A stretch of DNA of 64,000 nt, from contig CANPXP010000002.1 of NCBI GenBank assembly GCA_947586255.1, forward strand, positions 1 to 64,000, read 5' to 3'. The translations under genes and the position numbers were made by a program. The notes under the pieces are model-generated. The model made no database searches. It saw only the letters and a list, made by a program, of their open reading frames with translations, and had not been told where the DNA came from. How positions within the stretch are numbered: position 1 is the first letter of the stretch; every line of letters starts with the position of its first letter. Positions 1 through 64,000 of the stretch are shown one piece after another. The stretch comes from an uncultured Lachnospiraceae bacterium (GTDB lineage: Bacteria; Bacillota; Clostridia; Lachnospirales; Lachnospiraceae).

Positions 1-6
1 ATTATA

Positions 7-102
7 CTACTTTTGGCGAGAAAACTCAGTATTTTCAATGGATTTGAGCTCATTTTTTGTTGTTGAACAGTCATTAATTACAGTAAAAATGGGATTAGAC
101 AT
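7..102 (-). pseudogene. Short 31-codon ORF with a strong RBS, possibly a truncated gene start
   Basis: Minus strand reads MSNPIFTVINDCSTTKNELKSIENTEFSRQK then TAG; preceded by AAAGGAGGAAGAAC. Too short for a family call. Confidence 0.25.
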
Positions 103-132
103 GTTCTTCCTCCTTTAAAATGACCGCTGACA

Positions 133-663
133 TCACTCTGCTTCTTCTATTTTCTTCCATTTCCATTCCCGCTCTTTATACGCAAACCGTGTTTTGTCAT
201 TTTCCCCCGCATACGGCCCCTGCTTGATTTCAAACATTTCCAAATCCTCAAGGACCTCAAATCCATGTCCGCCGGACGCCAGCAGGATAACGTCGCCGGC
301 TTCAAGCATACAGCTTTCCAGATACTCTCTCTGATTTGTATAGAAATCCACCCGAAGCTTTCCTTTCCGTATCACCAGCACTTCCTGCGTATAATGTACC
401 TGGCGTTGGACATGGTTATGAACATGCGGATCAATGATTTTTCCTTTCTTATGCTTCATAAACGCCAGCTGCTGAGAATAATCATTCGGTGTAAAAAATT
501 CTACGCCATCCTTCTCGTAGCCGGCCTTGATAATAATCGCCAGATCTCCCCCTTCCAGAGGGTCATTGATTACAATAGGCATTACCACAGTATTATATCT
601 CCTTTTGCTTTTCTCATTTATTTTGAACGCATCATCGACAGTATGTCTTTTCCAGAATCTCAT
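133..663 (-). CDS. Cupin-domain protein
   Basis: Translation has cupin-like HVHNHVQRQVHYTQEVLVIRKGKLRVDFY...GDVILLASGGHGFEVLED. Confidence 0.75.
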   Translation of the reverse strand: MRFWKRHTVDDAFKINEKSKRRYNTVVMPIVINDPLEGGDLAIIIKAGYEKDGVEFFTPNDYSQQLAFMKHKKGKIIDPHVHNHVQRQVHYTQEVLVIRKGKLRVDFYTNQREYLESCMLEAGDVILLASGGHGFEVLEDLEMFEIKQGPYAGENDKTRFAYKEREWKWKKIEEAE

Positions 664-691
664 CCGCCCACAACTCCGCCGACAGATTCAG

Positions 692-1036
692 ACCTCAAAA
701 AGTCGTATGGGTCGTGACATCCGCTTTCCGAGATATAACGGATGATACGACACATAATTCGTGTACCGCCATATCATTTGATAACCGTTTTCTCTCACAA
801 TCCCTGAAATTGCCTTGACATTGTTCACCAAACCTTTTGATTTCAGCGGCAGCATAAATAAATACTCTGGCTCCCAATTCCAAAACCTCTTTATAGTATC
901 CCTATTCCGAAGGTTCGTTATATATCGCGAAATCGAATTGTACCTTATCTCTGTCTATATTTCGGTATAAGTTTACCAAAAATGTCTCAGCCCCACCTCT
1001 TTCCAGCGAGCCGATAATCTGTAATACGCGAATCAT
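692..1036 (-). pseudogene. Degenerate N-terminal fragment of a GT4 glycosyltransferase
   Basis: From ATG at 1036 minus: MIRVLQIIGSLERGGAETFLVNLYRNIDRDKVQFDFAIYNEPSE, in-frame TAG, then GYYKEVLELGARVF, then frame change to MLPLKSKGLVNNVKAISGIVRENGYQMIWRYTN, then unrelated sequence. Confidence 0.8.
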
Positions 1037-1102
1037 GCCATCGCTCCTAATTCCATAAATCTCAGTATATATTTTCCTGCGGCGCGCCTTCGCGCCAAAT
1101 TT

Positions 1103-2317
1103 TCAATACACTTTATTTTCGCACAGCTTCAACCATTTCTCCACGGCGGTGTCTATGCTCAGCATTTTTCGTCTTTTCAGACTCTGCCGCGCGTAATATT
1201 CCCTCTGATCGGCGTCTTCCAGCAGCATACATATTGCTTCCGCCAGCTTACATTCCGCCTCTTCCAGTTCCTCCGCTCCCTGATATCTGGTTCCGCTGCA
1301 CACGGGCGTCAGCACACCGTATTCCGCCCGGCATACTTCTGTGATCTCGCGTCCGTTCTCAACCAGCTCCGGCGCCAATATCTCGCGGGCCCCCGCATGA
1401 AAATCCGTCGCGATGCACGTTACACCCAGGCAGACCGCCTCAGCCAGCGCGTTCGGGTATCCCTCAAACAGAGAGGGCAGGACAAACATTTCCGCCCTTG
1501 CCACATACTTATACGGATTTTTTACAAAGCCCTGAAATACGACCCGATCCTGCAGACCGCATACTTTGACCAGCCGCTTCAAATACTCTTCCAGTTCTCC
1601 CGCGCCCAGAATCAGGAGCATCGCTTCCGGCTCCCGTCTGCTCACCTCGCGAAAGGCCCGGATCAAATGCCACTGCCCTTTCGGTTCGGACAGCCTGCCC
1701 GCCGTGACAATCAGTTTCTTATCTTCAAGTTCCGCATCTTTTCCTTCCAATGCCTCAGCCGCCTTCCGCGTCAGGGCAGAGACATTGCAGCCGTTTTCAA
1801 TCACGACAACCTGATCGGCCTTCATGCCAAACTCCCGAACCAGTTCTTCTTTGATTCCGGAAGAGACCGCGACGATTGCATCCGCTCTGTTATAGAGACA
1901 CCTCACCAGAGGATACATCGCCAGCCGGTATTCCCACAATGTTTTTCCGAACTTTCGAATGCTGGTGCGAACCGAACCGATAACCTTGGTATGTCGGTTC
2001 CCGGACAGGATATTGGCGACATTGGCGCTGTCCATAAAACTGATACACGCCGCATACTGCCCGGTTTTTTTCAGTTTTCTCAGAGCCTTTGTTCTTCTGA
2101 AAAGCAGTTTCAGATGAAACATCAGGGAAGCCATATCATTGTCCCTGTTAAACCCCAGCGACAGCAGAGTGCCCCTGTAAGGGTAGTCTATCACCTCATC
2201 ATTATTCAACAGGATATCTATCTCCCAGTCTGCCGGGAAATTTAAAGTTAAATTTGACACCGCCCTCTCGGCTCCGCCATGCCGCAAGGAAGAGATCACT
2301 ATCAGAATCTTTTTCAT
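1103..2317 (-). CDS. Glycosyltransferase family 4
   Basis: MKKILIVISSLRHGGAERAVSNL start; SEPKGQWHLIRAF; LPSLFEGYPNALAEAVCLG. Track start at 2401 is an over-extension into asnB; ATG at 2317 preferred. Confidence 0.85.
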   Translation of the reverse strand: MKKILIVISSLRHGGAERAVSNLTLNFPADWEIDILLNNDEVIDYPYRGTLLSLGFNRDNDMASLMFHLKLLFRRTKALRKLKKTGQYAACISFMDSANVANILSGNRHTKVIGSVRTSIRKFGKTLWEYRLAMYPLVRCLYNRADAIVAVSSGIKEELVREFGMKADQVVVIENGCNVSALTRKAAEALEGKDAELEDKKLIVTAGRLSEPKGQWHLIRAFREVSRREPEAMLLILGAGELEEYLKRLVKVCGLQDRVVFQGFVKNPYKYVARAEMFVLPSLFEGYPNALAEAVCLGVTCIATDFHAGAREILAPELVENGREITEVCRAEYGVLTPVCSGTRYQGAEELEEAECKLAEAICMLLEDADQREYYARQSLKRRKMLSIDTAVEKWLKLCENKVY

Positions 2318-2324
2318 ATCCGCC

Positions 2325-4187
2325 TTACCACATATCTTCAATATACGTCTGATACCATTTCTGAAATACCAAAAACGACCACAGGATAGAACTGTAAACA
2401 ATCTTGTCCGAGCGCCTCTGCGCCTGTATCAGCCGCGCTACCGCCTCCGGCACGAATATCCCCTGACGCTCTAAAACAGTCTGATCCGCATACCGCCGGA
2501 CCTCGTCCTGCAGTACCGTGCGCAGCCACTTTCTGAGCGGAACGCCAAATCCCTTCTTGGGCCTGTCCAGAAGTTCCCGCGGCACATATGCGTAAGTAAT
2601 ATCCTTCAAAATATGCTTTTTATCAAATCTTCTGTACTTGTATTCCTGTGGGATTCTAAATGATTCCTCTACCACTCTGTAATCCAGCAGAGGGCAGCGA
2701 ACCTCAAGCGCATATTTCATAGAGGCGCGATCTGTCTTCATCAGCACTTCGTCCGGCAGATATGTCTGCATATCCAGCAGCATTCTCCGCACTTGCCAGT
2801 CAGACATGTCCAGCCGCTTTTCCTGTTCAAATTTAACATGTCCGCCCTGCACTCCGAGAATCTTATCGACTTCTTCCGCCATCACATCAATAAAAAGCTG
2901 CGTTTTGGCAGTCCTGTCTCTGTTATTCAGGAATGCCCTGATCTCTGCCGGCATCTTCTCTTTAAAATAAGAGATTCCCGGAACATGCGCGGCAATATTC
3001 CCCATGAAATCCGCATGTTGGGCAACCCAGGTCAAATCGTACATCTTATATCCGCAGAACAGCTCGTCTCCGCCGTCACCCGAAAGGACCACCGTAATGT
3101 CCTGCGCAGCATACTGAGACACTATCATAGTCGGCAATTGTGACGAATCGGCAAACGGCTCATCGTAATAACGCGGAAGATCTTCGATTAACCGCAGAAC
3201 ATCCTCCTCTGTCACATAATGTTCATGATGATCCGTACCTAAAAATTTGGCAATCTCCGCTGCGTAAGGCGCCTCATTTCTCTCTTTGTCATAAAACCCG
3301 ATCGAATAGGTGCGAACCGGCATATCGTTGTTCTTTTGAGCGATTGCCGTCACAAGCGTGGAATCGATTCCTCCGCTCAGGAAAGTTCCGACAGGGACAT
3401 CCGCCACCATGCGGGAACCGACGGCCTCCTGCAAAAGATCATCTATCGCTTTGCCGCAGTCATAATAATCCGCGTGCGGCCTTACCGCAAGTTCCTCATA
3501 TCGCTGTACAAGATCCCAATAAGTCTCCTGTCTGATCTCACCGTTCTGATATTCGAGGAATGTGCCCGGAACCATCTTGTAGGTATTCTCGAAAATACTG
3601 CAGGGAGCAGCCAGATATTTATTGCAAAAATATTGACGCAGCACCTCCGTATCGATCTTCCCGGCAAAATGCGGATATAACATAATGGGTTTCAGTTCGG
3701 AGGCAAAAACGAAATGACCGTCTGCCGCATAATAAAACAGTGGTTTCTTACCTATCCGATCCCTGGCAAGAGTCAATTTCCGTTCCGTTCTGTCATAAAC
3801 GGCAACCGCGAACATTCCGTTCAATCTGCCAAAGCATTCCGCGCCCCATTCAGCAAAAGCGTAAAGCAGCACTTCCGTATCACAATTTGATCGAAAATGA
3901 TATCCCGCCGTTTGCAAATCTGTTTTCAGAGTCGCAAAATTATAGATTTCTCCGTTATATACAATAATATACCTTCCGTCCTCCGACATCATGGGCTGAT
4001 GCCCCGCTTCAGACAAATCCATGATGGAGAGTCTGCGCTGCGCCAATCCGGTTTCTCTGCCCTCTTCCTGCCGTTCCTGCCAGATGCCGCCGTCGTCTGG
4101 ACCGCGATGGTACATCGAATTATTCATCTTCCATAATTGTTCCGCCGTAACGGAATCCGGCCCGATATAGCCGCAAATTCCACACAT
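2325..4187 (-). CDS. asnB: Asparagine synthase (glutamine-hydrolysing)
   Basis: N-terminal MCGICGYIG class II amidotransferase; SGGIDSTLVTAIAQ; LSGDGGDELFCGY. Confidence 0.93.
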   Translation of the reverse strand: MCGICGYIGPDSVTAEQLWKMNNSMYHRGPDDGGIWQERQEEGRETGLAQRRLSIMDLSEAGHQPMMSEDGRYIIVYNGEIYNFATLKTDLQTAGYHFRSNCDTEVLLYAFAEWGAECFGRLNGMFAVAVYDRTERKLTLARDRIGKKPLFYYAADGHFVFASELKPIMLYPHFAGKIDTEVLRQYFCNKYLAAPCSIFENTYKMVPGTFLEYQNGEIRQETYWDLVQRYEELAVRPHADYYDCGKAIDDLLQEAVGSRMVADVPVGTFLSGGIDSTLVTAIAQKNNDMPVRTYSIGFYDKERNEAPYAAEIAKFLGTDHHEHYVTEEDVLRLIEDLPRYYDEPFADSSQLPTMIVSQYAAQDITVVLSGDGGDELFCGYKMYDLTWVAQHADFMGNIAAHVPGISYFKEKMPAEIRAFLNNRDRTAKTQLFIDVMAEEVDKILGVQGGHVKFEQEKRLDMSDWQVRRMLLDMQTYLPDEVLMKTDRASMKYALEVRCPLLDYRVVEESFRIPQEYKYRRFDKKHILKDITYAYVPRELLDRPKKGFGVPLRKWLRTVLQDEVRRYADQTVLERQGIFVPEAVARLIQAQRRSDKIVYSSILWSFLVFQKWYQTYIEDMW

Positions 4188-4190
4188 AGC

Positions 4191-5375
4191 TTACCTCATA
4201 CTGCCGGTAATGATCTTATCAAACAGCGCTTCATACTGCCCTGCCGTCTTATTCCATGCAAAAAAGCGCTCAACATTCCTTCGACTGTGATCTCCAAGAC
4301 ATCTTCTCTTCGTCGGATCGTCAATCAACTCCATAATCGCCTTCGAAAATTCCTCCGCCGGTGCCACAATCCCATTATTCGTGACCAGCTCCGCGCTCCC
4401 CTCGCAGGGAGTCATGACAATCGGCAGTCCGTACGACATCGCCTCCAACACCACGTTGGGCATTCCTTCTTTTTTGGATGGAAACACAAAGATGTCCGCA
4501 CTCTGATAATACAGCGGCAGCTCGGCTTTGGATTTTTGTCCATAAAATCTCACCGCATCTTCTATCTTATACTCCCGCACAATGCGCTCCAGTTCTTCTC
4601 TGTATGGGCCGTCGCCAACTACCGACAGCACGACGCTTTTCCCGGCAGCCGCGCACCGCTTTCGGATCTCTCCCATCTGCGGCAGCAGAAACTGCAGTCC
4701 CTTTCGCTCAATGAGCCGGGAGACAAATAAAAGCCGGAGCTCATTCCGCCTGTTTTCCGGCTGTTCGCTGTCGGCAGACCGCTCCTTCTGCGCTTTATCC
4801 GGATCCGAAAAAGCCCGGAGATCGACGCCGTTTGGAATTACCAAAACCTCTTTTTTATCATAAAATGCCAGCGCAAGCTTCCTCAGACCTTCGCTGTTCG
4901 CCACAAGCGCGTCGGCCTTTTTCCAGATTTGTTTTTCAAACGGCCCCAAAATTTTATACACTACCGCAAAACGTTCCTGAAATCCGGGTATATCGCCGCC
5001 CCCAAAACGTATTACATAGGGGAGGCCATATTTTTTCTTCAGGATATAAGCGATCGGGCCGCTCGGAATCGCGAAAAAGACCTGACAGATATCAAATCGA
5101 TAAGTCTCTTCCAACTTTTTTGCCATTGGAACGGCTTTCAGCAGAAAGTCAAGCATTTCCCCAAAGCCACAGTGCTCCGGATGTTTCCGCGCGGCATGAA
5201 TGCGGACAATCCGGACGGCGCCAATTGTCTCGTCATTCGACAGACCTTGATACCATACGCTCAGCACAACGACGCTGTGTCCCACTGCCGCGTACTCTCT
5301 GGCCAGATTCATGCAGGCGTTGGCTCCGCCCCCGCCAACCGGCGGGTATTCGTGGGATAAAATCAGTATTTTCAT
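4191..5375 (-). CDS. Glycosyltransferase family 4
   Basis: SHEYPPVGGGGANACMNLAREYA; SRLIERKGLQFLL; PSKKEGMPNVVLEAMSYGLPIV. Confidence 0.88.
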   Translation of the reverse strand: MKILILSHEYPPVGGGGANACMNLAREYAAVGHSVVVLSVWYQGLSNDETIGAVRIVRIHAARKHPEHCGFGEMLDFLLKAVPMAKKLEETYRFDICQVFFAIPSGPIAYILKKKYGLPYVIRFGGGDIPGFQERFAVVYKILGPFEKQIWKKADALVANSEGLRKLALAFYDKKEVLVIPNGVDLRAFSDPDKAQKERSADSEQPENRRNELRLLFVSRLIERKGLQFLLPQMGEIRKRCAAAGKSVVLSVVGDGPYREELERIVREYKIEDAVRFYGQKSKAELPLYYQSADIFVFPSKKEGMPNVVLEAMSYGLPIVMTPCEGSAELVTNNGIVAPAEEFSKAIMELIDDPTKRRCLGDHSRRNVERFFAWNKTAGQYEALFDKIITGSMR

Positions 5376-6337
5376 GCGCCGCCATCCGTCTCCGTTCCGT
5401 CGCCTGTATTTTCCACAACCGCCTTAATACTGTACGACGTATCCACATGAACCCCGTAGTAAGTCTTCATCATCATCTCGCTCATCAGTCCAAACACAAA
5501 CATCAATATAGCGATAATCACGAAAAATACCGTCAGAATAGGCGGTATGATATTATTTGACATTTTATAGCCTCTGAGAAACAAAACGACCGACCAGATG
5601 CCGCAGCCCCCTCCCAAGACGCCGAACAGCAGACCCAAACTGCCCAGAAGATGCAGTGGACGGGAAGCGTACTTGTGCCAGAACCAGACTGAAATCATAT
5701 CTACAAAACCCTTGATGGTTCTTCTCCAGTTGTATTTGGTTTTGCCCGACGTACGGGGTCTGTGATTGACGACGACCTCACCGACGCTGAATCCCTTCAT
5801 CTGCAGAATCGCCGGAATGAATCTGTGCTGTTCCCCGTACAGATTGACGCCCGCGAAGCATTCTCTGCGATATATTTTCAGCGAACAGCCGCTGTCATGA
5901 ATGCCGTCGTGCACCAAAAGAAAACGCAGAAAGTTCGCGCCGCGGGAGGTAAAACGCTTCATCAGCGTATCCTTTCTGTTCTTCCGCCAGCCGGACACCA
6001 CATCCAGATCATTCTCCATCAGATGATCCACCATGTGCGGGATATCCGCCGGGTCATTCTGCCCGTCGCCGTCCAGCGTGGCGATGAATTCCTTCGTCGC
6101 CGCCTTGATTCCCGCATCCATCGCCGCCGTCTGCCCGAAATTTTTGCGAAACTGAATATATTTTAACGGCCTGAGCGTCCTGCAGATCTCATCCGTCCTG
6201 TCGCTTGATCCATCGTTGACGAAAATGATCTCGTAATCGTAACCTGCCTTGTCACAGGTCTCACGGATCTCCCGATGCAGCTTTGCTATATTTCCTTCCT
6301 CGTTGTAGACGGGTACCACTACCGATATACCGATCAT
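5372..6337 (-). CDS. GT2 DPM1/ArnC-like (polyprenyl-phosphate sugar transferase) with C-terminal TM helices
   Basis: SVVVPVYNEEGNIAKLHREI; FVNDGSSDRTDEIC; DGDGQNDPADIP; two C-terminal hydrophobic segments. Confidence 0.87.
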   Translation of the reverse strand: MIGISVVVPVYNEEGNIAKLHREIRETCDKAGYDYEIIFVNDGSSDRTDEICRTLRPLKYIQFRKNFGQTAAMDAGIKAATKEFIATLDGDGQNDPADIPHMVDHLMENDLDVVSGWRKNRKDTLMKRFTSRGANFLRFLLVHDGIHDSGCSLKIYRRECFAGVNLYGEQHRFIPAILQMKGFSVGEVVVNHRPRTSGKTKYNWRRTIKGFVDMISVWFWHKYASRPLHLLGSLGLLFGVLGGGCGIWSVVLFLRGYKMSNNIIPPILTVFFVIIAILMFVFGLMSEMMMKTYYGVHVDTSYSIKAVVENTGDGTETDGGA

Positions 6338-6367
6338 GATCGTGCTGTCTCTCCTGCGTTTTCTTAT

Positions 6368-6396
6368 ATTATCGCCTGTCCCTATACATTTTGCAA
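6368..6396 (-). promoter_or_regulatory. Candidate sigma-A type promoter reading into 6337..5372
   Basis: Minus strand TTGCAA (6396-6391), 17-nt spacer, GATAAT (6373-6368). Confidence 0.5.
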
Positions 6397-6419
6397 GAAA
6401 AAGTTTTTGTGCGAACTGC

Positions 6420-6448
6420 TTGCCTTAGTACCTGCCATTTGCTAAAAT
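6420..6448 (+). promoter_or_regulatory. Candidate sigma-A type promoter for the plus-strand gene
   Basis: TTGCCT (6420-6425), 17-nt spacer, TAAAAT (6443-6448). Confidence 0.55.
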
Positions 6449-6518
6449 AGACGGAGACTTGTCTTCCCGGAAGCTAGGAAGACAGAATCACAGGTTGGAA
6501 AGGTTCGGTACGGACAGT

Positions 6519-8057
6519 ATGTTAAAAAAGAAGCTTGCCTCAATGTCACCGACAGCCCAAGCGGCTGTCGTCGCTTTTATCCTCTTCTTCGTGTGGAACG
6601 TCTGCCTGATCGTAAAATACAACGGGCTGTACGATTTCGACGAGATGTATCATATCTCGTCCTCCGACGCGCATTTCCACAGCATCTCGGAATATGCGCG
6701 CGCGCCCTATCTGAACTGGCTTATCCGCATCCTCTCCGCTGTATTCGGCAGGAATTACTATGTCTATAAATCCGTCCCTCTGGTGCTGTCGCTCATCAGC
6801 ATCGGCAGCCTTCTGTATCTGTCGGCCAGAATGTTCCGACACAGATACAATATCCTGCTGCTGACGCTCCTCTGCGCCGGGCACTGCGTACTGGCGTGCA
6901 ACCATCTATATATCCGCATGTATGTGTGGGACGAGGCTGCCATATCGCTTCTGGCGTTAATCTTCTATCGTCTGGCGCACACAGATTCCCGCCGCCGGAA
7001 AATCTGCCTGCACATCCTATATTTTGCAGTCGCCGCAGGCCTGTACATCATGCAGCCAGACGAGTCGTCCTCCAAAGCGGTTATGCTGGTCGGCATCGCC
7101 GCGTGGTGCGCCAATTATATCGGCGTGAAACTCGTACTCTTTCTGGACAGCAAAAGACTCATCACACCGGTCATATGCCTGCTGGAGCTCCTGATATTCG
7201 GCATCGAATATATGCTCTTTCCACTACGGTTAAAAATTGTCCCTAACTCTCCGATTCTTGCGCCTCTATCGACAGTGATACGTAACTTGGGCAGACTGCA
7301 TAGTGTAGTGACCGTCGAAGCGCCTGTCTTCACGCTCTACTTCGCGACCCAGAGCCTGCTCTTGTCCGTCGGTCTGCTCGGCTGCGGCTATCTGCTGGTT
7401 AAAGGGAAATATAAAGAAGACAATCGGACGGGTATTTATATACTGGCGCTATTGCCTTTCATCGCTTACAATATGCTCTATTTCGATCAAAGTATGTTCC
7501 GCGTCTACGCCGCCTACCTGCCGGTGCTCATATTCGCCACGGTCCTGTGGCTCGACCACTTTGACGACACCCGCATCTACCGATGCGTATCTCTCGCTGC
7601 CACAGCGCTCACCGTTCTGATGTCCGCGCCGGGATACATGCAGAATCCATTCAAAAACTTTATTTCCTTCTATGAATGTCCCAACATCTACCACGAGAAC
7701 GTGTTCAACGACTACGGCGGGATGATCGAACAGGCTAAGAGCGATATCGCCGCGGGGCGCAAATGCATCAGCCTGTGGCCGAATATGCACCAGCAGGCCG
7801 CCTTCGAGCTGAATGACGAGTACACGCTCGCCTTCGAGGGCAGTATTAATGACTGGCTGGGCTACACTAAGGAGGATATCGAACCTCTGCTCTCCTACCT
7901 CGCCCGCACCGAGGAGCCGTATGTGCTGTTAGTCAGCTACCATGCAGACAGCCGCCTGAATCGACTGGATCCGAATATCCTGGACTCCCTGCTTGAATCA
8001 TATCCGTACAAAACCTACGGAATCGACCGCCCGGCGTATCTGTTCTATATCAACTAG
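6519..8057 (+). CDS. Polytopic GT-C-like membrane protein (GT39-like)
   Basis: Many hydrophobic helices; first loop YNGLYDFDEMYHISSSDAHFHSISEYARAPYLNW typical of GT-C. ATG 6519 preferred over TTG at 6459, which sits at the expected transcription start. Confidence 0.7.
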   Translation: MLKKKLASMSPTAQAAVVAFILFFVWNVCLIVKYNGLYDFDEMYHISSSDAHFHSISEYARAPYLNWLIRILSAVFGRNYYVYKSVPLVLSLISIGSLLYLSARMFRHRYNILLLTLLCAGHCVLACNHLYIRMYVWDEAAISLLALIFYRLAHTDSRRRKICLHILYFAVAAGLYIMQPDESSSKAVMLVGIAAWCANYIGVKLVLFLDSKRLITPVICLLELLIFGIEYMLFPLRLKIVPNSPILAPLSTVIRNLGRLHSVVTVEAPVFTLYFATQSLLLSVGLLGCGYLLVKGKYKEDNRTGIYILALLPFIAYNMLYFDQSMFRVYAAYLPVLIFATVLWLDHFDDTRIYRCVSLAATALTVLMSAPGYMQNPFKNFISFYECPNIYHENVFNDYGGMIEQAKSDIAAGRKCISLWPNMHQQAAFELNDEYTLAFEGSINDWLGYTKEDIEPLLSYLARTEEPYVLLVSYHADSRLNRLDPNILDSLLESYPYKTYGIDRPAYLFYIN

Positions 8058-8075
8058 ATGCCGTTCGCCAGTCAC

Positions 8076-9587
8076 CTACGCCCTGTTCCCGGCCTTGTCC
8101 CCGGTCAAGAATTCTCTGAAAATACCGGGCAATTCCGTCTCTTTTTCGCTATCCTCATAGGAAGTATTGTGCAGAGCCTTGGTGTATATTTTTAGTTCTT
8201 TTAACTTGTCCTGCTTAGGTTTACTCATAATATCAGCCAATGCCTTCCTGCAGTCCTCCACGGTGCGCACCGCATAAGTCAGAGGCGCAAGATTCTTGAG
8301 TGAATAGCCGAAGGCTATCGCCGGAATGCCAAAGAACTGGCACTCCCACAGCGCCGTTCCCGTAAGGGTGGACACCGCCACCGCACCTTTCATCAGATCA
8401 AAGGTGCTGCACGTAAGCTTCATCAAGCGCACGTTTGGTATTTTCAGCATATCCAGGTAATATTCCTCGCTTCGCATGGTCGAGAGCTGTTCCGGATGAG
8501 ATTTCACATAAATCTTTACACCCGTCGGCAGCGCGTGCGACAGAATATTGAGCGGCACAATCTGATCCGCATACATATCGCCGCCCATGGGATTGGATGT
8601 CGCTTCCGGCTGGTAATGCAGCGGGAAATAAATATATTTTTCACCGGGCAAAGGCTCCTGTGCCAGCGAGTCGTAGAAGCGGTTCAGCCGCCTGCTTCTT
8701 ATGAGGATGGGATAGGACACTCTCATGTGTCTGATGGCAATCGGTATCATGCCGAAAATCTGCGGCGTCTTCCTGATACACGCCAAGAAAAACCCAGGAC
8801 CGAAACCGTACTGTTCATGATCCGGTCCCAACAGCCCTCTCCAGAGCCGTATGATGTTCGTCTCCCCATGCCTCGCGCGCAGCCTGCGCTTGAACGGATC
8901 CATCCGCATATACCACGGCTTCATCTTGTCCGGTTCCAGCGACGCCCACTCCTCAAAAGTCCTGGCCGTCTCTTCCTCCAGCGGAATATCGCCAATATCG
9001 CTGTTCGCATACTCCCGCATCAGCCTGTCATATTCCGCACCGATCACGGACCGAATATCATACAGATCATCGCAGACATATCTGCGAGTCTGCAGGATAC
9101 TATCGTTTTCTATCCTCACCGCAATGTGAAGATACCTGCACAGGTGATAGACAATACAGTCGTATCCCTCATGCGGAGGCGCAGAAAAATACACATGCGT
9201 GATCTTCCTGTCGATCAGATAATTATACCAGAAAAACAGATGACGCATGTACATCGTGTAATGATCGTTCCACGTCGGCGAGATATAGAAATCCGGATGA
9301 TTCTCATACCGCTGCTGCTGCTGCATAATCTCCGTACTGTGCGGATTCATATGCCTAAGAAGCGCGTCATCAATCGGAAACATCTCAGCAAAGCTGTCAA
9401 TATCATAGATTGCCTGCACAATCTTCTCCCGCGCAAGGCACACTCCGTACTGTTCGTAAATCGGTATCTGCTTCACATCGCCCACAATCATGTACAGATG
9501 GTCTATGACACCAAGCTCGCTGATACTCCTGACAATATTGCTGTTGATCCCTTTTTCCACAACATCGGCAATCAGCAAATTGACCAT
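8076..9587 (-). CDS. Capsule/surface polysaccharide biosynthesis protein (KpsC/S-like GT-B architecture)
   Basis: IYFPLHYQPEATSNPMGG; VKIYVKSHPEQLSTMRSEEYY; STLTGTALWECQFFGIPAIAFGYS. Start trimmed to MVNLLIADVVEKG (9587) to fit the upstream gene. Confidence 0.65.
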   Translation of the reverse strand: MVNLLIADVVEKGINSNIVRSISELGVIDHLYMIVGDVKQIPIYEQYGVCLAREKIVQAIYDIDSFAEMFPIDDALLRHMNPHSTEIMQQQQRYENHPDFYISPTWNDHYTMYMRHLFFWYNYLIDRKITHVYFSAPPHEGYDCIVYHLCRYLHIAVRIENDSILQTRRYVCDDLYDIRSVIGAEYDRLMREYANSDIGDIPLEEETARTFEEWASLEPDKMKPWYMRMDPFKRRLRARHGETNIIRLWRGLLGPDHEQYGFGPGFFLACIRKTPQIFGMIPIAIRHMRVSYPILIRSRRLNRFYDSLAQEPLPGEKYIYFPLHYQPEATSNPMGGDMYADQIVPLNILSHALPTGVKIYVKSHPEQLSTMRSEEYYLDMLKIPNVRLMKLTCSTFDLMKGAVAVSTLTGTALWECQFFGIPAIAFGYSLKNLAPLTYAVRTVEDCRKALADIMSKPKQDKLKELKIYTKALHNTSYEDSEKETELPGIFREFLTGDKAGNRA

Positions 9588-9591
9588 GATA

Positions 9592-10557
9592 TTATCCCTC
9601 ACTCCGGCTAATGTTTTTATAGTTTTCACTCTTGGGCGGGAAGTCATTGCAGTCAAGCCTCGGTAGTTCCAGCGGCGCACACGTGTCAAGATCGGCAACC
9701 GCAACCTTCGTAATGAGTCCGGCTGCTGCCCCCTCGCTGCCGACATACTTCAGCACGCCGTCATTGTAACTCCCATATGGATAATTCATGACCCACCTCT
9801 TACGATCTATAAACTCATCCATAACGGTAAGCGCCCTCTGTATGTCCTCCCGCATCTGATCGTCCGGCAGATTGCCAAGCCAGTAGTGATCATAACCATG
9901 AACGCCGATAAACATACCGTGACGCTTCATCAGACGGATCTGTTCCTCGCTCATATACAGCTCATACGCCAGCTGTTCCTCCGAGACGTTGACATACTCC
10001 GCAAACAACTCGCTGGAGATTCGTTTTCTCAGCCGTTCCGGCAGAACGGTCTGCAGCATACGCTTTACAAAAATGGTTTCGCCCGTATCAAAGCGGTTAG
10101 GTACGGCATATTGCGCAATCAGTTCTTCATTGGACGGAAAGTCAAACTCCCTGCCCCTGTAATAGTCCAGCTTCGCAAGAAGTTCTCTGTACAATATCTC
10201 CGGCTCAGCTGCCGCCAGCGTATAGTGCAGCTTATTGACATCCAGCAGCTTATGCTCCGCAAACGTTTTGCCCGGAATAAAAAATGACCCCTGCAGGCGG
10301 TTCTCTTCCAGAACCGGAAGCGCCAGAGTATAATTGTCGATGTAGCCGTCGTCAAAGGTCAACAGGAGCGCGTGTTCCGGCAGTTCGTACCGCCCCTCCA
10401 GACAATCCAAGACCTCCTCCATCGTCACAACGGTAAAATGTTCTTTCAAAAACGCGATCTGCTCACGAAACAGCTCCGCGTCGAGACCTTTGATAGCGGG
10501 ATAACGGCTGTGCGTCAGATCCCTTGTATAATGGTACATGACAATCGTTAGTTTCAC
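9592..10557 (-). CDS. Polysaccharide deacetylase (NodB/CE4-like)
   Basis: MKLTIVMYHYTRDL; LLTFDDGYIDNYTLALPVLEE; GVHGYDHYWLG; NYPYGSYND. Confidence 0.88.
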   Translation of the reverse strand: MKLTIVMYHYTRDLTHSRYPAIKGLDAELFREQIAFLKEHFTVVTMEEVLDCLEGRYELPEHALLLTFDDGYIDNYTLALPVLEENRLQGSFFIPGKTFAEHKLLDVNKLHYTLAAAEPEILYRELLAKLDYYRGREFDFPSNEELIAQYAVPNRFDTGETIFVKRMLQTVLPERLRKRISSELFAEYVNVSEEQLAYELYMSEEQIRLMKRHGMFIGVHGYDHYWLGNLPDDQMREDIQRALTVMDEFIDRKRWVMNYPYGSYNDGVLKYVGSEGAAAGLITKVAVADLDTCAPLELPRLDCNDFPPKSENYKNISRSEG

Positions 10558-10589
10558 CGGTCTGTTCTCCTCTCAGGCATTAGGATATA

Positions 10590-12044
10590 TCAAATTGGAA
10601 TATCCATTGATCCCATGATTTTTTCCAGTTCTCGCTTCGTGTTATTCTGTGCATCCTTTTTCCAGAAATCCTTATAGCTGGCCGTATTATTCATCTCAGA
10701 ATCTTCCGTAATCAGCCGATATAATTCCTGCGCCGTATCAAAAAACACGGCATATCCATTCTCGCACAGCTCAATCAGCTCCGGTTCGGCCTTCTCCCGC
10801 AGCACATATGTCTTCAGATCAAAGTACAATCCCTCATAGGTGGCTGTCGATCCGTATCCCGCAATCTGAAATGACGACGCGGCAAAAAGCTCATACAGAT
10901 TGTACCGGTCGCTGTCCGCGACCATGATATCCGACTTGGCCAGATTCACATAGCGATCTTTCCAACCTACAAATTCACCGGGATGCAGCTTGTACACAAT
11001 TTCATATTTATCCTTGTCAATCAGCCTGTCCAACTCCACCGCAATCTCAGACAGTAGATGCCCGATCGGCCCCTGCGAAATAAAAATAATTTTTTTTGTC
11101 TTACCCTTGACGACTTTAGCCTTAGCTCCGGCAGCCTCGCGCTCCAGATATGGGAACCCCACCGCTATTAAATTCCGTTTCGGAAGCGGATAGGCGGCAG
11201 ACCTGATCCAATAATCGGAAAAAGAGAAAAAATACTGTGGGAACTGTCTGATCTCCATGCCCGGCAGATAGTTGTAAGCGGCATGCTCAGCACCCGTGAA
11301 TCCATGCTGCAATTCTACGCTGGGGATCCCCCGCTCCCTTGTCAGTTCATTGACTGTCATACAGTCCGCGTTGTATCCGCACACCTCCAGAATCATCTTC
11401 GGCCGGTATCTGTCAATCAGTTTCCGGTACTCCTTCCGCTTGACCTGATAAATATAATATCCGCATACCATCATATCCACAATCCGCGAGATGTCATAAT
11501 CGATACCTTCCATCTCACAGAATTCCCGAATCGGCTCCCGCACTCTGTCGTCGATCCGCTTCCGTATCTCTCTCACTTTAGCCGGAGCAAACCGCTGATT
11601 CCAGACATACCAGACCGTAGCCTTGATCTCAATATAATCGGTATAGATCATCCTCTTCGTCCTGACCGGGCGGAAATGCTGCTGCAGGTACGGCCGTTCC
11701 AACACAACGCTGCCGGGATATTCCGCCGCAATCCAATCTGTAAAGACGCTTTCATAACAGGAACCTGTCCATTTCCTACACTCATCATTCAGTATCAGGA
11801 TATCACAGCTGTGTCCGAAAAAGCCTTTGCCGTGAAACAGCGCGTTCCTGATCATGCGCAGGCGACAGATCAGCTGCCTCTTCCTGGAAAACGGTGGCGT
11901 CGCATGCGCTACACCGTAATCAGTTGCGGCCAAAAGCTCTGTCCACAACGGCACCCTGAAAAAAATCCAGTAGGCAAAACCGTCTATCGCATCTTCCAAC
12001 AGTCCGTATTTTTCTTCAATTGCCAGCAGGTTCTTCAGCTTCAT
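10590..12044 (-). CDS. Surface carbohydrate biosynthesis protein, GT-B-like
   Basis: EIVYKLHPGEFVGWKDRYVNL; FQIAGYGSTATYEGLYFDLKTYVL. Start trimmed to ATG 12044. Confidence 0.55.
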   Translation of the reverse strand: MKLKNLLAIEEKYGLLEDAIDGFAYWIFFRVPLWTELLAATDYGVAHATPPFSRKRQLICRLRMIRNALFHGKGFFGHSCDILILNDECRKWTGSCYESVFTDWIAAEYPGSVVLERPYLQQHFRPVRTKRMIYTDYIEIKATVWYVWNQRFAPAKVREIRKRIDDRVREPIREFCEMEGIDYDISRIVDMMVCGYYIYQVKRKEYRKLIDRYRPKMILEVCGYNADCMTVNELTRERGIPSVELQHGFTGAEHAAYNYLPGMEIRQFPQYFFSFSDYWIRSAAYPLPKRNLIAVGFPYLEREAAGAKAKVVKGKTKKIIFISQGPIGHLLSEIAVELDRLIDKDKYEIVYKLHPGEFVGWKDRYVNLAKSDIMVADSDRYNLYELFAASSFQIAGYGSTATYEGLYFDLKTYVLREKAEPELIELCENGYAVFFDTAQELYRLITEDSEMNNTASYKDFWKKDAQNNTKRELEKIMGSMDIPI

Positions 12045-12057
12045 CCCATTCTCTCCC

Positions 12058-13041
12058 TCACTGACCAGCGACGGCCGCAGCCTCATGTGCTATCGCGCTC
12101 TCCGTCTCCGCCCGCATGATCTCGGGATTGAACACCTTCCTGATCCTGAAATACGGCTTCGGCTCACCGCCGAACTCCCGGAACGACTTCGAGATCCGCT
12201 TGATCACCGAACCTTCAAAGTCGTATTTTAGCCCTTTCTCCGCAGCGAACTGAATCCCCTCCCAGATCAGGGCGTCATACGTATCCAGACTCTGGTATTC
12301 CGGCATGCTTCCACCCAGAAGCTGATATACCGACTGCTCGTCCCATACAAGGAAGAGAACGCTCGCCACATCCCCTCCCGGCTCCTGTGCATAGAAGATC
12401 TCGCACGCCTCATGCTCTTTACACGCATCGTATAATTCAGCCCATTTTTTCGGTGAAAACGGGCACTCCAGACCCTGCTTCAAAAAAACCTTCTCATGTT
12501 CCGCATAAAATCTGTCCGGATCCAATCCGGTTCTGATCTGTGCGTTCTTGTTTCCCTTCTTGATTTTGCCCCTGAGCTTGGACGACATACGGCCGCTCAC
12601 TTCCTGCATATCCGTCAGATCTTCCATGACATAGGTGTAGCGCACAATCGCCGTGTAGCCGTTCCAGAAGAAGGGCAGCCAGTTGGTGAAGCTGTAGTGA
12701 TACTGCTGTTCATAGACGTCCACCCCGAGCGATCGGATATATTCGCAGGCGGCATTGATCACCCTCTCCTCGAAGATTTGTCTGGCGACCGGCTTGGCTT
12801 CCGGAGAATGCGCGAAGATAATGCCGTTGTTCTGTGTCCATATAGCCTTGGTGATATAGCGGTACGCTCCCCGCTTCTCCTTGTAATACGGCATTGCGGC
12901 CAGCACTTCCTCACCGTTTTCATACAGCCATACATCCCAGTTCTCAGAACCGCATACGGTATCCAGCCACCATGGCTTGGAGTAAATCGGAACATAAGTC
13001 TTTTCACAGAATTTCACGTATTTTTCTCTATTTTCTGTCAT
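12058..13041 (-). CDS. FemAB-like / GNAT-fold acyl- or aminoacyl-transferase
   Basis: GMLS-type FemAB layout: YKEKRGAYRYITKAIWTQNNGI ... IKKGNKNAQIRTG ... ASVLFLVWDEQSVYQLLGGSMPEYQSLDTYDALIWEGIQFAAEKGLKYDFEGS. Confidence 0.75.
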   Translation of the reverse strand: MTENREKYVKFCEKTYVPIYSKPWWLDTVCGSENWDVWLYENGEEVLAAMPYYKEKRGAYRYITKAIWTQNNGIIFAHSPEAKPVARQIFEERVINAACEYIRSLGVDVYEQQYHYSFTNWLPFFWNGYTAIVRYTYVMEDLTDMQEVSGRMSSKLRGKIKKGNKNAQIRTGLDPDRFYAEHEKVFLKQGLECPFSPKKWAELYDACKEHEACEIFYAQEPGGDVASVLFLVWDEQSVYQLLGGSMPEYQSLDTYDALIWEGIQFAAEKGLKYDFEGSVIKRISKSFREFGGEPKPYFRIRKVFNPEIMRAETESAIAHEAAAVAGQ

Positions 13042-13595
13042 TGCTTTGGCGTTTCCCTCACATCACGCATTTTTCTCGCCGGTACGCCCGCATATACGCC
13101 GTAGGGGTCAATATCCCTGGTGACAACGCTGCCGGCTCCGATCACAGCACATCTGCCGATCCTCAAGCCTGGCATGATCGTAACATTTGCCCCGATCCAC
13201 ACATCATCCTCAATCACAATATCGCCTCTGCGCGTGGCGTGTTCGGACACATAGGGATATGTGTTAATCTCCCTGCCATTGTTGGCGTTTGCCTCACATA
13301 TACATACGACATTGGCTGCAATCGACACATTCTTCCCAATATACACCTTTTCCTTTAATTTCGTATCCGGTGGGATTTTCAGAAAACCGATATTAGCCCA
13401 GGAACCTTCTCCGAACTCTACGCCCAATTCTGTCAGGTATCTCTTCCGGACTCTTGCGTCAGGATAATAAGAGGCCAGAAATTTCTTGGCGCCGGACGGC
13501 ATAATATCCGCGTTTTGCAGCAGATATTCCCTTTTCCTTTCCCACTTCTTCTGCAGGATGCGGCTCTGTAGTTTTCTGACAGGATGCATCGCCAT
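13038..13595 (-). CDS. Left-handed beta-helix (hexapeptide repeat) acyltransferase
   Basis: VYIGKNVSIAANVVCI ... GDIVIEDDVWIGANVTIMPGLRIGRCAVIGAGSVVTRDIDPYGVYAGVPARKMR. Confidence 0.9.
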   Translation of the reverse strand: MAMHPVRKLQSRILQKKWERKREYLLQNADIMPSGAKKFLASYYPDARVRKRYLTELGVEFGEGSWANIGFLKIPPDTKLKEKVYIGKNVSIAANVVCICEANANNGREINTYPYVSEHATRRGDIVIEDDVWIGANVTIMPGLRIGRCAVIGAGSVVTRDIDPYGVYAGVPARKMRDVRETPKQ

Positions 13596-13630
13596 AGTAA
13601 TTGTCCTCCATTATAGTACAAACCCTGTCC

Positions 13631-14752
13631 CTATAAAGCCGAGCAGACAACGTCGATCACCTTCTGCTGGTCTTCCTCTGTCAGATAGGCGCTGAACGGC
13701 AGCGAGAACGTCCTGTCCGCATACGCTGTCGTATTTTCAAACGTCTCGTCTCCCGCAAAGCATCCCTCAAACACTTTCATCTTGTGCAGAGGAACGGGAT
13801 AATAAATCAGACTCGGAATGTCGTGTTCCTTCAGAACGGCCATAATATGATCGCGCTGTTTCGTATCCTCGGCTAACAGTGCGTACTGCGCGTAGGCAGA
13901 GACCATGCCTTCCTTGACATACGGCGTCTGCAATCTGCCGGCAAAGGCGCTGTCATATCTGGCCGCTATGGTCTGCCTGGTCCTGATCTCCTCTTCCAAT
14001 ACCTTCAGCTTGGGCAGCATGATCGCCGCCTGCAGCGTGTCCAGCCGCGCGTTCGTACCGATCCGCTGATTGTCGTACTTGCTCTTTCCCTTGCCGTGTA
14101 CGCGCAGGGAGCGCAGCAGCCGGTCCGTCTCATCGTCGTTCGTAAACACCGCGCCGCCGTCCCCATAACAGCCCAGCGGTTTGGACGGAAAAAAGGACGT
14201 CGCCGCGATGTCGCCCAGCGACCCGCACTTTGCGCCGTCCACGGACGCCCCGATGCCCTGCGCGGCATCCTCGATCAGAAGCAGCCCATACTTCTCCGCA
14301 ATCGGTCTGATAGCTGCGTAGTCCGCCGGATTGCCTATAAAATCAACTGCGACGACAGCCTTCGGCGCGAGCCTTCCTTCGCGCTGGACAGCCTGAATCT
14401 GCCGTTCCAAACTCTCTGCATCGATATTGTAGGTTCTCGGATCTATGTCACACAGAATCGCTTCCGCCCCCAACAGACAGGCCGGCTCCACCGACGCGAC
14501 GAACGTCATGTCCGGACAGAACACCGCGTCCCCGGGGCCGATGCCATATGCCATATAGATTAACTGCAGGGCGTCCGTTCCGTTGGAACAGCCGACTACA
14601 TGCTTTACACCCACATACGCGGCCAGCTTCTCCTCGAATTCCCGCTCTTCCTCTCCCAGAATAAAGTGGGTGCTAGTCAGCACGCCTCTGATTCTGTCGT
14701 CTATCTCCTCCTGCAGCGCCGCATACTGCGCCTTCAAATCAATAAATTCCAT
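13631..14752 (-). CDS. DegT/DnrJ/EryC1/StrS aminotransferase, WbpE/WlbC-like
   Basis: MEFIDLKAQYAALQEEIDDRI; GCSNGTDALQLIYMA; IEDAAQGIGA; FFPSKPLGCYGDGGA with PLP lysine context. Confidence 0.9.
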   Translation of the reverse strand: MEFIDLKAQYAALQEEIDDRIRGVLTSTHFILGEEEREFEEKLAAYVGVKHVVGCSNGTDALQLIYMAYGIGPGDAVFCPDMTFVASVEPACLLGAEAILCDIDPRTYNIDAESLERQIQAVQREGRLAPKAVVAVDFIGNPADYAAIRPIAEKYGLLLIEDAAQGIGASVDGAKCGSLGDIAATSFFPSKPLGCYGDGGAVFTNDDETDRLLRSLRVHGKGKSKYDNQRIGTNARLDTLQAAIMLPKLKVLEEEIRTRQTIAARYDSAFAGRLQTPYVKEGMVSAYAQYALLAEDTKQRDHIMAVLKEHDIPSLIYYPVPLHKMKVFEGCFAGDETFENTTAYADRTFSLPFSAYLTEEDQQKVIDVVCSAL

Positions 14753-14786
14753 CTCTGCCTCCCTGCGGTCAGAAACATGTCCCCGC

Positions 14787-15857
14787 TCAGAACCGTCCCT
14801 CGAAATCCATCGTGCTGCACTGCGGCAGCGGAAACTTTACAATATTTCCTGTCGCTGCCGACTGATAGATGCCCAGCACCAGCTCCAGCGCCCTGCGCCC
14901 CGCCAGTCCATCCACGTAGGGTGGGCGGTCTTCCCGTATCGCCTCGATCACATCCGCGTACAGCTTACTGTGTCCGAAACCGTACACGTTCGGCGGCAGC
15001 TCATGACACTCTCTGATCACTTCGGCGGGATCATCCAGATAATCTGAGAATCTCCATTCGTCAATGATATTGACTGCCTCTCCGCCCGCTTTGACCGTTC
15101 CTTTTTCGCCAAAGATATAGAGCGTCTCTTCCAGATTCCTGGGAAAAACGTCCGTGGTGCCTTCTATAATTCCGTAGCTGCCATTCTTAAATCGGATCAG
15201 GGCAATTCCCATATCCTCCGCCTCAATATACTCATGCCGCAGGCGGTCCGTAAAGCCGACGACCTCATCGATCTCATCTCCCATCATCCAGCGGAGCAGA
15301 TCGATATCATGGATGCACTGATTCATGAGCGCACCGCCGTCCTGCGCCCAGGTGCCGCGCCATTTCGCTCTGGCATAGTACTCGTAATCCCGTGCCCATC
15401 TGATGTGGGCCGTCCCATAGAGCAGCCGGCCGAACCGTTCCTTCTCGACCGCCTCCCTGATCTTCTGGATCGATTTGTTGAAGCGGTTCTGGTGGCAGGC
15501 ACATACCTTCACGCCCTTCTCCCTGGCGCTCTCAATAACCGCGTCCGCGTCGGCGAGAGACAGCGCGATCGGCTTCTCAATGATCACATTGCAGCCGGCC
15601 GCTATACAGTCCAGCGCAATCGCGGCATGCTTGCCGCTCTCCGTCGCGATCGCGACCAGTTCCGGCTTCTCCCGCTCCAGCATCTCATGGTAATCCGTGT
15701 ACTGAGGCGTCGTCTTCGGCAGATCGAATTTCAAAATCTTATCCTTGGAATTCTTCGGCTCAATATCGCACAGCGCAGCGATCTCCAGGTGATTGTTCTT
15801 GGCCGCCGCCACATGATTCGGCGAAATTCTTCCGCATCCGATCAAAGCGTATTTCAT
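14787..15857 (-). CDS. Gfo/Idh/MocA oxidoreductase, WbpB/WlbA-like
   Basis: MKYALIGCGRISPNHVAAAK nucleotide-binding start; NVIIEKPIALSLADAD. Confidence 0.88.
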   Translation of the reverse strand: MKYALIGCGRISPNHVAAAKNNHLEIAALCDIEPKNSKDKILKFDLPKTTPQYTDYHEMLEREKPELVAIATESGKHAAIALDCIAAGCNVIIEKPIALSLADADAVIESAREKGVKVCACHQNRFNKSIQKIREAVEKERFGRLLYGTAHIRWARDYEYYARAKWRGTWAQDGGALMNQCIHDIDLLRWMMGDEIDEVVGFTDRLRHEYIEAEDMGIALIRFKNGSYGIIEGTTDVFPRNLEETLYIFGEKGTVKAGGEAVNIIDEWRFSDYLDDPAEVIRECHELPPNVYGFGHSKLYADVIEAIREDRPPYVDGLAGRRALELVLGIYQSAATGNIVKFPLPQCSTMDFEGRF

Positions 15858-16990
15858 TTTCCCTCTCCTCCGTCCGCTGCTATACGTTCTATAAACGCGT
15901 TATACTTCGTCATATACTCTTCGATATTGCTCACAAAACGCCGGTTGGTCCGCTTGTGCCGCGCACACTCATCGATCAGTTCTGTCAGATCCTGTCCGCT
16001 CCCGGCGTCGCACAGATATATGGCATCCCGAAAGTTGTCGCTCCCCGGCATATCCCGCAGATTTTCCGGCCTGCCCGGCGTGATGACGCCGGCTCCCGAG
16101 AACAGTCCTTCATAGATCGTCCTCCCGATACCGAAATCCGTCTCTCCCCGTATAATGTAATCGCTGACGCGGTAAATGCTCCCCGTATCTTTCAGCTCTC
16201 CGCAGAACTGAATCCGCTTATCGCTCCGCGCCATTTCACGGCACTCTCTCGCATAGGCGTGTTCGTCGTTCCCTGCGATCAGCAGGCGGCTGTTCTCGTT
16301 CCGGTGTCGCATAAAAGCCTCGATCACCCGCTTGGAACCCTTAAAGTCACAGATCTGGCCGAGCATGGCAAAGACGATATTCTGCGGCGACAACCCGTAT
16401 CTTTTCAGGCTTTCCTCATAATCCACATCCTGTACCCAGGTCATATCAAAGGGATTGTTGAGCAGGATACTGTTCGCATTCACAACGATTTTCTCCGTGA
16501 TCATGCGGGTCTTCTTATCGATGTAAATAACGCCGCAGGCCTGCTTCAACGCCCTGACAACGTCTCCGATCCTCCTGTAGCGCTCATTCAGAAATTCTCT
16601 CATATGCATCACATATCTGGCGGAGGAATCCACCATGGGATACAGCACCACGGAGTTCAGATGCACATAATCATAACCGCCCTTCCGGATAATCCTCTTC
16701 CTCCCTGGGGCGTGCAGAAACGCCATCACGTTATTGACGATCTGGGCGCACTCGCTGTAGAGACTCAGCTTGTTGTAGACATGACAGCGATACCGCGGAA
16801 GCCATACAACGTATATATTCTTCAGATGACTGCCGAACATTTCCCGCAGTTCTCTCTCATCCGGCTTTTTGGTAAAACTCCGGCCAATCATCAAATCATA
16901 ATCGTACTCCGTATTCTTGAGCACACCGCTGATGCTCCGGTTAGCGCCATATATAAATACGCCCTCATGCAGTACAAACAATGCCTTCAC
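15854..16990 (-). CDS. Glycosyltransferase family 4-like
   Basis: LHEGVFIYGANRSISGVL; FAMLGQICDFKGSKRVIEAF; GIGRTIYEGLFSGAGVITPG. Confidence 0.75.
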   Translation of the reverse strand: MKALFVLHEGVFIYGANRSISGVLKNTEYDYDLMIGRSFTKKPDERELREMFGSHLKNIYVVWLPRYRCHVYNKLSLYSECAQIVNNVMAFLHAPGRKRIIRKGGYDYVHLNSVVLYPMVDSSARYVMHMREFLNERYRRIGDVVRALKQACGVIYIDKKTRMITEKIVVNANSILLNNPFDMTWVQDVDYEESLKRYGLSPQNIVFAMLGQICDFKGSKRVIEAFMRHRNENSRLLIAGNDEHAYARECREMARSDKRIQFCGELKDTGSIYRVSDYIIRGETDFGIGRTIYEGLFSGAGVITPGRPENLRDMPGSDNFRDAIYLCDAGSGQDLTELIDECARHKRTNRRFVSNIEEYMTKYNAFIERIAADGGEGK

Positions 16991-17026
16991 AAAAATTTTT
17001 CCTCCGAAAACGGCGCTCTATACGAT

Positions 17027-18211
17027 TCACCTGCAGACCAAAAGATCGGAAGCCACCGTATCGCGGACTCTGCGCAGCTCTCCTTCCCGGTACATGTAGA
17101 TGGCCGGCATTTCCCTGGAGAGGAACAGATTCGGCGCCTCCGTCAGCGAGTAGGCTCCCGCATTTCTGAAGATCAGCACATCATTCAGATGAAGTTCCGC
17201 AAACTCCACATTCCTTGCCAGCACATCCGCAAACGTGCACAGCGAACCGCAGATATTCCATTTTTTCCGTTCTCCGTCTCCGTTTCCGCCGATCCGGTCT
17301 ATGAGCGGTGTGCGCATCGCCATATTCTGCCCGTAATAATTCAGCTGATGGATCCCGCCGTCCACGATGCAGTAGTTCCTGTCATCCACCGATTTCAGAT
17401 CCTGCACCGCCGTCAGATAATCGCCGCTGGGCGCTGCAAAAAACCGCCCCATCTCCAACGTAACTTCGCAGGGGAAATCTATCTCGTCGATCCTCTGCAC
17501 CAGTTCTTCCAGACCTCGGTAGCGCCCGTCAAAATCTTCATTCGTATAGTATGGGTAATACATTCCCGGCCCGTACTCCAACTGCGCCGGTTCAAACCGG
17601 TATTTCTCCGCCAGTTCTTCCAGATAATCCCGCAGGGAAGTCAGCTCCGCGGCGTTCTTGTCCACGCCTTTTTTCTGTGTGCCGGAGAAATAGTGCAGAC
17701 CACAGATGCGCAGGAAACGCTCGTCCTGTCTGTGCGAGACGATATGCTCCAGCTCTTCCCTGTTCAGACCAAACTGATATCCGTCCGAGAGCCGGACATA
17801 CACATCGACCGTATGCTTCCGCTCTTCACAGCACTTCTGAAGCAGCTCATACTGGCGGCGCGACTCCACCGTGACAACGCCCACGTTATACTCCAGGGCC
17901 TCCGCTATGTTCGCCTCCGTCTTGTTCACGCCGGAATAGATAATGTCCCGCGGCGCGACCTCCATCCTCCTGCACACGGCCAGCTCTCCCGGCGAGCAGA
18001 CCTCCACTCTGCCCAGGCTGTCGCTCATCAACCGCGCCAGAAAAGGATTGGCCTTCATCGCGTAACACAGGCCGACACGCGCACCGGCGATCTCCCGAAT
18101 CCTGTGCACATGGCGCATGAGCACGTCGCAGTCCAACACATAGGACGGCGTCGTCAGCGCACCGTTTTCCATATAGGCAAGATATTTTTCTCTCTCCATA
18201 GATGCCCCCAC
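17027..18211 (-). CDS. Fold-III PLP-dependent decarboxylase (DAP/ornithine decarboxylase superfamily)
   Basis: TPSYVLDCDVLMRHVHRIRE; CYAMKANPFLARLM (PLP lysine); CGLHYFSGTQ; LEYGPGMYYPYY; CGSLCTFADVLAR; NAGAYSLTEAPNLFLS. Confidence 0.85.
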   Translation of the reverse strand: MGASMEREKYLAYMENGALTTPSYVLDCDVLMRHVHRIREIAGARVGLCYAMKANPFLARLMSDSLGRVEVCSPGELAVCRRMEVAPRDIIYSGVNKTEANIAEALEYNVGVVTVESRRQYELLQKCCEERKHTVDVYVRLSDGYQFGLNREELEHIVSHRQDERFLRICGLHYFSGTQKKGVDKNAAELTSLRDYLEELAEKYRFEPAQLEYGPGMYYPYYTNEDFDGRYRGLEELVQRIDEIDFPCEVTLEMGRFFAAPSGDYLTAVQDLKSVDDRNYCIVDGGIHQLNYYGQNMAMRTPLIDRIGGNGDGERKKWNICGSLCTFADVLARNVEFAELHLNDVLIFRNAGAYSLTEAPNLFLSREMPAIYMYREGELRRVRDTVASDLLVCR

Positions 18212-18217
18212 AGCCAG

Positions 18218-18454
18218 TCAGGCGCCGGCCGCCCCGCGCAGTCTCTCAATCAGCGCCCACATCGCCTGCGCCGAATTAAAATTCTCAGGGATAAAATCAT
18301 CCGGCATAATGGACACGCCGAACTTCTCCTCGATCCCCGCGATCGTCTGTATGATCTCAAACGAGCCAAAGACGCCGCCGTCAATCAGCTCTTTGCACTC
18401 CTCATAGTTCACATCGCTTCTTATCGTCTGTAACAACGCTATCAGTTCATCCAT
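18218..18454 (-). CDS. Acyl carrier protein
   Basis: 78 aa, acidic, DGGVFGSFEIIQTIAGIEEKFGVSIMPDDFIPENFNSAQAMWALIERL with Ser in the phosphopantetheine position (FGSFE instead of canonical DSL). Confidence 0.85.
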   Translation of the reverse strand: MDELIALLQTIRSDVNYEECKELIDGGVFGSFEIIQTIAGIEEKFGVSIMPDDFIPENFNSAQAMWALIERLRGAAGA

Positions 18455-18456
18455 AT

Positions 18457-19503
18457 TTACACCTCCGCCGCATTGGCTCTGTCCTGATCGCCGTCCGCCT
18501 TATAGAACAGGGCGCCTTCTTTCTCATAGCGAACCCAGATATCGACATTTTTCTGCACGAACGGCTCGAAATAATTGGGAATCACATTCCGATCCTGCTC
18601 CTTCCGCCTGACGAAGCCCGCTCGGCTTAAAAATTCGTCCTCAAAGCCGTAATTGTAAAAATCAATATATTCATACCGCTCTCTGGCCATAAGTTCTAAC
18701 AGCTTTCCGCCAACTTCCGCAAAGGCTTCCCGGTCCCCGTAATAATCAACGATTCTCAGGATCCGACTCCCGTTTGCGCTGCACTCTCTTGTGACCAGAA
18801 AGGCGGGCAGCCGGCTTTCTCCCTCACTCTCTCTTCCCTTGATTCCATAGACGCGGTAATTTCTTCTGGGATTGAGAAAAAACTTTTTCCGGACATACCA
18901 GCCATCCTTATATGGGATCTGATCCCGGTCGAACACAAAATTTCTCTCGATTTCATCGAAATCGGAAATTTCATAAAGCTCTCTCTCTGTACTGACATCC
19001 GGCGTCCGGATCTCCCTGTCGCGCACGACCGCCACCCTGTACTGATCCGTCGAAGGATTCAACATATACCAGTGCCGCATCCTGTCGGCCCGAAATCCCA
19101 GGAACATCCTGTACAGCGGGATCGCCGTATGCGGATCATCCCCGACTCCGTTATTGTATCTGCAGCCGGACAGCCCGTTGGCACGCCTTTCCAGCTCCAC
19201 GCCCAGCATCTTTTCATTGTCATGCAGATCGTTCACCTTCCAGAAGCTCCCCCAGATATCTCTTCTTTCAGGATCTGCCGAGGAGTACAGGAAGCCTGAT
19301 ATCGCCTCTATACTCCCTGTTTTTCTGTCGATCGCGATAATGATATTCACCTGTTCCCCGTCGCAGAACTCATACTCAAAGTATTCTCTGTCAAACGACA
19401 AAATATGTCCTTTTCTCCAGACTTCACCGATAAACTCCATAACGGCTTCAATCTCATCGCGGCGTGCCAGCCGGATCTCGTATCGCTCGTCAAACCGATT
19501 CAT
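18457..19503 (-). CDS. GNAT-like N-acyltransferase
   Basis: MNRFDERYEIRLARRDEIEAVMEFIGEVWRKGH; tandem GNAT-like layout. Start trimmed to ATG 19503, overlapping the upstream stop. Confidence 0.65.
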   Translation of the reverse strand: MNRFDERYEIRLARRDEIEAVMEFIGEVWRKGHILSFDREYFEYEFCDGEQVNIIIAIDRKTGSIEAISGFLYSSADPERRDIWGSFWKVNDLHDNEKMLGVELERRANGLSGCRYNNGVGDDPHTAIPLYRMFLGFRADRMRHWYMLNPSTDQYRVAVVRDREIRTPDVSTERELYEISDFDEIERNFVFDRDQIPYKDGWYVRKKFFLNPRRNYRVYGIKGRESEGESRLPAFLVTRECSANGSRILRIVDYYGDREAFAEVGGKLLELMARERYEYIDFYNYGFEDEFLSRAGFVRRKEQDRNVIPNYFEPFVQKNVDIWVRYEKEGALFYKADGDQDRANAAEV

Positions 19504-21026
19504 ACCTTCCGTCCTTCCGTATCCACATACTGCGCCGCAATTTTTCTTCGATCCATCTTGCCGTTCTTGGTCAGCGGAATCTGCTCCACCCGAATGTACT
19601 GCCCCGGTATCATATGAGGCGGCAGACTCTTCTCCAGGAAATGCCTGACCTGCTCCCCGTCGCTCTCTCCCGCATAAAACAGGACAAGCCGCTGTCTCTC
19701 TTCCATGAAAACGCAGCATGCCCGCTCCACACCCTCGGCCCGGTTCGCATAAAACTCGATCTCGCTCAGCTCAATCCTGTGTCCCAGATACTTGATCTGC
19801 GCGTCGCTCCGGCCGATATAGCACAGGTCGCCTTTCTCATCATAGCGCGCCAGATCGCCGGTTCTGTACATCTTCTCCTCATATAAGGAATTGAACGGAT
19901 TGCGCACAAAGCGCCTGGCAGTCTCCGCCTCGTCGCCGTAATAGCCGAGGGCCAGCGTGATGCCCGCCACACAGATCTCTCCCTGCTCTCCGGGCTTCTG
20001 AATCAGCCTGTCCTCCTCGCCCGCCAGATATACCTTCTCATTGCGAAAAGGTTTCCCGATCGGTATGCCGTCCGCGTAATCGTTCGCCGCATCCAACACA
20101 TAGTAAGTGCAGTTGCAGGTAATCTCCGTAGGACCGTACAGATTCACATACGTCGCATCCGGAAGGAACTGCCGCCAGATCGCCAGATGTCTGACCGGCA
20201 TGACTTCGCCGCTGAACATAATCTTTCCGATCGTCTCAGGGACCTTATAGTAAAACGCCTTCATGGTCGACAAAAAGCACATCGCGCTGACCGCCCAGAT
20301 GATCGTCGTCACCTTTTCCTCGCAGAGGTAATCCATAATATCCTTGGGCTTCGTAAAATACTCCCTCGGTATAATCACTAACGTCGCCCCCACGGCGGCG
20401 CAGGAATAGATATCCTTCACGGACACATCAAAATCATAGGGAGCCTGGTTTCCGACCACATCCCTGTCCGTAATGGAAAAGGTCTCAACAAACACATCTA
20501 TGAAATCGACCACGGACAGATGCCCCACCATAACGCCTTTGGGCTCGCCAGTCGTCCCACTGGTAAAATTGACATACAGCGGATCCTGACAACACATACC
20601 CTCCCGCACGCACCGCAGCTTCTCCTCATCCGGCTTATGCCTCATCAGCGCGATATCCATCACCTGCCGATCGGGAAACAGGCGTCCGGCTTCCTCCCGA
20701 TGTTCACTGTCCGTCAATATATACCGAGTCCCCAGCTTCTCCGCAATCTTCCGCAGACGACTGTCGGGCTGCCCGAGATCCAGAAAGGTATAATAGCAGC
20801 CGGCGCGGGCGATTCCCCAAAGAGCGCACGTCGTCTCCACACTCTTCACCGCATAGATCGCAACGGATTCATGATGGCAGCCGGCCTCCAGAAGCTCTGT
20901 GGCGATCTCCCCGGCTCTCGTATTGAGCTCCGCATATGTAATCCTGCCGTGGATATCCACCACTGCAGTCTTGTCCGCATACCGGCGCGCAGAGCGCTCC
21001 AGATAGTCTATGGCCAAATAGTTCAT
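19500..21026 (-). CDS. Amino-acid adenylation-domain protein (stand-alone AMP ligase, DltA-like)
   Basis: YVNFTSGTTGEPKGVMV; NLYGPTEITCNCTYY; YRTGDLARYDEKGDLCYIGRSDAQIKYLGHRIELSEIE; PLTKNGKMDRRKI. Confidence 0.92.
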   Translation of the reverse strand: MNYLAIDYLERSARRYADKTAVVDIHGRITYAELNTRAGEIATELLEAGCHHESVAIYAVKSVETTCALWGIARAGCYYTFLDLGQPDSRLRKIAEKLGTRYILTDSEHREEAGRLFPDRQVMDIALMRHKPDEEKLRCVREGMCCQDPLYVNFTSGTTGEPKGVMVGHLSVVDFIDVFVETFSITDRDVVGNQAPYDFDVSVKDIYSCAAVGATLVIIPREYFTKPKDIMDYLCEEKVTTIIWAVSAMCFLSTMKAFYYKVPETIGKIMFSGEVMPVRHLAIWRQFLPDATYVNLYGPTEITCNCTYYVLDAANDYADGIPIGKPFRNEKVYLAGEEDRLIQKPGEQGEICVAGITLALGYYGDEAETARRFVRNPFNSLYEEKMYRTGDLARYDEKGDLCYIGRSDAQIKYLGHRIELSEIEFYANRAEGVERACCVFMEERQRLVLFYAGESDGEQVRHFLEKSLPPHMIPGQYIRVEQIPLTKNGKMDRRKIAAQYVDTEGRKV

Positions 21027-21061
21027 ATTTTAGCACGCCTTCCTCACTAACGCTCATTATA

Positions 21062-21988
21062 TCATAAATCGGTGATTTGTCCATACTGCCCGCGCCGGTG
21101 ATCCCGCACGCCTCTGCACATAGCCTGCACCATATTACCTCTCCCGCTGATTCCCCAGATCAGCGCCCACGCTATCCTGTTGCAGACAAAATACAGGAGA
21201 AACAGCGGATATCTCCCGCCTCGGAAGCAGACATCCCGCCGATGCAAAAAATTACACAGAAGCCAGTTCCTCGTAATATAATAAGCGTTCTCCGGCCTCT
21301 CATTGCCGAGCGTCGAGCCGTTCACCTTGTGATACACCTTCGCTCCCGCGCAGTAGCGGATCCGGATTCCCAGCCGCGCCGCCCGCATACTGTACTCCGT
21401 GTCCTCATAGTACAGGAAGAAACGCTCGTCGAGAAACCCCGTCTTCTCCACGATCTTACCGGACAGGAACAGGGCACAGCCGTTGGCGAACCCGCAGTCC
21501 TCATCTCTGTCATAGCACCCTTCGGCACGCTCGTTCAGTCCTCTCTGGACGGCCTTGCGCACGACGGGCGTAAAGCTGCCGCCCGCACACCAGAGTTTCT
21601 CTCTGTCGTCCGCATACAGAATCCTGGGAACCACAATACCCCCTGTCTGCAGATGACAGCGGTACATGCGCTCTATCGCGTCCGGCGCAATCTCCGTATC
21701 ATTGTTTAGCAGCAGATAGTAGGAGATTCCCTGTCGCATGGCGAAGCGGATGCCCTCGTTGTTCGCCCTGGAGAATCCGTAATTTCGATCCAGCGGGACG
21801 ATCTGTACGCGCCCCTCCTGCGCCCAGTTCTCCTCAAGAGCCTCCAGAGAGCCGTCCGTGGATGCGTTATCCACCACGATGACTGTGAGCCTGTCTGCGA
21901 TCGTGCTGCACAGCAGGGAGCCGATGCATTTGTCATTGTATCGTTTTCCGTTATAGTTTACCAGAATAACAGCAATTTCTTTTTCCAT
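21062..21988 (-). CDS. Glycosyltransferase family 2 (rhamnosyltransferase-like)
   Basis: IAVILVNYNGKRYNDKCIGSLL; VDNASTDGSLEAL; LLLNNDTEIAPDAIE; DERFFLYYEDTEYSMRAARLG. Confidence 0.9.
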   Translation of the reverse strand: MEKEIAVILVNYNGKRYNDKCIGSLLCSTIADRLTVIVVDNASTDGSLEALEENWAQEGRVQIVPLDRNYGFSRANNEGIRFAMRQGISYYLLLNNDTEIAPDAIERMYRCHLQTGGIVVPRILYADDREKLWCAGGSFTPVVRKAVQRGLNERAEGCYDRDEDCGFANGCALFLSGKIVEKTGFLDERFFLYYEDTEYSMRAARLGIRIRYCAGAKVYHKVNGSTLGNERPENAYYITRNWLLCNFLHRRDVCFRGGRYPLFLLYFVCNRIAWALIWGISGRGNMVQAMCRGVRDHRRGQYGQITDL

Positions 21989-23114
21989 CGTCGATACCAT
22001 TTCCCAGTTTTTCCTGCAGCAATGTCAGATATTGCCCGGCCAGCCTGCGGGAATCGTATCTGCCCGGGTCCATCTCTTTGCTGTGATTTTCCGGGTGCTC
22101 CATCGCTCTGAGCCACGCCTCAGCGTCATAGGGATCCGACACATAGTTTGCCTTGTGCTGTGTCACTTCCGGTATGCTCGCCCTGTCCGTCGTAATCACA
22201 ACTGTCCCAAAAAGCATTGCCTCCACCGGCGGCATTCCAAATCCTTCGAATACACTGGGAAAGAGGAAGGCCCTGCAATGCTGATACAGCGTATTGCGCT
22301 CCGCGTTTTCCACATAGCCCGTCAATGTCACGTCGCTCTCCAGCCCGTTTTCCCGTATCTGCCGCTCCACATCGCTTCTCGCCGCGCTGTTCACCCCGGA
22401 AATCAGCAGTCTGTGAGGCAGCTCCATATCCCGCTCCCTGATCAGCCGCATCACTTCCAGCAGTGTGCCGAGATTCTTATGTGGAATCATTTGTGATACC
22501 GTATAATAGAAGCCCTGCTCCTCCACTCCATAGCGCTCACGCAGAACGGAGAAGGGAACCGTCTGCCCTCTGTCCGCCACGATCGGATTGTAGATCGTCG
22601 TGATTCTTTCATCCGGCAGGCGGTATCTGGTTTGAATATCTTCCTTTACCCAGTCCGAGATCGCTATGATATGCGTGGAGAAATGCGTGTCCAGCCACCA
22701 GCACAGCCTGGAATATGCCACTTCATAAAAGGGGTGATATTCCGGATAATGCGCGGCCTGTAAATCGTGTATTGTATTCACATATCTGACGCCGCCGTTG
22801 CAGAGCGGTCTGCAGTACACCGGGCTAAAGCATCTTGTTATCCCGTTTTTTTTGAGAAAACGGTTCTCAAAAAAAAATTGCCACAAAATACGCTGGCCGA
22901 TGTGCGCGGAGACCACGTTCGTCTCCAACAGCGCAAAGCGCCGATCCTCCGCATAATGAACAAACGTATCGCGATTGTCCTGAGACACCAGCAGGACAAA
23001 ACAGAAGTCTTCTCCCAGCCGGCAAAGTCCGTCCAGCAGGTTCCTGATATAAGATTCTGTTCCTCCCACCTGACCTGGCCTGAGCCAGAGCAGATCAACC
23101 GCAATTTTTTCCAT
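21951..23114 (-). CDS. Glycosyltransferase family 4
   Basis: LWLRPGQVGGTESYIRNLLDGL; VSQMIPHKNLGTLLEVM; FLFPSVFEGFGMPPVEAMLFGT. Confidence 0.9.
   Translation of the reverse strand: MEKIAVDLLWLRPGQVGGTESYIRNLLDGLCRLGEDFCFVLLVSQDNRDTFVHYAEDRRFALLETNVVSAHIGQRILWQFFFENRFLKKNGITRCFSPVYCRPLCNGGVRYVNTIHDLQAAHYPEYHPFYEVAYSRLCWWLDTHFSTHIIAISDWVKEDIQTRYRLPDERITTIYNPIVADRGQTVPFSVLRERYGVEEQGFYYTVSQMIPHKNLGTLLEVMRLIRERDMELPHRLLISGVNSAARSDVERQIRENGLESDVTLTGYVENAERNTLYQHCRAFLFPSVFEGFGMPPVEAMLFGTVVITTDRASIPEVTQHKANYVSDPYDAEAWLRAMEHPENHSKEMDPGRYDSRRLAGQYLTLLQEKLGNGIDDGKRNCCYSGKL
22846..22877. repeat. Perfect 13-bp AT-rich inverted repeat inside a CDS
   Basis: TTTTTTTTGAGAA / AACGG / TTCTCAAAAAAAA(A). Confidence 0.9.
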
Positions 23115-23472
23115 CTCGCAATTCATCCTCCAATTCCCGGATCCGCTTCTCCATCATGCCTAATTCCTGAATCAGCGTTTTGATCTTAAACTGCTGCCTG
23201 GATGCGATCGAGGTGAGCGTCATCAGAATCATAAAAATAAACGCGATGCACAGGATATAGAGGCCGTTCATATTGCTCTCGATACCAAACATCCTGACGA
23301 AGCTCACCAGAAGCTCCGGAAAATAGATCATGACGCCCATGACTACCCCCGCCGCCAGCCAGACCAGGGTATATTTGAGCTCCAGCATTTTTCGCTTCAG
23401 ATAATACAGTATGATGATAAAATAACAGATTACCGCAACAGACAGCGTAATCTGCAGCGTATGTGGAATCAT
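23095..23472 (-). CDS. DUF2304-like small membrane protein
   Basis: 125 aa with three TM segments and a charged coiled-coil C terminus (MMEKRIRELEDEL); adjacent to a DPM1-like GT2. Confidence 0.75.
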   Translation of the reverse strand: MIPHTLQITLSVAVICYFIIILYYLKRKMLELKYTLVWLAAGVVMGVMIYFPELLVSFVRMFGIESNMNGLYILCIAFIFMILMTLTSIASRQQFKIKTLIQELGMMEKRIRELEDELRDGKNCG

Positions 23473-24230
23473 TTCTGCCTCCTTACTCCGAAGCTCAGTC
23501 TCCGGATCAGCATCGCAAGCGTCACTTTGATCATATAGTAAACGGACCGCTTCAGCGTGATGGAACTGGTTCCCTGTATGCGTTCCCGCATGACCACGGG
23601 ATATTCTCTGATCTTCCCGCCGTGTACGGCCGCAATCACCATCGCCTCCGGCTCCGGATAGTCCGCCGGATAATCCTCCGCAAAAATCCTGATAAATCTC
23701 CTGTTGACCAGGCGGTAACCGCTGGTGATATCCCGCACCCGCACTCCCGTCAACACGAATCCCAGCACACTCAGGAACCGGATTCCCGTCCTGCGCAGAC
23801 CAGAGGATTGAAAGCCCTCTCTCTTGACGAAGCGAGAACCGATGACGCAGTCTGCCTGCTGCTCTCTCATATACTCAATCATGCCTGCCAGATAAGAGAC
23901 ATCATGCTGCCCGTCCCCGTCGATCTGCACCGCCAGTTCATAACCGTTTTCCCACGCGTATCGGTAACCTGTCTGCACGGCGCCGCCGATCCCCATATTG
24001 ACTGGCAGATTGAGCACCTGATAACGGCGCTCCGCGCACACCTGCTTCGTCGCATCCGTGGATCCGTCGTTGACGATCACATAATCGTACTGCGGATAAT
24101 CAGTGATCAGTTCGTCGATCACCCGCTCGATATTTTCCGCCTCGTTGTAGGCGGGGATAATAATCAGCACCTTGTCTTCCATTGCGGCAGCCGTCTCCTT
24201 CCGGGCCAGTGTATCAGATGAGTTCCTCAT
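23469..24230 (-). CDS. Glycosyltransferase family 2, DPM1-like
   Basis: VLIIIPAYNEAENIERVIDEL; VNDGSTDATKQVC; QIDGDGQHDVSYL. Confidence 0.9.
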   Translation of the reverse strand: MRNSSDTLARKETAAAMEDKVLIIIPAYNEAENIERVIDELITDYPQYDYVIVNDGSTDATKQVCAERRYQVLNLPVNMGIGGAVQTGYRYAWENGYELAVQIDGDGQHDVSYLAGMIEYMREQQADCVIGSRFVKREGFQSSGLRRTGIRFLSVLGFVLTGVRVRDITSGYRLVNRRFIRIFAEDYPADYPEPEAMVIAAVHGGKIREYPVVMRERIQGTSSITLKRSVYYMIKVTLAMLIRRLSFGVRRQK

Positions 24231-25989
24231 ACTTCCGCCGAACAGCCTTTCCGTTTACAATTTCATAGATATCGTCGCAGTTTTTGATAGTCGTCAGGCG
24301 ATGCGCGATAATGACCAGCGTCATCTTGCCGTGTAGCGCGTCGATCGCCTCCATGACAGCCTTTTCCGTCTCATTATCCAGCGCCGAAGTGGCTTCGTCC
24401 AGGATCAGAATATCCGGATCGTGATACAGGGCTCTGGCGATACCGATTCTCTGCCTCTGCCCGCCGGACAGCCGCACGCCCCGATCTCCCACCTCCGTGT
24501 AGATCCCCTCGGACAGCGTTGACACGAAATCGGCCAGCTCCGCCTTTTTCAGCGCATCCCACACCAGCGCCTCATCTATCTCCTTCTCCTCTATCCCAAA
24601 CGCCACGTTTTCACGGACGGAAGCGTCCGAGAGATAGATGCTCTGCGGCACATAGCCGATGCTTCTGCTCCATATGCCGGGAATCCTGCGGATATTGATA
24701 TCGTCCATCAGGATCTCGCCCTGACCCGGCGTCAGCACACCCAGAATCAGATCCGCCAGCGTGGACTTGCCCGCGCCGGACTCCCCGACGAAGGCGACCG
24801 ATCTTCCCTTGGGGATCTCGAGACTCAGATCATCCAGGACATTTTTCTGATCCGCATTGTATGCAAAGGTGAGATGGCGTATATGGATGGCTTCCCTGAA
24901 ATTCCTGCCCTGATATTTCGTCTCGTCCTCCGCCTCCACACTGAAGAATTTGTCATGAAACCGGCGGGCCTCTATCAGGTTCTCATAGACCGCATCCAGA
25001 CTGGACAGGGCACTGGTGATCGTGTTGACGGACATGGAAACCTTGCCAAGAGCCGGCAGTATACGGAAAGCCCCGATGGCAAAAGCTGCCAGCACGGCCA
25101 CAAAGTTCTGCGGGTCCGTGAGATTCACGATCCGGACGCCCAGGATCGCCATAATCCCCGTAACGCAGACGGCCTCGATGATATACGCGGGGATCTCACT
25201 GCCGATTCCCTGCACGACCAGCGCGTTCTGCTGTCTGCTGACATTCTCCTCATACTCCCTGATAAAATATTTCTGCTTGCGCATCACCAAGACTTCCTTA
25301 ATTCCCTGAAACGCCTGCAGAAGCGCCTTGGAGGCCCGGATGTTGTACGTTCTGATGCGAACGCCCGCCCGCTCCATCTGTCTCCTGAAGAATACGACGA
25401 TGAGCAGCAGACACAGAATGGCTGACAGCAGAACGCCCACCGCAATCTGCCAGTCCTTGCAGCACATGTAAATGCCGATGAACAGCACCGTAAACATCTG
25501 GACAATAATCTGCAGGAGCGCATTGATAATATTGTACAGATAGCTCACATCTCCGCTGACGCCCTGGATCAGTTCGTTCACATTCTGCCGCAGGAAAAAG
25601 TCATATCCTCTGTTCATATAGGACTGCATCATATAGACGGAACATTCCCGTCTCACCTTGCAGGAATACTTGTTTTTGACCCAGCTGAGAAAAATAAAGT
25701 ACAGATTCTTGAAAAGGTAGACGCAGACCACCGCAGCCACTACGGAAATAACCAGCTGCTCATTTGTATGAATCCCCAGGGCATCCGTTGCCCGCTTGAT
25801 ATAGGGAACCGCAAAGAGCTGTTCCGGCTGCAGCAGGGCATTGACCAACGGCACGACGACGGAGACGCCCAACATCTCCAACGCTGCCGCGAGAGCCGAG
25901 CACAACAGGACGCCCACGCCCAGTATTTTCTGGCCGCGGGTCAGAATCCGCCATAATTTACAGAATATCTCGGTTGCTTTTTTCATCAT
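24214..25989 (-). CDS. ABC exporter (fused TMD-NBD), PglK-like
   Basis: GESGAGKST Walker A; LSGGQRQRIGIARALYHDPDILILDEATSALD; N-terminal TM domain. Start at 25989 overlaps upstream stop. Confidence 0.9.
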   Translation of the reverse strand: MMKKATEIFCKLWRILTRGQKILGVGVLLCSALAAALEMLGVSVVVPLVNALLQPEQLFAVPYIKRATDALGIHTNEQLVISVVAAVVCVYLFKNLYFIFLSWVKNKYSCKVRRECSVYMMQSYMNRGYDFFLRQNVNELIQGVSGDVSYLYNIINALLQIIVQMFTVLFIGIYMCCKDWQIAVGVLLSAILCLLLIVVFFRRQMERAGVRIRTYNIRASKALLQAFQGIKEVLVMRKQKYFIREYEENVSRQQNALVVQGIGSEIPAYIIEAVCVTGIMAILGVRIVNLTDPQNFVAVLAAFAIGAFRILPALGKVSMSVNTITSALSSLDAVYENLIEARRFHDKFFSVEAEDETKYQGRNFREAIHIRHLTFAYNADQKNVLDDLSLEIPKGRSVAFVGESGAGKSTLADLILGVLTPGQGEILMDDINIRRIPGIWSRSIGYVPQSIYLSDASVRENVAFGIEEKEIDEALVWDALKKAELADFVSTLSEGIYTEVGDRGVRLSGGQRQRIGIARALYHDPDILILDEATSALDNETEKAVMEAIDALHGKMTLVIIAHRLTTIKNCDDIYEIVNGKAVRRKYEELI

Positions 25990-27485
25990 ACGTCCGTCCT
26001 TCTTTGGGCAAACCATTTGTTCCACAATTTCTTTCCATATTCCTTCCACAGCTGCAGCAGCAGCAGGAAATAGGCGATATAGAAAATGCCGAAATTATAC
26101 ACCACATATCTCTGCAGTCCGATAAACACAACGGATATAATGGCCACCATGCAGACGTTCACGGTCAGAACGGCCGTCATAAATTCCGCATAAGCGCGGT
26201 CCACTTTTCTGTCCTTATACGCCCATACCGTCAGAGCGATTGCCGAGACATACGCAAACAGCGTATACAGATGACACAGAACATAAATCTCCTCGATCTT
26301 AAAGAAAACCGTGAAGATAAAGGGCTGAGCCATCAATAACAGCGTGTGGTACAGGAATCTGCCGAAATGCGCCCCAAGCAGCGTAAGTCCGATCTGCAGG
26401 CGGCTGTCTCCCATACTCGCCGTCAGCGCACCTGTCAACAATCCGATTTTGCCGACGCCGCCCTCAATATCCTGCCACATCCACAAGCCGGGGCTGGCAT
26501 ATGCATATCTGGCGCGGTCGCCGTCCACAGCCGCGTAGTAGGCAAGGAACCTCTCTCTCTGCGCCTCATCCGCAAAGAGTTTATAATCCTCATAATCCGC
26601 CTCATACATTCCTTTGGAGAAGATCAGCGTCGCATACTGCCCAGACAGCGTCGCCCCGGCGACAGCGGTATCGATCTCTATCGCTGCCGCTTCCTCTTCC
26701 GTCATTCCGGCCGCGGCCGCATTCTCCGCCGCCTCCTGCTTCATCTGCATATTTTCCCGCATCGCCTTGTAGCTCGCGACGCCCCGCGCTGTCATCCACA
26801 CACCGGCCACGCAGATCAGCAGGCAACCCGCCAGACCGACGACCGCTCCCGGGATACACTTGCCTCGCTTTTCACGGCATCTCATAACCACAATATAAAA
26901 AAACGCGATACCGGTCACGCCGAACAGCAGCTGCAGCTGTGATCTGGTAGACGCCAGGAGCAGTGTCACGCCAAAGAGAAGCGCCTCCCACCGGAAACGT
27001 CTGGTCCAGACCGTTTCCAAAAGCACTGCCATAAACAGATAGTACAACCCATAGGCGATCCCTTCCGTGGCGATCCGTTTGGGCGTCATGCACTCCGGCA
27101 GATCTGTAGTAAACGGCAGAAGTGCCATGAGATAAATGCAAAAGCTCTCCCAGTATTTCAGATGAAACCTTCTGTGAAGGAGCGCTACAAATATCTGGAC
27201 GCAGACTGCCGAGAGCGCCGCCTGCCCCACCGCCGCCGCGTACAGATACGACTCCTCCCCGAACAGCAGTCTGAACACCTGCAAAAAGAGCGGATACACG
27301 GGCATCACACCCTCCACATATCCGTCAAAGCTTGTATAGCTCCAGCTGTCGTCAAACAGCACATATCCGCCCGCTCCCGGAAACAGGAATACCGCCATAG
27401 AACACAGAAACAGCACCGCCGCAAACAGCCGTCCGGCAGTTCTGTCATCCATGCGACTGATACGCCCTTTCACCTCAGTTCCCAT
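25986..27485 (-). CDS. Polytopic GT-C-like membrane protein
   Basis: Multiple TM helices, first loop GGYVLFDDSWSYTSFDGYVEGVMPVYPLFLQ; Ala/Glu-rich loop. Confidence 0.65.
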   Translation of the reverse strand: MGTEVKGRISRMDDRTAGRLFAAVLFLCSMAVFLFPGAGGYVLFDDSWSYTSFDGYVEGVMPVYPLFLQVFRLLFGEESYLYAAAVGQAALSAVCVQIFVALLHRRFHLKYWESFCIYLMALLPFTTDLPECMTPKRIATEGIAYGLYYLFMAVLLETVWTRRFRWEALLFGVTLLLASTRSQLQLLFGVTGIAFFYIVVMRCREKRGKCIPGAVVGLAGCLLICVAGVWMTARGVASYKAMRENMQMKQEAAENAAAAGMTEEEAAAIEIDTAVAGATLSGQYATLIFSKGMYEADYEDYKLFADEAQRERFLAYYAAVDGDRARYAYASPGLWMWQDIEGGVGKIGLLTGALTASMGDSRLQIGLTLLGAHFGRFLYHTLLLMAQPFIFTVFFKIEEIYVLCHLYTLFAYVSAIALTVWAYKDRKVDRAYAEFMTAVLTVNVCMVAIISVVFIGLQRYVVYNFGIFYIAYFLLLLQLWKEYGKKLWNKWFAQRRTDV

Positions 27486-27505
27486 ACGTCCGCTCCTCTT
27501 TGGTC

Positions 27506-29275
27506 CTACTCATCAAAAACCTCTTCCCTGCGCTTCTGTGTCACACGTCCGTCCTCCACCGCGTAGATGATGTCCGCATTTCTGATGGTCGTCAGCCGAT
27601 GAGCGATGATAATCATCGTTTTCATGCCCTGCAGGCGCTCAATCGCCTCCATGACCGCCGCCTCCGTATCGTTGTCCAACGCGGACGTCGCCTCGTCCAA
27701 AACGAGAATTTCCGGATCGTGATACAGTGCTCTGGCAATCCCGATTCTCTGTCTCTGCCCACCGGAGAGCCGGACACCTCTGTCTCCCACAATCGTGTCC
27801 AGGCCATAGGCCAGACTGTCCACAAACTCGGACAACTGCGCTTCATCCATCGCCTGACGCACCGCATTCTCGTCGATCTCTTTCTCATCGACGCCGAAGG
27901 CGATATTGTTCCGGATCGTGTCATCCGACAGGTAGATGACCTGCGGGATATAGCCCACCTGCGACCGCCAGGTCTTCGGCTTCTCAAAGACATCCAGGCC
28001 GTCCGCCGTCACCCTCCCTGTCTGTGGTGTCAAAAGCCCCAGAATGATATCCACCATAGTCGTCTTGCCTGCACCGGAAGCGCCGATGAATGCCACCGTC
28101 TTTCCTTTGGGAATGCTGAAGTTCGCATCCCGGATAACAGGCTCGTCCGTATCCGGATAGCAGTAAGTCACATGTTCAATACGAACATCTCCCTGCAGCC
28201 GCCAGTCCTCCCGCACCTCGGCGTCCTGCTTTCCGACATAATCCTCGATTTCCCGCAAATCATGATAGATCAGATCGACGCTCGGCAGCGCATACAGAAT
28301 ACTGGTTGTGTACTCATTCAGCTTGCCGACGCTCGGCATCAGCCGAAACGCCGCCACCGCGAATATGCCGAGCTGCGGGATGAAGTAGGCGAAATCCGCC
28401 TCACCGAAAAACATCTTCACGACAATCGCCAGCAGCAGGCCTGTCATGCAGATCGCCTCCACCACATACTTGGGCAGAATGGAGAGCGTCCTGCTGATCC
28501 AGAGTCCCCGCGCATATTTCTCGTAATACTGCTCATATTCCCTGCTGAAAAAAGCTTCCCGACCCAGTATCTTAATTTCCTTGACGCCTCCAATGGACTG
28601 ATTCATCCACTGGAAAATCTTCTCCCTGTAGCCCTGGTTCTCCCGCCCCAGCCTGCTGGCATACTTCTTGGTGAAAACCAGGAACCCGCCGGCACAGGAG
28701 ATCAGCAGCCCCAGTATAATCACCGTGATGGACTTACTGACAATGAACAGATAAATGCCCATCACAGTGCACACGGTGATCTCCGTGATCAGCTCCAGTC
28801 CATACATGATGACCTGCACGAAATAATTGGTATCCTCCTGCAAGCTTCTCTGCAGAGTCGCTATATTCTTGTTCAGATGAAAGGTGTACGGCTCCTTCAT
28901 ATAGGTCACAAGCAGCCTTGTGGACAGCCGCCGCTGTGTGTCGTAGGAAAACCGGAAAAAGTTGCTGCGAAGCGTGATCAGATAGACGTTCTTGACAATA
29001 TAAATAACAATAATGCCCGCCGAAATCGCCGTCAGGAACCCTCTCGTACTCTGAAAGTGGAACAAATCATAAAAATATTTCAGGTACCATGTCTCCTGAA
29101 TCCTTGTCAGATTGGTGATAATATTGATATACGGATTGAAGGCTGCGACGCCCAGTAACTCCAGAAAACTGCCGATTATGACTGCCAGCAGGAGAATGGC
29201 GATCTTTCTCTTATCCTTTTTGTCAAATATATAACCCAGCTTCTTAAGCAGCCCTGTCGTCTCTCCCTTAATCAT
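27506..29275 (-). CDS. ABC exporter (fused TMD-NBD), PglK-like
   Basis: GASGAGKTT; LSGGQRQRIGIARALYHDPEILVLDEATSALDNDTE; similar layout to 24214..25989. Confidence 0.9.
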   Translation of the reverse strand: MIKGETTGLLKKLGYIFDKKDKRKIAILLLAVIIGSFLELLGVAAFNPYINIITNLTRIQETWYLKYFYDLFHFQSTRGFLTAISAGIIVIYIVKNVYLITLRSNFFRFSYDTQRRLSTRLLVTYMKEPYTFHLNKNIATLQRSLQEDTNYFVQVIMYGLELITEITVCTVMGIYLFIVSKSITVIILGLLISCAGGFLVFTKKYASRLGRENQGYREKIFQWMNQSIGGVKEIKILGREAFFSREYEQYYEKYARGLWISRTLSILPKYVVEAICMTGLLLAIVVKMFFGEADFAYFIPQLGIFAVAAFRLMPSVGKLNEYTTSILYALPSVDLIYHDLREIEDYVGKQDAEVREDWRLQGDVRIEHVTYCYPDTDEPVIRDANFSIPKGKTVAFIGASGAGKTTMVDIILGLLTPQTGRVTADGLDVFEKPKTWRSQVGYIPQVIYLSDDTIRNNIAFGVDEKEIDENAVRQAMDEAQLSEFVDSLAYGLDTIVGDRGVRLSGGQRQRIGIARALYHDPEILVLDEATSALDNDTEAAVMEAIERLQGMKTMIIIAHRLTTIRNADIIYAVEDGRVTQKRREEVFDE

Positions 29276-29408
29276 ACTCCCGTATCCTTCCTGTTTCGCC
29301 CGCGGTATTGTCCGCCGCCGCAGTCACCTTTTTCTATTCTACCGCAAACCGGCATAGATTGCCACCGCTTCTTCGTTTCTCCATACTCCGCCCCGAATAC
29401 CCGCCTCT

Positions 29409-30272
29409 CTACAGCCATGCCCGCACCTGCGCCAGATACTCTCCGTACCCAGCCGCCTCGTTGGCCTGCTGCCCGACGATCTCATGTTTCGCAAGCGGCG
29501 TCTTATCAGGCGCTTTGCTCAGATACCATTCATACTCCATATCCAGATTGCCGATATCCAGTACCCGGTATCCGTCCTGAAACAGATCGCGGGCAATAAA
29601 TTTGGCTGCCACGCCCACGGACAACAGAAAAAGTCTGTCCTTATCGTACTGCCTGCATGCGTCCAGGATCCGATCCAACGCACCGTACGCATCCTTCGGC
29701 GGACATATGATGCGCTCCACACTGCTGGCGAGAGAGAGCAGATCGTTCCCGACGCCGTTGTGGGTCTTCGTCCCCTCCACAACGACCACATCCTTGTCCT
29801 TCCAGATCCTTCTGATCTTGTCGAACCAGCCGCCGCACGGGCTCTTATCCTCCGCGAAGTAATAACATCTGGACACAAAAGTCGAGCCGTATATTCTGTC
29901 CGCGTTACAGTATCTCGCATAAACGCCGCGGCAGAAGAGAAAATGATCGCGCCAGAACTGCCTGCTCGCCCGGCGGTGATCGTCCAGCGTGCGGAAGATA
30001 TCCGGAATGGTCACCATCAGACCGTCATACCGGTACGCCAGAATTTCCCGCAGTCCCGCGCTGATCTCCGGCGCTGCCTTCTGCAGCACCAGATCGCCGC
30101 CCTTGATCATCACGATCTCGCCGTCCCCGAAGCGCACCATACTCTTGTCCGTGTACAGAAGCTCGTCCAGCGTTTCGTCGATCGGCATCACGCGCACGGA
30201 GGTTTTCAAAATTCCCTTCTCATACAGAAAATATACGGCTGCCGCCAGCGTATCTTTTATCAGGTTTTTCAT
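29409..30272 (-). CDS. GT-D fold glycosyltransferase (DUF1792-like)
   Basis: LYTDKSMVRFGDGEIVMIKGGDLVLQKAAPEISAGLREIL; DVVVVEGTKTHNGVGNDLL. Confidence 0.75.
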   Translation of the reverse strand: MKNLIKDTLAAAVYFLYEKGILKTSVRVMPIDETLDELLYTDKSMVRFGDGEIVMIKGGDLVLQKAAPEISAGLREILAYRYDGLMVTIPDIFRTLDDHRRASRQFWRDHFLFCRGVYARYCNADRIYGSTFVSRCYYFAEDKSPCGGWFDKIRRIWKDKDVVVVEGTKTHNGVGNDLLSLASSVERIICPPKDAYGALDRILDACRQYDKDRLFLLSVGVAAKFIARDLFQDGYRVLDIGNLDMEYEWYLSKAPDKTPLAKHEIVGQQANEAAGYGEYLAQVRAWL

Positions 30273-31414
30273 ATACCTTCCTTCTGAATCTTTTTCAGTA
30301 TCTCCATGATCCCGTCGTAATATTGCCGAAAAGAATATTTCTCTTCCACGGCGCGATATCCCGCCGCGCCCATCCGTCTGACCGCATCCCTGTCCGACAC
30401 GAGAAGCTCCAGTTTCCTGCAGAAATCCTCCCCGTCGCAGTCCCGGAACTGATAACCGGTCACGCCGTCCTCCACATAGCAGGCGGTTCCGTTTTTGTCG
30501 CCGCAGATCACCGGCAGGGAAAAGCCCATGGCCTCCAGCTGGGACACCGAGGCCGGTTCCCTGGTGCTGGGAATCACGAAGATGTCGGCTGCCGCATATT
30601 CGGCATCCATGTCTCTTCTCGGCACGTTCGTCTTGACTGTCACACAGTCCTCCAGCCGATGTTCCTTCACATAGGCCGTCACCTGCGCATGATGCTCCTT
30701 CTGCAGCCGCCCCGTCGCCTCCCCGATCAGTGTAGCCCGTATCCTGTACGTCCGGCGCAGCTTTTCCACGGCCTCCAGCAGCATCAGGTGGTGCTTCCTT
30801 GGCTCATATTTGCCCACACACAGAATATGGACCGTATCGCCGGCAAAATATTCTCTCTGCGCCGGACCGAGTTTCGCCTCCGCCACGAAGGGAATATAAA
30901 AATCATTTTCCTTCACTGTCACGCCGGGCTTCTGTATGCCATAGACAGGCGTCATGCGCATTCTGGGGGACAATCTGGCCACCAGCCTGTGCGCGAAGTC
31001 CGTCTTCTCCGGCTCCGACAGATACGGACTCTGATTATACAGAATGCACGGATAACCGCGCCGTCTGCAGCACAGATACGCGGCCATCGAATACACAGAT
31101 TTCTCCCGCAGTATCACCACATCCGGCCGGAACGCCCCGATCAGCTTCCACAGCTTCCGCACAGGCGGAAAACCATGCTTGATCTTAAAAACATTGGCGT
31201 CTAGATCCCTTCTGTGCAGCACATTGACATACAGCCAGTCAAAAGCCCTGTACCACAGAGAATATCCAAGCACAACGGGCTGCACACAGTCGTAATCCTC
31301 TATAATCGCCGTGTAATGACTGATGAAACACACCTCATGTCCGTGCTCCGTCAGCCCCTTCATAACGGCCATCTGATTCGTGTGATAGCGCGGGGCTATA
31401 TACAGGAATTTCAT
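30269..31414 (-). CDS. Glycosyltransferase family 4
   Basis: ILCVGKYEPRKHHLMLLEAVEKL; IFVIPSTREPASVSQLEAMGFSLPVI. Confidence 0.88.
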   Translation of the reverse strand: MKFLYIAPRYHTNQMAVMKGLTEHGHEVCFISHYTAIIEDYDCVQPVVLGYSLWYRAFDWLYVNVLHRRDLDANVFKIKHGFPPVRKLWKLIGAFRPDVVILREKSVYSMAAYLCCRRRGYPCILYNQSPYLSEPEKTDFAHRLVARLSPRMRMTPVYGIQKPGVTVKENDFYIPFVAEAKLGPAQREYFAGDTVHILCVGKYEPRKHHLMLLEAVEKLRRTYRIRATLIGEATGRLQKEHHAQVTAYVKEHRLEDCVTVKTNVPRRDMDAEYAAADIFVIPSTREPASVSQLEAMGFSLPVICGDKNGTACYVEDGVTGYQFRDCDGEDFCRKLELLVSDRDAVRRMGAAGYRAVEEKYSFRQYYDGIMEILKKIQKEGI

Positions 31415-31450
31415 GAAACCGCTTCTCCTTTAAGGCGTCTCGCAGGCAGA

Positions 31451-33223
31451 TCACTCAGGCAGCGCGTCCTGTTCGTCCACCGTCTCCTGCGTGTACGTGT
31501 CAAAAGCGCCGGTATTTTCGTTCCGCGCAATCATCTTAGCGAAAGGATCCGTATAGGAAAGCGCACACACAGCGATTGTGAGCGCCGCACAGACAAGCAT
31601 CTGCCTGCGCATACGCTTAGCCTGTCCACTCTCCGGACCAGCCTGTGCATAAGCCGCCCGCTTCTCCAGAAGAAAACCCCGCCACTCCCCGTAGCCGCAT
31701 ACGGCGAGAGGCAGCAGCAGCGGAAAATAGAGAATCGCATAGAGTCCCTCCGCCTCCCAGAAAATATGGAACAGGAATCCGCCCACAAAAGCGAGCGGCA
31801 GCAGCGTCTCCTCCAGAGAGCTCTTCTTCCGGCGCAGAACGGCATAGAGGAACACACCCGCCAGTATCCAGGTATGTAGCAGGTTCACCCACAGTGTATA
31901 CAGATACCTGCCCCTGCCCTCAAGGAGCCACGCAAGTCCGTCCTTGCCTTTTCTCTCCCCCAGAATCCACAGCGACTGAAACGTCGGATTGTTCCACTGG
32001 GAAGATATCTTCTTGACGAAAAAGCTTATGCTAGTGCGAAGGTCTTTCGGATACCCGGCCACGATTCTCCGAATCTCTGCCATGACGGCCTCCGAGGTTC
32101 TGTCGTAATCGTAATCGTTCTCTATAAAGACGCCGTTGTTATAACCGTTATACCAGCCCGGCGCCGCCTTGCCGTCCTGCAGTCCCATGGCGATCCACGC
32201 CGTCATGGGAATCCCCCGCACGCTGTTCCCCTGATTGACGCTTCTCACATAGGCGTCCACGCCCCACCTGCCGGCGGCAAAAAAGACGAGAAGCGCTGCG
32301 ATGAGCGCGCACCTTGCCAGCGCTTTCCCCAAGCCCTCTTTCCTTCGGAGCCCGTTCCACAACCCAAGCAGCTGACAGATAATCTGGGCGATCATAAAGA
32401 TCATATAGTTGGACTTCACCACCGTGGCGATTCCCATGCTCAGTCCGCACAGCAGCAGCTGCCACCACTTCCCATCCCTGTCATAGCACAACATCATATA
32501 GAATGACAGCAGCGCAAACGCCATGCCGACCACCGTGCCGTACAGAAACGTTGCATACAAAAGCCAGGGTACAAAGAGCAATCCGACAACGGCCGTCGCG
32601 AACTCATATACCTTGCCCTTGTCCGCCCAGAGCATGCCCGCCATCTTTGCAAAAAGATAGTAAGACATCGCGATCCAGAGGCAGTTGACAAGCTGAAAAG
32701 CAACATAATTCCCGTCTCCGAACACATAGGTGAGAAGTCTGAAATAAGTCACCGCCCCGATCTGAAAAGGGAAGACATGCAGATAGTCTCCGGGCTCAAA
32801 ATCGGAATAGACATGATGATTCAGTCTCAAGGCCGCCTCGATGACATGCATCTGATCGTACTTGGGATAATACTGTCCCGCCATCACGAACGCCGCCGCC
32901 AAGATCCCGGCTGCAGCGCACACAATCAGTCCGAAGTACTTCCCGCGGATCTGTCTGCCGGAGTTCTTCCGTTTCACTTTTACCAGCACAAACGAGAAGG
33001 TGGAAAATACAACAATATGTTGTAAAAAGAAATCCCGGATATAGAATGTGTGCTCTGTGTTGATTTCCTCGACTCCCGAAGCCGTGTTGTAACGATATCC
33101 TCCCAGATAGCAGCTGCTGAAGATACTCGCCAACAGCAGATAACCAACAATCACAGCAAACAGAATCCATACGGCTCTGCGCATCAGCTCCGGCAGGGAT
33201 ATCTTTTTATCGACGCTCGACAT
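31451..33223 (-). CDS. Large polytopic GT-C-like membrane protein
   Basis: 590 aa with many TM helices; GQYYPKYDQMHVIEAALRLN first loop. Confidence 0.65.
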   Translation of the reverse strand: MSSVDKKISLPELMRRAVWILFAVIVGYLLLASIFSSCYLGGYRYNTASGVEEINTEHTFYIRDFFLQHIVVFSTFSFVLVKVKRKNSGRQIRGKYFGLIVCAAAGILAAAFVMAGQYYPKYDQMHVIEAALRLNHHVYSDFEPGDYLHVFPFQIGAVTYFRLLTYVFGDGNYVAFQLVNCLWIAMSYYLFAKMAGMLWADKGKVYEFATAVVGLLFVPWLLYATFLYGTVVGMAFALLSFYMMLCYDRDGKWWQLLLCGLSMGIATVVKSNYMIFMIAQIICQLLGLWNGLRRKEGLGKALARCALIAALLVFFAAGRWGVDAYVRSVNQGNSVRGIPMTAWIAMGLQDGKAAPGWYNGYNNGVFIENDYDYDRTSEAVMAEIRRIVAGYPKDLRTSISFFVKKISSQWNNPTFQSLWILGERKGKDGLAWLLEGRGRYLYTLWVNLLHTWILAGVFLYAVLRRKKSSLEETLLPLAFVGGFLFHIFWEAEGLYAILYFPLLLPLAVCGYGEWRGFLLEKRAAYAQAGPESGQAKRMRRQMLVCAALTIAVCALSYTDPFAKMIARNENTGAFDTYTQETVDEQDALPE

Positions 33224-34214
33224 ACTTGTTCTCCTTCAAACTGTATTTGCCGCCCTTCAAAAATTTATGCCGGATGACCCACCAGGCGGGCACCCAGATA
33301 TATTTGTGCATGGCCGGCGATGCGCTTCCGATCATCCAGCAGTTCCTGTCGCAGTGCTTCGTACGCTCACGGACCTTCTGCGCCTGTTCGGAATTCCACA
33401 GCTCGTCCCAGCTCTGCTCTCTCAGATTCCCCATAACGGCTTTCTTCTCCATGCCGTTGCAGGGAATGACATCGCAGAACGGATCGATGAAGAAAGCGTT
33501 CCTGGACATGTCGCAGGGCAGAAGCCGCTTGTTGCCGTAGATATAATTGATCAGCCCGTGATTGAAATAAGCGCGGAACCACTTCTTGGGAGAATTGCTC
33601 CGCAAGAGCTCGTTGATGAGCTTCTCAAAATTCTGCGCCACCTTGTACTTATCGTCGATCTTGTTGTCCGTCTTGCGAAAATAAAAAGAATTGTGCAGCG
33701 TCGCCGTGGCAAATTCCATTCCCATATCGTTGGCGATATTGTAGAGCGGCACCAGATCCTCGCAGTTCATATCCTGCACCGTCATGCCGAAACCCACGTC
33801 CGGATGTCCCATCTCCACCAGCGTCTTTAAAGTGTTGTAACCCCTGTTAAAGCCGTCTGGGATTCCTCTGATCGCATCGTTCGTCTCCTGCAGCCCCTCG
33901 ATGCTGATGCGGATACCGACCCTGGGGAACTCTTTGCACAGCGCGATGATTCTGTCCGTAAAATAACCGTTTGTGGAAATGACGATTCTGTCGGATTTTC
34001 TGTACAGTTCCCGCACAATATCGGGCATGTCCTGCCTGATGAAGGGCTCGCCGCCGGTGATGTTGGTGAAGGCCATCTCAGGCAGCTTCTTAATCTCCTC
34101 CAGCGTGATCTCCTCCTCGGGTCTGGTGGGATCCCTGAAGCAGTCGCACATATTGCAGCGGGCATTGCACCGGTAGGTCACGATGACTGTGCCGTATAGG
34201 GTTCGTCTGGACAT
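33207..34214 (-). CDS. Radical SAM protein with SPASM-like C-terminal cysteines
   Basis: VTYRCNARCNMCDC (CX3CX2C), TGGEPFIRQDMPDIV, C-terminal PFCDVIPCNG...HCDRNCWM. Start at 34214 has GAGAGGAG RBS. Confidence 0.9.
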   Translation of the reverse strand: MSRRTLYGTVIVTYRCNARCNMCDCFRDPTRPEEEITLEEIKKLPEMAFTNITGGEPFIRQDMPDIVRELYRKSDRIVISTNGYFTDRIIALCKEFPRVGIRISIEGLQETNDAIRGIPDGFNRGYNTLKTLVEMGHPDVGFGMTVQDMNCEDLVPLYNIANDMGMEFATATLHNSFYFRKTDNKIDDKYKVAQNFEKLINELLRSNSPKKWFRAYFNHGLINYIYGNKRLLPCDMSRNAFFIDPFCDVIPCNGMEKKAVMGNLREQSWDELWNSEQAQKVRERTKHCDRNCWMIGSASPAMHKYIWVPAWWVIRHKFLKGGKYSLKENKYVERR

Positions 34215-34247
34215 AAGAACTCCTCTCTGTAAGCGCTTCTTGCTCAT

Positions 34248-35456
34248 TTATGTGTATACTTTCCTCACTATTTTATCACAATATTCCTCTACTGTGTCAA
34301 AATTTATATGCCGGCAGTTCTCCTTGTAACGGCGGCAGCGCTCGGGATCGTTCCAGAGGGCGCGGATATGCTCTGTCAGCTCCTGCGCGTCGCCGCCGCG
34401 GAACAGCTCTCCGGTTACGCCCGCCTGCACCAGTTCCGGCGCTCCTCCCAGATCGGAGACAAGCACGGGTGTGCCGTACATCTGGGATTCCATGACGGAG
34501 AAAGGACAGTTCTCGTACCACTCGGAAGGATATACGCTGAAGCGCGCCCTCGCAATCAGGTCGCGCAGCTTTTCCCCGGCCACGAACCCCCTGTTCTCCA
34601 CGTTGGCTGCCCCGTTTACCTCCGCTTCCAAAGGCCCGGTCCCGGCAAAGACAAAGGGGATTTCCGGCAGCGCCCGGCAGGCTTCCAAAAGCGTCCGCGT
34701 GCCTTTTTCCTCCGCGAAGCGCCCAAAATACAGGACATATCCGTCCTCCGCGCCATCCCCATACCGCATCTCATCCTTCTCGATAAAGTTGTGCATCACC
34801 ACCGTCTTATCCGCCAGCAGCGGATCGGTATCCAGCTGTTTTTTCATGAACTCGCTGGGACAGACGATCACGTCCACCATGCCGTAGGTCCGGCGTTTCG
34901 CGTAGAATTTCGCCTCGACCGTGCCGAGCAGACTTTTGATACGGGAATTATGGATACAGCGGTTCCTGCTGCACTGCCTGTAATCCCCGCCGCGACAGGC
35001 GAAGCAAATCCTGCCCGTCGCCGGAACGCGCATCATGTGGTTGGGGCAGACCCACTGATAGTCATGGGCGGTGTAGACGATCCGCACTTTGGCGCCGTGC
35101 TTTTTTTCATAGTCGCGAACAGCGTAGATCACGGAGGGGGTCAACTGGAAATTGATGTTGTTCAGGTGCACCACATCCGGCCGGAAATCTTCCAGCACGA
35201 GCCGCATTTTCCTTCGAGCTTCCGCTGAATAGACGATACGGAACGGATACAGCAACTTCCCAAGTCCGCCGCCGTGAAAATCCATATCCGACGTATAGAC
35301 TTCCGCGTGGTTTCCCACAATCCTGCCCTCGTGCTCCATGCCGAAATACTGCACTTCGTGCCCCATTTTCTGCAGCTGTTGTCCCAGCTTGAAAATATAA
35401 GTTTCTGAACCGCCATTGGGATACAAAAACTTGTTTACCATCAGAATCTTCATCAT
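34248..35456 (-). CDS. Glycosyltransferase family 4
   Basis: MVNKFLYPNGGSETYIFKLGQQL; YFGRFAEEKGTRTLLEAC; VMESQMYGTPVLVSDLGGAPELV. Confidence 0.9.
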   Translation of the reverse strand: MMKILMVNKFLYPNGGSETYIFKLGQQLQKMGHEVQYFGMEHEGRIVGNHAEVYTSDMDFHGGGLGKLLYPFRIVYSAEARRKMRLVLEDFRPDVVHLNNINFQLTPSVIYAVRDYEKKHGAKVRIVYTAHDYQWVCPNHMMRVPATGRICFACRGGDYRQCSRNRCIHNSRIKSLLGTVEAKFYAKRRTYGMVDVIVCPSEFMKKQLDTDPLLADKTVVMHNFIEKDEMRYGDGAEDGYVLYFGRFAEEKGTRTLLEACRALPEIPFVFAGTGPLEAEVNGAANVENRGFVAGEKLRDLIARARFSVYPSEWYENCPFSVMESQMYGTPVLVSDLGGAPELVQAGVTGELFRGGDAQELTEHIRALWNDPERCRRYKENCRHINFDTVEEYCDKIVRKVYT

Positions 35457-35507
35457 TACATCCCTTATATTGCTATATATTATATATATCTAAGGTTCCT
35501 TTTCGGA

Positions 35508-37382
35508 TTACTTACGTCTCGCACAGCAAAAAACTGTGTCCTCGTAGACAGGCACCTGGCGCCGATAAACCCAACCAGTATACTTGTTGCTCCACTCCGA
35601 ATAGAGCGCGCTGTCATATGCGGGCATGTCCACCAGTTCCGCGCCGTCCTCCACCTCCATTGAGCCGATCTCTTTCCCGTCGACGATAAACGTGACTGTG
35701 TGCGTCTGGCCGTTGTTCGGTATCGGAAATGCCTCGTGCTCCACGCCCCATCTGTCACACAGCCAGTCAAGACGTCTGGCGATAAAATACTTCGTATAGC
35801 TTACGTTTGCGTCATAATCCAGATAACGCCATTCCTGCAGATCAAGCTTCTCCCAGTCGACCCAGCGGCAGTGATCCATGTCGACAGAGGCATGTATCAT
35901 ATCAACATACTCATCAATCTTCCGTCCCAGAAGGCTCTCAAAAAACGGCATGAGTCTTCCATATTTTTCCATCAGCCGCTGCTGCATCTCCGGCGTATCA
36001 TATAATTTCGGATACCAGTCCAGATGATTCTCGATGTCAGTACAATTCTTCAAAACCGTATACTGATAATCATAAGCATTCCACGTATCGCATTCACCAA
36101 AGGCATTGTCATAATCCCAAATCGGTCCCGAGTACAGCTTATCATCATTTCGATCCTTATAGAAATACATACTGGTGATGCCTGTATCCATATCCAGCGA
36201 GATCTCATCCACCAAAAAACGCTTCACAAAGCTGTCTGCATCCAGATAATCCCACACTTCCGGCTGTCCGTTCTGCACCAACCGTTCTATATTTTCCACA
36301 TAGTCCTGAATGTACTGCACCTGCTCTCTCGAGGCGTGCTGGGGTGATTTAATCACAAATTTATTTTTGTTGAATGTCTCAAATCCGCTGCTGTCAAGCT
36401 TATAATAATTCCCAAACTCTTTCTCAATCAGATATCCTCCCGTGATATTATTGCCGTTTTCGATCAGATATCCCTTATTCTTCCCCCCCCCACTTCTATA
36501 TCGGGCCGCCGAGTCTATATCCGCATTATAGCCTCTGTTCTCTTTTTCCATATCCACAATCTCTACTCTACCCTGCCCAACGGAAACGGATTCGGTCAGC
36601 AAATAATTGCCCGCGTACTCTCCATTCAGATACAGATCCACCCATGTGCCCTGCGGACTGTAGGCGAATTCCAGCTCCTCCGCCAGATCCATCGCAATTT
36701 TATTATTCAATTTGCTGCCTTCGTTCCACAGTGAAAGCAGGTTCCACTTATTCCCCTTCTCCAGTCCGCACAACGGATATGGTTCTGTCAGTTTAATCGT
36801 ATACGGCTTCTTTACAAAATTCCAACTGCTGTTACCGCGTCCGGATATCCGCTCCAGCGCCCCCTGATACTCTGTGTTTCCATTCTGATCCACGACGCTG
36901 ATCGCCCCTGTCTCCTCACGCTCCTTATCCGCATCCAGATACTCCATGCTGCCGCTTGCCGTATCGATAAAGATTGCGGGTATATTTTCTGACTCCATAA
37001 AAGCGACCGTGTACGTGTGCGTCTCATGCGCTTCATCCGTAACCTGCAGCTCATAGGCGCGCTCATCCTCCCAGGTGAACACATCGCCCTCTTCCATCGG
37101 CTCTCCGTCGATCCGGAGACTGTTCGCGCCGAGGTCTCCCACCATGAATCTTTGTCCCTGCACAAATGAAGGAAGGAAAAAATAACCGCTTCCATCCGCC
37201 TCATTCTGCCATAACTGCACCGTGTTTGCACTGTGTTCTGTATTTACGACAATACACGGAACCGGCTCTCCCCCCCCCAGAATTTTCAGGACTGTACTGC
37301 GCATCTGCATTTGCCTGTATCCAACGATTCCCAGTGTCATCATCAGAATTGCCAGCAACCCAAGTATGTATTTTTTACGCAT
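35508..37382 (-). CDS. CotH-kinase-family protein, membrane anchored (paralog 1)
   Basis: N-terminal TM MRKKYILGLLAILMMTLGIV; ERISGRGNSSWNFVKKPYTIKL; LYLNGEYAGNYLLTES; GPIWDYDNAFGE; C-terminal InlB-B-repeat-like TVTFIVDGKEIGSMEVEDGAELVDMP...GWVYRRQVPVYEDTVF. Confidence 0.88.
   Translation of the reverse strand: MRKKYILGLLAILMMTLGIVGYRQMQMRSTVLKILGGGEPVPCIVVNTEHSANTVQLWQNEADGSGYFFLPSFVQGQRFMVGDLGANSLRIDGEPMEEGDVFTWEDERAYELQVTDEAHETHTYTVAFMESENIPAIFIDTASGSMEYLDADKEREETGAISVVDQNGNTEYQGALERISGRGNSSWNFVKKPYTIKLTEPYPLCGLEKGNKWNLLSLWNEGSKLNNKIAMDLAEELEFAYSPQGTWVDLYLNGEYAGNYLLTESVSVGQGRVEIVDMEKENRGYNADIDSAARYRSGGGKNKGYLIENGNNITGGYLIEKEFGNYYKLDSSGFETFNKNKFVIKSPQHASREQVQYIQDYVENIERLVQNGQPEVWDYLDADSFVKRFLVDEISLDMDTGITSMYFYKDRNDDKLYSGPIWDYDNAFGECDTWNAYDYQYTVLKNCTDIENHLDWYPKLYDTPEMQQRLMEKYGRLMPFFESLLGRKIDEYVDMIHASVDMDHCRWVDWEKLDLQEWRYLDYDANVSYTKYFIARRLDWLCDRWGVEHEAFPIPNNGQTHTVTFIVDGKEIGSMEVEDGAELVDMPAYDSALYSEWSNKYTGWVYRRQVPVYEDTVFCCARRK
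36483..36491. repeat. C9/G9 homopolymer in CotH paralog 1
   Basis: Nine consecutive C on + strand; encodes part of RSGGGKNKG. Confidence 0.95.
37270..37278. repeat. C9/G9 homopolymer near the 5' end of CotH paralog 1
   Basis: Nine consecutive C on + strand; encodes ILGGGEPVP. Confidence 0.95.
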
Positions 37383-37421
37383 ATCTATTCTCCTGATTTT
37401 TAAAGCGCCCACACAGCCGGT
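37375..37421. repeat. 47-bp direct repeat at start of CotH paralog 1 (copy A)
   Basis: ttacgcatatctattctcctgatttttaaagcgcccacacagccggt identical to 39311-39357. Confidence 0.93.
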
Positions 37422-37443
37422 TCAGCCTCTCGGCCGCACTGGG

Positions 37444-39318
37444 TCATCCCCATCTTGCGTTATAGAAACCCATGTCCTCATAGATTGGAATCTGCCATTG
37501 GTACTTCTCGCCGGTATACTGGTTTTCCCACCCCTGATAAACCGATTCGTCATATGCAAGAGGTTCTTTCAGTTCCGCTCCGTCAAGCACCTGCATCGTG
37601 CCGATCACACCTTCATAATTGGCAAAAGTGACCGTGTGCATCTGCCCGTTCGACGGCACGGCAAACTCCTCATGCGCCACACCCCATCTGTCACACAGCC
37701 AGTTGAGGCGCTTGGCGATAAAAAATTTCATATACTTGACGTTCGCCTCATATGTCGAATATTTTCCCATCGATCGAATCTTCTCATCCCTGCCCTCCCA
37801 CAGGCGGCGGTCCATCGCAACGGAGGCGCTGATCGTTTCCGCATACTCATCGAGCCTCCGTCCAAGCATATCCTCAAAGAACGGCAGCACCTTTTCATAC
37901 TCCCGGTGCAGACATCGCTGCAGTTCGGGAGTATCATACAGCCTCGCGTACCAGTCCAGACGATTAGGCTGATTGTCGCACAGCGCCAGTATCGTATACG
38001 TGTAATCATATCCCGGCTCTCCGTCCGCGTTGCTCTCGCCGAAGGAATTGTCATAATCCCACGCTGGACCGGAATACAGCTGATCATCGTCCCTTTCCTT
38101 GTAGAAATACATACTCGTAAGCCCCGCGTCCGTATTCAGAGAGATCTCATCTACCAGAAAGCGTCTGGCAAAGCTGTCCACATCCAGATAGTCCCACACT
38201 GCAAACTGGTCATTCTGCGCCAGCTGCTCAATATTTTCCACATAATCCCGAATATACTGAGCCTGCTCTCTGGAAACGTGCTGCGGCGCACTGATCGTAA
38301 ACAGATTCCCCCGGGAAGTCGCGAAGCCTCCCGTTTCCGCCTCGTAGTGGTCCGGATGATCCTTCTCGATCAGATATCCGCCACTGACATTGTCGCCCGT
38401 CTCAATCAGATATCCCTTGCTGTCCTGTTCTTCATACCGTCCGGCATGATCGATATCCTTGTTATATCTCTTATTTTCCTGCTCCAGGCTGGCGATATCC
38501 ACCCTGCCTTCCCCGACAGATACCGATTCCGTCAGAAGATAATTGCCCGCATAGTTCCCATTCAGATACAGATCCACCCATGTACCCTGCACACTGTAGG
38601 CAAGCCCAAGCTCCTCTGCCAGATCCATCGCCAGTTTATTGTCCAGCTTGCTGCCTTCCCGACACAGTGCAAGCAGACGCCATTTGTCTCCCTTGTCCAG
38701 CCCACACAGTGGATACTTCTCCGTCAATTTGATGGAATAGGGCTTTTTCTCATACTCCCAGGTCGAATTGCCGCGCCCGGATATCCGCTCCAGCGCTCCC
38801 TGATACTCTGTGTTTCCATTCTGCTCCACAACGCGGATATCCCCTGTCTCCTCGTACTCCTTGTCCGCATTCAGCTTCTCCATGCTGCCGCTCGCCGTAT
38901 CGATAAAGATCGCCGGTATATTTTCTGACTTCATAAAAGCGACCGTGTACGTGTGCGTCTCATACGCTTCATCCGTAATCTGCAGTTCATAAGTGCGCTC
39001 ATCTTCCCAAGTGAACACATCGCCCTTTTCCAGCAGCTCTCCGTCGAGCCGGAGACTGTTCGTGCCAAGGTCTCCCACCATGACCGTGCGGCGGCGCACA
39101 CAGGATGGCAGGAAAAACCATCCCCTGCCATCTGTTTCATCTTGCCACAGGCTGACTTCATTGACACCCTGTTCCGAGTGCACGGCAATACACGGAACCG
39201 GCATTTCTCCTCCCTGAATTTGCAGAACTGTGTTGCGCATCTGCATCTGCCTGTAGCAGAGGATTCCCAGTGTCGTCATCAGAATTGCCAGCACTCCAAG
39301 TATATATTTCTTACGCAT
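37444..39318 (-). CDS. CotH-kinase-family protein, membrane anchored (paralog 2)
   Basis: Same architecture: MRKKYILGVLAILMTTLGI; ERISGRGNSTWEYEKKPYSIKL; GPAWDYDNSFGE; TVTFANYEGVIGTMQVLDGAEL. Track start 39405 is an over-extension. Confidence 0.88.
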   Translation of the reverse strand: MRKKYILGVLAILMTTLGILCYRQMQMRNTVLQIQGGEMPVPCIAVHSEQGVNEVSLWQDETDGRGWFFLPSCVRRRTVMVGDLGTNSLRLDGELLEKGDVFTWEDERTYELQITDEAYETHTYTVAFMKSENIPAIFIDTASGSMEKLNADKEYEETGDIRVVEQNGNTEYQGALERISGRGNSTWEYEKKPYSIKLTEKYPLCGLDKGDKWRLLALCREGSKLDNKLAMDLAEELGLAYSVQGTWVDLYLNGNYAGNYLLTESVSVGEGRVDIASLEQENKRYNKDIDHAGRYEEQDSKGYLIETGDNVSGGYLIEKDHPDHYEAETGGFATSRGNLFTISAPQHVSREQAQYIRDYVENIEQLAQNDQFAVWDYLDVDSFARRFLVDEISLNTDAGLTSMYFYKERDDDQLYSGPAWDYDNSFGESNADGEPGYDYTYTILALCDNQPNRLDWYARLYDTPELQRCLHREYEKVLPFFEDMLGRRLDEYAETISASVAMDRRLWEGRDEKIRSMGKYSTYEANVKYMKFFIAKRLNWLCDRWGVAHEEFAVPSNGQMHTVTFANYEGVIGTMQVLDGAELKEPLAYDESVYQGWENQYTGEKYQWQIPIYEDMGFYNARWG

Positions 39319-39357
39319 ATCTATTCTCCTGATTTTTAAAGCGCCCACACAGCCGGT
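39311..39357. repeat. 47-bp direct repeat at start of CotH paralog 2 (copy B)
   Basis: Identical to 37375-37421. Confidence 0.93.
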
Positions 39358-39400
39358 CCATCGCAGCGGAGGCGCTGATCGACTGCGCATACGCATCAAT
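39355..39400 (-). pseudogene. Fragment of a CotH gene between paralogs 3 and 2
   Basis: Minus strand frame reads AYAQSISASAAMDRL, matching EYVRTISASAAMDRLRW in paralog 3; about 39 of 46 bases match paralog 2 at 37809-37854 by eye. Confidence 0.75.
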
Positions 39401-39437
39401 TCCATGATTCAGGAAAAAATAACCCCGCATAAAACCA

Positions 39438-41318
39438 TTATTCCAATCTCGCATTGTAGTAGACTGCATCCTCGTAAACCGGCATCTGTTGTATATACTC
39501 CTCGCCGCTTTCTTGATTTCTCCAGCCGCAATAGACATCTTCATCATATTCCGGCTTTTCCAGTTCCTCTCCGTCCATCACTTCCTCAACGGCGACCACT
39601 CCCTCATCATTCAAGAAAGTGACCGTATGCATCTGCCCGTTGGATGGCGTCTGAAACAGCTCATGCTCCACGCCCCATCTCTCACACAGCCAGTTGAGCC
39701 GCTTCGCCAGAAAGAATTTCGTATATTTGACATTGTCGTCGAAAAATGAATATCTTCCCGACGACATCACCCACTCTCCCTCCGCCTCTTCAATACCGCT
39801 CAGCCAGCGCAGCCGGTCCATAGCTGCCGACGCGGATATGGTCCGGACATATTCGTCAATTTTATAATTCAGCAAATCCTCACAAAACGGCAGTATCCCG
39901 GCATACTCCTGCCGCAGGCGTTCCTGCACTTCCGGCGTCTCATACAATTTCACATACCAGTTCAGACGATTCTCATCCTGATCACAATCCTTCAGAACAG
40001 TGCGCTCATAGTTGTAATTGTAGTGCAGATAGCTTTCTCCATCGCCAAACGCATTGTCGTAATCCCATGCCGGACCGGAATACAGTTTGTCGTCGCCCCG
40101 CTCCTTATAAAAATACATGCTGGTAATCCCGACATCCATATTTAACGCTATTTCATCTATCATAAAACGTTTTACGAAGCTGTCCGCATCCAGATAATCC
40201 CACACCTCCGCCTGTTCACTTTGCACCATCTGTTCCACGTTCTCCACACAGTCCTGTATATACAGCACCTGTTCTCTGGAAGCGTGCTGCGGAGCTCTGA
40301 CGGTAAATCGATTTCCGACCGAGGTAACAAACCCCGCCTTCTCCTCCTCATAGTACAGCTCAAAATCTCTCTCGATCAGATAGCCGCCGCTGATATCTCT
40401 CCCATTCTCTATCAGGTAGCCCTTGTTGTCTTCCTCCGCATAAGTATCTGCCGTGTCGATATTCTCATTGTACTTCTTATTCTCTTTCTCCAGATCAGAA
40501 ATTTCCACACGCCCCTCTCCGACAGAGACAGACTCTGCCAGAAGATAATTTCCGGCATATTCCCCATTCAGATACAGATCCACCCATGTGCCCTGGGGAC
40601 TGTAGGCGATTCCCAGCTCCTCGGCCAGATCCATTGCAATTTTATTGTCCAGCTTACTGCCCTCACGGCACAGTGAAAGCAGCCTCCACTTATCCCCTTT
40701 TTTCAGTCCGCACAGCGGATACTTCTCGGTCAGTTTGATAGCATATGGCTTTTTGTCATACTTCCATGTAGAATTGCCGCGGCCGGATATCCGCTCCAGC
40801 GCTCCCTGATACTCTGTGTTGCCGTTTTTGTCCACAACCCGGATATCGCCCGTCTCTTCATGCTTTTTGTCCTCGTTCAGGTATGCCATGCTGCCGCTGG
40901 CCGTATCGATAAAGACCGCCGGTATATTCGCCGATTTCATGAAGACGACACTGTATGTATGCGTCTCATACGCTTCATCCGTAATCTGCAGCTCATATGC
41001 CTGCTCTTCCTCCCAGCTGAAGGTATCCCCCTTCTCCAGCAGTTTCCCGTCAATCCTCAGACTGTCCGTGCCGATATTTCCCACCGTGACAGTATGGCGA
41101 GTCACACAGGAAGGAAGAAAGAAAAAATTTCTGCCGCTTGTTTCGTCCTGCCAGATCTCAATTGTATTGTCGCTCTGTTGTGTGCTGACAGTCAGACACG
41201 GCACATAATCCGCTCTCACTGTCAAGACAAGGCTATTGCTCTGCTCATGATGATAGCAGACGGCGCCCAGCAATATCATCAGAATCATCAGTGATCCGAG
41301 CATATATTTTTTACACAT
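39438..41318 (-). CDS. CotH-kinase-family protein, membrane anchored (paralog 3)
   Basis: MCKKYMLGSLMILMILLGAV; ERISGRGNSTWKYDKKPYAIKL; GPAWDYDNAFGD; TVTFLNDEGVVAVEEVMDGEEL. Confidence 0.88.
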   Translation of the reverse strand: MCKKYMLGSLMILMILLGAVCYHHEQSNSLVLTVRADYVPCLTVSTQQSDNTIEIWQDETSGRNFFFLPSCVTRHTVTVGNIGTDSLRIDGKLLEKGDTFSWEEEQAYELQITDEAYETHTYSVVFMKSANIPAVFIDTASGSMAYLNEDKKHEETGDIRVVDKNGNTEYQGALERISGRGNSTWKYDKKPYAIKLTEKYPLCGLKKGDKWRLLSLCREGSKLDNKIAMDLAEELGIAYSPQGTWVDLYLNGEYAGNYLLAESVSVGEGRVEISDLEKENKKYNENIDTADTYAEEDNKGYLIENGRDISGGYLIERDFELYYEEEKAGFVTSVGNRFTVRAPQHASREQVLYIQDCVENVEQMVQSEQAEVWDYLDADSFVKRFMIDEIALNMDVGITSMYFYKERGDDKLYSGPAWDYDNAFGDGESYLHYNYNYERTVLKDCDQDENRLNWYVKLYETPEVQERLRQEYAGILPFCEDLLNYKIDEYVRTISASAAMDRLRWLSGIEEAEGEWVMSSGRYSFFDDNVKYTKFFLAKRLNWLCERWGVEHELFQTPSNGQMHTVTFLNDEGVVAVEEVMDGEELEKPEYDEDVYCGWRNQESGEEYIQQMPVYEDAVYYNARLE

Positions 41319-41335
41319 ATATGTCCACCATCCAA

Positions 41336-43315
41336 TCAGGCATCTGCATCGAGCCGGCTGCGCCCGCAGCATCTTCGATACAGTCTGACAGTCTCATCCA
41401 CGACTTCGTCCCAGTTGTACTTTCCACAGATAAAATCCGCGCTCTGCGCCGCCCGCTCCCGCACAATATCCGGATGCTCCAGCAGATACCGCAGCTTTTC
41501 GCGCAGATCGTCCACATCGCCTCTGCCGAATACAAGCGCTTTGTCCTCCACAACTTCCGTGTTTTCGCAGATATCGCTCACCAGGCAGTAATTGCCGTAG
41601 CTCATCGCTTCCAGCAGACTCAGGGACATGCCCTCCACATCGCTGGGCAGCACAAACGCATAGGCGTTGGAATACAATTCCTCAAGCGTCTGCCCCTGCA
41701 CAAAGTCGGTCATAATAATGCGCGGATCTTTCTGCGCCATGCGGTAAATCCGCTCCATATACTCCACCGCCTGGCTGCTGCCGCCGGCGATTACCAGCTT
41801 CTTGTCCGTATCGATCCCTGAGTACGCCTCAATCAGATAGTGCAGCCCCTTCTCCGGTACGATTCTGCCGAGAAACAGCAGATAACCGTCCTTCGCAAGA
41901 CCGTACTTCTCCGCAATGAGATCAACTTCCCTGCGCTGCGGCCGGCTGATCCCATTGGAAATGTAAGTGACCTCTCTGCCGTAGGTATCCGCAAAATACC
42001 GCTGCACGTTCTCGGACAGCACGATCACCTCATCCGCATACTTCGCCGCCATCTTCTCGCCGAATTTAATGACAAAGGAGGCAAAATTGCCCCACTTGGC
42101 GCGCTGCCAGTCCAGGCCGTGAATCGTAACCACGATTTTTCTGCGAAGCAGCTTCGGGAGCCACAGCATGGCGCAGGGCCCTTCGGCATGATAATGCAGC
42201 ACGTCGTATCTGCCGAACAGGGCTCTGACCGTCGCGAAAAAACTGTAGACAATGGCGTTCAGACTGCTGGTGCGAAAGGTAGGCACGATATATACCCTGA
42301 CGCCCTTATAGTACTTTCTGCCTTTCCAGCCGTACTCCTGATCGTATTTCTTGCCGGACACATGGTGACCGTAACGGTTGTAGACATCCACCCGGTGCCC
42401 GAGCGCGGCCATGCGCACGGCAAGCTCTTCCACAACGATCTCGATACCGCCCTCTCTGGACGGTATCCGTTTGTGACCGATCATCGCTATGCGGAGCCGG
42501 TCTTTCCCGCTGACGCCGCCCGCCTTCGCCTCAATGCCCGCCATACGGCTGCGTTTCTCCCGCAGCGCCTTGTTCTCTCTGTGGACATAGTACAGGAAGG
42601 CAAAATTCGTGCTCAGATAGCGCGGCAGCAGCCTTTTAGGATTCTGCGTGATGCGGAACACCCACTCCAAGCAGAGCTTCTGCATCCACATGGGCGCCCG
42701 CTTCACCGTCCCGGCGATAAAGTCAAACGCCGCGCCCACTCCAAGCATCAGACCGTTTACCCTGCCGCGGTGCTCATACATCCATACTTCCTGCTTGGGC
42801 GCGCCCAGCGCCACCCAGACAAAATCCGCGCCGCTCTCATTGATCCTCCGCACGTCCTCCGCATCCTCCTCGGGCGTCGTCTCGCGAAAAGGAGGCGCGT
42901 ACATACCCGCGATCCTCAGCTTCGGATATCTCGCCAGCAGTTCTCTCCTCAGCCTCTCCAGCGTGTTCTCCGTGCTGCCGTAGAAGTAATGCGTGTATCC
43001 TCTCTCCTGCGACAGATTCAGAATGGCGGGCATCAGATCGGGCCCCGGCACGCGCTCCGCCTGCGCATAGCCTCGCCTGCGGCTCACAATGGACAGCGGC
43101 TGCCCGTCCGGCAGCGCCATCGCGGCGCTGTTCTGTATCCTGCGGTACTGCTTGTCCCGGAACGCCATCACTGTTGTGTGCACATTGGACACGCAGATGT
43201 AATTTCCTTTCAATCGTTCCAGATTGTCTGTGATGTACGTAATCGTCCCGTCCATATCGGTGACATTGATATTCGTTTTTAAGATGGTACAATATTGCAG
43301 GCTCATCTCAGGCAT
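41336..43315 (-). CDS. Fusion: WecG/TagA/CpsF-like GT26 (N-terminal) + GT4 (C-terminal)
   Basis: N-term SNVHTTVMAFRDKQYRRIQNSAAMALPDGQPLSIVSRRRG...WVALGAPKQEVWMYEHRGRVNGLMLGVGAAFDFIAGTVKRAPMWMQKLCLEWVFR; C-term IAMIGHKRIPSREGGIEIVVEELA...LGRIVPEKGLHYLIEAY; single 659-aa frame. Confidence 0.92.
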   Translation of the reverse strand: MPEMSLQYCTILKTNINVTDMDGTITYITDNLERLKGNYICVSNVHTTVMAFRDKQYRRIQNSAAMALPDGQPLSIVSRRRGYAQAERVPGPDLMPAILNLSQERGYTHYFYGSTENTLERLRRELLARYPKLRIAGMYAPPFRETTPEEDAEDVRRINESGADFVWVALGAPKQEVWMYEHRGRVNGLMLGVGAAFDFIAGTVKRAPMWMQKLCLEWVFRITQNPKRLLPRYLSTNFAFLYYVHRENKALREKRSRMAGIEAKAGGVSGKDRLRIAMIGHKRIPSREGGIEIVVEELAVRMAALGHRVDVYNRYGHHVSGKKYDQEYGWKGRKYYKGVRVYIVPTFRTSSLNAIVYSFFATVRALFGRYDVLHYHAEGPCAMLWLPKLLRRKIVVTIHGLDWQRAKWGNFASFVIKFGEKMAAKYADEVIVLSENVQRYFADTYGREVTYISNGISRPQRREVDLIAEKYGLAKDGYLLFLGRIVPEKGLHYLIEAYSGIDTDKKLVIAGGSSQAVEYMERIYRMAQKDPRIIMTDFVQGQTLEELYSNAYAFVLPSDVEGMSLSLLEAMSYGNYCLVSDICENTEVVEDKALVFGRGDVDDLREKLRYLLEHPDIVRERAAQSADFICGKYNWDEVVDETVRLYRRCCGRSRLDADA

Positions 43316-43330
43316 CCTTTTTCACCGTCC

Positions 43331-44947
43331 TCATTCTTCCTTCCCATGCTCCTGATGCGGTGTCACATCGCGCCGCCGCATCAGATAGACTGTGCCGGCA
43401 ATCCCGCCGCACAAACCGCCGATCAGCGCGCAGCCCACATGGTATCTCACCGTCTCCAGTGTGACTGCCGCCCCCTGTACAAGCTGCATCGGAGTCTCCG
43501 CATCAGAGTAATTCATGACCTTCCAGCCCTCGTACGCCGGGTCGTCCCGGCTCTCCAGATACACGGAATCCTCCTCCCGCCCATCCGTATAAAATCTCGG
43601 CACGACATAACCGGCCGGCGCGCGATAGCACACGGCGCACAGGATAATTCCCAGCGCCGCTCCCGCCGCGCAGAAAGACGCCGTCATACCGCCGTGCCCC
43701 CTCTGTGCTTCGCGCGCCCTGCCCGCGAGACTCGCCGGCAGGCCCGCCAGCGGGATCCTCACTGTCCGCTGCAGGCGCGGAAACAAGCCGTATTCCTCCA
43801 CGCCCTCTCTCTGCGCAAAGAGAAGCGCTCCCAGAAAGATCAGCGTGACATTCTTGAAGGATGTGTTGAACAGAAACGGCTCCGTCCAGCCGGCTCCAAG
43901 GAAGCACACCAGAATCATCAGTTCCCTCGTCCTCTGCTTATGCGTATCGCAGAAGAGCAGGATAAAATATCCCAGAAAGATGACCGCAACGGGGATCAGC
44001 CCATAATTGATATAACCCCACATATAGGAATTGTCCAGTGTCATGGACGAACTGACAATGGAGGAGATATCGGCCCCGAACAGACTGTGGTACTCCGACC
44101 GAAGGAACTGCTCCGCAAGAGCGATTCTTGTATTCAGCAGAAAATTCAGCTTCTGTACAGGCATAGAAAGCCAGTAATTCTTGGAATAGAGATAGAGCGG
44201 CGCCACAAACGACAGCAGAAGGCATACCGGGAATACGAGATTCGCCAGCAGCTTCTCGACCACACAGAACCGCGGCCGAAACTGTACATACAGGCAGCCG
44301 GTCAGCAGCACCGCCACGATCCCGAAGCCCGTGTAACTGACCGAGTACAGAAACACAAGGCAGTTGCCCGCCATCAGACACAGAAAATGCCGGAATTTGT
44401 AACGGTCTCCCAGCTCATAAATGATAAAAGCGCACAGCGCCAAGTAAGTGATGTGCAGAATATTAGGATGCGTAAAACCCAGGCTCCAGCGAAATATATA
44501 CCCCATGCCCAGCTTGGCATGCACTCTGTATATCGTATGTTCCAGACGAAAAAAAGAAAAGACGCTCAGAACAATCGCACAGAGAGACCACACCCACAGG
44601 CCGACGTGAAATACTTTTTTCACGGAGATATTTTTCATGCCAAGCACCGCAAAGGCAACGAACAAAATTCCCCGCTCGCGGGAACAGCAAAACACGAGCG
44701 CTGTGAGCATGAGAAGCACCGTCACCATGACCCACTGCCCTTTGGTGTAGGGCGTAATACATATTTTCAAAACGGCAAACAGAAACGCCAGCGCGACCAG
44801 CATTTCAAAGGGCTTCTGCCCTTCATACAATCCCAGCCCCTTAGTGACGGACAAAAGAATAAAGAAGGCAAAATAGCACGCCTCCGCAATCGAGATCTCT
44901 ATGCCGCTTTCCGTCATAATCCTCTCAATTCTGTCTCTCATCTTCAT
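43331..44947 (-). CDS. O-antigen/EPS polymerase-like (Wzy-type) membrane protein
   Basis: About 12 TM segments; GFTHPNILHITYLAL; long periplasmic-type loop. Start trimmed near 44947. Confidence 0.7.
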   Translation of the reverse strand: MKMRDRIERIMTESGIEISIAEACYFAFFILLSVTKGLGLYEGQKPFEMLVALAFLFAVLKICITPYTKGQWVMVTVLLMLTALVFCCSRERGILFVAFAVLGMKNISVKKVFHVGLWVWSLCAIVLSVFSFFRLEHTIYRVHAKLGMGYIFRWSLGFTHPNILHITYLALCAFIIYELGDRYKFRHFLCLMAGNCLVFLYSVSYTGFGIVAVLLTGCLYVQFRPRFCVVEKLLANLVFPVCLLLSFVAPLYLYSKNYWLSMPVQKLNFLLNTRIALAEQFLRSEYHSLFGADISSIVSSSMTLDNSYMWGYINYGLIPVAVIFLGYFILLFCDTHKQRTRELMILVCFLGAGWTEPFLFNTSFKNVTLIFLGALLFAQREGVEEYGLFPRLQRTVRIPLAGLPASLAGRAREAQRGHGGMTASFCAAGAALGIILCAVCYRAPAGYVVPRFYTDGREEDSVYLESRDDPAYEGWKVMNYSDAETPMQLVQGAAVTLETVRYHVGCALIGGLCGGIAGTVYLMRRRDVTPHQEHGKEE

Positions 44948-44997
44948 TTCCTGCCTCTTCCCGCCATAGCGCCGCCCTGCGGCCGTCCGCCGCATTT

Positions 44998-46074
44998 TTA
45001 ATACAGCATGAGCGCCGGTCCCAGCGCCCACGGATATGCGCCGTAGCGCTGCGGATATCTGCCAAAGCCTTCACACTCAGCGGAACAGTCATACACCCGT
45101 CCGCCTCTCGTCGACTGTTCCAGGGCGCTCTCGCCCGCCCGCAAAGCCTCCTCATAGTCCGCTCCGCGCAGAATCTGAAGTTCCATGCCTCTCAGGAGAG
45201 CCGCGCAGATCATCGCCGTGGCGGAGGTGTCCGCCGGCCCCTCCGCCGCCTGCAGCTGCCAGGAGAAGTACCCGTCCTGCCGCTGATACGACAGCACCGC
45301 GTCCGCCAGTGCGATATAAGGCTCCCGCAGTCTTTCAAGCCCGTACGCACTCGTCATGCACCCGGCCATGCCGCGCAGCAGCCAGCCCACCGCTCTGCCC
45401 CAGCCCACGATGCCGTACTTGCAGGTTGACCGCAGCTCATAGCCGTGATAGGGAAGTCCCGTCGCCCCGTCCATACCGTAAGCGAGGAAATTGGCGATCT
45501 GCCTGACGGCGAGCTCCATATATTCGTCCCTGCCAAAATACCGTCCGTACTCATACAAGAAAGGACACGCCAGCCCGATACAGTCCACATAGACATGGCC
45601 GTTCTTCTGCCCCGCGCGGTAGGGAAAACTGCCGGCCTCGTCGCGCGGATATGCCGCCGCGTAGGCCGCCATCCTGTCAACCGCTTCGCGGTATTTCTCC
45701 GCGTCCCGCTCTCCCGCGATCCCCGCCGGTCCACTGCCATCACAGCAGGCTTCATAGACAGCCAGGAAAGTCTCTCCCGCCAGCAGATCGTCCAGGCAGA
45801 GAACAGGCATGCGCCTCGCCTCCCACCTCCTGAAGTAATCCGCCAGCGACTGCGCAATCTCCCGGCTTACGGCAGGCTCCGCCGTCTGCAGACAATGCCA
45901 CAGGCCGCAGGCCAGCAGACCCGTCGGCCAGAAAACAAGATCCTCCGTATCGGCCGGCCTTCGCAGTATGTTCTTTTTGACCCATCTTTTGGCTCTCGTC
46001 TTCGCATCCCACAGTCCGTATGTCAGCAGATCATGACATGCCGACAAGGCCAGTTCCCGCCTGTCCGAGATCAT
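44998..46074 (-). CDS. Glycoside hydrolase family 88/105-like
   Basis: HVYVDCIGLACPFLYEYGRYFG; GIVGWGRAVGWLLRGMAG; DTSATAMICAALLRGMEL. No signal peptide seen. Confidence 0.75.
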   Translation of the reverse strand: MISDRRELALSACHDLLTYGLWDAKTRAKRWVKKNILRRPADTEDLVFWPTGLLACGLWHCLQTAEPAVSREIAQSLADYFRRWEARRMPVLCLDDLLAGETFLAVYEACCDGSGPAGIAGERDAEKYREAVDRMAAYAAAYPRDEAGSFPYRAGQKNGHVYVDCIGLACPFLYEYGRYFGRDEYMELAVRQIANFLAYGMDGATGLPYHGYELRSTCKYGIVGWGRAVGWLLRGMAGCMTSAYGLERLREPYIALADAVLSYQRQDGYFSWQLQAAEGPADTSATAMICAALLRGMELQILRGADYEEALRAGESALEQSTRGGRVYDCSAECEGFGRYPQRYGAYPWALGPALMLY

Positions 46075-46084
46075 CTTACACAAC

Positions 46085-47620
46085 CTATCCCTTTCGCAGA
46101 AATTTGAGTCTGCCGGCAGCCAGCCTCCACAGATACGCAAACTCGTCCGTCCTCTTAAAGCATAGATAAAATACCGCGTTGTACGCCACCGTCACAATCA
46201 CCGCCATGGAGGCAAACGTCGCAATCGTCACTCGCGTCATCACCACCGCTTTGACCGGAAGCATCAAGAGCAGAACGCCCGCGATGACGGCGATATATTT
46301 CAGGGAATCTCTGAAATACAGCCACGGGCTGCGGTCAAAGCAATCCCTGTACACAATGACCGGCTGAATCAGATTCGCCAGAACGCCCGATACCACCGTT
46401 CCCACATACACACCCGCCAGGCCGATATACCGGATTCCGGCGATCGACAGAATCAGATTGACCGCTCCCTGGATCAGTGGGAGATATCTGTCCTGCTCAA
46501 ATACGCCGGCCGCTATCTTGAAGTTCACGAGAACAGTTCTGCCGCCCTTCAGATAAAAATCGATCAGGATCAGCGCCAGCACAGTCTGCCCCAGCCGCCA
46601 GCTTTCGTCCAGCCACAGCCCCGCGACAAGCGGCGTAAGAAGCAGCCAGAATCCGACGGCCGCGAACCCGTAAAGCCAGCACGCGAAGAAGCGGTATACC
46701 CGAAACATGGCGTGCTGCTTCTCCCTGGATTCCGTCGCCACCAGATTGCCGAAGCCAGAGATCACGGAATTGAAAATCACGCCGATAAAGTTGGACACAT
46801 AGGTGATCACCAGCGTGTAATTGCCCACGATGCCGACCCAGTCCACATCCATAAAATACGTGATGATAACGCTGTCCGTGGACAGTCTCGCCACATCTCC
46901 GATCTTATGAAGCATCAGCGCCTTCGTCTTGGTGACGACGACTCCCGTCTCCTCCCTGTCCAGCCTGCGCACATTTCTGTCCGTCAGATACGGATACAGC
47001 CTGTTAAAATAGACACTGACAAAAATTTTCTGTATCAGTTCTATAGCCGACTGCGCCAGCAGGAACAGGAGAAAGCTGCGCGTCAGATACAGCGTGACAA
47101 TCTGCGCAAGCGTGACGACAATCCTGGTGACCGTCGCAATGTTCGTCTGGATATAGTTGCGCTGCTGCGCGTTGACCAGACTGTACTTGTACGCGACAAA
47201 ATAAGTGCTCACCGTGTTGAACAGAAAAATCAAGTAATACAGCACAAGCTCTCTGTCCGAAATTCCCTTGCCGTCCCTGATCAGCGCCGGCAGAAACGGT
47301 ATGAGCGCCACGCCAATCACGGCGATCACCCCGGCAATCGCCAGATAAGCCCGCTTATAAAGGCGCATATAGGACTTGATCTTCTCCAGATCGTTGTCGG
47401 CCACCGGCTTGTACAGGCTGTAATTGAGCGCGCTGCCGATCCCCAGCTCCGCCAGTGAAAGCATACTCAGAATATCCGTGTACAGCGAGTTGACGCCGAG
47501 CAGCGTCTTGCCTAACAGCGCAATGAAAACCGTCCTCTGCAGCAATCCCATTACGATGATAACGATATTGCCCGCATAGCCAAAGAAAATATTCTTCTCG
47601 GCCTGTCTGACTCTGCCCAT
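46085..47620 (-). CDS. Wzx-like polysaccharide flippase
   Basis: AEKNIFFGYAGNIVIIVMGLLQRTVFIALLGKTLLGVNSLYTDILSMLSLAELGIGSALNYSLYKP; about 12-14 TM segments. Confidence 0.85.
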   Translation of the reverse strand: MGRVRQAEKNIFFGYAGNIVIIVMGLLQRTVFIALLGKTLLGVNSLYTDILSMLSLAELGIGSALNYSLYKPVADNDLEKIKSYMRLYKRAYLAIAGVIAVIGVALIPFLPALIRDGKGISDRELVLYYLIFLFNTVSTYFVAYKYSLVNAQQRNYIQTNIATVTRIVVTLAQIVTLYLTRSFLLFLLAQSAIELIQKIFVSVYFNRLYPYLTDRNVRRLDREETGVVVTKTKALMLHKIGDVARLSTDSVIITYFMDVDWVGIVGNYTLVITYVSNFIGVIFNSVISGFGNLVATESREKQHAMFRVYRFFACWLYGFAAVGFWLLLTPLVAGLWLDESWRLGQTVLALILIDFYLKGGRTVLVNFKIAAGVFEQDRYLPLIQGAVNLILSIAGIRYIGLAGVYVGTVVSGVLANLIQPVIVYRDCFDRSPWLYFRDSLKYIAVIAGVLLLMLPVKAVVMTRVTIATFASMAVIVTVAYNAVFYLCFKRTDEFAYLWRLAAGRLKFLRKG

Positions 47621-47633
47621 ATCTGCGCCTCTC

Positions 47634-48827
47634 CTATTGCACGGAACCGGCACGGCAGCCGTCCCATATCCTGCGCACCTCTTCCCCGGCTTCTGCGGCG
47701 CGCGCGCGGTATGCCGGCATCATCCGCTCCAGATCTGCCCGCACCTGGTCCTCTCTGCCCGCAATCCAGTCGTACGCCTGAATCAGCTCCTCCGGCTTCT
47801 CCAGCGCCTGCACAGGCAGAACATAGTGCTCCTCACTGCCAAAGAGATCTCTGGCAATTCCCCGCGACTTCACGGAATATCCGATCACCAGTGTCGGAAC
47901 GCAGCTCGAGTAGGCCGCAATCGTCGCGTGTGTTCTCGCCCCGATAAAGATGCGGCACTGGGAGATGACATACTTTAACTTCCGGCAGGACATGTCCTGA
48001 AACAGGAATACCCTGTCATTTGCCTCATGCCCGCGATAAAGCTCCCTGAGAGCCCTTCTGTCGTCGGTGTGATGCCATACGACATGCGGTATCAGGGCGA
48101 CACAGTTGTCGGAGGTCTGCAGAATATAATCTATCAATTTCCGGTAATTGGCCATTGTGATACCCGGCACGCTCTCCCGCTCAACCACCATAGGGCTCAC
48201 ATTGATGCCGATCGTCCCGCCGCGCACGAAGCCGCGGGGCAGCTCCGTCTCCTCCGGCTCCAGCGCGAAAGCCGGATCCGGGTACAGCCTGACGTTGTCC
48301 GTGACGCCCGCCGCGCGGAGCGCCTGCTCCGTGATGGACTCCCTGGGAGTGATGAGCGCGTACCTTTTCATGTCCTCTATAACCTCCGGCTCCCGGAGAA
48401 GCTCCGGCTCCAGAGAGCAGCCCCACAGAATCGTCCTGGCGCCTGCCCTGCAGAACGCCGCGTTCGCCGTGATAGCCTCTTTGCGGGACAATTCATAACA
48501 GTACAGATCGCCGCCTGTGGACAGATACAGCGGCGCGCGATTCTGGCCGAGCACCTGGCGGAAGCGGTACCGCATAAAAGACTCCGGGTCGTGAAATACC
48601 GCCCTCCATACATAATACCACACATGCGCAAAGAAATGTTCCGCAATCTTCCTCTCCTGCAGAATATCGCACAGCGGCGCAAGGGAATACGCTCTGTCCT
48701 CCTCCTCGCTGTTGGTGACAAGGAGCTTGGGAATACCATCCAGCATATGACATGTGCTGTTGATGATCGCCTCGCAGCCGTGATTGCCGCTGCCGCCATG
48801 TAGATACATTACCAACTGTTCCTTCAT
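47634..48827 (-). CDS. Polysaccharide pyruvyl transferase family protein
   Basis: MYLHGGSGNHGCEAIINST; GCSLEPELL; FIGARTHATIAAYSSCVPTLVIGYSVKSRGIARDLF. Confidence 0.88.
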   Translation of the reverse strand: MKEQLVMYLHGGSGNHGCEAIINSTCHMLDGIPKLLVTNSEEEDRAYSLAPLCDILQERKIAEHFFAHVWYYVWRAVFHDPESFMRYRFRQVLGQNRAPLYLSTGGDLYCYELSRKEAITANAAFCRAGARTILWGCSLEPELLREPEVIEDMKRYALITPRESITEQALRAAGVTDNVRLYPDPAFALEPEETELPRGFVRGGTIGINVSPMVVERESVPGITMANYRKLIDYILQTSDNCVALIPHVVWHHTDDRRALRELYRGHEANDRVFLFQDMSCRKLKYVISQCRIFIGARTHATIAAYSSCVPTLVIGYSVKSRGIARDLFGSEEHYVLPVQALEKPEELIQAYDWIAGREDQVRADLERMMPAYRARAAEAGEEVRRIWDGCRAGSVQ

Positions 48828-48834
48828 ACGTCTG

Positions 48835-49890
48835 TCATACCTTTCTGTCACCCCTGTTCCGCGCCCTGCTCACGCGGTCATACTGCCTCACAACCAGCCG
48901 CAGGAGCCCGAGAACCGTCCTGCTCGGATGTCTGATACCAAGATACAGCAGTGCGTTTTGCGCACTGTGCACGCTGATCCGCGTGCCCGCGATCCTCTCC
49001 CGCACCTCCGGTTCCCCGAAAATTCTCCGTATCCTCTGCACATAGCCGCCCTGCGGGCTGCGCAGCTCATTCTTGATGACATAGAGCATCATATAACAGT
49101 ATTCCCTGTTCAAAAGCGCCTCCCCGTCAGGGACCTGCCTGTCTCGCACAATCCTGTAGAGAGCGCGATACCACCGCTCCACGCTCCTTGCGTTATCCGG
49201 ATCATAGGCGTGCACAATGGAGTTCTCCACATACCGGTAATGGTAAAAAAACGCCTCGTCCATGACAACGATCCTCTGTGCAGAGAGGAGCGCGGGATAG
49301 ATCAGGTTGAAATCATCCCCCATGCGCAGCCGCGTATCGTAATATTTCTCATTTCCCTCAAACACGGTCTTCTCGCACAGTTTCATGCAGCGCGACATCG
49401 GAATCAGACGCTCCTCGCGTCCCAGCAAATTCGCCTTGATCTCCCTCTCCAGCCCGGCTCCCTCGTACACACCGGGCGCCAGCGGCATCTTCACAGGGAC
49501 CGTCTCCCGCTGCTTCTCCAGCACATGGTTGCAGCAGACGATCTCCCCGGCGCGCCCTGTCAGCTGCCGTGCCATTTCGCGCAGCATATCCCCGCTGATA
49601 TAGTCGTCGCTGTCCACAAATACATAATAATTTCCTTTCGCATTGTGGAGTCCTGTCACAACCGCCGCCGTAGGGCCGCCGTTCTCCTGATGGAAAACCC
49701 GGACGCGCCCGTCCTTCTCCGAATATCGGTCGCAGATTTCCCCGCTGCCGTCAGCGGAACCGTCGTCCACCAACAAGAGCTCCAGATTTTCATAGCTCTG
49801 TGCCAGGATGCTGTCAATACACTGCCCCAGATATCGCTTTTTATTATATACCGGCACGATCACGCTGATCATATATTTCTCTCTTGCCAT
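48835..49890 (-). CDS. Glycosyltransferase family 2
   Basis: ISVIVPVYNKKRYLGQCIDSILAQSYENLELLLVDDGSADGSGEIC; FVDSDDYI. Confidence 0.9.
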   Translation of the reverse strand: MAREKYMISVIVPVYNKKRYLGQCIDSILAQSYENLELLLVDDGSADGSGEICDRYSEKDGRVRVFHQENGGPTAAVVTGLHNAKGNYYVFVDSDDYISGDMLREMARQLTGRAGEIVCCNHVLEKQRETVPVKMPLAPGVYEGAGLEREIKANLLGREERLIPMSRCMKLCEKTVFEGNEKYYDTRLRMGDDFNLIYPALLSAQRIVVMDEAFFYHYRYVENSIVHAYDPDNARSVERWYRALYRIVRDRQVPDGEALLNREYCYMMLYVIKNELRSPQGGYVQRIRRIFGEPEVRERIAGTRISVHSAQNALLYLGIRHPSRTVLGLLRLVVRQYDRVSRARNRGDRKV

Positions 49891-49965
49891 AACCGCCGAT
49901 GCACTCCCTGTCCGATCTTTTGCCGGATGACTGCCGCCTCTTCCGACGCGCTCCAAAACCTGCTC

Positions 49966-50895
49966 CTATACTACCGTCTCACCCTGTGGCGTAATCAGCG
50001 TCCAGTCCTGCCACAGTTCCCGCATCACATCCGGCACGCAGACCTGTGTATTCTTGTGGATGGAAGGGCGCACCATGAGTTTTCCGTCATGGGGATTCAG
50101 GCGCGCTCCCCAGAAGCTGAATGTGCTGTTGGCGCATATATTGTGCCTGCACCGGCTCATCAACATCATGTCATAGAAGCTGTCTTTCCCCTTGTTCCAG
50201 TCCACAATCCGATATTCTTCTCCCCGAAAGCGTTCCCGCACATACGCCGTATCGTCCGAGAACACGAAGAATAGCGCCCCGGGAATCCGTTCCCGCACAT
50301 ACCGGATCGCCCGCTCGTAGTAAGCGTCGGTACAGATTCCGCCCAGAAGCCCGCGGTTGAGTTCATCCAGATAGTCGCCCCGACGGACGTGGATGCTGAC
50401 AGACGGCGTCTCCTCCATCATCTGCGCCACCTCCGCGTTTCTGCGCCGAAGCTCCTCATCCCCACACGGCGGAAAAGAGATATCTCTTCTCAGAATATCC
50501 AGAATATCCGCATAATATTTCTCACACGCCCAGTATCCCACCAGATACCCCCTGTCCATGCCAAGGACCTCCTCGTGGTACATATCCGTCTCCTCGAAGG
50601 CGTGCGCGGCGGCGAATCCCAGCTTTCTTTTCACCTTATCGATCGTCTTTTCCGGCTCCTCCCACAGTCTTCCGAGGACGGCACGGATCTCGCTCTCGGA
50701 AGCCTTCCTGTAAGCGGGCAGCTCCAGACGATCCAACTCCAGTTCCCGCTCCGTCACGCCGCCCGCCTGTAGCGTCCGGTCATAAAACCAGGAGGTGTCC
50801 AGCCTGACCTCCCTGCCCAGGTGTTCCAGCTTTCTGTACAGCGCGTACTGTTGGAGCTGATTGCCCAGCCCGCCCATCACTCTGACGATCAACAT
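49966..50895 (-). CDS. GT11 alpha-1,2-fucosyltransferase-like
   Basis: VRVMGGLGNQLQQYALYRKLEHLG; VSIHVRRGDYL; LMSRCRHNICANSTFSFWGARLN. Confidence 0.9.
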   Translation of the reverse strand: MLIVRVMGGLGNQLQQYALYRKLEHLGREVRLDTSWFYDRTLQAGGVTERELELDRLELPAYRKASESEIRAVLGRLWEEPEKTIDKVKRKLGFAAAHAFEETDMYHEEVLGMDRGYLVGYWACEKYYADILDILRRDISFPPCGDEELRRRNAEVAQMMEETPSVSIHVRRGDYLDELNRGLLGGICTDAYYERAIRYVRERIPGALFFVFSDDTAYVRERFRGEEYRIVDWNKGKDSFYDMMLMSRCRHNICANSTFSFWGARLNPHDGKLMVRPSIHKNTQVCVPDVMRELWQDWTLITPQGETVV

Positions 50896-50945
50896 AGCCG
50901 ATAACTCCTTATTTCCTTACACTTAATGCGCCCCGGCGCGCACAG

Positions 50946-51986
50946 TCAACGAGTTGAAACACGCTTTGCGAGTTTCACTCGTAAATGAAACGCTTTCTGA
51001 GCGCGGTACAAAACCATATACAGCCCGGGGCACAGAGAAAACAGCGCCGTCTTGAGGCGGTACCCCGCAGACAGCCTGCCGCGCGCTCCCGGCACGCGCA
51101 TAGCCTCCCGCAGCCGCTCGTGGCAGATTTCGACATACGCGCTCTGCTCACGCCGTTCTGCGGCCGGCAGCACGGCAATCTTGCCCGCCGTGAGCATGAT
51201 GCCCATCATGTACAGCGCCGTCACCTGGGCGTCGAGACCGCGATCCATGCGCAGCACTTCCTCCCTGGCAAGCTGCCAGCAGGTAATCTGATCCATGTAG
51301 TCCGGCGTAAACTTACGGAACATGGCTCCCGCCGGATTCTGAAAATATCCGTAGCCCGCCCACTTTGTCTCCGCGATTCTGTCCGCGCCGGCAAGCAGGC
51401 GCACCAGAAAAAGCATATCCTCGCCGATCGCAAGGTCCTCCGGAAAACGCGCCCTGTCAAGCATCTCCCGCCGATACAGCTTGCTCCAGCAGCGGCTGTT
51501 GCCGCACAGCACGGCGTCTTTCAAATAGTTTTTCGCATCGTATATCGTATAACCCGCGTTATCCGCTGTCGGAGCGCCGCGGTCTCGCGCCGCCCATTCC
51601 GCCTCGCTGCTCCACTCGAAAAAACTGCAACCGGCCACGTCGCTGTTCGTACCTGTTATCCCGTCATACAGCACCCGCAGCATATCCGGGCACAGCCTGT
51701 CATCCGCATCCACAAAGGTGATCAGTTCTCCCGCCGCCGCATCGATACCGGCATTGCGCGCCGCGGAGACGCCGGCCTTCTCCAGTGCGAGAAGCCGCAC
51801 ATTACCGTAAGCTGCCGCGATCTCCCCGCACACCTCCCCGGTACGATCCTCTGAACCGTTGTCGATGATGAGAATCTCGATCCTGTCATAGGTCTGCGCC
51901 TCAATGCTCCGGATGCAGTTTTCCAGATAATCCTGCCCGTTCCGGACGGGGATGATCACGCTGATCAGCGGTTTATTACTTTCCAT
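50946..51986 (-). CDS. Glycosyltransferase family 2
   Basis: ISVIIPVRNGQDYLENCIRSIEAQTYDRIEILIIDNGSEDRT; TFVDADDRL. Confidence 0.9.
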   Translation of the reverse strand: MESNKPLISVIIPVRNGQDYLENCIRSIEAQTYDRIEILIIDNGSEDRTGEVCGEIAAAYGNVRLLALEKAGVSAARNAGIDAAAGELITFVDADDRLCPDMLRVLYDGITGTNSDVAGCSFFEWSSEAEWAARDRGAPTADNAGYTIYDAKNYLKDAVLCGNSRCWSKLYRREMLDRARFPEDLAIGEDMLFLVRLLAGADRIAETKWAGYGYFQNPAGAMFRKFTPDYMDQITCWQLAREEVLRMDRGLDAQVTALYMMGIMLTAGKIAVLPAAERREQSAYVEICHERLREAMRVPGARGRLSAGYRLKTALFSLCPGLYMVLYRAQKAFHLRVKLAKRVSTR

Positions 51987-53061
51987 GCTCCGGCTCCCCT
52001 CGACTGAGCGAATCATATATGGCGAGAAGGCGTTCCATATTGTGATCTATGGAGTACTCCGCCTCCGCCTTCCTGCGGGCGTTTTCCCCAAGTCTCTGAC
52101 ACAGCGCCGGATCCGCCAGCAGCTCGGACAGCCCGTCGGCAAGCGCCGCCGCATTTTCCGGGGCGACAAGCAGTCCGGTCTCCCCGTTGATAATCATATC
52201 GGGAATCCCGCCCGTCTCAGACGCCACAATGCCGCACGAATAGGCCATGGCTTCCAGCACCGACACCGACTGTCCCTCGAAGTGCGAGGGCATAACGAAA
52301 ATATCGCACTCCTGCAGATATTTTTGTTTTTCGGCGCCGTCGATCCATCCGAGATCCGTCACACATTCCCGCAGCGCTGCTGCCCGCTCGCGCAGCCGGT
52401 CATCCTCCCAGATACCTGCCAGATAGAGACGGACATCCGGATAACTTTGCCGCAGAACCGGCATGGCCGTCAGCAGTTCGCCGATCCCTTTCGTCTCACA
52501 CAGTCTTCCCAGATACAGAATCCTGTGCTCCCCGTAGACCTTCTCCCGGCGCTCCGGAATGCGGATCGCGTCCGGCAATACCGTGATGCTTTCCCTGCCA
52601 ATGATCTCGCCGAAGAAATCCTTCCACGCCGTGCCGAGCACCAGAAAGGCATCTCCCATCGACAGCACCCGCTTCACGCGCGCTCTGCCTCTGTCGCTCA
52701 GCTGTCTCTCATAAAATTCCGGAAAATTACCGCCATGCTGATGTATTACAATCTTCTTCCGGCAGAGTTTCGCAGTGCGAATAAAGATCGATTTCCTGTA
52801 ATAGCTGACGTCCGACGCCATGTTGACATGTACAATCCCGCATCCGGGAAGGGCTGTCAAAAAGCGGATATACGCCTTCGCGGCCCACAGAAGTTTCGAC
52901 GCTTTCGTCCCCTCCGCCATCGTGCCGATATAGCGCAGCTCGACAGCACGGTCAAGGCCGGCATCATAGTAATTGTTCACCACGCCGGAGATCCCTCCGT
53001 GCACGCTCCGGTCGGGACCGATCATCAGCACTCTGACTCTGCGTCCGGTTTTTTCCGTCAT
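51976..53061 (-). CDS. Glycosyltransferase family 4
   Basis: MIGPDRSVHGGISGVVNNYYDAG; YLGRLCETKGIGELLTAM; VMPSHFEGQSVSVLEAMAYSCGIVASETGGIPDMI. Confidence 0.9.
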   Translation of the reverse strand: MTEKTGRRVRVLMIGPDRSVHGGISGVVNNYYDAGLDRAVELRYIGTMAEGTKASKLLWAAKAYIRFLTALPGCGIVHVNMASDVSYYRKSIFIRTAKLCRKKIVIHQHGGNFPEFYERQLSDRGRARVKRVLSMGDAFLVLGTAWKDFFGEIIGRESITVLPDAIRIPERREKVYGEHRILYLGRLCETKGIGELLTAMPVLRQSYPDVRLYLAGIWEDDRLRERAAALRECVTDLGWIDGAEKQKYLQECDIFVMPSHFEGQSVSVLEAMAYSCGIVASETGGIPDMIINGETGLLVAPENAAALADGLSELLADPALCQRLGENARRKAEAEYSIDHNMERLLAIYDSLSRGEPEHGK

Positions 53062-54470
53062 TTCGATCCCTTTCCCGTCAGCACGACCCACACGGTCCGC
53101 AGCAGAATCTTGATATCCAGCCCCAGTGTCCAGTTGTCGATATATGCCAGATCCAGCTTGACCACCTCGTCAAAATCCACAATCTCACTGCGCCCGGTCA
53201 CCTGCCACAAGCCTGTCAGCCCGGGCGTCATGCTGATGCGCCTTCTGTAGTGGGAATCGTATTGCTCAAATTCGTCCTCCGTCGGCGGCCTTGTCCCGAC
53301 AAGACTCATGTCGCCCTTCACGATATTGAAGAATTGCGGCAGCTCATCGATGCTGGTCTTACGGATAAACTTTCCCACCTTCGTGATGCGCGGATCGTTT
53401 TCCATCTTGAACATCAGACCCTGCATCTCATTCTGCTCCTCCAGCTCTTTCCTGCGCTTCTCCGCGTCGATATACATGGAACGGAACTTGTAAATTCTGA
53501 AGCGCCTGCCGTTCTTGCCGATTCTGGTCTGGGCAAAGAATACCGGCCCGGGCGAATCCAGTTTGATTGCCAGCGCCACAAAGGGGGTCAGAACAGCGGT
53601 GATAACGCAGCCCACCAGCCCGCCGATGATATCGATCAGCCGTTTGATCGCCATGCGTCTGTAGTCAATACTGTTAATCGAATACGTCACCACCGTATAA
53701 CCCGCAAAGTCGCCTACTACGACTTCTTTCTGAGGCCGCTCGATGATGTCGATATTGTAGTGACAGGTGATTCCCATGGATTCCAGATCGTATATGATAT
53801 GCCGCACATAGTCCTTGTCCTCCTCCGGAAGATTGATGAACACCTCGTCGAGCGGCATCTGTCTTGCCAGATCCAGCACGTTGTCTCCGTCCGCGTTCAC
53901 CTCGATCTCTTCTATGACCGTGCCTCTGCGGTCCGCGTCCACGCAGGCCAGCGCCACAATCTCATAGTTGATATCCACCGCCGCCTTCACGTCGGTCACC
54001 GTCTTCTCCAGCACGGACTCCTTCGTGATAATCATCATTTTGACGATATTCGACTTGGAGGTAAAATAAATCCGCAGCACCTTCTTCATACCGATCCGCA
54101 CCAACCAGACGACAAACACATCCGCCACGCCGAAATAACCCATCACCAGGCGGGAAAAATAAACGCCTCGCTGGAAGAGAAACAGTCCGGCCATCAGAGA
54201 CAGCACCATAAAGACGTTAAATTTCACGACAGCGATAAATTCTACGAGGAAGCCCCGTTTCAGAAACTCTCTGTTCCAGTCGAACAGAAAGCTGTAGACT
54301 ACGCAGAACAGTAGGAAACAGACGTAGCCGATAAAGTGTAATTCCGGCTCGTCCACCCATCTGAAAGTACGAAATCGCAGCAGTATGGCAATGACATAAG
54401 AGATAGAGATACTGAGCAGATCCATAAAGAGCAGCCAATATCCCTCTATAATCTTCGTCTTACGGTTCAT
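53058..54470 (-). CDS. Priming undecaprenyl-phosphate sugar phosphotransferase (WcaJ/RfbP-type)
   Basis: N-terminal TM bundle; KRLIDIIGGLVGCVITAVLTPFVALAIKLDSPGPVFFAQTRIGKNGRRFRIYKFRSM; TSIDELPQFFNIVKGDMSLVGTRPPTEDE; PGLTGLWQVTGRSEI. Confidence 0.95.
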   Translation of the reverse strand: MNRKTKIIEGYWLLFMDLLSISISYVIAILLRFRTFRWVDEPELHFIGYVCFLLFCVVYSFLFDWNREFLKRGFLVEFIAVVKFNVFMVLSLMAGLFLFQRGVYFSRLVMGYFGVADVFVVWLVRIGMKKVLRIYFTSKSNIVKMMIITKESVLEKTVTDVKAAVDINYEIVALACVDADRRGTVIEEIEVNADGDNVLDLARQMPLDEVFINLPEEDKDYVRHIIYDLESMGITCHYNIDIIERPQKEVVVGDFAGYTVVTYSINSIDYRRMAIKRLIDIIGGLVGCVITAVLTPFVALAIKLDSPGPVFFAQTRIGKNGRRFRIYKFRSMYIDAEKRRKELEEQNEMQGLMFKMENDPRITKVGKFIRKTSIDELPQFFNIVKGDMSLVGTRPPTEDEFEQYDSHYRRRISMTPGLTGLWQVTGRSEIVDFDEVVKLDLAYIDNWTLGLDIKILLRTVWVVLTGKGSK

Positions 54471-54521
54471 GAAAACTTCCTCGATAAATCCTGTCTATTC
54501 TTCAAAATAATATATCAGTTT

Positions 54522-54550
54522 ATAATAGCATTTATCGGGAAAAAATTCAA
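54522..54550 (-). promoter_or_regulatory. Candidate internal promoter upstream of the priming transferase
   Basis: Minus strand TTGAAT (54550-54545), 17-nt spacer, TATTAT (54527-54522), in a 76-bp AT-rich gap. Confidence 0.55.
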
Positions 54551-55788
54551 TCTTTATGGCCGATCTCCTGCGGCAGATCCTTTTGTGTCAGGTAATATCC
54601 CATAAGCATCAGCAGATAATTCCGCCCCAGATACACGGAGATCAGATGCGCCTCGATCACGGTGTACCCGACGAGCGTCGCAAAAGCCAAAAGCCCGCAG
54701 GCATCCCGCTTCTTATAGATTCCCCACAGCAGCGCGAGCATCGCGGCGATATACAGAGTTCCAGGCACAATGCCATACCAGTAGAACAGCCGCACCCAGC
54801 CCATGTCGAAATAATACTCCCGGTTATGCGGCTTCGAGAAAAGGGACCACGTGCCGACCGTCCCCTCGTTGTTTACAGTCCCCGCAAGCGCCACGATCCG
54901 TCCGGTGAGCACCCTGTCGATCCGCTCCAACGCAAAAATATGCCCGTTATCAAGCGGATCCGAATAGTGGACCAGGTTCCACCTCGCCTGCCAGACCCGC
55001 GGCGCGCACACCGCGACGTCCAACGAAAAGCCGAGACACATCGCAAACACGAGTAAACCGCACACGTAGACAAAAGCCTTTTCCCGCAGAAACCGGCAGC
55101 AGTGCAGCATGAAGGCTCCCGCCAGAAACGCCGCCGTAATAAGGGTTCCCGTCTTGGAGTCCGTCAGTTTCCAGACGCCGGCGTCAAGCAGAAGAAGCAG
55201 TACATATCCGTACCATTTCAGGCGGTTGAACCAGAGATAGACTCCCAGCACTGTCAGCATCAGGGACATGCAGGCGAGTGCATTCGGATGCCCCATTCCC
55301 AGCGTATAACGTGTCTCAGGCGTCCCCTCCCTATCAGCGAAAAGCGTCAGTTCAGGCGCCTCATGTCCATAGTACTGCGTCAGACTGATATCCCCGTAGA
55401 TCCCCGCCACGGAGAGCGTTACAATAAGCAGGCAGCCGGCCAGCGTGACCCCGAAAGTATATTTCAGCATCTGCCGCACGGGAATATCCCTGCACGCCGC
55501 CACAAAAGTGACTAGGCGAATCAGATCATTGCCGCCGGTTGCGCGGTAAGATACGAAGGCTACCGCTTCAAACAGCGCAATAACGCCCCAGCCTTTCAGA
55601 GAATAGTCCGTAAACAGCAGCTTCAGCGCGAAGAGAAGAAATGTCACGCGAAACAACTGACTCTCAATCGGATTATGAAAACTGCTCTTATTCACAATCA
55701 CAATCAGCAGTTCGACAGTCAGTCCGGCATAGAAGAAAAACTGCGGCAGTCTGCTTTTTTGTATATTGCTGTATAATTCCTTCATCAC
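54547..55788 (-). CDS. Second O-antigen/EPS polymerase-like membrane protein
   Basis: About 10 TM segments; YTLGMGHPNALACMSLML; ALEVRI-type long loop. Confidence 0.72.
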   Translation of the reverse strand: MMKELYSNIQKSRLPQFFFYAGLTVELLIVIVNKSSFHNPIESQLFRVTFLLFALKLLFTDYSLKGWGVIALFEAVAFVSYRATGGNDLIRLVTFVAACRDIPVRQMLKYTFGVTLAGCLLIVTLSVAGIYGDISLTQYYGHEAPELTLFADREGTPETRYTLGMGHPNALACMSLMLTVLGVYLWFNRLKWYGYVLLLLLDAGVWKLTDSKTGTLITAAFLAGAFMLHCCRFLREKAFVYVCGLLVFAMCLGFSLDVAVCAPRVWQARWNLVHYSDPLDNGHIFALERIDRVLTGRIVALAGTVNNEGTVGTWSLFSKPHNREYYFDMGWVRLFYWYGIVPGTLYIAAMLALLWGIYKKRDACGLLAFATLVGYTVIEAHLISVYLGRNYLLMLMGYYLTQKDLPQEIGHKD

Positions 55789-55818
55789 GCCCTCCTTCCC
55801 GCCCGGCGCTGTGGCGTG

Positions 55819-56760
55819 TCACCGGCGCAGCATTTTTACCGCCGCTCCGTGAAGTCTGCGCAGTCCATCGAGGCAGGCCAGCTTCGCCTTTTTCCCGGCG
55901 ACACGCACTCTGCCGATTTCGGGTGCAATCAGGAAGTCATACTCTTCCCGATGTTCCCGCAGATACGCTGGGTAGCTCTCGTCGATCGGCACCCGCACGA
56001 ACCTGCAGCTGCGGTCAAAAATATCCTCCCCGCACATCAGTCGGTCCACCGCTTCCTTCAGATATCTGGGGCTGTTGTATTCCTGATGCGCCGCCGCCCG
56101 CACCTTGACGCCGATACGCTTCGCCACATCCCGCTCGCCGTTGCCGCCCATATAGCCGAAATGCCAGCCGCCATCCGCGACACGCACACTTCGCTCATCC
56201 TCCGGAGCGACTTCCCGCAGATACACGATCCCCTGCTCGGGAATTCCGGCATAGCTGCACACCTTCGTCCCAAGCCATCGCTTTTGTTCCACCCCCGGAA
56301 ATTCTCCGGTGATGGAGAGCAGGCTGCCCGAGACTTCTTCCATATTCAGGAAACAATAAAACATCCGCTGCGCCAGATGATAGACCCTGGCAGGGTCAAA
56401 ACGGGCCAGTATCTCCTCCAGCGCCTTCGGATTCGGTATCTCATCCACATCTCCGAAAATCACGATATCATCCGGCGCGCAGCCCGCCAGCCCGCGCACC
56501 AGCTGATTCTTCTGATAGTAATCCCGCTCGTGCGTCGTCACGCCGGCAAGCGGTGAATCCTCTACCGCCACATAGATGATTTTGTCCGCAAACTCCGCGA
56601 ACATATCCCGATGCCTGTCGAAGACCATCTCCTTCGGCTCCCCGGAGAAAGTCACCGAGGCCTCCTCCAGCACGAATTTGTCCACGTAGGGCGCCATGAT
56701 CTGCAGCCGCAGCTTCAGAATATCCAATTCGTTAAAAAAAGGGATGCAGTCATAGATCAT
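55819..56760 (-). CDS. GT17-like glycosyltransferase
   Basis: MIYDCIPFFNELDILKLRLQIMAPYVDKFVLEEASVTFSGEPKEM; DIVIFGDVDEIPNPKAL; GWHFGYMGG. Start at 56760 overlaps the upstream stop. Confidence 0.85.
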   Translation of the reverse strand: MIYDCIPFFNELDILKLRLQIMAPYVDKFVLEEASVTFSGEPKEMVFDRHRDMFAEFADKIIYVAVEDSPLAGVTTHERDYYQKNQLVRGLAGCAPDDIVIFGDVDEIPNPKALEEILARFDPARVYHLAQRMFYCFLNMEEVSGSLLSITGEFPGVEQKRWLGTKVCSYAGIPEQGIVYLREVAPEDERSVRVADGGWHFGYMGGNGERDVAKRIGVKVRAAAHQEYNSPRYLKEAVDRLMCGEDIFDRSCRFVRVPIDESYPAYLREHREEYDFLIAPEIGRVRVAGKKAKLACLDGLRRLHGAAVKMLRR

Positions 56761-57515
56761 GCTTTCCTTGTCCACCTCCGCCAGAAGAGAAACGGCCGGA
56801 TACAGTCCTTGACCTTTCGCCAGACGACCTTGCAGGGATTGACGAATCTCGGGTACTGCGCGTTCCGACCGCGCCATTTGTGAAATACAAAGGGGTTCTC
56901 CACATCCATGATCTCCGGAATCATCAGTTCATGCCCGAAATATTTTGCGACCTCAATGGGCGCAAATTTCATGCCGGCCTCCTCTAACCTGTTCTTGTTT
57001 TTGCAGCACAGAAACACATCCTCGTTATAGCTGCCGTCCTCCATCGGTTCCCACGGCAGATGCGCCCGCGCCGGATAGTCCAGCAGGCGCTTGCTGCGCA
57101 GAGAGACGCTGTTGCCGACCCGGCACACATTCCCCCTGGAGTCATAGTAGGGATGTTCCTCGCTCGGCATGGGCCACGGCGAACCGATATAGTCGTACTC
57201 CAGGAATTCCTCCCGCCAGCTCTCGGGATGCACCACAAAGCCGTCCGCATGGACGAGCAGCGCATAGTCCGTGTGAATGTGCTCCCCCAGTTCATAGACC
57301 ATCTTGTAGTTGAACTTGTCTATGTCGTCCAGCTTCGACGTATAGGACCAGCGGATGGAACGGGGCAGCGTAAGCGGCCGCCGATGCGAGACCAGCACCG
57401 CATCGCCGAACTCGATCCCCCGCATACTGTATCGCATCGCCCGGATCGTCTCATAAATATTCACACTCGTCATCGCCACCAGCGTGACGTCGGGCAGCTT
57501 TATTTTGTCAGACAT
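56757..57515 (-). CDS. DUF5672-like putative glycosyltransferase
   Basis: LPDVTLVAMTSVNIYETIRAMRYSM; YALLVHADGFVVHPESWREEFLEYDYIGSPWP; NEDVFLC. Confidence 0.78.
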   Translation of the reverse strand: MSDKIKLPDVTLVAMTSVNIYETIRAMRYSMRGIEFGDAVLVSHRRPLTLPRSIRWSYTSKLDDIDKFNYKMVYELGEHIHTDYALLVHADGFVVHPESWREEFLEYDYIGSPWPMPSEEHPYYDSRGNVCRVGNSVSLRSKRLLDYPARAHLPWEPMEDGSYNEDVFLCCKNKNRLEEAGMKFAPIEVAKYFGHELMIPEIMDVENPFVFHKWRGRNAQYPRFVNPCKVVWRKVKDCIRPFLFWRRWTRKA

Positions 57516-59059
57516 CTCACGTACTCCTTATGATAATACCGCGCCACCGCCAGATTGAGCCAGTTTCCTTCATCCTCCGACAGATCCTGAAAATCAAAGA
57601 GCGCCGGCCGCTCAGAGTAAGGCCGCACCACCACGTCCGTAACCGAGTCATCCTCATACAGCTCGTGTCTCTCCATCGCCTCCGCATAGAAGGTCTGTGC
57701 CTCTCCGTTTACCAGGGACCGCAGAGCCGAGACGCTCGTGTAGGTGTTCTTGTCCGCCGTACAAATCCACACGACAAGAACCAGACAGAAGCAGACGCCC
57801 GCCATTTTCATGCCGGCAGCTTCCAGAAACCGCCCAAACGCGGCGCCGGCGCTCCCGCCCCGCGTCGTCTCCCCGCCGTCTCTGTGGGCCAGATAGCCCA
57901 GCCAGTACGCCGTCACCGCAGTCAGACACAGGTAATACACCATCTGGATGATATCGTCAATTCTGGACATCCCGACCTCGCCGACCGCGTAGAGCGTCGG
58001 CGTAAACATCGCCGCCAACACGCACACACAGCCGCCCGTGACCAGGACTGGATGCCGGAACGACCGCTCCGATTGCTTTACAAGCCGCCACAAAACCGGC
58101 AGAAGCATCAGCCAGACCAGGATGACGAAAGCCGGCGTCCAGCGGATGATAAAGCCCACAGTATGCCAGAAGGACAGAAGTACAGACGTCACCGCGGAGT
58201 AGCCCACGGCCGTATCCAGCTCGTCCCGCCGCGCATTGCCCGGCGCCAGAATATTGATCAGAAAGCCGGCGCTCCCGACGGCAAACGGAATCACCGCGGC
58301 CGCAAGCTTCCTGCGATTCTTCACAGCGGCGCCCAGAACGAGAAAAGCCATGACAATCTCCGCCTGCAGTCCCGTGACCAGATTGCCCCCACCCACAATC
58401 GCCGCCAGGACAGACGCCAGAAGGCTGAACGCGATCTCTCTCGGCCGCTCAGGCGTCATCAGCGCCGCCGAGATCGATGTGAGCATAAAGAACCACACGG
58501 ACTCCATCAGTACATAGTGTGTTGCCCCGTTGTACCAGTAAATCCCCTCGAAGGGCGCCTCCATCACTTGATAGAACATAAAGAGCAGAAGAAACATCAC
58601 AAAAGAGCTGCCGTTTCGCTCCATTCCCAGCCACCGGCACAGAATGTGCCTGCCGAGCACAAAGACGGAGACGGACAGCATCCCTATCATCAAAAAAGGA
58701 ACGATCCACGCCGCGCCGTAGTCAAAATTCATCGGGCACATCCCCATCAGGAAACAGGAGATATAAGTTCCCTGCCACTCCCGGTAAAACTCCATATTCT
58801 GCTGCCACGCGGCCTGCACAGCCTGCCGGAAGGAGCCCGTCGCCACCCATGCGTCATGAACCTGTCTGCCATAGTCGTAATCGTCGATGCACATCACATT
58901 GTATCTGCCCAGAAGCAGCAGCGGGAGAAGCGACAACACGAACAAAACACCTGCGCATACCGCCGCTCTTCGCATCGAGATCCCGTCCAAGCGCACAGAC
59001 AGCCCTTCCCTCCATATGATCGACCGCCGTCGCATTTGATCTGTCGTCTTACCTTCCAT
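57500..59059 (-). CDS. DUF6056/GT-C-like polytopic membrane protein
   Basis: GRYNVMCIDDYDYGRQVHDAW; EGIYWYNGATHYVL; many TM segments. Confidence 0.65.
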   Translation of the reverse strand: MEGKTTDQMRRRSIIWREGLSVRLDGISMRRAAVCAGVLFVLSLLPLLLLGRYNVMCIDDYDYGRQVHDAWVATGSFRQAVQAAWQQNMEFYREWQGTYISCFLMGMCPMNFDYGAAWIVPFLMIGMLSVSVFVLGRHILCRWLGMERNGSSFVMFLLLFMFYQVMEAPFEGIYWYNGATHYVLMESVWFFMLTSISAALMTPERPREIAFSLLASVLAAIVGGGNLVTGLQAEIVMAFLVLGAAVKNRRKLAAAVIPFAVGSAGFLINILAPGNARRDELDTAVGYSAVTSVLLSFWHTVGFIIRWTPAFVILVWLMLLPVLWRLVKQSERSFRHPVLVTGGCVCVLAAMFTPTLYAVGEVGMSRIDDIIQMVYYLCLTAVTAYWLGYLAHRDGGETTRGGSAGAAFGRFLEAAGMKMAGVCFCLVLVVWICTADKNTYTSVSALRSLVNGEAQTFYAEAMERHELYEDDSVTDVVVRPYSERPALFDFQDLSEDEGNWLNLAVARYYHKEYVRCLTK

Positions 59060-59070
59060 AAAACACCAAC

Positions 59071-60108
59071 TCACCCCGCTCTTTTCGCAAGCCGGCGCAC
59101 ACGTCTCGCCACGCCGCGGCCAATCTTGCAGACATACGCATATTTATAGTAGAGCCAGGCATGCGCTTTCATCAACCCAAGCCGCAAGCCGCGCGGCGGC
59201 ACATTGACACGGGCGTATCTTCGGGACTTTTTCTTATACACCGCGAGCTCTTCCCTGCACTCCTGCGCGGTGAACACTCTTCCCCTTCTGTCCATATAGT
59301 GAAACAGACTGTAGATATTCTGCTCCGACGCCCAGTAACCGTCGGACACATTGTGTCTGGCCCAGTATTTCGGCGCCAGAATATACTGCACCGTATCGCT
59401 GGTAAACGCCGGAAAATACGCAAACGAAGAGTTTGCCAACAGAAGGTACCTCGCGTTTTTCAGGATACTGTAATCTTTGGCCAGATCAAAATTGTAGGCC
59501 GGTATCCCCGGCAGCAGCTTCCCGGCCTCCTTCACATCGTTCGTGATGATCATGAACTCCATGGCAGGATTGATCTTCCGCATCTGCTTCATACCCATAA
59601 GCCAGTATTTTTTCCGCAGAAACAGCTCCGGAGAACCCGTATAGTCGGTACATCTCAAGTGCAGTATACAGAGATTATCCCGGCTGTACTCCCTGCAGTC
59701 ATACTCCGGCTTGACCCTGAGCCACTCCCTGATCTCATCCTTATGCGAGATAAAATAATCTTCCGACTGCAAATTGCCATAAATCAGCGTATTGTCTTCA
59801 ACGGCTGACAGATTCTCGTCGCTTCCCGTCACATAGACGCCATGGGTGAGATCGTGCTTCGAATTTCCCGCAAAAAGGCGCGTCTCTTTCTCATAAAAAA
59901 CAGACCGATAATCCTCTTTGCGCGACGGCACCCCCATATCCAGATCCATAAAATACAGACCGCAGTCACTGTGCATATTGTTGGCAAAATGTTCCGGGTC
60001 GAGCACGCTGAAACGATATCCCTTATCCAGCGCAAGACATCTGGCCGTAACATAAAAAAACAACTGATTCCCAAGCCCGAAACCGGCCTGTGTCTCTACT
60101 CCTATCAT
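59071..60108 (-). CDS. GT11-like glycosyltransferase
   Basis: AGFGLGNQLFFYVTARCLALDKGYRFSV; LCILHLRCTDYTGSPELF; LLLANSSFAYFPAFTSD. Confidence 0.65.
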   Translation of the reverse strand: MIGVETQAGFGLGNQLFFYVTARCLALDKGYRFSVLDPEHFANNMHSDCGLYFMDLDMGVPSRKEDYRSVFYEKETRLFAGNSKHDLTHGVYVTGSDENLSAVEDNTLIYGNLQSEDYFISHKDEIREWLRVKPEYDCREYSRDNLCILHLRCTDYTGSPELFLRKKYWLMGMKQMRKINPAMEFMIITNDVKEAGKLLPGIPAYNFDLAKDYSILKNARYLLLANSSFAYFPAFTSDTVQYILAPKYWARHNVSDGYWASEQNIYSLFHYMDRRGRVFTAQECREELAVYKKKSRRYARVNVPPRGLRLGLMKAHAWLYYKYAYVCKIGRGVARRVRRLAKRAG

Positions 60109-61904
60109 GCTAACGTCGTCTCCACAATTTTTTCGTTCTCCACCTTATAGATCACATCGCATTTGGCGATGGTGTTCAGGCGGTGCGCGATGATCACCAT
60201 CGTTTTCCGGCCGTGGAAGCTGTTGATCGCATCCATGACGGCCTTCTCCGTATCCGTGTCAAGCGCCGAGGTAGCCTCGTCGAAGACCAGTATCTCCGGA
60301 TTGTGATAGAGCGCCCTGGCAATGCCGAGCCGCTGCCGCTGGCCGCCCGAGATGCGCACGCCCCTGTCGCCGATGGTGGTGTCCAGTCCTTCCGGCAGCT
60401 CCTCCACAAACTCCTTAAGCTGCGCCTCCGCAAGCACCTCCCAGATACGCCCGTCGTCTATTCTGTCCGCATCGATGCCAAACGCAATATTGTCGCGAAT
60501 CGACTCGTCAATCAGATAAATCGACTGCGGAATATAACCGATCTTCGCAAGCCAGGACGGATAATTCTCAAAAATGCTCACGCCGTCGCAGGTGATCGTC
60601 CCCTCCTGCACGCGCAGCAGTCCGAGCAGGATGTCCACAATCGTTGATTTTCCCGCGCCGGAAGGCCCCATAATGCCCACCGACTGCCCTCTCCTCACTT
60701 CCATATGGGCGTCCGTAAAGATATTCTTCGCCGTGTTCGGATAGGCATAAGTGATGTGATCCAGCACGATCCTGTCCCGCAGCGCAAGTCCCTGCCCGTC
60801 TTCCCGCCGCTCTCCCGTCAGTCCCGTCACACTGCCGTTCACATCCATCTTCATGCTCTCATTCAGATTTTCGTACAGATAATCCAGACAGGGCTGCGCG
60901 TATGCGATCTCGGACAGATACGTGTTGATGCGGTTCGTCCCCGGCATAATGCGGATCGCCGCCACCGCAAAAGCGGTCAGCTGCGGCGCGAGCACGGCGA
61001 TATCACCGCCGCGCACCATATACAGCATGACGAAAAGCAGCATAGCCGCCATGAAGATCGTCTCGATCAGGAGCCTCGGCAGATTGTTGAGCACGGCGTA
61101 GTTTCTCGCCACATTCGCGCCGATCGCGCCGCTCTCGTAATAGTTTCGCACGAAAAATTCTTCCCGGTGCAGCACCTTCACGTCCTTCAAACCGTATATG
61201 GACTGGATGCGCCACTTGGCGATACGCGACTGTATCATCTGGTTCCTGTGTCCGATCTGATTCAGACGGGGCTTCAAAACCTTGGTGATCACGAGGGTCA
61301 TGCCCAGGAAAATAGCGATGATAAAGAGGCACATCACGGGGCTCACGACCACAAGCATGATACTCAGGGACACGGCAACCACAATCTCCGTCACCATCTG
61401 AATCATCACCAGCACGAGCTGGAAGGCGCTGGGGATATCGCTGTCCGTCAGGCGGAACACCGTAGGGATATCTGCGCCCAGATACTCCTCGTAAGGCCTG
61501 TTCAGAAACTCCCGCATCACGCGGCTGATCATGCGGTTTCTGTTGCGCGTCACAAAAGTGTTCTGCACATATATCTGGAACACAAAGTAAGCGTTCTTGA
61601 CGACATACAGAACAATCGTACCTCCCAGCATCGCCATGATCAGCTGTCTGTTCGTCTCTATGTGCAGAAGGCGGACCACACCGGCCACCAGCGCATTGTC
61701 CATGATGGACTGCGGATCCATGATCACCTCGACGACGGGCAGTATCATGGACACGCCAAGCGTCTCCAGAAGTCCACCGATCAGTATGAGTACGCCCAGC
61801 CCGACCAGCTGGCGTTTCTGTTTTCCGTCGAAGAGATACCCTACCTTGTGAAGCAGGGTGACTTTGGCCGCCCCCTGATCCCCCGCAACCGTACGTCTGC
61901 TCAT
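60105..61904 (-). CDS. ABC exporter (fused TMD-NBD), PglK-like
   Basis: GPSGAGKST; ISGGQRQRLGIARALYHNPEILVFDEATSALDTDTEKAV. Confidence 0.9.
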   Translation of the reverse strand: MSRRTVAGDQGAAKVTLLHKVGYLFDGKQKRQLVGLGVLILIGGLLETLGVSMILPVVEVIMDPQSIMDNALVAGVVRLLHIETNRQLIMAMLGGTIVLYVVKNAYFVFQIYVQNTFVTRNRNRMISRVMREFLNRPYEEYLGADIPTVFRLTDSDIPSAFQLVLVMIQMVTEIVVAVSLSIMLVVVSPVMCLFIIAIFLGMTLVITKVLKPRLNQIGHRNQMIQSRIAKWRIQSIYGLKDVKVLHREEFFVRNYYESGAIGANVARNYAVLNNLPRLLIETIFMAAMLLFVMLYMVRGGDIAVLAPQLTAFAVAAIRIMPGTNRINTYLSEIAYAQPCLDYLYENLNESMKMDVNGSVTGLTGERREDGQGLALRDRIVLDHITYAYPNTAKNIFTDAHMEVRRGQSVGIMGPSGAGKSTIVDILLGLLRVQEGTITCDGVSIFENYPSWLAKIGYIPQSIYLIDESIRDNIAFGIDADRIDDGRIWEVLAEAQLKEFVEELPEGLDTTIGDRGVRISGGQRQRLGIARALYHNPEILVFDEATSALDTDTEKAVMDAINSFHGRKTMVIIAHRLNTIAKCDVIYKVENEKIVETTLA

Positions 61905-61911
61905 GTATTGC

Positions 61912-62850
61912 CTATCCTTTCACTCTCCGCATATCCTGGCGGTAAATATCCTCGCAGTCCCAGCCGTTCAGCCATCTGTCCGGCGCGAGGACAATCTTGT
62001 CCGCGTTCCGGTTCAGATAGGACGCCCACCAGCTGAAGCTGCTGTTTGCCAGTATATTGTGCCTGCACCTGCTCATCAGGGCGAATTCCGCATAGTCGTT
62101 GCTCCCGTTTCCGCCAAGTTCCACAATCTCCAAGCTCTCGGCCAGCGCCCGGTCCTCCGCGTTCACCACCGCACCGTCCATCACCGCCGTCTCTTGCGCC
62201 AACCGCTCCCTGATCCACGCCTTGTCGTTTGTAAACAGATAAAAGCGGCAGTCCGGACGCTCCCGCTTCATGCGGCGCATCGCCTCCCGGTAGTAAGCCG
62301 CCGTACAGATCCCGCCGTACAGCTTCTGTCCCGCTGGCAGAAGATAATCGCCTCTGCGGATATGCACGCTCACCGATTCGCCGCTCTCCATGCGCGCAAG
62401 ATACGCCTCCAGCCCTTCCGCAGGGCGCTCGGCAGCGACATACGCAAGCAGCTTGTCCGTGTCATAAGTCTGCCTGACCAGATCCGCCGACGCCGCAAAA
62501 TACTTCTCCGTCTGCCAGTAACCCTCCAGATAAATGTCGTCCCAGGTCATGATTTCCGGATGATAGCGCTTGTCCTCCTCAAAATAAGCTTTCCGCTTCC
62601 TTCCCAGTATCTTGCGCCGCACCCGACTCCAAAAGAACATGGAGGAGTCCAGCATTTGAATGAGCTCTTCCCGGGTGGGCCGCTCATAGCGCACCCCGAA
62701 GGGTGCCAGCGCGAAGTCCCGCTGTTCGTCCTCCGCGAAACCCGTCGCATCGTCGATCTTCACCGTTTTGCCGAGATTTTTCAGTTGTAGGAAGAGGGCA
62801 TACTGGAACATCTGATTGCCCAGCCCGCCCGACAATTGTACGATAATCAT
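61912..62850 (-). CDS. GT11 alpha-1,2-fucosyltransferase-like
   Basis: MIIVQLSGGLGNQMFQYALFLQLKNLG; VSVHIRRGDYLLP; ALMSRCRHNILANSSFSWWASYLN. Start at 62850 overlaps the upstream stop. Confidence 0.92.
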   Translation of the reverse strand: MIIVQLSGGLGNQMFQYALFLQLKNLGKTVKIDDATGFAEDEQRDFALAPFGVRYERPTREELIQMLDSSMFFWSRVRRKILGRKRKAYFEEDKRYHPEIMTWDDIYLEGYWQTEKYFAASADLVRQTYDTDKLLAYVAAERPAEGLEAYLARMESGESVSVHIRRGDYLLPAGQKLYGGICTAAYYREAMRRMKRERPDCRFYLFTNDKAWIRERLAQETAVMDGAVVNAEDRALAESLEIVELGGNGSNDYAEFALMSRCRHNILANSSFSWWASYLNRNADKIVLAPDRWLNGWDCEDIYRQDMRRVKG

Positions 62851-63932
62851 ATCCCCAAAATTTTCTTGACCTTCGCCTTCAGCGGAATCACCACTCGCTC
62901 CTCCCATCGTCTCCTGCGGCTGTAACGTGTCGGAGACTTTAAGAACAGCTTCATCTTCCCATAGTCGCGCGGATCCGCCGCGGAACAGGTGAAAGCCTTT
63001 TCATAACGGTCTTTATTTTTTTCTATGATCCGCGTGAGCTCCGCCAGAAATCCGGCTCTGTCCGCGCCCTGCGACCGCTCGGCCGCATCATAAAATAACA
63101 GTAGTCTTTTATAAAAAAAATAATCATGAATATCCGCGAGATCCTGTCTCCCCAGCTTTTCGAGAAACGCCGTCTTCTCGTAATAGGCGGGGATCTGATC
63201 CGTAAAGGTGTGCGAATTGATCCGCATATTCATGATGCTTCCCTCTCTGTCTATTATATAGTTATAATAGGCAGTGTCAAGATAAATGCACCTCTTTACG
63301 CGGCTCAGCGCAACCGTCGTAAACAGAATGTCCTCATACCATTTTCCCACAGGGAACGTCAGGGAATCCAGGATTTCGCGCCGGTACAGCTTGTTCCACG
63401 CGGCGTTCTGGATCGCATACTCCTCCGTTTCCCGCACATATTGCTCCAGTGCTTCCTGGCCCTCGAACAGAACCCCTCTGTCCACGGAATTGTCTTCGGT
63501 GTGCGTCCTGTATACCTGCCGGTACCGGCAGACCGCCGCATCCGCCTCCTGCTCTTTGATCGCGGCGTACATATCGGCGTACATATCCTCGTCGATCCAG
63601 TCGTCGCCGTCCACAAACGCAATATAGCTTCCTGTCGCACACGCCATGCCGGCGTTGCGCGCGTCGGAAAGTCCGCCGTTCTCCTTGTGGATCACCCGCA
63701 CCCGCGCATCCTCCAGTGCAATTCTGTCGCAGACCTGTCCCGTGGCGTCCGTCGAGCCGTCGTCCACCACGATAATCTCCAGGTTCCGATAGCTCTGCCC
63801 CAGGACGGACCGCAGGCATTTCTGCACATAAGCTTCAATATTATATGCGGGAATAATCACGGAGATCAGCTCCCGCTGCATGTCTTCGGGCAGCCTCGCC
63901 GGACTGTACGGCTGCAGAACTCTCATGCGCAT
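62847..63932 (-). CDS. Glycosyltransferase family 2
   Basis: ISVIIPAYNIEAYVQKCLRSVLGQSYRNLEIIVVDDGSTDATGQVCD; AFVDGDDWID. Confidence 0.92.
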   Translation of the reverse strand: MRMRVLQPYSPARLPEDMQRELISVIIPAYNIEAYVQKCLRSVLGQSYRNLEIIVVDDGSTDATGQVCDRIALEDARVRVIHKENGGLSDARNAGMACATGSYIAFVDGDDWIDEDMYADMYAAIKEQEADAAVCRYRQVYRTHTEDNSVDRGVLFEGQEALEQYVRETEEYAIQNAAWNKLYRREILDSLTFPVGKWYEDILFTTVALSRVKRCIYLDTAYYNYIIDREGSIMNMRINSHTFTDQIPAYYEKTAFLEKLGRQDLADIHDYFFYKRLLLFYDAAERSQGADRAGFLAELTRIIEKNKDRYEKAFTCSAADPRDYGKMKLFLKSPTRYSRRRRWEERVVIPLKAKVKKILGI

Positions 63933-63941
63933 ACCCCTTTC

Positions 63942-64000
63942 TCACGACAGTCTTTCCGACCGCGACTGTTCCAGAAAACGTCTGACGGCATAGCAGAACT
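63942..64000 (-). CDS. C-terminal end of an upstream CDS cut by the window edge
   Basis: Minus strand frame reads FCYAVRRFLEQSRSERLS then TGA just before the next gene's start. Confidence 0.4.
   Translation of the reverse strand, partial: FCYAVRRFLEQSRSERLS

Follow-up and report, generated by a model that had tools for sequence, protein, structure and literature searches.

The window analysed here, a stretch of 64,000 nucleotides from an uncultured Lachnospiraceae bacterium, contains three intact genes, CotH1 to CotH3, arranged head to tail on the minus strand between positions 35508 and 41318 (Table 1). Their products match the CotH family in Pfam with 122.6–136 bits, against a curated cut-off of 23.8; no NCBIfam model was found for these proteins. 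Position 41318 is likely the true start codon of CotH3, the longer open reading frames being upstream extensions. As an earlier note on this DNA had described, the three proteins are paralogs of about 625 residues, with a pairwise identity of 62–67% (CotH2 is 66–67% identical to its two neighbors), and the motifs it had listed, SGRGNS(S/T)W, YLNG.YAGNYLL.ES, and WDYD.(A/S)FG, each occur once per protein in all three. Between copies, dN/dS is low (0.15–0.21), which points to constraint, and dS is near saturation. Chance can be excluded because of the Pfam E-values, the low dN/dS, and conservation in 25 other genomes. In the intergenic DNA between CotH3 and CotH2, we detected a short coding stretch (LNHGIDAYAQSISASAAMDR) matching CotH proteins at 71–75% over 20 residues, the trace of a further copy that was lost, and the near identity of the CotH2 and CotH1 leaders is the footprint of a recent duplication or conversion.

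Table 1. Features of the CotH array and its borders, in order of transcription
Feature	Position	Strand	Evidence or remark
WecG/TagA-family + GT4 fusion, upstream slot border	41336-43315	-	Pfam; in 65/65 loci compared
CotH3	39438-41318	-	626 aa; first in transcription order; Pfam PF08757 E 3.2e-35
N-terminal TM helix, CotH3	41238-41315	-	Hydropathy + flanking charge; model helix 2-27
Catalytic segment, CotH3	40062-40136	-	D395 (codon 40134-40136) to D419 (codon 40062-40064)
C-terminal beta domain, CotH3, InlB B-repeat-like	39438-39674	-	Foldseek InlB 7nms; Pfam PF09479 sub-threshold
CotH coding relic, 20 codons, between CotH3 and CotH2	39353-39412	-	tblastn
62-bp leader + start of CotH2	39296-39357	-	97% identical to CotH1 leader 37360-37421 (blastn in array)
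CotH2	37444-39318	-	624 aa; second copy; Pfam PF08757 E 2.8e-39
N-terminal TM helix, CotH2	39238-39315	-	Hydropathy + flanking charge
Catalytic segment, CotH2	38056-38130	-	D397 to D421
C-terminal beta domain, CotH2, InlB B-repeat-like	37444-37674	-	
CotH1	35508-37382	-	624 aa; third copy; Pfam PF08757 E 1.9e-38
N-terminal TM helix, CotH1	37302-37379	-	Hydropathy + flanking charge
Catalytic segment, CotH1	36114-36188	-	D399 to D423
C-terminal beta domain, CotH1, InlB B-repeat-like	35508-35738	-	
GT4 glycosyltransferase, downstream slot border	34248-35456	-	Pfam; adjoins WecG-GT4 when CotH absent
Radical SAM/SPASM protein adjoining slot	33207-34247	-	Pfam; locus marker for survey

The genes around the array, almost all of them on the CotH strand, encode glycosyltransferases, a Wzx/Wzy pair, a sugar-phosphate transferase, a pyruvyltransferase, and ABC transporters. 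This confirms that the array sits in a large heteropolysaccharide locus, the setting that had been read from the sequence. When 25 loci were inspected gene by gene, CotH was found in the same slot between WecG-GT4 and GT4, and in 40 of the 41 loci without CotH these flanking genes abut; one CotH-less locus (L179) has a 1.1-kb gap at the slot, without similarity to CotH. Because the slot is fixed and its flanks abut when CotH is missing, we link the CotH genes to the polysaccharide, and the surface role suggested earlier is likely. Loci that have CotH and loci that lack it share the same core glycosyltransferase, Wzx, and Wzy genes, so none of them hints at a phosphate-specific step, and no exporter of ATP or another phosphate donor was recognized in the locus. 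No Ser-rich gene of the cotB/cotG type lies beside the array, whose neighbors are glycosyltransferases and the radical SAM protein. DUF4956 and VTC genes are also absent from the locus, the copies of this genome being on contigs C58, C9, C4, and C1; the absence of these partners and of a phosphate-specific core gene was counted against a phosphotransferase reading.

Our survey covered one gut Lachnospiraceae genus, with 77 genomes, 69 of which have the radical SAM/SPASM gene, mostly 90–95% identical. The slot carries one to four CotH genes in 26 of the 77 genomes and is empty in 41 others. On the tree of the flanking genes, CotH presence changed at least nine times, and there were two separate duplications, with copies retained through speciation in two lineages. 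CotH also diverges fast, with a median identity of 0.60 versus 0.80 for the flanking WecG-GT4. Comparative genomics shows that these genes are an optional cassette, acquired at genus level, repeatedly gained or lost, and present in up to four diverged copies. A mobile-element origin was rejected, with no close relative among plasmids or phages. Among candidate partner genes tracking CotH presence, the strongest associations were with glycosyltransferases near the ends of the DNA retrieved for each locus; we discarded them because the retrieved extents were unequal. Core locus genes showed no association. CotH divergence correlates most with GH88 (partial rho 0.70) and GT2_d (0.62), which is suggestive only.

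The CotH3 protein consists of a transmembrane helix (residues 2–27), a beta domain (30–139), the CotH core (~145–548), and a C-terminal beta domain (563–624), an architecture shared by CotH2 and CotH1. In agreement with the membrane segment claimed earlier, hydropathy gives a single N-terminal hydrophobic segment in each of the three proteins, and the N-terminal side of the helix bears a net positive charge in nearly all homologues. The proteins are predicted from these features to be single-pass, with their catalytic part outside the cytoplasmic membrane, which is the extracytoplasmic placement the earlier note had suggested. Its InlB-like tail is suggested by fold, Listeria InlB (7nms) aligning with the model over 70 columns (rmsd 2.9, Foldseek probability 1.00, E 0.03; aligned range not given), and by sequence only weakly, since PF09479 (Listeria-Bacteroides repeat) scores 12.8 bits (E 0.13), below the cut-off of 27, and E 0.048 in one relative. 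A profile of the C-terminal domain had no significant match among PDB sequences, and the N-terminal beta domain matched no Pfam family. Each CotH protein has 8–13 cysteines, counted in the long open reading frames, amounting to 1.2–1.4% past the membrane segment. This exceeds what is expected of secreted Gram-positive proteins and counts against the outward-facing reading; cytosolic proteins of the locus have a median of 2.1%, above CotH1–CotH3.

Structure prediction gave a CotH fold. The AlphaFold2 model of CotH3 (pLDDT 90.7, pTM 0.89) has as its top PDB match Bacillus cereus CotH with Mg/AMP (5jda; E 3.9e-15, TM-score 0.74 on target), followed by B. cereus CotH 5jd9 (E 2.1e-14), and the same two entries are the sole significant PDB matches of a family profile (E 1.7e-28). 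PDB searches with a single protein or a three-sequence alignment gave no match, the broader family alignment being needed to reach 5jd9/5jda by profile. In Bacillus subtilis CotH, D228 and D251 are essential (PMC7821199). Their equivalents were assigned by profile alignment to 5jd9, whose positions were equated with D228/D251 by inference from motif and spacing, and both are found in CotH1–CotH3 (Table 1) and are invariant in every slot-1 homologue examined. This modeling and alignment evidence shows computationally that the three proteins keep a predicted CotH atypical-kinase fold and the two putative essential aspartates. Neither outcome that the earlier note had named as refuting its reading, a fold other than CotH or loss of the catalytic residues from all three copies, was therefore observed. 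Some relatives have a second locus position with a separate CotH subfamily in which Gly replaces the catalytic Asp in 23/23 members; degenerate CotH genes also lie beside intact ones in four loci (L024, L025, L026, and L033).

As the best explanation of these findings, we tentatively propose that CotH1–CotH3 may be outward-facing phosphotransferases decorating the polysaccharide or a surface acceptor. Single-pass anchoring would hold the catalytic part outside the cytoplasmic membrane, where phosphate could be transferred during export to the locus polysaccharide itself, or else to an acceptor associated with it at the surface. Each copy would perhaps add its own mark, and the small beta domains might tether the enzyme close to the wall or the polymer. 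From homology to CotH, the phosphate donor would by default be Mg-ATP. ATP is scarce outside cells, which counts against extracytoplasmic ATP-dependent phosphotransfer. Among possible acceptors, a glycan is somewhat ahead of a protein. The earlier note had found a classic ATP-dependent kinase role there puzzling and allowed for modification or binding of surface glycans or proteins. The idea of mere binding is less well founded because the slot-1 residues are invariant and kinases are known outside the cytosol: Fam20B, Fam20C, and POMK act in the secretory pathway on glycans or proteins (PMC7948968, PMC5142810), two such enzymes being glycan kinases (PMC5142810).

It is rather unlikely that the three proteins are strict CotH protein kinases whose targets are the assembly machinery or Ser-rich proteins, secreted or at the surface, and which control the amount or attachment of polysaccharide rather than modify the glycan. 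The sole characterized CotH substrates are proteins, CotB and CotG (PMC7821199), a CotH-like kinase has been proposed to regulate Pel (PMC7112168), and Streptococcus intermedius made less Pel and aggregated less once the gene of a secreted CotH-domain protein was deleted from its Pel locus (PMC12345266), a precedent on which the phosphotransferase reading also draws. However, the array lacks the adjacent Ser-rich repeat protein of cotH-cotB-cotG, and its presence/absence pattern and fast divergence are closer to those of glycan-specific genes than to what a regulator of conserved machinery would show. We consider it improbable that the three are non-catalytic or differently catalytic surface proteins, using their CotH fold and beta domains to bind and organize the polysaccharide, as the earlier note had allowed, or using the fold for another transfer: the outer beta domains with their InlB-like tail, the loss of catalytic residues in related subfamilies, and the transfer of molecules other than phosphate by some kinase folds (PMC7948968) would fit, but pure binding would not require two invariant aspartates. 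That polyphosphate or a different exported donor, made by separate CotH-DUF4956-VTC modules, supplies the genus CotH with phosphate instead of ATP is highly improbable, for although the source genome has four further CotH genes, three of which adjoin DUF4956 and VTC genes, a link that recurs across the genus with most other CotH genes, and Pel operons are bordered by this set too (PMC7112168), the window locus has neither partner, VTC is near universal (75/77 genomes) so that co-occurrence is uninformative, and the B. cereus structure was solved with AMP and Mg.

Returning to surface phosphotransferases, the zero to four copies in an otherwise matching locus form a natural presence/absence and copy-number series, so a surface CotH target is directly testable through the polysaccharides of closely related strains. 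Should they phosphorylate the glycan, they would represent a bacterial class of glycan kinases at the surface of gut commensals, which would probably influence surface charge, phage adsorption, and immune recognition. By analogy, and quite improbably as a whole, slot-1 CotH might phosphorylate specific sugars of a Wzy-type polysaccharide, with copies differing in acceptor, and the Asp-to-Gly CotH of relatives might regulate it, as in Fam20C/Fam20A.

CotH-domain proteins are common in bacteria, and to our knowledge an activity has been demonstrated only for the Bacillus spore enzyme. The window proteins resemble Bacillus CotH (5jd9, 5jda) in family, by profile and fold, and in both essential aspartates, with ~14% identity over the fold. 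Unlike it, they are extended by a membrane anchor at the N-terminus, a beta domain, and an InlB-like domain at the C-terminus, and stand in tandem in a polysaccharide locus rather than beside the cotB/cotG spore-coat genes. Cellulosome CotH-dockerin proteins of anaerobic Firmicutes similarly combine a CotH module with extracellular accessory domains, but the window CotH lack a dockerin and no cellulosome genes were seen in the window. Fam20B, Fam20C/Fam20A, and POMK, which gave no significant match to the window CotH, offer an analogy as kinase-fold enzymes outside the cytosol, glycan kinases included, rather than family membership; the active/pseudoenzyme pair Fam20C/Fam20A resembles the putatively active slot-1 CotH with its Asp-to-Gly second-position counterpart, a putative pseudoenzyme that the window lacks. 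The CotH of Gram-positive Pel loci (S. intermedius SIR_1594) is also predicted to be secreted and encoded in a polysaccharide operon, but Pel is synthase-dependent whereas the window locus is of the Wzx/Wzy type. The Pel accessory set comprises CotH, a polyphosphate polymerase, DUF4956, and DUF4832; the polymerase and DUF4956 have no counterpart beside the window copies, which end in an InlB-like instead of an FN3 tail and, unlike Pel CotH, form tandem arrays in an often empty slot. What is new here is this fixed slot, its repeated filling or emptying, the retained duplications, and the second-position subfamily with its Asp-to-Gly change.

The earlier note described three tandem CotH-family paralogs of about 625 residues, and this description holds. 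CotH1, CotH2, and CotH3 lie head-to-tail, score 123-136 bits against the Pfam CotH domain (cut-off 23.8), share 62-67% pairwise identity in alignments, and each contain once the core motifs quoted for them. The ORF list also gives longer ORFs over these genes, which extend them upstream. CotH3 was modelled with AlphaFold2 (mean pLDDT 90.7, pTM 0.89), using as input the window copies plus relatives from named genomes; the model consists of a helix (2-27), a beta domain (30-139), a mixed core (~145-548), and a small beta domain (563-624). Its top PDB matches are B. cereus CotH structures, 5jda with Mg/AMP (E 3.9e-15) and 5jd9 without, followed more weakly by PI3K-type kinases.

The substitutions D228Q and D251A inactivate B. 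subtilis CotH (PMC7821199). Profile alignment to 5jd9 places the equivalents at D395/D419 in CotH3, to which D397/D421 in CotH2 and D399/D423 in CotH1 correspond. Positions 224 and 247 of 5jd9 would match D228 and D251, judging by the motifs and by the 23-residue spacing common to both pairs; in the window proteins this interval is longer by one residue. Both Asp are present in CotH1-3 and invariant across all slot-1 homologues read (slot 1 being the position between the WecG-GT4 fusion gene and GT4_f); neither a non-CotH fold nor loss of catalytic residues in all three copies was found. By every feature testable here, these proteins belong to the CotH family.

Coordinates of the features discussed
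Feature	Location	Strand	Description
CotH1	35508-37382	-	624 aa, Pfam CotH PF08757
CotH2	37444-39318	-	624 aa, Pfam CotH PF08757
CotH3	39438-41318	-	626 aa, Pfam CotH PF08757
WecG-GT4	41336-43315		fusion gene
GT4_f	34248-35456		GT4 gene
Radical SAM/SPASM	33207-34247	-	putative enzyme
GH88-family protein	44998-46140	-
Slot gap	L179 11445-12645		CotH-less locus
Asp-to-Gly CotH subfamily	L018 4397-6295, 2478-4064; L019 2166-4073; L020 1955-3874; L021 14374-16284; L220-L232		predicted pseudo-enzyme
Degenerate CotH	L024 6107-7492; L025 7103-8623; L026 5928-7463; L033 9619-11037		both catalytic Asp missing
Dove gene 40	L239 4314-6974		unannotated, 886 aa

The proposed N-terminal membrane segment corresponds to modelled helix 2-27 of CotH3, which is hydrophobic. 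Positive charge before this helix equals or exceeds that after it in nearly all homologues, from which the catalytic part is predicted to face outward. Cysteine content (1.2-1.4%) is lower than the median of the locus's cytosolic proteins (2.1%) but not low. For the putative InlB B-repeat-like tail, the model matches Listeria InlB over 70 columns (probability 1.00 but E 0.03), whereas the tail's sequence scores too low to count as a Listeria-Bacteroides repeat in Pfam; the resemblance would therefore be at the level of fold.

The polysaccharide setting was likewise borne out: the neighbours form a Wzx/Wzy-type cluster with a sugar-phosphate transferase, glycosyltransferases, a pyruvyltransferase, a GH88-family protein, and ABC transporters, flippase-like and polymerase-like membrane proteins being assigned by size, membrane segments, and position, without a Pfam match. 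The GH88-family gene lies inside this biosynthetic locus and is conserved in most genus loci; no hydrophobic N-terminal segment was found in its product. The radical SAM/SPASM protein, which reached no curated equivalog, is mostly 90-95% identical genus-wide and ~70% or more in other genera, with adjoining genes at about 50-85%; it is an unusually constrained enzyme.

How widespread is the slot-1 CotH? Of 77 genomes of the genus, 69 have the adjacent radical SAM gene and 26 have a slot-1 CotH (identity ≥52%). Gene order was constant in the 25 of these 26 loci read gene by gene (WecG-GT4, CotH, GT4_f, radical SAM), with a single copy in 19 loci; three genomes carry two copies, the window and G235 carry three, and G005 has four. 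In 40 of 41 loci without CotH, the border genes are -113 to +111 bp apart. One CotH-less locus (L179) has a 1.1-1.2-kb gap, in which no similarity to CotH was found. Because CotH is also absent from this slot in other genera with the same gene set, and, among 397 sampled family genomes searched, only one beyond the genus gave a match at E <1e-90, the distribution suggests that the gene was acquired within the genus. On the WecG-GT4 protein tree, explaining where CotH is present takes nine or more switches, as gains or losses, and well-supported branches force six of them.

The CotH tree shows two duplications, both persisting as distinct lineages: an old one common to G005, G235, and the window genome, and a second in G192, G195, and G219. 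In transcription order, the spacers are 17 (WecG-GT4/CotH3), 119 (CotH3/CotH2), 61 (CotH2/CotH1), and 51 bp (CotH1/GT4). CotH1 and CotH2 have a 62-bp leader in common (97% identity), and the CotH3/CotH2 spacer contains a CotH relic of 20 codons; judged from these sequences, the array is still turning over. Between window copies, dN/dS is 0.15-0.21, at a dS (1.2-1.8) near saturation.

In several relatives, a second CotH subfamily, absent from the window, sits elsewhere in this locus, next to GT4_d. All 23 of its sequences carry Gly in place of the catalytic Asp (KNNGGGATSSFFYKP-type motif) and keep the second Asp, and the subfamily is a predicted pseudo-enzyme; 15 of the 19 genomes with it also have a slot-1 CotH (a raw count ignoring kinship). 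The window's genome has four further CotH genes (contigs C40, C9, C4, and C58), of which those on C9, C4, and C58 adjoin VTC and DUF4956 genes (modules L029, L030, and L031), a pairing that recurs throughout the genus. A fourth VTC-DUF4956 pair, on C1, has no detected CotH. In four loci, the neighbours of a degenerate CotH include both a DUF4956 gene and an intact CotH. A CotH-domain protein is also encoded by gene 40 of Mycobacterium phage Dove, which has minor tail protein genes on one side and lysin A on the other; 22 mycobacteriophage records gave matches, and identity to the window protein is 28%.

Beyond the computationally established family, fold, catalytic residues, slot, and copy-number series, we infer that CotH1-3 may transfer phosphate to the locus polysaccharide or a surface acceptor. 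This reading has support by analogy from secretory-pathway kinases, a group that includes glycan kinases (PMC5142810, PMC7948968), and from the S. intermedius Pel locus, where deletion of the CotH gene leads to less Pel and less aggregation (PMC12345266). The main rivals are that CotH1-3 act as protein kinases or that they bind without catalysis. The earlier reading, a surface CotH modifying or binding glycans or proteins, was right in direction. We found no paper on CotH in Wzy-type Lachnospiraceae loci in the open-access literature (most subscription journals lay outside the search), and the membrane-anchored, multi-copy, slot-bound form in such a locus is new. Among known systems, CotH with VTC/DUF4956 is also found at Pel operons (PMC7112168).
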